Shown here: positions 1 through 21,277 of the stretch, one piece after another
Layout of the letters: each line of letters starts with the position of its first letter
Position numbering within the stretch: position 1 is the stretch's first letter
Virus record (IMG/VR): IMGVR_UViG_3300013131_000293
Location: 1-21,277 of that record
Length of the DNA stretch: 21,277 nt
Direction: 5' to 3' (one strand)
Source: a virus
Translations under genes and position numbers: made by a program
The notes under the pieces: model-generated
Seen by the model: only the letters and a program-made list of their open reading frames with translations
Databases searched by the model: none
What the model was told of the DNA's origin: nothing

Positions 1-172
1 CCAAGAAATACGAAAATCCCAAGAAATTTCAGAAACCCCCAAAAAAAGTTCAAGATTCTTTAAATTTCAAAAAGGGTCCCTTATTCAGGAACCCCTGATA
101 AAAATAAAAAATTTTTCAAAAATTTCAATGTAGGTTTACACCGTATACATAGTATATTAGATAATAATAATT

Positions 173-207
173 TTGAGATAGAATAAATACAGTTTATAAT
201 ATAAATA
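173..207 (+). promoter_or_regulatory. Sigma70-like promoter overlapping a T4-late-type TATAAATA box
   Basis: TTGAGA (173-178) and TATAAT (195-200) are separated by 16 bases, a good sigma70-type arrangement. TATAAATA, the T4 late promoter consensus, occupies 200-207. A gp33-like late co-activator is encoded at 14585, so a gp55/gp33-type late system is plausible. The box would drive the KWCT/HEAT-like virion-type gene that follows. In such AT-rich DNA a single 8-mer can arise by chance. Confidence 0.45.
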
Positions 208-213
208 GGTTAA

Positions 214-327
214 ACGAATACATCAGACTTTAAGAAGCTCAACAAATCAATCCACAAAGTTATAAGAGAGTTACAAGAAAAGGGCGGAAATTCTTTAAAC
301 GATCATTTAACAGATTACCACAAATAA
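214..327 (+). pseudogene. 37-codon frame starting at ACG; lost or non-standard start
   Basis: An open frame of 37 codons runs from ACG at 214 to TAA at 325-327. It follows an AGG (207-209) at ribosome-binding distance and a candidate late promoter. The translation is lysine-rich and protein-like (begins TNTSDFKKLNKSIHKVI, ends LTDYHK). It contains no ATG, GTG or TTG codon. An ancestral ATG changed to ACG would explain it; ACG initiation is possible but rare. Function unknown; this may simply be a chance frame. Confidence 0.25.
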
Positions 328-335
328 GAGATAAC

Positions 336-773
336 ATGTTACGTTTCAGAAGATATATACAATTATGGGAAGGAAGAATAGAATTTTTGAAGAGAACTTC
401 TGGAGATATCAATTCATCACACGATACAACAGGCAAGTATAGATCATCATCCGACATAATAGATCATTTTGCAGAGAGATCAGATCCATCAGCTAACAAG
501 CAATACACTCAGTGGATAATCAACAAATACAAGACGAGAATTAACAGAGACGGAAGCACAATACCAGGACAATTTCGTCAAGAGGATCATTCCAGAATAA
601 GAACAGCACTTGAGGGATTTGATACATATAAAGAATTATTGCCACATAAAGATATTAACAGATACCAGAGTATTCACGATTTAGAAAGTGCATTAGAGCC
701 ACATTTAGGAACAAAGAAAAAAATTATCAACGAATCAACAAGAAAAGTTAGCGAAATTAGAGGGAGCAGATAA
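336..773 (+). CDS. N-terminal part of KWCT/HEAT-like phage protein (frameshifted)
   Basis: This 145-codon ORF appears to be the first part of a longer protein that continues in another frame at 808-2307. The first ~130 residues, up to HLGTKKK, read as ordinary coding sequence. After the A7 run at 717-723 the frame gives a poor tail and stops. In the +1 frame, the same DNA reads KKLSTNQQEKLAKLEGADK and runs without a stop into the downstream ORF. The N-terminus MLRFRRYIQLWEG resembles starts I know from phage virion-type proteins. No enzymatic motif is visible. Function is unknown; a structural or virion-associated role is a guess from the late-type promoter upstream. Either the gene is broken, or there is a homopolymer sequencing error or programmed +1 shift. 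Confidence 0.6.
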   Translation: MLRFRRYIQLWEGRIEFLKRTSGDINSSHDTTGKYRSSSDIIDHFAERSDPSANKQYTQWIINKYKTRINRDGSTIPGQFRQEDHSRIRTALEGFDTYKELLPHKDINRYQSIHDLESALEPHLGTKKKIINESTRKVSEIRGSR

Positions 774-807
774 GATACACGATGATTCTGATCTTTCTGT
801 AATACAT

Positions 808-2307
808 ATGAAAGATCATAATGCTGCAAGACTATATGCTGCAGGAACAAAATGGTGTACATCTAAACGACCAATGTTTGATTTGTATAATCAAGATGGG
901 CCATTATATTTTATACACGATAAGAAGAGCAACAAAAAATACCAATTACATTTACCATCAAAACAATTTATGGACGAATTAGATAGACATGAAGATTTGA
1001 AAGAATTTGCAGATAGATTTCCTCAACTTAAGAAAATTGATCATTGGAAGAATGATGCAAAGGCAAATTTATCATTTGGACAACATTTATTAGAGCCTCA
1101 CGAGAAAGACAAGATAGTAGATAAAATTATAAACTCAGGAACAGTAGACGAGAAAAAAATATTAGGATACTATTTACCAGAAACTTTAGATCGTTTAGTT
1201 AAAGATAAAAATCCAGAAGTAAGAAAAAATATTATTAGAAATGCACCAAATCATATATTAGATACATTATCAAAAGATCCATCAGATTCAGTAAGAGCTA
1301 GAGTAGCCCAAATATCATTAAGACATGCAGAGCAGTTATTAGACGATCCATCTATAAATGTAAGAAAACAAATTATAGATAATCATGATAAATATATACA
1401 ACATTATATGAATGGCGATAATAAAGAATTAAGATCATATGCTATAGAAAAACAATTAAGATCTGACGATTCAAAAATAAGTGATGAAATAGCCAAAGAA
1501 CATATTACTCCACATAATCTAGTAAATTTTTATCATAAATTATCACCATCTATGAAAACTAAAGCATTAGATTCTATTACATCAGAATCACCTTTATATG
1601 ATATCCCTGAGATTAAGGCAGAAGATATAGCAAAACGAGTAATAAAAACAAACCATCCTTCTATTGAACATTTTATTAATCATAGACCAACAGATTTAAG
1701 CCGAATAACATCAAACATTTCTATATTAAAGAAAATAGTAGATAAGAATACAGGGGATCCCTGGAATTTAAGTTTCGGCATAAAAGCTTTAATAAAAGCA
1801 GACAATAAAAACGCACAAGAACATATAAACAAACATTATGGTAATTTTAGTGATAAAGGTTCCATGAGAAATTCAGGTATACCATTAAGAACAAATAATC
1901 CAGATCATCATCTTGATTTAGTTCAAAATCAATTTTATCATAAAGACTTAATAAGAAACCCTCATGTATCAGAATCTATTAAAAAGGGTATGGTAAAACA
2001 AGCATTAAATAATGGTGATGATTGGATTTATCAAAAGGCACATGTATTACCATATATAACAAATTCAGAAGATATTGATAAAATGTGGAAAAACAGACAC
2101 AATACAAAAGGGTTTTTAATTAAAAACCAAAAATTCGTACATGCAATACACGATCATCCTTACGTTTCTGCAGCAACAAAAGATGCAGCAGCTAAAACAA
2201 TAGAAAAATATAGACCAGGCAACGAAAAATTTGCAGAAAGACCAAAAACCCCTCGTCGGCCATCATGGAGACAATTAAGTTTAAGACGCCTTAGAGATGA
2301 AGAATAA
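808..2307 (+). CDS. KWCT-motif, HEAT-like repeat phage protein (C-terminal part)
   Basis: This 499-codon ORF is open upstream of its first ATG, back to the A7 run at 717-723, so translation from 808 probably gives only part of the natural protein. The first 90 residues hold a block seen in many large-phage proteins: HNAARLYAAGTKWCTS, then GPLYFIHDKKS and a KYQLHL strand. The KWCT motif is the hallmark; I do not know its function. Residues ~110-330 contain degenerate HEAT-like helical repeats (for example DPSDSVRARVAQ and DPSINVRKQIID). The C-terminus is basic (PKTPRRPSWRQLSLRRLRDEE). Its stop is 33 bases from the stop of the convergent gene at 2340, with no clear terminator between. A virion or scaffold-like role is speculative. 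Confidence 0.65.
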   Translation: MKDHNAARLYAAGTKWCTSKRPMFDLYNQDGPLYFIHDKKSNKKYQLHLPSKQFMDELDRHEDLKEFADRFPQLKKIDHWKNDAKANLSFGQHLLEPHEKDKIVDKIINSGTVDEKKILGYYLPETLDRLVKDKNPEVRKNIIRNAPNHILDTLSKDPSDSVRARVAQISLRHAEQLLDDPSINVRKQIIDNHDKYIQHYMNGDNKELRSYAIEKQLRSDDSKISDEIAKEHITPHNLVNFYHKLSPSMKTKALDSITSESPLYDIPEIKAEDIAKRVIKTNHPSIEHFINHRPTDLSRITSNISILKKIVDKNTGDPWNLSFGIKALIKADNKNAQEHINKHYGNFSDKGSMRNSGIPLRTNNPDHHLDLVQNQFYHKDLIRNPHVSESIKKGMVKQALNNGDDWIYQKAHVLPYITNSEDIDKMWKNRHNTKGFLIKNQKFVHAIHDHPYVSAATKDAAAKTIEKYRPGNEKFAERPKTPRRPSWRQLSLRRLRDEE

Positions 2308-2339
2308 TTGACAGATTTTAGATAGAGTTTTTAAGTCAG

Positions 2340-2585
2340 CTATCTACCAGCAGCTTCACGGATAAGTTTCATGATATCAATTTTTTCTTTAGTATCAGAT
2401 ACATTTGATGTAAAATTTTTCAAGATATTATTTGCTTCTTCTTTAGAAGAATAATAACCAGTATATTCTCCTTTAGAATTCATAGTAGAATCTCTCCATA
2501 CACCATCCGGATGAAGATATTCCTTTGTTTGAGGATTAGAGACATACCATCCAAAATCAACATTTTTGCCAATGTGATATTTCAT
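2340..2585 (-). CDS. Small Trp/Tyr-domain protein ending in DIMKLIREAAGR
   Basis: Unrecognised 81-residue protein. I start at 2585 because GAGGG sits 7 bases upstream; a longer reading from 2612 would add nine residues. The body holds a short domain, WYVSNPQTKEYLHPDGVWRD, then YYSSKEEANNILKNF. The same pattern, W-Y-[VI]-S...K..Y.H..G.W.D...YSSKE.A...IL, occurs in the N-terminal half of the 120-residue protein at 2875-3237, so they are relatives. The last 12 residues, DIMKLIREAAGR, are identical to those of the upstream neighbour because of a 38-bp direct repeat. It is the last gene of the minus-strand run. Function unknown. Confidence 0.65.
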   Translation of the reverse strand: MKYHIGKNVDFGWYVSNPQTKEYLHPDGVWRDSTMNSKGEYTGYYSSKEEANNILKNFTSNVSDTKEKIDIMKLIREAAGR

Positions 2586-2633
2586 ATCATTACCCTCTAC
2601 CAGCAGCTTCACGGATAAGTTTCATGATATCAA
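2343..2633. repeat. Perfect 38-bp direct repeat (2343-2380 and 2596-2633)
   Basis: Two identical 38-bp copies lie 253 bp apart. Each encodes on the minus strand the C-terminal peptide DIMKLIREAAGR of consecutive genes. Both copies are in the same codon phase and sit at the very 3' ends of their ORFs. Confidence 0.9.
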
Positions 2634-2859
2634 CAGATTGTTTTTGAGAATACAATTTTAAGTTTTTTTTAGAAATATGAACTACACCATTATAATATCC
2701 TGGAGTTTCTAACAAAAATTTTTCATACATAGGAGATTGACCAAGAACTCTTAATTTCTTTTCAGAAAGGTTTTCATACCACAGAACAAAATCAGGATCC
2801 CATATAGGATTCATATGTACTATAGTAACCCAATCATCTAGTTTAAAGAGATTACTCAT
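2590..2859 (-). CDS. Small protein with WY-rich domain, ending in DIMKLIREAAGRG
   Basis: Unrecognised 89-residue protein with a good ribosome-binding site (GAGG five bases before ATG at 2859). The central pattern, DPDFVLWYENLSEKKLRVLG, matches the C-terminal half of the 2875-3237 product (HPEFIVWYNNNKQLVIKG). This protein and the one at 2340 together therefore correspond to the two halves of that two-domain protein. The C-terminus, DIMKLIREAAGRG, is shared with the next gene through the 38-bp repeat. Its stop codon lies just before the downstream start, giving tight coupling. No catalytic motif is visible; the pattern suggests a small beta-rich fold. Confidence 0.7.
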   Translation of the reverse strand: MSNLFKLDDWVTIVHMNPIWDPDFVLWYENLSEKKLRVLGQSPMYEKFLLETPGYYNGVVHISKKNLKLYSQKQSVDIMKLIREAAGRG

Positions 2860-2874
2860 GTTTACCTCATTTAC

Positions 2875-3237
2875 TTACTGATGTGTTATTTTATCTATAG
2901 ACATTAGATTCATAAACATTAATGGGTAATTATTTTTTCTTTCAAATATAATATAAGAATTACCAACAAACCCTTTTATCACCAATTGTTTATTATTATT
3001 ATACCAAACAATAAATTCTGGGTGAAACCCTTCTAAATTCTTTAGAATTACAACATCACCAATTCTAAATATAATATTATCAGAAGGATCCACATATTTA
3101 AATAGTATTTCTTCTGCAGTTTCTTTAGAAGAATATTTACATAAATAATCTTTCCAAATACCATTTTCGTGAAAATATTTTTTATTTTCACTAATAATAT
3201 ACCAAAAATCATCTTGATATTTTATATAAATGTTCAT
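2875..3237 (-). CDS. Two-domain small phage protein, unknown function
   Basis: This 120-residue protein has a ribosome-binding site AGGTG before ATG at 3237. Residues ~8-48 carry the W-Y-I-I-S...KKYFHENGIWKD...YSSKETAEEIL pattern shared with the protein at 2340. Residues ~55-110 carry FRIGDVVILKN...HPEFIVWYNNNKQLVIKG, shared with the protein at 2590. It therefore looks like a fused version of its two downstream neighbours, or the ancestor from which they were split. It lacks the DIMKLIREAAGR tail. No signal peptide, membrane segment or enzyme motif is seen. Confidence 0.7.
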   Translation of the reverse strand: MNIYIKYQDDFWYIISENKKYFHENGIWKDYLCKYSSKETAEEILFKYVDPSDNIIFRIGDVVILKNLEGFHPEFIVWYNNNKQLVIKGFVGNSYIIFERKNNYPLMFMNLMSIDKITHQ

Positions 3238-3245
3238 GGTAACAC

Positions 3246-3827
3246 CTATACTTTTATATCTTTAAGAGCATTCGTTACTGCTAATGAAACACTAGCAGAT
3301 AATGTTGTTTCTTTCAAATGTAATAATGCAGTTATTATAATATCTATATGAGTTATAAGCGGAGTATCAGATCCAACAGGACCAGTAGATCCAACAGGAC
3401 CAATAGATCCAACAGGACCAATAGATCCAACAGGACCAATAGATCCAACAGGACCAATAGATCCAACAGGACCAATAGATCCAACAGGACCAGTAGATTC
3501 AACAGGATCAACAGAACCAGCAGGTTTATTTTTATTAATAATTTCTTGTAAAGCAGCTATAGTTTTCGGAGAAAGCCCAACTTGAGATCTGTAATCCTGT
3601 ATTTTTTCTTCGTAAATAGTAATACTAAAACATCCATGAGATTTAAGCAAATTTAAAACAGCTTCTTTTATTGTAAGATACGTTTTACCACGCCATCCTA
3701 ATGAAGGATATTCTGCAACCCATAAACCGTCTATATAATATACTAATACTTTAGATTGTATCAATACATAAGATGGATGAGATGCATCAACATAAACTGT
3801 GCGGAATTTTTCGCTGTTCTTACTCAT
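3246..3827 (-). CDS. Collagen-like repeat protein
   Basis: This 193-residue protein has a strong ribosome-binding site (GAGGGG before ATG at 3827). The N-terminal ~75 residues include a short domain (VLVYYIDGLWVAEY, then YLTIKEAVLNLL) that resembles the W/Y domain of the neighbouring small proteins. Residues ~105-152 form a collagen-like Gly-X-Y stretch built from six-residue GPVGSI units, seven in near-perfect succession, encoded by an 18-bp tandem repeat. A C-terminal segment of ~40 residues (ITHIDIIITALLHLKE...) could trimerise it. Collagen-like segments are common in phage tail-fibre and surface proteins; that role is an inference, since the gene lies among accessory genes. Repeat number is probably variable. 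Confidence 0.7.
   Translation of the reverse strand: MSKNSEKFRTVYVDASHPSYVLIQSKVLVYYIDGLWVAEYPSLGWRGKTYLTIKEAVLNLLKSHGCFSITIYEEKIQDYRSQVGLSPKTIAALQEIINKNKPAGSVDPVESTGPVGSIGPVGSIGPVGSIGPVGSIGPVGSIGPVGSTGPVGSDTPLITHIDIIITALLHLKETTLSASVSLAVTNALKDIKV
3370..3513. repeat. 18-bp tandem repeat encoding GPVGSI units
   Basis: Seven near-identical 18-bp units (GATCCAACAGGACCAATA, with the last three bases sometimes GTA) fill 3370-3495. A degenerate eighth unit follows at 3496-3513. The array lies inside the minus-strand collagen-like gene and keeps its frame at every unit, so copy-number change would lengthen or shorten the protein without breaking it. Confidence 0.92.
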
Positions 3828-3845
3828 GGATATGTCCCCTCTTTT

Positions 3846-4208
3846 TTAGATGGTTGTCCAATATTCCATAATGATATCAGCGATATCATCAAAGGTATGA
3901 TTATTATCATTATATTGCCAAAGATATTTTTGAGTGTATGGTATTAACCCTTCACTAGTTTTTATTCCTGCCCATACTTGAACACTTTCTGGTAAATATC
4001 TTAGTTCCCCATCTATAGTATATATATCTTTATCTAGATCAAATTTATAATATTTCAGTTCTTTAATAGGAACTCCATGTTCTTTAGCTAATTCACAAAG
4101 AACACCGAGACAACAATATCCTTTATTTGTTTTCAGATAACCCCTAATTTGTTCATATTTTCCTGAACTCAGAGTATCTGCCCACAATTTTGCTATCTCA
4201 TATTTCAT
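3846..4208 (-). CDS. CCLGVLC-motif phage protein, paralogue 1
   Basis: This 120-residue protein belongs to a family frequent in phages. Hallmarks are an N-terminal helix (IAKLWADTLSSGKYEQ), GYCCLGVLCELA at residues ~30-42, a central LPESVQVWAG, and a C-terminal region with a Phe-Asp-x-Ile-Ala-x-Ile-Ile helix. Two paralogues lie at 4718-5119 and 5119-5472. The ATG overlaps the upstream stop as ATGA, indicating coupling. The Cys-Cys...Cys cluster could bind metal, but no function is established that I know of. Confidence 0.75.
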   Translation of the reverse strand: MKYEIAKLWADTLSSGKYEQIRGYLKTNKGYCCLGVLCELAKEHGVPIKELKYYKFDLDKDIYTIDGELRYLPESVQVWAGIKTSEGLIPYTQKYLWQYNDNNHTFDDIADIIMEYWTTI

Positions 4209-4363
4209 TGTTTAGCCCTCGTAAGTTTATCAAACAGAGAATAGATTAACACCAGATATTTTTCTGGTATTTCTTCTATTCCATATTCTGCGATAAATTT
4301 ATCAATGAATTCTTTACAAGAACGAGAGGTATCTAAAAAATCTAAAATTTTTTCTACGTTCAT
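4205..4363 (-). CDS. Small unknown protein (52 aa)
   Basis: A 52-codon ORF runs from ATG at 4363 to TGA at 4205-4207. The peptide begins MNVEKILDFLDTSRSCKEFI and is acidic and helical in appearance. It ends in a 4-base ATGA overlap with the next gene, and its start lies ten bases after the stop of the previous small gene, so it fits the minus-strand operon. Its layout (short N-terminal helix, then IAEYG and an EKYLVLIYSL helix) loosely resembles the neighbouring 64-residue product (FRDTYG, then EEDILVILYCLEK), suggesting a tandem pair. Function unknown. Confidence 0.6.
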   Translation of the reverse strand: MNVEKILDFLDTSRSCKEFIDKFIAEYGIEEIPEKYLVLIYSLFDKLTRAKQ

Positions 4364-4373
4364 AACACAATAC

Positions 4374-4568
4374 TCAATGCATAGTAATTTTAGAACGTTT
4401 TTCTAAACAATACAAGATAACTAATATATCTTCTTCTATAGATTCACCATATGTATCACGGAAAGTAGTAATAAAATTTTCTACAGAATAACATTCTTCT
4501 AACATACAGCGTATATTTTCTATAATAAGGCTTGTAGTTTTTACATAGGCTTGGTTTATTTTCCTCAT
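4374..4568 (-). CDS. Small unknown protein (64 aa)
   Basis: I choose the start at 4568 because GGGGG precedes that ATG at good distance. Upstream in-frame starts at 4640 or 4697 lack a ribosome-binding site and would run across a promoter and a hairpin. The peptide begins MRKINQAYVKTTSLIIENI and ends in EEDILVILYCLEKRSKITMH. It has two Cys residues near the middle and no recognisable domain. It resembles in layout the next small gene (4205-4363). Confidence 0.6.
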   Translation of the reverse strand: MRKINQAYVKTTSLIIENIRCMLEECYSVENFITTFRDTYGESIEEDILVILYCLEKRSKITMH

Positions 4569-4593
4569 TTTTCCCCCTTCATATTTTGAAAAG

Positions 4594-4627
4594 GTTTCAA
4601 GGAGAACGATTAAATTCTCCTTGAAAC
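4594..4627 (-). promoter_or_regulatory. Perfect 13-bp inverted repeat in the mRNA leader
   Basis: Arms 4594-4606 and 4615-4627 are perfectly complementary around an 8-base loop. In the minus-strand transcript this forms a strong hairpin between the promoter at 4669-4697 and the gene starting at 4568, with a short T-rich stretch after it. AAGGAG, a Shine-Dalgarno-like sequence, lies within the stem. It could be an attenuator, an operator for a dimeric repressor, or an RNA-stability element. Confidence 0.6.
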
Positions 4628-4668
4628 TAGTTTCGCTCATGAGAGTACGGAAAGTATACGCGCCCTCA

Positions 4669-4697
4669 ATTATATAATATACTAGGAAGGGGTACAA
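4669..4697 (-). promoter_or_regulatory. Sigma70-like promoter, minus strand
   Basis: Read on the minus strand, TTGTAC (4697-4692) and a perfect TATAAT (4674-4669) are separated by exactly 17 bases. It lies in a gap upstream of the 64-residue gene. It would allow the distal accessory genes (4568 down to 2340) to be transcribed independently of the NAD genes. Confidence 0.65.
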
Positions 4698-4717
4698 GTA
4701 AAGTATTTTTTATCTTT

Positions 4718-5119
4718 TCAAATATTTTTATAATTTTTTTCTATAATATTCGCTATTTGTTTAAACGATTTACCATTATCATTTAATTCTGTCAGACAAT
4801 ATTCTGTTTTGTTATTACTTTCAAACACACCATTAATATTTCGCATACCAGCCCATTCTTTCACTTTTTGTGGTAACAGAGCAAGTTCTTTATCATAATA
4901 ACAAAATATTCTATGATCAGAAATAATATTTTCATTATAAATGGATTTAGTATTAGTATCAAATTTAGTTTGAATATTAATAGATTTAGACTTAGTAGCT
5001 AGATCACAAAGAACACCAAGACAACAAAATTTATTATCCTTATTAAGATATCCTATTCCTTGTTTATATTTTCCTGAACGAAGTGCTTTTACCCAGCGGT
5101 CTGCTATTTTCTTTTTCAT
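4718..5119 (-). CDS. CCLGVLC-motif phage protein, paralogue 2
   Basis: This 133-residue protein (from ATG at 5119) belongs to the same family as its neighbours. It has IADRWVKALRSGKYKQG, FCCLGVLCDLA, then LPQKVKEWAG and a C-terminal SFKQIANIIEKNYK helix. I prefer the start at 5119: GGGAGA precedes it and it overlaps the upstream stop (TGATG). An in-frame ATG at 5134 would add five residues. It carries a ~15-residue insertion before the LPxxVxxWAG motif relative to paralogue 3. The near-identical N- and C-terminal blocks indicate a recent tandem duplication with 5119-5472. Confidence 0.75.
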   Translation of the reverse strand: MKKKIADRWVKALRSGKYKQGIGYLNKDNKFCCLGVLCDLATKSKSINIQTKFDTNTKSIYNENIISDHRIFCYYDKELALLPQKVKEWAGMRNINGVFESNNKTEYCLTELNDNGKSFKQIANIIEKNYKNI

Positions 5120-5472
5120 CACAATTTCTCCCAATTATTTTCAATAATATTCGCTATTTGTTTAAACGATCTACCAATATCATTTAAATTTGTTAAAGAA
5201 ATACTGCGTCCTTTTGAATCGATAAATTCTCCTCTTTGAGAGGACATACCAGCCCATTTTCGTACAGAATCAGGAAGAATTTCAGTATAAGTATCATAAG
5301 AAGTCACTAATTCTTCGTCAAATTCTTTATTTACAATACCTTTTTTAGTAGCTAATTCACAAAGAACACCGAGACAACAGAATTTTTCTTCAATATTCAA
5401 ATTTCCTCTTCCTTGTTTATATTTTTCTGAACGAAGAGCTTTGACCCATTTATTTGCGATTTCTTTTCTCAT
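5119..5472 (-). CDS. CCLGVLC-motif phage protein, paralogue 3
   Basis: This 117-residue family member has IANKWVKALRSEKYKQGRG at the N-terminus, FCCLGVLCELA, then LPDSVRKWAGM and SFKQIANIIENNW at the C-terminus. Its ATG overlaps the stop of the NAMPT gene (TAATG), with AGGA just upstream, so it is translated as part of the NAD operon. The family is widespread in phages but, to my knowledge, has no assigned function. Three copies in 1.6 kb is unusual. Confidence 0.75.
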   Translation of the reverse strand: MRKEIANKWVKALRSEKYKQGRGNLNIEEKFCCLGVLCELATKKGIVNKEFDEELVTSYDTYTEILPDSVRKWAGMSSQRGEFIDSKGRSISLTNLNDIGRSFKQIANIIENNWEKL

Positions 5473-6851
5473 TATCCTGTCACTATCAAATTGTTACGAA
5501 TTTCATTAAACGAGTATAATTTTGTTGTCACACCATTTTCGAATACTTTTACTAATGACCCGGTATATGTACCATCAGAAACAACAGTTTTATATTCATT
5601 ATTTTCTTGTATTAGTGCTAATCTTCCTTTTTTAGAAACTTTATTTTGAGAAGTAACTGGCGATTTATAAACATCATTCCAAGTTTCATTAATTTTAATA
5701 GCAGAACATTTAATAGCAAACTGACAAGTATCTCTATTTACTTGTTGTAGAAGACCACCACCAGAACCAAACGCCAAATTATCAATAGACCAACCAAGAT
5801 TAGTTAATTCGTTCATAATAACATTAATACTTTCGAACGAAATACCATCACCTTGAATCAATCTAACTTTATCATTAAGAACTTTAAACCCTTTAGAATT
5901 TACATATCCTCCAAATTTTTTGTATAGAATATCTAAACATTTAGATAAAACATCAACAGGATTACCAGAATCAGGCCTAATAATCAAAACACCATTTCTA
6001 GCTAAAACTTTATCTTTAAGAAGATCCCCCCATATATTGTCACAAGCATTAAAGATATCATAAGAATCTGAAACAACAGCCACCATTCCTTCAGGATATT
6101 GAACAAGCATATTTTTATACGCTTTAGCTTCATTTTCTTTGCCCCAAGAAGTAATAGTAGAATGTTCTGCAGCAGGAATAGAATTTCCACACATTAATGG
6201 CGGACTAGTATTACTATAATACATCAAAGGCAACAGAAATCCTGGTGAAGTATCTGTACCTTTAAAAGATAGTAGATGTGCAGCACCACCAATACCAGCA
6301 GATTCTAGAGATGTAGATCCACGAAACCCAAAATCATGTAATTTATAATCTATAGATTCTGGTGTTCCAGAATTATTAAGAAAATCTAGAATATTTTTAC
6401 GCATGTAATATGATTGTGTTGCTATGGTAGTAGGATACCATATTTGCATTAATAATGTTTCTAACCAATTAGTCAACCAAGGCACTTTAGGATCAGTATT
6501 TTGTATTGTCATTAAGACATTTTTATTATTAACCACAGTACCTTCAGGAACTGCATGAATAACTACAGGAAGATTGCCTCCATGTGTTTCACATATATGT
6601 AACCATCCATCATAATTAAACAAATCAGCACCAAAATGCTGTTTCCAAACAGCTCTTGCGTAATCTATTTCATCCACAGTAATTGGTTTAATAAGATGTT
6701 TTAATAAAATATATTGTAAACCAAAAAACACAGTTTTATCAAATTTTCCACCACGAGATTCTAAGTAAGAATAAACATTAGTGGTACCAGGAGGATATTG
6801 TTTCCAATGAGAAACTTTATACGAATCTGTTAAAAGGGCTATATTATCCAT
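5472..6851 (-). CDS. nadV: Nicotinamide phosphoribosyltransferase (NAMPT/NadV)
   Basis: This enzyme joins nicotinamide and PRPP to give NMN, the first step of NAD+ salvage from nicotinamide. The 459-residue protein aligns by motif over nearly the full length of the family (human NAMPT is 491). It opens with LLTDSYKVSHWKQYPPGT. The PRPP/nicotinamide site includes FGFRG at 174-178 (Arg177), GTDT with Asp200, and PAAEHST with the catalytic-type His230. IRPDSGNPVDV (Arg292) and the phosphate-binding GDG...AFGSGGGLLQQ at ~335-370 complete it. It is preceded, with a 2-base gap and a GGAG site, by the NMN adenylyltransferase gene; the two form a complete two-step route to NAD+. All key residues I can check are present, so it should be active. 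Confidence 0.95.
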   Translation of the reverse strand: MDNIALLTDSYKVSHWKQYPPGTTNVYSYLESRGGKFDKTVFFGLQYILLKHLIKPITVDEIDYARAVWKQHFGADLFNYDGWLHICETHGGNLPVVIHAVPEGTVVNNKNVLMTIQNTDPKVPWLTNWLETLLMQIWYPTTIATQSYYMRKNILDFLNNSGTPESIDYKLHDFGFRGSTSLESAGIGGAAHLLSFKGTDTSPGFLLPLMYYSNTSPPLMCGNSIPAAEHSTITSWGKENEAKAYKNMLVQYPEGMVAVVSDSYDIFNACDNIWGDLLKDKVLARNGVLIIRPDSGNPVDVLSKCLDILYKKFGGYVNSKGFKVLNDKVRLIQGDGISFESINVIMNELTNLGWSIDNLAFGSGGGLLQQVNRDTCQFAIKCSAIKINETWNDVYKSPVTSQNKVSKKGRLALIQENNEYKTVVSDGTYTGSLVKVFENGVTTKLYSFNEIRNNLIVTG

Positions 6852-6853
6852 AA

Positions 6854-7759
6854 TTAAAACTCCAATCCAAGCATTTTCAAAAGTTTATGGTGAACAGGAA
6901 CAATAATTTTATGTATATCTGTTTGCCATTTCATCCAAGCTAATTCAGCTAAATCATCCGAAGCTTTCGGTTTGCCAAAATTATAATCACAAATAAACAA
7001 TGAAGTTATTATACAATCATTTGTTTTTTTATATCTCCAATCGTCCATTTTTGCTGAACCATAATAAGCCCATCCTGATGTTTCTATCAATCCTACTTCT
7101 TCTCTAAATTCTCTTTTAGCAGCATTAATAAACGAATCATCTACTGTGGAATCAAAAAAACCACCAGGAAATCTCCATAAAGATTCATCAGGTTTTCTAC
7201 CTAACAATACTGTATTATCTTTTCTATTAAAACAAGCAATATCAACTGTAGGATAAGATATAGGTGGTCTGTTCATTATAGAATGAATTATTCCTTCTCT
7301 GAATTCAAGATACAATGGAATTCTAGTTTTTAACTCTTGACGAATTTCTGAAGAAGAAACAAAATAATCTTGTTGAATATATTGTGTTTTAAACACTCCT
7401 GTATAATTCTTAATAAAAGAATCTCTAGAACCATAAAGAATGACTTCTTCGGCTTTATCAACTTTTTCTTTAATAAGATCGTCTAATTTTTTAGACCATA
7501 AATTATCATCAGGAATATCTTTAAGAGGATATATTTGTATGTTTTTACTAACAACTTTCCTTAAGGATTCAATATACCTATTAATTAGAATTTTTCTAAC
7601 TTCAAAACTTAATGGATCTCTATTATTAGGAAGAGCAGGAGAAACGCCTAGAATAAAGATAACTTTTTTATGCTTTTCTAAAACTTGATTGATAAAGCTT
7701 TTATGACCATTATGTAAATATGGGGTTTGAAATCTAGCAACAATAACACCAACGTTCAT
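6854..7759 (-). CDS. NMN adenylyltransferase-Nudix bifunctional protein (NadM-Nudix type)
   Basis: This 301-residue fusion makes NAD+ from NMN and ATP. The N-terminal nucleotidyltransferase domain (~1-155) has VARFQTPYLHNGH, whose HNGH (16-19) is the ATP-binding HxGH motif, and SSSEIR at 135-140, the ISSTxxR-type motif. The C-terminal Nudix domain (~165-301) has PGGFFDSTV (198-206) and REFREEVGL (217-225). The spacing before REFREE is slightly longer than the standard box, and the first Glu is replaced by Asp. Nudix domains of this fusion type usually hydrolyse ADP-ribose. The architecture matches bifunctional proteins such as KVP40 NatV. AAGGA precedes the ATG. It is the promoter-proximal gene of the NAD operon. 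Confidence 0.92.
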   Translation of the reverse strand: MNVGVIVARFQTPYLHNGHKSFINQVLEKHKKVIFILGVSPALPNNRDPLSFEVRKILINRYIESLRKVVSKNIQIYPLKDIPDDNLWSKKLDDLIKEKVDKAEEVILYGSRDSFIKNYTGVFKTQYIQQDYFVSSSEIRQELKTRIPLYLEFREGIIHSIMNRPPISYPTVDIACFNRKDNTVLLGRKPDESLWRFPGGFFDSTVDDSFINAAKREFREEVGLIETSGWAYYGSAKMDDWRYKKTNDCIITSLFICDYNFGKPKASDDLAELAWMKWQTDIHKIIVPVHHKLLKMLGLEF

Positions 7760-7780
7760 ATTTTATATCCTTTTTCAATA

Positions 7781-7826
7781 TACCCTTCAATATAAGGATA
7801 TCATACCCTTCAATATAAGGATATCA
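7781..7826. repeat. Tandem 23-bp direct repeat upstream of the NAD operon
   Basis: Two perfect adjacent copies (7781-7803 and 7804-7826) of a 23-bp unit contain CAATATAAGGATATCA, with the palindrome GATATC in each. They lie between the NAD-operon ribosome-binding site and a TATAAT on the minus strand, so they would be in the 5' leader or act as an operator. A duplicated protein-binding site is a reasonable reading. Confidence 0.85.
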
Positions 7827-7828
7827 AT

Positions 7829-7857
7829 ATTATAAATCAACATTTAATTACATAAAA
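7829..7857 (-). promoter_or_regulatory. Candidate promoter for the NAD operon
   Basis: The minus strand carries a perfect TATAAT (7834-7829). The -35 region is weak: TTTATG with 16-base spacing or TTTTAT with 17. It sits correctly upstream of the first gene of the minus-strand operon and overlaps the left arm of the 15-bp inverted repeat. Confidence 0.4.
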
Positions 7858-7892
7858 GTTCTTTTTTATGTAGATTGATAAAAAAGAACTTT
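7855..7892. promoter_or_regulatory. Perfect 15-bp inverted repeat between divergent operons
   Basis: Arms 7855-7869 and 7878-7892 are perfectly complementary around an 8-base loop (GTAGATTG). The left arm touches the -35 area of the leftward promoter and the right arm overlaps the first bases of the rightward -35 (7890-7895). That placement fits a two-way operator. A bidirectional terminator is less likely because no transcription converges here. Confidence 0.6.
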
Positions 7893-7918
7893 ACTGGTGT
7901 TTTAACGATTAGTATAAT
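7890..7918 (+). promoter_or_regulatory. Sigma70-like promoter for the rightward operon
   Basis: TTTACT (7890-7895) and a perfect TATAAT (7913-7918) are separated by 17 bases. The first gene starts at 7954, giving a leader of about 30 bases. Confidence 0.6.
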
Positions 7919-7953
7919 ACTACTGTTAGGAAAATGAATAATAGGATTAGTAA

Positions 7954-8148
7954 ATGAAACATCTAATAACATTACGGGATATAATCAACATCTATCATGC
8001 TGGATTTGATGCTTCTATGTCTAAAACAGACATATATGATAATTTAGTAAGAGTATTAAAAGATATATATAATCAAACTCCTACTGTAGAGATAGAAAAA
8101 TGGTTAAAAGATGAGATTAACAAACAAACAAACAATAAGAACAAATAA
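7954..8148 (+). CDS. Small unknown protein (64 aa)
   Basis: First gene of the rightward operon, 64 residues. It begins MKHLITLRDIINIYHAGFDA and looks mostly helical, ending in a Lys/Asn-rich tail. The tail region overlaps by 38 bases the start of the next gene in another frame. No domain recognised. Its position directly behind the divergent control region would suit an early or regulatory protein, but no DNA-binding motif is obvious. Confidence 0.6.
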   Translation: MKHLITLRDIINIYHAGFDASMSKTDIYDNLVRVLKDIYNQTPTVEIEKWLKDEINKQTNNKNK

Positions 8149-9253
8149 TTATAAAGCCAGATATTTTTCTATAAAGAAAGACAGAAAACAAGGGTTAATA
8201 GTTACATCTCCTAGAATAGATTGGTCTTCTTTATCAGAGGAAGATCAGAGAATACAATGGGGACATAATATAAATTATCTTTGGGAATGTGAAAAAGAGA
8301 AAATATTTTCCAGAGAAGATATATTACCATCCTATTATAAAGTATTAGAATTAGCGAAATTTTCTTCACAAGACATTAGTAAAATACGATCATTAAAAGA
8401 ATATCATATACCATTTTCAGTATTATCAGCAGGATTTTTAATATTACATGGATCTAGTAAATATAAACCAGGATTAGTATATTTTCTTGAAACATCTAAG
8501 AGACTAGTTAAGCTAGGATCTACAAATAAAAAAACAGAAAGCAAGAAAGAATTAGTTTCCATTAAAGATTCACCATTATCTTTATTAATAGACGAGATAA
8601 TGGGACTAGAAGATTTAATGTTTAAGAAAAAAATCAATTGGCCTATTTGGATTGATAATAGAAATATAACTAAAGATTTAGCACAACAAGTAATAAAATT
8701 CTATATACCAAGAATAAAAGAAGTTGTAGAGATACGTAAGGGTACATGTGAACAATTGAATGAAGCATATAGAAATTATAATAATAAACAAAAAATACAT
8801 ATGTTATCTTGGTATACAGAATTTTTAGAAAATTTCAAGAAAATAGATAAAGTTATTGAAAAGAAACAGAGAATTCGTAAATCAAGAGTAAAGACATCAG
8901 ACAGATTAGTGAAAAAATTAAAATACACTAAAGAATTTTTAGATTATAAATCAATCAATCCTGAGAAGATTATAGGTTCAGAGATATTATGGTGTTACAA
9001 TGTTAAAACACGTAAATTGATATACTATCAGGCTAAAGACGGGTATACTTTGTCTGTATCAGGTGCTAGTTTAACTAATTGGGATAATAAGAAATCTTAT
9101 AGTAAAACAATTAGAAAACCTGAGATACAGATAAAGGAATTATTAGAGAGAGGTAAGAAATTAATGTTAGGATATTTTTCGAGCATTAAATCGGTTAATT
9201 CTACAGTTTCCGGAAGAATTAATAGTGATATAATATTACTTAGAGTAACATAG
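8111..9253 (+). CDS. Conserved large protein of marine T4-like phages, unknown function
   Basis: This 380-residue basic protein recalls, from memory, a conserved hypothetical family of T4-like marine phages. Recognisable blocks are IPFSVLSAGFLILHG at ~100-114, CEQLNEAYRNY at ~217, and a C-terminal module from ~290: IGSEILWCYNVKTRKLIYY, LSVSGASLTNWD, a KTIRKPE segment and SGRINSDIILLRV. The middle has a lysine-rich coiled-coil-like helix with KKQRIRKSRVK. No catalytic motif stands out. The start at 8111 lies inside the previous gene and lacks a good ribosome-binding site, so translation is probably coupled. A nucleic-acid-binding role is a guess from charge. Confidence 0.65.
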   Translation: MRLTNKQTIRTNNYKARYFSIKKDRKQGLIVTSPRIDWSSLSEEDQRIQWGHNINYLWECEKEKIFSREDILPSYYKVLELAKFSSQDISKIRSLKEYHIPFSVLSAGFLILHGSSKYKPGLVYFLETSKRLVKLGSTNKKTESKKELVSIKDSPLSLLIDEIMGLEDLMFKKKINWPIWIDNRNITKDLAQQVIKFYIPRIKEVVEIRKGTCEQLNEAYRNYNNKQKIHMLSWYTEFLENFKKIDKVIEKKQRIRKSRVKTSDRLVKKLKYTKEFLDYKSINPEKIIGSEILWCYNVKTRKLIYYQAKDGYTLSVSGASLTNWDNKKSYSKTIRKPEIQIKELLERGKKLMLGYFSSIKSVNSTVSGRINSDIILLRVT

Positions 9254-9774
9254 CTTCATATTACAACGAAAATTATCCCAAAGAAAGGATAATTTACGAT
9301 CAAATAATCAAGGTATACAATCCTGAGTATAAATGGTTAACATTTGATCAAGAACTAAAAATAGAACAACAAGTATCCGGAAACGAATTAAATATAGAAT
9401 TTTTATTAGAAAAAACTATGTCTTATGTAGGAAGATTAGAACAATCTAATATAAATGGAGAAGATTTTCTAGATAATTCAGAATGTAAAACTGCTACATT
9501 AAGGCAATTAAGACCTTTTGAACCAACAGACAATAGATACAAAGCTACAATATATGATATATTTAGAAAGAAAGATTTAATTAGAACTGTTATATACAAT
9601 AAACCTATGAACAAATTAGATTTTTTTCTTTTTAGGTTATCTGAAATAGGATTTTGTAAAATTAAGAGTACAGACTTAAATATATGTTATAATTTGAAAA
9701 AAGATAGATATGGAAAATTTGACAGATACAAAGTAGAAACATTTGAGGAATTATGCAAAAAGAATATCGTATAA
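9250..9774 (+). CDS. Unknown protein, probable AUA or otherwise non-standard start
   Basis: The first standard start in this frame is ATG at 9418, giving 118 residues. The frame is open and protein-like back to 9244, and the upstream part (SYYNENYPKERIIYD, then VYNPEYKWLTFDQELK) looks as real as the rest. No ATG, GTG or TTG occurs in that stretch. ATA at 9250 would give IASYYNENY and falls next to the upstream stop codon (9251-9253), the usual place for a coupled start here, with a weak GAG before it. Either AUA is used, the ATG was mutated, or translation begins at 9418. The body contains FLDNSECKTATLRQL and KLDFFLFRLSEIGF. Function not recognised. Confidence 0.55.
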   Translation: MASYYNENYPKERIIYDQIIKVYNPEYKWLTFDQELKIEQQVSGNELNIEFLLEKTMSYVGRLEQSNINGEDFLDNSECKTATLRQLRPFEPTDNRYKATIYDIFRKKDLIRTVIYNKPMNKLDFFLFRLSEIGFCKIKSTDLNICYNLKKDRYGKFDRYKVETFEELCKKNIV

Positions 9775-9953
9775 GAGATAAAAATCATTATTATTGTGTA
9801 TTTTCTGTAAAAGATAGTATATACGACAAAGAAATATCTACATATAAATTAGCGATTAAATATGTTAATCATATTAAAAAACAGTGTTTTATATATTCAC
9901 CAAATAAGGTGATAGTTGGTAAATACGACAATCAATATTTTCCTGTAAATTAA
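9753..9953 (+). CDS. Small unknown protein (66 aa)
   Basis: The start at 9753 is preceded by GAGG at good spacing and overlaps the previous gene by 22 bases. The 66-residue product is basic and Tyr-rich (MQKEYRIRDKNHYYCVFSV...). It probably forms a small beta structure. No family recognised. It is followed by a weak hairpin that may end the transcript. Confidence 0.6.
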   Translation: MQKEYRIRDKNHYYCVFSVKDSIYDKEISTYKLAIKYVNHIKKQCFIYSPNKVIVGKYDNQYFPVN

Positions 9954-9960
9954 TATGAGA

Positions 9961-9983
9961 TATTCCTTTTTGGAATAGCTTTT
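9961..9983 (+). terminator. Weak terminator-like hairpin
   Basis: TATTCC (9961-9966) and GGAATA (9972-9977) form a 6-bp A/T-rich stem with a T5 loop, followed by GCTTTTAT. It lies eight bases after the stop of the 66-residue gene. The stem is too weak for confident assignment. Confidence 0.3.
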
Positions 9984-10025
9984 ATATATAAGTATATATG
10001 TAAACAACGATAGGAAAATAAATAT

Positions 10026-10163
10026 ATGAGTATAGAAGAGATAATATCAGGATTTTTTATAGGAAGTTTGTTTGTATTTTACTTATATGTGGTATATAAT
10101 AAATCTGAATATGATAAAATGATGGATCAATATGAAAATAGAAAAGAAAGTTATTATAGTTGA
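10026..10163 (+). CDS. Small single-pass membrane protein (45 aa)
   Basis: This 45-codon ORF (ATG 10026, TGA 10161-10163) has AGGA upstream. Residues ~5-24 are a continuous hydrophobic segment (IISGFFIGSLFVFYLYVVY). A charged tail rich in Lys, Asp, Glu and Tyr follows, with few positive charges before the segment. It overlaps the start of the phosphatase gene by 32 bases in another frame. Function unknown; such short membrane peptides are typical of phage accessory regions. Confidence 0.55.
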   Translation: MSIEEIISGFFIGSLFVFYLYVVYNKSEYDKMMDQYENRKESYYS

Positions 10164-10587
10164 TATAGATGGTACGATATCTGATTCAGATCATCGTATA
10201 CATTATATAAGAACAAAACCGAAAAACTGGAAAAAATTTTTCGAAGAATCAAAACACGATCCAGTATATCAAGATGTATACTGGATCATTAATTTGTTAC
10301 ATTTAACAGGTAATACAGTATTATTTGTTACAGCAAGGCCTGAATCAGAAAGAGAACAAACAATACAATGGTTAACTAAACATGAATTAATACAAAAATC
10401 AGAAAAACTCTATATGAGACCTAATGGAGATTATAGAGATGATTATATAGTTAAAAAAGATCTTTTGAACGAAATAAGAGAAGATGGTTATGACCCATTT
10501 TTAGCTTTAGACGATAGAGAAACAGTTGTTAATATGTGGAGAGAACAAGGTATTTATTGTTTTCAAGTAAGAGGTCCTGTATTATGA
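10132..10587 (+). CDS. HAD-family polynucleotide 3'-phosphatase (T4 Pnk C-terminal domain type)
   Basis: This 151-residue protein matches the phosphatase half of T4 polynucleotide kinase/phosphatase (PseT). DIDGT at 11-15 carries the nucleophile Asp11 and general acid Asp13. LFVTARPESE at 64-73 holds Thr67, KKDLL near 108 gives the conserved Lys, and ALDDRETVVNMW at 125-136 supplies the metal-binding Asp pair. It ends IYCFQVRGPVL, close to the T4 ending. The activity expected is removal of 2',3'-cyclic or 3'-phosphates from cut RNA ends. The kinase half is absent here; a kinase-only gene lies at 12367 beyond the RNA ligase. The ATG of the macrodomain gene overlaps its stop by four bases. Confidence 0.85.
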   Translation: MKIEKKVIIVDIDGTISDSDHRIHYIRTKPKNWKKFFEESKHDPVYQDVYWIINLLHLTGNTVLFVTARPESEREQTIQWLTKHELIQKSEKLYMRPNGDYRDDYIVKKDLLNEIREDGYDPFLALDDRETVVNMWREQGIYCFQVRGPVL

Positions 10588-11024
10588 TAAAATACTACAA
10601 AGGGAATTTGTTTTTAGACTATCCTAATCCTATAGTTCATGGATGTAATTCAAAAGGAGTAATGGGTTCAGGATTTGCTAAAGAATTAGTAACTAAATAT
10701 CCAGAAATATATGATGGTTATAAAAATTTTTGTGCATCTCCTAATGTTTTAGGAAAAATATATGTTTCTGAAACAAAAAGAGGAACATATATTTTTAACT
10801 GTATAACACAAGAAAATTATGGTAAAGATGGTAAAAAATATGTATCTTATGATGCAGTAGATTCTTGTTTTTTTACTATAAAGCATTTAATGGAACCATT
10901 GAACTTTAATAAGATACATATGCCTAAAATAGGAGCAGGGTTAGGTGGTGGTAATTGGGATATAATATCTGCAATTATAGAATCTCATATGAAAGATTAT
11001 ATGGTTTGTGTATATGAATTATAA
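10584..11024 (+). CDS. Macrodomain protein (ADP-ribose-binding, GAGLGGG class)
   Basis: This 147-residue single macrodomain starts at ATG 10584, inside the phosphatase stop (ATGA), with AGAGG upstream. Diagnostic blocks are IVHGCNSKGVMGSGFAKEL at ~14-32 (ADP-ribose-binding Asn and Gly-rich loop) and MPKIGAGLGGGNWDIISAII near residue 112. Members of this class bind ADP-ribose; several hydrolyse ADP-ribose-1''-phosphate or remove ADP-ribosyl groups. The position of the catalytic Asp of TARG1-type enzymes is Gly here, so that particular mechanism looks unlikely. It sits between phosphatase and RNA ligase, suggesting a role linked to RNA repair or to ADP-ribose metabolism along with the NAD genes. 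The substrate is unknown. Confidence 0.85.
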   Translation: MIKYYKGNLFLDYPNPIVHGCNSKGVMGSGFAKELVTKYPEIYDGYKNFCASPNVLGKIYVSETKRGTYIFNCITQENYGKDGKKYVSYDAVDSCFFTIKHLMEPLNFNKIHMPKIGAGLGGGNWDIISAIIESHMKDYMVCVYEL

Positions 11025-12141
11025 ATTTCCCATAATCACAGATATTCAACAAATTCGGGAGGCTATTAAAGGTAGACCTGAATTTATTGAGTTACACAGA
11101 GGCGATCATATAATTTTTAATTATTTGGTCGTCAATGAACATACATTTCCTCCTATTGTTTCTGAAAAAGAGGCGATACTTAGAGAATGTAGGGGTTTAG
11201 TGTTTGATAATTCTGGGAAATTAATATCTCGTAGATTTCATAAATTTTTTAATTTGAACGAAAGAGAAGAAACACAATCACATTTTATAGATTGGAATAC
11301 TGAACATATATTATTAGAAAAACTAGATGGATCTATGATTACACCTTTATTGTTGTCTAGAGGGTTAGAATGGGCAACTAAGATGGGTGTTACAGACATT
11401 GGAATGAAAGTAAAACAATTCATAAACAAAAATTTAGAACATGATTATATCACTTTTGCTTATGATTGTGCAAGTTGTAATGTTACGCCTATTTTCGAAT
11501 ATATAGCACCAGATAATCGTATTGTAATCAATTACAATACAGAACAATTGATTTTATTAGCGATCAGAGATAATATAACTGGTGATTATAGATCGTATAG
11601 GAAAATATGTCAAGCGGCTTCTCTATATAATATTCCATATGTGCAAAAAACTAAGGCTTCAGTATTAGAAACTAAAGAATTAGAAAATATAGAAGGTGTT
11701 GTTGTTTTATTTAATGATGGACATAAGATAAAGGTAAAATCTGATTGGTATGTTAGAATACATAAAGCTAAAGAAAATTTATTGTTCGAAAAAAATGTAA
11801 TAAAAATGATATTAGAGGAAAAAACCGACGATATTATTCCTATGCTCCCTGAAGAAGATAAAAATCGTTTAAAAGTGTATACCACAGAATTAATAAATAA
11901 GATAGACGATCATACAACTAAATTATCTCTAATATTAGATAATTTAATAAAAAATTCTAGTAAAAAAGAATTTGCATTAAATCATGCTGGTAGTTGTTCA
12001 CCATTGTACAGAACTATTATTTTTAGTTGTTGGGATAGACCAGAAAATATTAGACAACAAGTAATAGATTATATTTTAAAAAATACTAGAACACAAAAAG
12101 AAGTAGATTTAATCCGTCATTATATAGGAGTTAAGTGGTAG
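11014..12141 (+). CDS. rnlA: T4-type RNA ligase 1
   Basis: This enzyme seals 5'-phosphate and 3'-OH RNA ends with ATP. The 375-residue length matches T4 Rnl1 (374). Nucleotidyltransferase motif I is KLDGS with lysine 103, the adenylated residue (T4 Lys99). Motif III is FEYIAP at 162-167, followed by the Rnl1-like NRIVINY. Motif IV is IEGVVV at ~227, and motif V is IKVKSDWYV at ~240. The C-terminal helical domain (~250-375) is the Rnl1-specific region that recognises cleaved tRNA. I start at ATG 11014; GTG at 11008 would add two residues. It overlaps the macrodomain gene by 11 bases. In T4 the partner is Pnk, which heals the ends first; both activities are encoded around this gene. Confidence 0.93.
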   Translation: MNYKFPIITDIQQIREAIKGRPEFIELHRGDHIIFNYLVVNEHTFPPIVSEKEAILRECRGLVFDNSGKLISRRFHKFFNLNEREETQSHFIDWNTEHILLEKLDGSMITPLLLSRGLEWATKMGVTDIGMKVKQFINKNLEHDYITFAYDCASCNVTPIFEYIAPDNRIVINYNTEQLILLAIRDNITGDYRSYRKICQAASLYNIPYVQKTKASVLETKELENIEGVVVLFNDGHKIKVKSDWYVRIHKAKENLLFEKNVIKMILEEKTDDIIPMLPEEDKNRLKVYTTELINKIDDHTTKLSLILDNLIKNSSKKEFALNHAGSCSPLYRTIIFSCWDRPENIRQQVIDYILKNTRTQKEVDLIRHYIGVKW

Positions 12142-12306
12142 ATGACAATACAAGATTTATTAGATAAAGTTAGTGAAGCAGGAGTATCTTTGTGGGATTT
12201 AAAAACTTATGGATTTTCTATAAAAGATGAAGATGGCAATACATACAGAGTATCAGACATTAAGATTGATGAAAATAATAAAAAAATCAAAATAAAGATA
12301 GAATAA
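12142..12306 (+). CDS. Small unknown protein (54 aa)
   Basis: A 54-codon ORF begins at the base after the RNA ligase stop and ends at TAA 12304-12306. The peptide begins MTIQDLLDKVSEAGVSLWDL and ends in a lysine-rich strand (NKKIKIKIE). Spacing suggests translation coupled to the ligase. No family recognised; the central YGFSIKDEDGNTYRVSDIKI suggests a small beta-hairpin fold. Confidence 0.55.
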   Translation: MTIQDLLDKVSEAGVSLWDLKTYGFSIKDEDGNTYRVSDIKIDENNKKIKIKIE

Positions 12307-12312
12307 AGAAGA

Positions 12313-12341
12313 TTTATTTATATTAAGGAATAAGTTATAAT
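12313..12341 (+). promoter_or_regulatory. Candidate promoter before the kinase gene
   Basis: A perfect TATAAT at 12336-12341 has a weak -35, TTTATT (12313-12318), at 17 bases. It lies in the 60-base gap between the 54-residue gene and the kinase ATG at 12367. AT-rich context lowers confidence. Confidence 0.35.
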
Positions 12342-12366
12342 TTACGAGATATAGAAGGGTTTTAAT

Positions 12367-12834
12367 ATGAAAATTTTTTATATGCTTGTAGGATTACCAG
12401 GAGTAGGTAAAACTACTTGGATAGATAAAAATTTGTCTTTTATACCAAGTATAATATCTACTGATGATATATTAGAATTATTGTCTGTTAGATATGGAAT
12501 GACATACAATCAACTATTTGATCCTGTTACATATTCTTTTGCTGAAAAGATGATGTATAAAATAGCAGAGTATTATTTTGTTAAAAATGATCCTATCATT
12601 ATATGGGATCAAACAAATTTAACTAAAAAAATTAGAAAAAGAAAATTAGATATTGTACCAGACACATATATTAAATACTGTGTGTATTTTCCTCCTCCTG
12701 ACAATCATATGGAAAGATTATCTAATAGAACAGGGAAAACTATACCAGACAATATTATAGAATCTATGAAAAAAAGTTTTGAGATGCCTTTTAAAGACGA
12801 AGGATTTAGTGAAGTTATTATAGGATATACATAA
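12367..12834 (+). CDS. Polynucleotide 5'-kinase (T4 Pnk N-terminal domain type)
   Basis: This 155-residue P-loop kinase matches the kinase half of T4 polynucleotide kinase. GLPGVGKTT at 9-17 is the Walker A motif. STDD at 30-33 corresponds to the general-base Asp region, and WDQTNLTKKIRKRKLD near 78-93 is the TNL/R segment typical of this kinase family. A lid region (ERLSNRTGKTIPDNIIESM) follows at ~115. The phosphatase half is a separate gene (10132-10587) and RNA ligase 1 lies between. The expected activity is 5'-phosphorylation of cut RNA so that the ligase can seal it. AAGGG precedes the ATG. A related AAA_33-type kinase acting on another substrate cannot be excluded. Confidence 0.83.
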   Translation: MKIFYMLVGLPGVGKTTWIDKNLSFIPSIISTDDILELLSVRYGMTYNQLFDPVTYSFAEKMMYKIAEYYFVKNDPIIIWDQTNLTKKIRKRKLDIVPDTYIKYCVYFPPPDNHMERLSNRTGKTIPDNIIESMKKSFEMPFKDEGFSEVIIGYT

Positions 12835-12870
12835 AAAGATTTATTATCTATAATAAATATAGGGTATAAT
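12826..12870 (+). promoter_or_regulatory. Candidate promoter(s) for the tmRNA
   Basis: TATACA (12826-12831) and TATAAT (12849-12854) are separated by 17 bases. A second TATAAT lies at 12865-12870, with only a weak -35. Either would start a transcript 7-50 bases upstream of the acceptor half of the tmRNA. The first overlaps the end of the kinase gene. Confidence 0.45.
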
Positions 12871-12873
12871 AGA

Positions 12874-12897
12874 ATTATAAGGGATAATCCTTATAAT
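12874..12897 (+). promoter_or_regulatory. 9-bp inverted repeat just before the tmRNA
   Basis: ATTATAAGG (12874-12882) and CCTTATAAT (12889-12897) form a perfect hairpin with a 6-base loop. It lies seven bases before the hairpin at 12905-12921 that I take as the 5' edge of the acceptor piece. It could be an operator at the transcription start, or a processing signal in the precursor. Confidence 0.45.
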
Positions 12898-12904
12898 CAT
12901 ATAT

Positions 12905-12961
12905 CGTTGAAGTTATCAACGAAAAGTTCGGACAGCGGGGCAGTACCGCTCGTCTCCACCA
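12905..12961 (+). ncRNA. ssrA: tmRNA acceptor piece (3' half)
   Basis: Runs from a small hairpin (CGTTGA/TCAACG, 12905-12910/12916-12921) through the P2 3' strand, GGAC, the T arm, the acceptor 3' strand, discriminator A and CCA at 12959-12961. The T loop is GGCAGTA, unlike the usual TTCRANY loop. I believe alphaproteobacterial two-piece tmRNAs also diverge here, but I cannot verify it. The exact 5' end is unknown. Confidence 0.85.
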
Positions 12962-13080
12962 ACAGCATACTACTTGGGAATCAAGGTGGTAACCAGCCCA
13001 TTCGTGACTCCACCCTTAATCGAATGAGTACGATAGCCCAGGAGCGTGGCTAGGAAAGTTTGAAGTAGTATGTTGTTGCT
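12962..13080 (+). ncRNA. Intervening segment of pre-tmRNA, highly structured
   Basis: This 119-base segment separates CCA from the coding piece and must be excised. Its ends form a 14-bp helix (12962-12975 with 13063-13076, one G-U), continuing through most of the CCA into the acceptor stem with only one C-C mismatch. Inside, GGTGG/CCACC and CATTCG/CGAATG are interleaved as an H-type pseudoknot. A separate hairpin pairs TAGCC with GGCTA near 13034-13052. Confidence 0.75.
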
Positions 13081-13253
13081 GGGGGCGAAATAGGATCGAC
13101 GAGCTTGGAAGAGGTAATGGAGATATCCCGTGCAAACTGGGTTAACGTAAGAAAAGCAACAAGTGCAAATGATAATGCACCTATGGAAGAATTCGCACTA
13201 GCTGCGTAATCTTCTTGGGTTTGGCGGTTTTCCTCGAAACAGAAAAACCGCCT
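13081..13253 (+). ncRNA. ssrA: tmRNA coding piece (5' half) with tag ORF
   Basis: Begins GGGGGCGAAATAGGATCGAC, the conserved start. The P2 5' strand and a pseudoknot-prone region (13107-13145) follow, then AACGTAAGAAAAGCAAC before the resume GCA at 13165. The tag has 14 codons and ends at TAA 13207-13209. A 9-bp hairpin (GGCGGTTTT/AAAACCGCC, 13223-13231/13244-13252) closes the piece and probably marks the 3' end. Confidence 0.88.
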
Positions 13254-13270
13254 CTCAAAAGGAGTGTATT

Positions 13271-13360
13271 ATGAACTTAAATCTAGAGCCTATTATGTAT
13301 ATTTTAGCCGGACTAACCATAATAGTAGTATGTTTAGGAGTTATAGCAATTTTAAAATAA
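13271..13360 (+). CDS. Small single-pass membrane peptide (29 aa)
   Basis: A 29-codon ORF starts at ATG 13271 with GGAGTG at the ideal distance. After a polar MNLNLEP, residues ~8-28 are a continuous hydrophobic helix (IMYILAGLTIIVVCLGVIAI), ending in one Lys. It lies between the tmRNA and a strong terminator, so it is probably co-transcribed with the tmRNA. Function unknown; a small membrane-active peptide is possible. Confidence 0.6.
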   Translation: MNLNLEPIMYILAGLTIIVVCLGVIAILK

Positions 13361-13386
13361 TTGTAAATAGTACGAGTACGAAAGAG

Positions 13387-13422
13387 GCAGCCTTTTTGGC
13401 AAAAAGGCTGCTATTTTTATTT
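13387..13422 (+). terminator. Strong intrinsic terminator after the tmRNA unit
   Basis: An 11-bp perfect stem (13387-13397 and 13401-13411; GCAGCCTTTTT and its complement) with a 3-base loop is followed by a T-rich run, TATTTTTATTT. This is a classic rho-independent terminator. It ends the transcript carrying the kinase, tmRNA and 29-residue peptide. The next gene's ribosome-binding site begins only a few bases later. Confidence 0.9.
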
Positions 13423-13432
13423 AAGAGGTAAT

Positions 13433-13837
13433 ATGAAAGTTTTGTTACAAAATGCAGAACTTTTATTATGTAAAAAATTAGGAACAGATACTTTAAAGGT
13501 TTATGTTGAATTAATTGAAGAAAAAGAACAATATAGGTTTGAAGAGTTTTTCTTTACAATAAATGATACATATATCGAAAAAGATATAACTTCTATTGGT
13601 GTTTTATACAAGATATTTTGTTGTGTCAAAGAATCTTTAATAGATTATATAGAAAAAAAGATATTGACAAAAATTGAAGATGGGTATACAATAAACCTAT
13701 ATATTGAACCTTATGGTAATAAAAAACAATCAAAATTTCAATTGTATAAAGCATACTTAGAAAAAATAGCAAAAAAATATAAATGTTCCTTATACGAACA
13801 TGATAAAGGTTATGTATTAAGTTTTGATTTAGAATAA
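13433..13837 (+). CDS. Unknown protein (134 aa)
   Basis: This 134-residue protein has AGAGG before its ATG. It begins MKVLLQNAELLLCKKLGTD. The composition is mixed alpha/beta with a basic middle (YGNKKQSKFQLYKAYLEKIAKKYK) and a final KGYVLSFDLE strand. No family or catalytic motif recognised. It starts 11 bases after the terminator, and no promoter is evident between, so its transcription must come from readthrough or a non-standard late promoter. It precedes the lysis-type genes. Confidence 0.6.
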   Translation: MKVLLQNAELLLCKKLGTDTLKVYVELIEEKEQYRFEEFFFTINDTYIEKDITSIGVLYKIFCCVKESLIDYIEKKILTKIEDGYTINLYIEPYGNKKQSKFQLYKAYLEKIAKKYKCSLYEHDKGYVLSFDLE

Positions 13838-13869
13838 ATATATGTATATCTTAACAATAGGAGATACAT

Positions 13870-14079
13870 ATGTTAAAAGGATATAGAACTTATATTATTG
13901 CAGCATTAATGGCAGCTTTTGGTGTTATGGCTACATTTGATTGGATTAGTGTATTTAATGATCCTAAAGCAGGAATGGTGGTATTATTTCAAGCATTAGT
14001 TATGGCTGTTTTAAGATCAATCACAACAACTCCTCCAGGTGAAAGCGAAGAACCAAAAGTATTAACAGAAGACAAATAA
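13870..14079 (+). CDS. Holin-like membrane protein
   Basis: This 69-residue protein has AGGAG upstream. It has two hydrophobic segments (~8-26, TYIIAALMAAFGVMATFDW; ~33-48, AGMVVLFQALVMAVL), joined by a short loop, then a polar tail RSITTTPPG plus an acidic end. The GYRTYI...LRSITTTPPG pattern recalls small membrane proteins placed next to lysis genes in prophages. The following two genes look like a spanin pair, supporting a lysis role. No endolysin gene is adjacent, so holin activity is an inference. Confidence 0.65.
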   Translation: MLKGYRTYIIAALMAAFGVMATFDWISVFNDPKAGMVVLFQALVMAVLRSITTTPPGESEEPKVLTEDK

Positions 14080-14082
14080 TTT

Positions 14083-14316
14083 ATGTTTAGTTCTTTATGG
14101 GTAATGATTCTAAGTATTGCCAGTGGAGTTGTAAAATTCGCTGGCAATATGATGGAATATTTTAAAACTCAACAAAATATTCAAATTGGCAAACAGCTAC
14201 AAGATGCTGAAATTAAGGCTAAAGAAGCAGAAATTGCCCTTAAACAAGCAGAAATTTTAGCACAACCTAAAACTAAAGAAGAATTAGAAAAACAGTTAAA
14301 TGATGGGAAATTTTAA
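14083..14316 (+). CDS. Rz-like inner-membrane protein (putative i-spanin)
   Basis: This 77-residue protein starts three bases after the holin-like gene. An N-terminal hydrophobic segment (~5-22, LWVMILSIASGVVKFAGN) is followed by a long charged helix with coiled-coil character (~30-60, QLQDAEIKAKEAEIALKQAE). That N-in membrane anchor plus periplasmic coiled coil is the i-spanin plan, although it is shorter than lambda Rz (153). Its stop shares a base with the start of the lipoprotein gene (TAATG), the usual Rz/Rz1 proximity. Assignment rests on topology and context, not sequence identity. Confidence 0.55.
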   Translation: MFSSLWVMILSIASGVVKFAGNMMEYFKTQQNIQIGKQLQDAEIKAKEAEIALKQAEILAQPKTKEELEKQLNDGKF

Positions 14317-14582
14317 TGAAAATATTGATTGTACTGATTGGATTTGTAATTACTGGATGTTCTAATTTATTATTAAATAATCAACAAGCAGCTGAAATAG
14401 TTTTACGTAGATGTCCACCATTAGTAAATTATACAGAATTACAACAAAAACAAGCCTTATTAGAAATAAGAAAATTGCATTCAGATTCGCAAATATTAGC
14501 GATGATTAATGATTATTCTAAATTAAGAGAAGCTTGTAAAGTTTACAGATCAAAATTAAAACAAATAGCTAAAAAAAGATAA
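14316..14582 (+). CDS. Rz1-like outer-membrane lipoprotein (putative o-spanin)
   Basis: This 88-residue protein has a lipoprotein signal: MKILIVLIGF then VITGC with the lipobox Cys at 15. After it comes RCPPLVNYTELQQKQALLEI and a C-terminal helix with DYSKLREACKVYR. CPPLVxYT...DYxxLRxxC reminds me of lysis-cassette lipoproteins in alphaproteobacterial prophages. It would be anchored in the outer membrane and join the i-spanin across the periplasm to fuse the membranes after peptidoglycan loss. It has extra Cys residues (33 and ~73) that could form disulfides. Confidence 0.65.
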   Translation: MKILIVLIGFVITGCSNLLLNNQQAAEIVLRRCPPLVNYTELQQKQALLEIRKLHSDSQILAMINDYSKLREACKVYRSKLKQIAKKR

Positions 14583-14584
14583 TT

Positions 14585-14791
14585 ATGTTTTCTGAAGAAA
14601 TTGAAAAATATAAATTATCTAAAAACATAGATAGTTATATAGAAACAATAATAATGTTTTGTATTGAAAAAAATATTGATTTAGAATTAATAGGTCATCA
14701 GTTAAAAACAAATCAAAATTTAAGATCTAAAATTCAATTAGAAGCAGAAGATTTAAATTTCCTAAAAAAGGGCGCAAGATTGCCAATATGA
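14585..14791 (+). CDS. gp33-like late-promoter transcription accessory protein
   Basis: This 68-residue acidic helical protein precedes gp59- and gp32-like genes, the place of gene 33 in T4. The pattern YIETIIMFCIEKNIDLELIG, then LRSKIQLEAEDLNFLKKGARLPI, recalls short gp33 homologues of marine T4-like phages, especially the ending EAExLNFLxK...LPI. T4 gp33 (112 residues) binds RNA polymerase and links it to the sliding clamp for late transcription. Here the protein is shorter, and the clamp-contacting tail would be the hydrophobic C-terminus. It overlaps the next gene by four bases (ATGA). Confidence 0.65.
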   Translation: MFSEEIEKYKLSKNIDSYIETIIMFCIEKNIDLELIGHQLKTNQNLRSKIQLEAEDLNFLKKGARLPI

Positions 14792-15270
14792 AAAAATTAA
14801 GAGAGATATTACCTGAAGGAGCAGTAATTCACTTTCCTGGAAATTTTAGAACCACTAAACCTTCTCCAGATTTATTATCTCATCAAAAAATCTCTTCAGA
14901 ATTATCTAATGTGGTTAATAAAGATTATGATAGATGGCATCATGATGATTTAAGAATAAAAAATTCACTGTCACATTCTATAGAATCTATAGCTCATCAT
15001 ATAGCTTTTAGTGCTAAAGATTTTTATGACGATACTAATCATGATGATTATAATCGTAGAAAAGGAATAGCTAATCAACATTATAGAGATAACAAAGCTT
15101 CTATAGATACACATATATCTGATACATTATCAAATTTAGATAAATTACATAATAGAGCAACAACAGGAAAATTTGTTTCTGATAGAGAAAGACTTAAATC
15201 CATTAGTGATATACAAAATGCAAAAGAACATTGGGCTAGAGTAAGAAATTATTTAAATGGAAGAATTTGA
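14788..15270 (+). CDS. Unknown His-rich protein between gp33- and gp59-like genes
   Basis: This 160-residue protein is not recognised. It begins MKKLREILPEGAVIHFPGNF, is rich in His and Asp (RWHHDDLRIKN, IESIAHHIAF, YDDTNHDDYNRR), and has a long helical C-terminal half. Its four-base overlap with the gp33-like gene and 14-base overlap with the gp59-like gene put it in the replication/late-transcription operon. The His/Asp-rich middle could bind metal. In T4, gene 59 directly follows gene 33, so this is an insertion relative to T4. Confidence 0.6.
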   Translation: MKKLREILPEGAVIHFPGNFRTTKPSPDLLSHQKISSELSNVVNKDYDRWHHDDLRIKNSLSHSIESIAHHIAFSAKDFYDDTNHDDYNRRKGIANQHYRDNKASIDTHISDTLSNLDKLHNRATTGKFVSDRERLKSISDIQNAKEHWARVRNYLNGRI

Positions 15271-15853
15271 GGCGTACAAATTATATTTATGTTTAAAACA
15301 ACATTTTGAAGGAAAGTATGATTATTTTAAATATAATGGTAAAATTAAAGCAAACAAAGATTCGTTTTTAAAACGTAAAGATAGAATTTTCTTTCAAAAA
15401 TTAGCAAAACATAAAAATCTTAGAAATTTTTTAGTTGCTAATTTTATAGAAAATAGTAAAATATGGGTACGTGATTTAGCTTATTCAGAGCAAGCAGAAC
15501 AAACGTACCAAAAATGGCTTAAAAAACAACAATCTATAACATATATATTTAAACAAGATATTGAAAAATTAGATAATAAATTTGATATTTTGTTCGTTGT
15601 AAAAAACAACGAACACCCAGAACTTTTCAAATCATATTTGGCTAGTGATATAACTATAGAAACTTTATGTATATTATTAGAGATTTCTAAAGCCAAGCCA
15701 TATTGGGATAAAAAATTAAAATATGATTTAGTTTGGGAAGAATATAGTAAGCGAATAGAAAAATATTCGCCATTCATAGAATATGATAAAGATAAAATAA
15801 AAAATATAATCTTTTCATATTTTGTTCCTAGCGAAATATATGCGCCAGGATAA
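15257..15853 (+). CDS. 59: gp59-like DNA helicase loader
   Basis: This 198-residue protein (T4 gp59 is 217) loads the replicative helicase gp41 onto gp32-coated forks. The N-terminal block matches T4 closely in pattern: YKLYLCLKQHFEGKYDYFKY against YKLYLMIKQHMNGKYDVIKY, then KRKDRIFFQKLAKH against KRRDKYFFQKLSEK. The middle has NFLVANFIENSKIWVRDL (T4 has an IFISNLV...W..D version). The C-terminal half (LFKSYLASDITIETLCILLEI, VWEEYSKRIEKYSPFI) also follows the T4 pattern. It sits directly before the gp32-like gene, as in T4. Confidence 0.9.
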   Translation: MEEFEAYKLYLCLKQHFEGKYDYFKYNGKIKANKDSFLKRKDRIFFQKLAKHKNLRNFLVANFIENSKIWVRDLAYSEQAEQTYQKWLKKQQSITYIFKQDIEKLDNKFDILFVVKNNEHPELFKSYLASDITIETLCILLEISKAKPYWDKKLKYDLVWEEYSKRIEKYSPFIEYDKDKIKNIIFSYFVPSEIYAPG

Positions 15854-15858
15854 ATACA

Positions 15859-15880
15859 ATGGGCGATATACGTGGCCCAT
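15859..15880 (+). promoter_or_regulatory. Leader hairpin upstream of the gp32-like gene
   Basis: ATGGGC (15859-15864) and GCCCAT (15875-15880) form a 6-bp stem with a 10-base loop. It begins five bases after the gp59-like stop and is followed by ~39 unstructured A/U-rich bases up to the gp32 start at 15920. T4 gene 32 mRNA has a structured 5' element followed by an unstructured leader, used for translational self-repression by gp32. The arrangement here is similar. Confidence 0.5.
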
Positions 15881-15919
15881 ATAACTTAATATAAACAATA
15901 CAATAAATATGGAGAAAAT

Positions 15920-16819
15920 ATGGACTTTTCACAATTAAAATCTCTTTCTGGTAAAAAATCATTAGATGTATTAAACGCAGAACTATCTAAAATAATTTCA
16001 GAATCTGTACCTAAAGGTGTTGATGATAGATTTTGGACAGCTACAGTAGATAAAGCTGGAAACGGTTATGCAGTAATTCGTTTTTTACCTGCACCAAAAG
16101 ATGAAGATATTCCTTTTATCAGAATATTTGATCATGGGTTTCAAGGGCCTACTGGATTATGGTATATTGAAAAATCCCTAACAACTTTAGGCAAACCAGA
16201 TCCAGTATCTGAATATAACACAAAACTTTGGAATTCAAATTCTTCAGACGATTCTGCAGAAAGAAAAAAAGTAAGAAAACAAAAACGTAGATTACATTAT
16301 ATTTCGAATATATATGTAGTTCAAGATTCTGCAACTCCTGAAAACGAAGGCAAAGTATTTTTATATTCTTATGGTAAAAAAATATTTGATAAGCTTAACG
16401 AAGCAATGAATCCACAATTTGCTGATGAATTACCAATGAATCCTTTTGATTTATGGTCTGGTGCTAATTTTAAATTAAAAATTAGAAATGTTGAGGGTTA
16501 TAGAAATTATGATAAATCAGAATTTGATAAACCAGCACCTTTATTAGAAAATGATGATAAATTAAAAGCAATTTGGGAAAAAGAATATTCGTTAAAAGAA
16601 TTTCATAATCCTTCTAATTTTAAATCTTATGACGAACTTAAATCACGATTAATTAGAGTATTAGATACAGAAGAAGTGCACATAACATCTAAACCAATAC
16701 CTTCTGCAGAACCTGTACAACAAAAAGCTGTTTCTGCTAAGAAGGAACTGGAAGTTCCTTCTTCTGATTTAGTTGATGACGATGATTCTATAGAATTTTT
16801 TAAAAGTCTAGCAAATTAA
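15920..16819 (+). CDS. 32: gp32-like single-stranded DNA-binding protein
   Basis: This 299-residue protein (T4 gp32 is 301) coats ssDNA in replication, recombination and repair. The core aligns by pattern: AGNGYAVIRFLPAPKDEDIPF, HGFQGPTGLWYIE, YISNIYVVQDSATPENEGKVFLY, KKIFDKLNEAMNP and WSGANFKLKIRNVEGYRNYDKS. The N-terminal ~25 residues correspond to the cooperativity region. The C-terminus (SSDLVDDDDSIEFFKSLAN) is the acidic tail that contacts partners such as gp59. The zinc ligands of T4 (His64, Cys77, Cys87, Cys90) are not conserved: after WYIE the segment KSLTTLGKPDPVSEYN has no Cys, so the zinc site seems lost. GGAGA precedes the ATG. Its TAA shares bases with the convergent gene's stop. 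Confidence 0.93.
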   Translation: MDFSQLKSLSGKKSLDVLNAELSKIISESVPKGVDDRFWTATVDKAGNGYAVIRFLPAPKDEDIPFIRIFDHGFQGPTGLWYIEKSLTTLGKPDPVSEYNTKLWNSNSSDDSAERKKVRKQKRRLHYISNIYVVQDSATPENEGKVFLYSYGKKIFDKLNEAMNPQFADELPMNPFDLWSGANFKLKIRNVEGYRNYDKSEFDKPAPLLENDDKLKAIWEKEYSLKEFHNPSNFKSYDELKSRLIRVLDTEEVHITSKPIPSAEPVQQKAVSAKKELEVPSSDLVDDDDSIEFFKSLAN

Positions 16820-19131
16820 ACATGAAGACCTTCTTTTCCTTGTTTCCAATAATTTAAAATTGATGGAGCCCAAGGATTATTAGGTCTTGATGGATTAAAA
16901 AACGCATCTTGCATTGGCTCCGCAGCTGTTGGTTGTGGAGCCGATTCATTTTGAGCAGATGGTTGTGGTGTCGGAGCAACAGGTAAAGGTGGAGGTATAG
17001 TCATCACACGAGGCCCTGGTGATGGAGGAGGAGGCGGCGGGGTTGCTGGTTGTGGTGATTTATCAACAACACCATCGTTTAGAAACGCAGGTGGTCTTAT
17101 AAAAGAATCTTCTTCTGTAGAAGGTGGTCTTAAAATAGGAGTTTCTTCTTTTGGTATAGGTTTAGAAGGAGAATTATCTTCTAAAATTTCTTTTGAACCA
17201 TCATCATATTCTTTTCCAGGTTCTTTTATTTTATTATCTTTTGGATTAGGGCCTTGTTCTTCTTTTTGTTTTTTTGGTGGATTTCTATAAAAGTCATATT
17301 GATGAATTTTATGTCTAGATTTAATACTTCCTTGATTGCCACTAATAGATCTAAAATTACCTTTGCCATCTGTGCCTTCTACAATATTAACATGACTTCC
17401 TGTTTTTCCAGTAGTACCAGGACCTCTACGTCCAGAAAATTCAGGTTTTCTAACAGCAATATCTCCTGGTTGTGGAGTGTCTACTTTTTGACCAAAATTT
17501 CTCCAATTTGACGCTACTTGAGGATTTTTAGGAGGAGTTCCACCTGCAGCTGTAACAACAGCTGCAGCAAAATCGCCACACCAAGCACTATTTTTAGGAT
17601 ATCCTTGATCTCTCATAAATTTAGATAACGCTTCAGGACCAAGTAAAGCAACTTCTTTAGCTTTTGTTAATATATCTTCTGGCACACCAGAAGTAGAAGG
17701 TAATTTAGAAGTACCAGTATTATTTTCTTTTCTAGCAGCTTGTTTTCTACCTTCATATTCTTCAGGAGACATAGAATATTGTATAGCATCTTTGTGTTCT
17801 CTACGAAATCTATTTTGTATACTAGATTTCATTTTATCGTTTAATGTAGATAAAGACCCGACATATTTTGATCTAGCATCGTATATAGAATCTAATTGTT
17901 GTTGTGGTGTTTTACCAACACCATTTGCAGCTGCTTGATCTAATATTTTTTTTGCTTTTCTATGTTGAATAGACATAGAAAATAAAGCTTCTTGTATTCC
18001 TCTATTATTTACATCAAATCCTAATTTTTTAGCATGTTCTAATAAAGGATTATAATGTGTTCTTGCCAAGAAGTTTTTTTGTGCACTACCAAATTCTTTG
18101 CCTTTTTCTCCTGCAATTTTTTTATAAACTTCATTAAATTGTGGAGTTCCAGGAGTTAACCCGTGAAACGCAGAGGCAAACGGAGCTCCTTCAGGACTAC
18201 GTAAAAATGCACCCATAGAATATTGTGTAGATAATTGGTGTTTACCATAAGATTGACCACCAGGATCATCTTTTCCAGAAGATATAAACCCTACTCCACG
18301 ACCACCAGATTCATATTTTTCAGATAATGCTCCTAATTCATTTCTTTGTTCTTCAGTAAGCGGCACATTTCCATACATAGCACCTCTTTGACCAATACCT
18401 GCTCCATTTGCTGGTCCTCCTTGACTAGGAACATTATCTATTTGAGGAGAAATTTTTGATATATTTGGATTAGGTTGGCCATCAGGGCCTAATACTTGAG
18501 AACCCATCCCTTTCATTTTATCATATTCTTGTTTAAATTTGTAACCACCATAAGCAAGACCACCAAGACCAATAGCCGCCTTTCCTAATCCAAGAATTCT
18601 TTGGACAGGTGATAATCCTTTAACTAATCCAAATGCTCTTGCTAATCTACTAAAAAAAGAATTAGATTGTTGTCTATTATTACGGTTTCGTTCGTTTCTA
18701 CTACCTCCACCATCATTGCCACCACTATTGCCACTACCACCACTTGTACTACTTGCAGCAGCAGCTTGAGAAAGAACAGTTATAGTTTGAGTTAATTTTT
18801 CAATGCTTCTAATAGTTCTAGATTGCATTTCTATCATAGAAGATAGAAGTTGATTAGATTGTTGAACACCTCTAGAAACACCATCAAATTTTTCGCCATG
18901 ATTATTATGAGTTTCTATCGTTTTTTTATGTAGTTTTTCGAAAGCTTTAAATAATCCAGGACCAAGTATTTTTTCTAATTCATCATTTTTTTTATTTGCA
19001 ACGTTTCTTAAAGAAGTTGACGAGTTTTTATCAGTTTGGTTGACTGTAGGTAATACTCTAGTTTCTCCTTTTATAGGAGGAGTACTAGGTTTCATAGAAA
19101 TTCTTTGAGCTTTTATAGTATTGTTAGCCAT
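16816..19131 (-). CDS. Tail protein with two peptidoglycan-hydrolase-like domains
   Basis: This 771-residue protein lies directly downstream of the gp26-like gene and its frameshift ORF, the usual place of a tape-measure or hub protein. The N-terminal ~45-125 is coiled-coil-like (LEKILGPGLFKAFEKLHKK...). A Gly/Ser/Asn linker (125-155) and a hydrophobic Gly-rich segment (~175-197) follow. Residues ~265-400 resemble a lysozyme-like domain: EKYESGG with candidate catalytic Glu274, then SSGKDDPGGQSYGKHQLS. Residues ~485-617 form a CHAP/NlpC-P60-like domain with SAWCGDF (Cys518) and GSHVNIVEG (His580). The C-terminus is proline-rich with PPPPPP. It probably cuts peptidoglycan during DNA entry. Whether it is also the tape measure is uncertain. 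Confidence 0.75.
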   Translation of the reverse strand: MANNTIKAQRISMKPSTPPIKGETRVLPTVNQTDKNSSTSLRNVANKKNDELEKILGPGLFKAFEKLHKKTIETHNNHGEKFDGVSRGVQQSNQLLSSMIEMQSRTIRSIEKLTQTITVLSQAAAASSTSGGSGNSGGNDGGGSRNERNRNNRQQSNSFFSRLARAFGLVKGLSPVQRILGLGKAAIGLGGLAYGGYKFKQEYDKMKGMGSQVLGPDGQPNPNISKISPQIDNVPSQGGPANGAGIGQRGAMYGNVPLTEEQRNELGALSEKYESGGRGVGFISSGKDDPGGQSYGKHQLSTQYSMGAFLRSPEGAPFASAFHGLTPGTPQFNEVYKKIAGEKGKEFGSAQKNFLARTHYNPLLEHAKKLGFDVNNRGIQEALFSMSIQHRKAKKILDQAAANGVGKTPQQQLDSIYDARSKYVGSLSTLNDKMKSSIQNRFRREHKDAIQYSMSPEEYEGRKQAARKENNTGTSKLPSTSGVPEDILTKAKEVALLGPEALSKFMRDQGYPKNSAWCGDFAAAVVTAAGGTPPKNPQVASNWRNFGQKVDTPQPGDIAVRKPEFSGRRGPGTTGKTGSHVNIVEGTDGKGNFRSISGNQGSIKSRHKIHQYDFYRNPPKKQKEEQGPNPKDNKIKEPGKEYDDGSKEILEDNSPSKPIPKEETPILRPPSTEEDSFIRPPAFLNDGVVDKSPQPATPPPPPPSPGPRVMTIPPPLPVAPTPQPSAQNESAPQPTAAEPMQDAFFNPSRPNNPWAPSILNYWKQGKEGLHV

Positions 19132-19300
19132 GTTGTTTTTGTTTTTCTTCTACTTCTTTAAGATAATTAATTATCATTTGTACATATAAGTCTCTTTCAA
19201 ACGGAATCATATGATTTATATCAGATAAAGTATATTTGTGGTGCTGCATTAAAGAAAAATTTGTTGAATAATAGTTATCCAAATTATTATAACGCAGCAT
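19124..19300 (-). CDS. Tail-assembly-chaperone-like small ORF, reachable by -1 frameshift
   Basis: This 58-codon ORF starts at ATG 19300, sharing one base with the gp26-like stop (TGATG), and ends at TAA 19126-19124, inside the next gene's start. Sequence pattern: a short lead (NLDNYYSTNFSLMQHHKY), then LSDINHMIPFERDLYVQMII and a charged helix. The HxYTLxxInxMIPFERDIYV-type motif recalls the second ORF of tail-assembly chaperone pairs. It can be made by coupled re-initiation at the ATG. It can also be made as a ~293-residue fusion with the upstream gene by -1 slippage on T7, because the -1 frame is open across the junction. Confidence 0.8.
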   Translation of the reverse strand: MLRYNNLDNYYSTNFSLMQHHKYTLSDINHMIPFERDLYVQMIINYLKEVEEKQKQHG

Positions 19301-20004
19301 CACATAAAAAAATCTGTTAACGTTGTTAATTCTATAATTCTTTTAGTTTGTTTAGAATTTTCATATTCTATTCTATAATATAGCTTAGGCATATTAGTTA
19401 AAAATTCGTTTATCTTTTCAAAAGATTTAACATCTAATACTTCTAAAAATTCTGAAAGTTCTTCTTTAGAATACTCTGACGCTTTATAGATAGTATCTTT
19501 TTGATAGATAGTATCTATACATTTAATAATTAAATCAAATAATGGTTCTTTACTATTATTTAAATATTCAGTATCATCATATAAAGACGCAGAAGGATAT
19601 TTCATAATAATACCAGTATCTTTAGAAAGTTTAATATCATTAGATATTTTTTCTGGTTCTTTTATTTCTATTGTATTAATATCTATTTCAAAATTATATG
19701 TTAAATTATCTTCATGATCTATATATGATACTTTAACAATATTATCTACTGAAACTCCTCTAAGTTTTAAGAATATATATTCCAAATCAAAAGTAGTAAA
19801 TTTGTTTATATCTATATTTTTTTCTAAACAACAATTATTGACTATTTGTTTGATAGCACTTAGATGATCAGAAGGAGAATCTGATTCTTTAGCCATCAGT
19901 AACAATTTTTCTTCCTTAACTAAAAATGGTCTAAATTTAGTATTCTTTTTAGTAGAAGGAATTTTAAACATATGTATAGGATAATCTAATTTAGGTAATG
20001 TCAT
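19300..20004 (-). CDS. 26: gp26-like baseplate hub / tail-assembly protein (T4 baseplate family)
   Basis: This 234-residue protein matches the T4 gp26 family (T4 gp26 is 208). Hallmarks are an N-terminal PKLDYPIHMFKIPSTKKN, KFRPFLVKEEKLLLMAKES at ~24-42, IKQIVNNCC, and FDLEYIFLKLRGVSV at ~80-94, then a cysteine- and acid-containing middle. In T4 gp26 acts in hub assembly. Its gene position next to a slippery site and a small ORF suggests it plays the tail-assembly-chaperone role. GGAG precedes the ATG, which overlaps the previous stop (TAATG). The C-terminus (TLTDFFM) sits on the slippery site. Confidence 0.82.
   Translation of the reverse strand: MTLPKLDYPIHMFKIPSTKKNTKFRPFLVKEEKLLLMAKESDSPSDHLSAIKQIVNNCCLEKNIDINKFTTFDLEYIFLKLRGVSVDNIVKVSYIDHEDNLTYNFEIDINTIEIKEPEKISNDIKLSKDTGIIMKYPSASLYDDTEYLNNSKEPLFDLIIKCIDTIYQKDTIYKASEYSKEELSEFLEVLDVKSFEKINEFLTNMPKLYYRIEYENSKQTKRIIELTTLTDFFM
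19306..19312 (-). promoter_or_regulatory. Slippery heptamer T_TTT_TTT (candidate -1 frameshift site)
   Basis: On the minus strand the gp26-like frame reads GAT TTT TTT ATG TGA. T_TTT_TTT therefore fits X_XXY_YYZ in the correct phase, two codons before the stop. Slipping -1 continues as TAT GTG ATG into the 58-codon ORF. A weak 6-bp A/T hairpin (ATAATA/TATTAT) lies about 17 bases downstream. Confidence 0.7.
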
Positions 20005-20684
20005 TATTCAATCTCCGTCTTTTCAGTATATCTTGATACACTATTTTCTTCTCCTAGTACATCATCAGGATGTAAAGAAGAACCAACTAATGTATATTCT
20101 TTAAATGTAATAATTATATTTAATTTTAACAATTCATCTTGAGTATTCCATGATAATTCATTTTCTTTAATAGATAACGGAAATGCATCATAAAGATTAA
20201 TTTTTTGTATAGCATTACCAAAATTATCATAAACAATAATTTGCATTGTGGTGGAATAATCTTGTTTATATTCATTAGCATAAGTAGGAATTCTAAATGC
20301 TTGTCTAGCATTAGCAGAATCATAACCTGTAAATTCAAAAATAGTTCTAGCCCAATTATGCCAGAATTGCCAGATATGGCCATATCCGTCAGATAGTATA
20401 TTGAAGAATATTTCTTGAAATTGTGCGTTAACAGGCATTTTTTGTGTTGGACCGACACCATATCTGGATACTTCAGGCGCCAATATATTAATACTAGGAA
20501 GTCTTAATTCTTCTATACGATATCTCAATAATCTTGTTATTTCGTTTGTAGAAGTTTCGGTTCCTAAATTATCTATAGCCTTATTTAACAATATGTTTGG
20601 TGGTCTAACAAACACTTCAAATTTGTTGTTTGGTAATGTTTGATATACTGCTATATTTTCTTTAAATCTGTTTATGTTAAACAT
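20004..20684 (-). CDS. Tail-tube-like baseplate protein (gp54/gp48/gp19-like fold)
   Basis: This 226-residue protein shows the layout of tail-tube-fold baseplate proteins in marine T4-like phages. An N-terminal beta segment leads into RYRIEELRLPSINILAPEVSR at ~70-90 and a VNAQFQEIFFNIL strand. Next come WQFWHNWARTIFEF at ~126-139 and TTMQIIVYDNFGNAIQKINL at ~170-189. YDAFPLSIKENELSW and LNIIITFKEYTLVG follow. These resemble tube-initiator proteins (gp54) by pattern, but gp48 or another tube homologue cannot be excluded. The start overlaps the upstream stop as TAATG with no clear ribosome-binding site, implying coupling. Confidence 0.6.
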   Translation of the reverse strand: MFNINRFKENIAVYQTLPNNKFEVFVRPPNILLNKAIDNLGTETSTNEITRLLRYRIEELRLPSINILAPEVSRYGVGPTQKMPVNAQFQEIFFNILSDGYGHIWQFWHNWARTIFEFTGYDSANARQAFRIPTYANEYKQDYSTTMQIIVYDNFGNAIQKINLYDAFPLSIKENELSWNTQDELLKLNIIITFKEYTLVGSSLHPDDVLGEENSVSRYTEKTEIE

Positions 20685-21265
20685 TAATATGGAGGACTTC
20701 TTCTATGGTTTCTAGGATTAATAATCCATCTTTGTAACGGTAATAATACAACTTTTTCCCAATCATTAGAATTTATTTCATGATAAGAAGATACTACATG
20801 AGCCATTAAATATCTTTTTACACAATTTCTATAACCACTAAATTGACTGTTGTATTTTTTAAGAATACCATAAGAAATATTTAATTTAGTTGTATTATCC
20901 ATTTGTTGATTGTTTCTTAATGTTAATAACTGAGATAATAATGCTGCTCTGGCGACCGGAGGTAAATAGTGTAAATTTAGTCCTATAAACCCAGGGCCGT
21001 TAGGGCCGGAATAATAGTCAGTAACTATTGTTAAAGGGTACATATCAAAAAATGGCAACTTTTCTCTTGTAAGAGGATTATAGGTATATAGGTACATTTT
21101 TCCAATTTCTGGAACAGAAGTCTGTTTCATTATATTATCAGGATCAAATGTACTAGATGTAGTGCCTATTTTTAGGATTTTTTGTTTATACCAATCAAGA
21201 GCTTCTTTTGCTTTTCTAGAAAGAATAGATGCAGTAGATTTCAATAAATCAGTAAACGAAGACAT
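20684..21265 (-). CDS. Conserved T4-like marine phage tail/structural protein
   Basis: This 193-residue protein has a strong GGGAGA site before ATG 21265. Central blocks look familiar from T4-like marine phages: KMYLYTYNPLTREKLPFFD at ~56-74, then MYPLTIV and GFIGLNLHYLPPVARAALL at ~92-110. Next come TKLNISYGILKKY and CVKRYLMAHVVSSY, then NDWEKVVLLPLQRW. I have seen this family annotated variously and do not trust a specific name. A T4 gp53 match was considered but the sequence does not resemble it. It is the first of a coupled series leading to the tube-like and gp26-like genes, so a baseplate or tail role is likely. Confidence 0.6.
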   Translation of the reverse strand: MSSFTDLLKSTASILSRKAKEALDWYKQKILKIGTTSSTFDPDNIMKQTSVPEIGKMYLYTYNPLTREKLPFFDMYPLTIVTDYYSGPNGPGFIGLNLHYLPPVARAALLSQLLTLRNNQQMDNTTKLNISYGILKKYNSQFSGYRNCVKRYLMAHVVSSYHEINSNDWEKVVLLPLQRWIINPRNHRRSPPY

Positions 21266-21277
21266 TTATTTCTCCCA

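Follow-up and report, generated by a model that had tools for sequence, protein, structure and literature searches.

The window analysed here is the whole of a 21,277-base viral fragment, IMG/VR record IMGVR_UViG_3300013131_000293. Its T4-like genes comprise gp32, gp59, the gp2 end protector, the tail tube, the baseplate hub, the RNA ligase Rnl1, a split PNK and a macro domain protein. A tmRNA gene lies among these core phage genes in a conserved order, and the locus was also found in other contigs; the gene is thus encoded by a T4-like myophage. A second, separate IMG/VR record holds a contig that is 99.95% identical to the window over 9,330 bp. In a survey of 210 viral tmRNA loci, gp33 lay at most 3 kb from the tmRNA in 103 of 111 hits and gp59 lay equally close in 86 of 95 hits, always on the same strand. 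Since this neighbourhood recurs, the tmRNA has a conserved place in these phages. A BLASTN comparison of positions 12840-13440 with INPHARED gave no match. Upstream of the tmRNA lie the RNA-repair genes, Rnl1 and the split PNK domains. The latter are separate genes, the phosphatase domain at 10132-10587 and a kinase-like domain at 12367-12834, and the macro domain protein and the Rnl1-type ligase are encoded between them.

The identity of the tmRNA was determined by ARAGORN, Rfam covariance models and direct reading. ARAGORN reported one permuted tmRNA (tmRNA*) with the tag ANDNAPMEEFALAA. Both RF04321 (tmRNA_permuted; 12901-13209, 105.4 bits, cutoff 47, E 5.5e-20) and RF01849 (alpha_tmRNA; 12838-13255, 89.8 bits, cutoff 50, E 1.7e-23) exceeded their curated gathering thresholds. 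The acceptor half precedes the coding half in the gene: its CCA is encoded at 12959-12961, and the 5' strand of the acceptor stem begins at 13081. The 7-bp acceptor stem is formed by GGGGGCG (13081-13087) and CGTCTCC (12951-12957), the latter followed by the discriminator A12958. It contains the G3-U wobble of alanine identity (G13083-U12955), and its position 5 is likewise a G-U pair. The T stem consists of 12934-12938 and 12946-12950. Proteases recognise ALAA or LAA tails, and the tag frame ends in such a tail. ARAGORN, Rfam and the T4-like gene content agree, and positions 12901-13255 are confirmed as a complete permuted, two-piece tmRNA of the alphaproteobacterial type in a phage. A first-pass annotation had described just such an RNA, with its acceptor stem, G3-U pair, T stem, tag frame and order of halves, and had named the Rfam scan as a check; the scan and the direct reading bear it out. 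The roles which it predicted, keeping translation going and attaching a phage-specific degradation tag, are plausible. No intron family, and hence no group I intron, was among the Rfam matches up to E 10, and the insertion in this tmRNA lies at the permutation junction, not in the T loop.

A scan of the region for intrinsic terminators yielded three, compared with 0.7 expected in shuffles, one of which follows the tmRNA (Table 1). The promoter scan of the region gave no more promoter-like sites around the tmRNA than expected by chance. Directly 3' of the tmRNA and before the terminator lies a 29-aa ORF (13271-13360, MNLNLEPIMYILAGLTIIVVCLGVIAILK) with a Shine-Dalgarno-like site and a membrane-spanning look.

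Table 1. Features of the tmRNA locus in window coordinates.
Feature	Positions	Strand	Basis
Acceptor piece: strands pairing with the coding piece, T arm (12934-12950), acceptor 3' strand, A12958, CCA	12901-12961	+	RF04321 alignment, direct reading
Intervening spacer (IVS), 119 nt, predicted absent from mature tmRNA	12962-13080	+	Starts after the encoded CCA and ends just before G13081
P0 clamp helix, 5' strand, ACAGCATACTACTT	12962-12975	+	Pairs with 13063-13076; register as in other phage spacers
S1 5' strand, AAGGTGG (proposed pseudoknot)	12983-12989	+	Pairs with 13010-13017, one bulged C
S2 5' strand, TCGTGACT (proposed pseudoknot)	13002-13009	+	Complementary to 13027-13033, one bulge
S1 3' strand, CCACCCTT	13010-13017	+	Pairs with 12983-12989
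S2 3' strand, GAGTACGA	13026-13033	+	Complementary to the S2 5' strand
S3 hairpin, TAGCC...GGCTA (13034-13038/13048-13052), followed by invariant GGAAAGTTTG	13034-13052	+	Stem identical, loop different in L234
P0 clamp helix, 3' strand, AAGTAGTATGTTGT	13063-13076	+	Pairs with 12962-12975
Coding piece: 5' acceptor strand (13081-13087), tag region, 3' hairpin (13223-13252)	13081-13255	+	RF04321, RF01849, ARAGORN
Tag reading frame, ANDNAPMEEFALAA and stop	13165-13209	+	ARAGORN, direct reading
Intrinsic terminator, 12-bp stem, 3-nt loop, T run	13386-13412	+	Terminator scan against shuffles

The first-pass account therefore stood for the tmRNA, its RNA-repair neighbours and the strong terminator behind it, and fell on the rarity which it suggested. 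A two-piece tmRNA has been published for the cultured phage Melnitz in a study that also counted 53 two-piece calls in phage genomes, most of them aquatic (PMC9004378), and 79 phage tmRNA sequences were given in the work that built the RF04321 model (PMC11915505). We collected 237 permuted tmRNAs from viral contigs. Consequently, the phage two-piece tmRNA as such is already known and is not a new headline. The tmRNA of the window is ordinary for a phage tmRNA and unusual in its spacer; this long structured spacer, its most unusual part, had been overlooked in the first pass. What is new is that the spacer to be removed in the window is a conserved folded RNA, and that the spacers of other phages carry small genes, a tRNA or HNH enzymes. 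Our literature search, which covered open-access papers, found no earlier account of permuted tmRNA spacers that carry ORFs or HNH genes.

The spacer separates the CCA end from the tmRNA 5' end and appears as an insertion in both Rfam alignments. Region 12950-13090 folds at -54.8 kcal/mol (z -4.9), and 0 of 200 shuffles folded as well. The helix P0 comprises 14 bp, starts directly after the CCA and ends 4 bases before G+1. P0 sits immediately against the acceptor stem; for the core within it, an H-type pseudoknot and a hairpin are plausible. Minimum free energy folding, which does not allow for pseudoknots, favours different hairpins within P0.

The core of the window spacer recurs in one other distinct phage, the T4-like L234, which has a different tag; it was found by a pattern scan and a covariance model. 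Between the two phages the identity is 0.73 for the core and 0.60 for the tmRNA body. Reading of the alignment revealed two compensatory changes from G-C to A-U in S1 and one from C-G to U-A in P0. The centre of S2 (UCGU:ACGA) is invariant, so that covariation offers no test of this helix. As just two distinct phages are known to have this core, the pseudoknot rests on two compensatory pairs, and its formation by S1 and S2 is suggested rather than proven. A strict motif search and the two-sequence covariance model returned no further members besides the window, its near-identical contig and L234. Other hits of the covariance model (51 bits at most) were rejected as they appear to match the flanks and the clamp.

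For a comparison across phages the 237 viral permuted tmRNAs were reduced to 210 distinct spacers. Their clamp ends form on average 6.69 of 8 possible Watson-Crick pairs, compared with 4.16 (maximum 4.38) when 5' and 3' ends were shuffled among spacers. Clamp P0 is kept by covariation across these 210 spacers. Of the 210 phage spacers 181 had a clamp of at least 8 bp, as did 2 of the 27 short spacers from bacteria. In 165 of the 210 the spacer terminates in UGAU, so that A(-2)U(-1) precedes the tmRNA. This dinucleotide is reported to be optimal as a leader for RNase P of E. coli, and the enzyme is reported to be inhibited when the leader pairs with RCCA (PMC9433436). The median spacer length is 101 nt, and 85 of 116 spacers (73%) measure at least 60 nt in a viral sample that was unbiased as to spacer length.

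The same anchors were applied to 289 alphaproteobacterial genomes, where spacers of 8-38 nt occurred in 30 genomes and of 60-90 nt in 5; these two length ranges define the bacterial sample, and lengths between them fall outside it. The long bacterial spacers include those of a Bosea clade and of apparent integrated phages. The Bosea clade shows that long spacers can arise in hosts too, a point against the cargo reading proposed below. One Pseudaminobacter genome (G002) contains two permuted tmRNAs, the main one spanning 214 nt and the second (locus L404 on contig C34) 293 nt. The latter has a long spacer of the phage type, identical to that of a 128,860-bp IMG/VR record (L074), and stands beside genes which by sequence reading are integrase-like, large primase-helicase-like, RtcB-like and NAMPT-like; it is probably part of an integrated phage.

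The contents of the phage spacers are varied. An ORF of at least 22 aa with a Shine-Dalgarno site was found in 73 of 210 spacers, compared with 12 in reversed and 9 in reverse-complemented spacers; some of the 73 calls are probably spurious. Three families of spacer ORFs showed an excess of changes at the third codon position, with values for the three positions of 0.17/0.11/0.37, 0.26/0.16/0.39 and 0.10/0.04/0.25, respectively. Thus, these three families are under selection at the protein level. Two spacer ORFs were compared with named phages by tblastn, without a match. Some spacer ORFs stop within the spacer and others only within the mature tmRNA, as in L131, L138, L142 and further loci, where the only stop codon lies in ATGGGGGCGAAATAG. 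Since the stop of the latter lies only in the mature tmRNA, cleavage by RNase P would leave these ORFs as nonstop messages, on which tmRNA itself acts. In Melnitz (MZ577097, our L366) an unannotated ORF of about 54 aa (MFKWLSKTRLVVITRDYFRERNRKADAKIPKYLSG...) with a Shine-Dalgarno-like site starts in the spacer and lies inside the annotated tmRNA at about 1579-1719. Two contigs from a scan for spacers of 320-350 nt were discarded, as a chance TCCACCA lay upstream and the real spacer was a normal one with an ORF.

Beside ORFs, the phage spacers contain several families of structured RNA. In one of them (spacer cluster 5) the alignment, on reading, shows joint variation in the two helices of a possible pseudoknot. 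A complete tRNA-Arg(UCU) lies in the tmRNA spacer of phage L156 (4705-4781); in several other phages a tRNA of this type stands just downstream of the tmRNA. HNH ORFs are nested in the spacers of L003 (3120-3454, 115 aa) and of L407 (2960-3318, 124 aa), a different phage. They are about 50% identical, and both read into the 5' acceptor strand of the tmRNA. The L003 ORF scored 21.5 with the Pfam HNH model, barely over the cutoff of 21.4, and its tblastn relatives include several annotated HNH endonucleases. L003 is syntenic with the window (Rnl1-PNK-tmRNA-gp59-gp32), and its HNH spacer thus occupies the locus orthologous to that of the window. The ends of both HNH spacers are without the usual clamp sequence.

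We consider it probable that the window encodes a working phage tmRNA whose clamped spacer accommodates cargo without any need of splicing, the cargo in this case being a conserved non-coding RNA. One precursor transcript would contain the acceptor piece, the spacer and the coding piece. The tRNA-processing enzymes of the host would remove the spacer, with RNase P cutting between U13080 and G13081 and 3' trimming proceeding to the encoded CCA (12961). The two pieces would stay paired and be charged by alanyl-tRNA synthetase via G3-U; the charged tmRNA, delivered by SmpB, would then rescue stalled ribosomes during infection and add the tag. These steps are expected from the established biology of tmRNA. 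P0 would stack on the acceptor stem, close the precursor, present the RNase P site and hold the acceptor halves together whatever lies between them. As the mature RNA would no longer include the spacer, extra genes could be carried there without splicing; in the relatives these would be the small ORFs, the tRNA, the other RNAs and the HNH endonuclease. The window spacer itself is most likely an independent small phage RNA that acts on its own. In general terms, the spacer may be a splicing-free counterpart of an intron, a site of homing and cargo whose contents (HNH, small membrane proteins, tRNAs, pseudoknotted RNAs) are released by host tRNA-processing enzymes and swapped between phages independently of the tmRNA. 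We advance this generalisation tentatively, with slightly more doubt than confidence.

The alternative that survives best is a spacer that is a processing clamp and nothing else: P0 would join the acceptor halves before RNase P acts, and the interior would be tolerated filler from recombination. The presence of P0 in almost all phage spacers, whatever their content, agrees with this, as do the many phages with spacers of 20-37 nt, which hold little beyond P0 and a loop. Against it, the core shared by the window and L234 is better conserved than the tmRNA body. Other spacer cores likewise reach 78-97% identity between phages with 48-67% identity in the tmRNA body, a comparison from which a cluster with 35% body identity was left out as it includes a truncated contig. 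Together with the protein-level selection on three ORF families, this makes the clamp by itself an unlikely explanation.

Still less likely is a core that acts in cis, as a riboswitch or self-cleaving ribozyme which controls or performs tmRNA maturation. A compact, pseudoknot-like core located exactly between both processing sites would suit such a role, and a glutamine riboswitch has been placed close to the Melnitz tmRNA gene. The riboswitch-like sequence of Melnitz, however, lies downstream of the tag and outside the spacer. Up to E 10, Rfam contained no family other than tmRNA matching within 12962-13080 and neither the glutamine (glnA) nor any other riboswitch in 12840-13440; at gathering thresholds no known ribozyme or riboswitch was detected in the spacers of 20 other tmRNA loci. 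Moreover, the cores differ wholly between phages while the cut sites are constant.

It is very improbable that the core family of the window and L234 encodes a small protein. Spacer ORFs are common in the relatives, and L234 offers a 26-aa candidate with a Shine-Dalgarno-like site. This ORF is absent as such from the window, though, where no spacer ORF passes the filter for length and Shine-Dalgarno site (the copy in our collection, L124, is not among the 73), and the conserved blocks in the L234 alignment look RNA-like, with GAGUACGAUAGCCCAG and UGGCUAGGAAAGUUUGAAGUA invariant and indels between them.

The least credible reading, that the tmRNA is contamination from a host or a host gene that was captured and has decayed, can appeal to ssrA fragments known from prophage genomes (PMC9004378) and is already largely refuted by the T4-like gene order conserved across many contigs, the complete tag and acceptor, the near-identical second contig and the separate lineage of phage tmRNAs. 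This lineage was seen in a tree, a rough guide as it was built on short sequences, that comprised 165 tmRNAs from phages and 56 from bacteria and in which all nearest neighbours of the window tmRNA are phage tmRNAs. The phage/bacterium label changes 6 times in it, compared with at least 44 times with shuffled labels. These few changes suggest that phage tmRNAs mostly represent an old phage lineage and not repeated captures.

The preferred reading, a clamped spacer with a folded RNA as cargo, can be set beside known systems. Melnitz and its relatives (PMC9004378) are likewise T4-like aquatic phages with an alphaproteobacterial-type permuted tmRNA, which adjoins gp33 and gp59. Melnitz shares the clamp register, and its spacer is also loaded. 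In contrast to its ORF, the window spacer is a non-coding structured RNA; the tags differ, and the riboswitch was not found nearby in the window. With the Caulobacter-type permuted tmRNA (RF01849/RF04321) the window RNA shares the gene order, the two-piece anatomy, G3-U and the tag end ALAA. The sampled bacterial spacers, however, are mostly 8-38 nt long and without a clamp, whereas that of the window is 119 nt long and structured. Self-splicing group I introns that carry LAGLIDADG homing endonucleases occur in the T loop of tmRNA genes (PMC11915505). They resemble the loaded spacers as mobile or cargo DNA inside a tmRNA gene that is removed from the mature RNA. In the phages, by contrast, the cargo lies in the permutation spacer, its removal is expected from tRNA-processing enzymes and the endonuclease is of the HNH type. 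A tRNA-Ala in the permuted tmRNA spacer of a metagenomic archaeal bin was reported as unique to one sequence (PMC11915505). L156 with its tRNA-Arg(UCU) is a similar case of a gene nested in such a spacer; unlike the archaeal-bin case, the phage spacer contents are widespread and varied.

If the cargo reading is correct, the ribosome-rescue RNA genes of many aquatic phages also carry hidden genes that are annotated as one tmRNA, and Melnitz, with its unannotated spacer ORF, is a published cultured example. It would explain how mobile endonucleases reside in a removable spacer without an intron, would provide phages with small RNAs whose exact ends are made by host enzymes, and would add structured RNA families outside existing assignments. 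The general pattern that deserves pursuit is that of loaded, clamped spacers in phage tmRNAs, HNH genes included. Since both Melnitz and the OM43 bacterium that it infects are cultured, the idea is directly testable.

Further genes of the window are recorded here as minor observations. At 5472-7759 a NAMPT-like gene adjoins an NMNAT-Nudix-like gene, an arrangement that resembles a phage NAD+ salvage pathway. Three related small proteins with the common pattern ...W.K.LRSGKYKQG.GYL....FCCLGVLC.LA... are encoded at 3846-5472, and a collagen-like ORF with a GPVGS repeat lies at 3246-3827.
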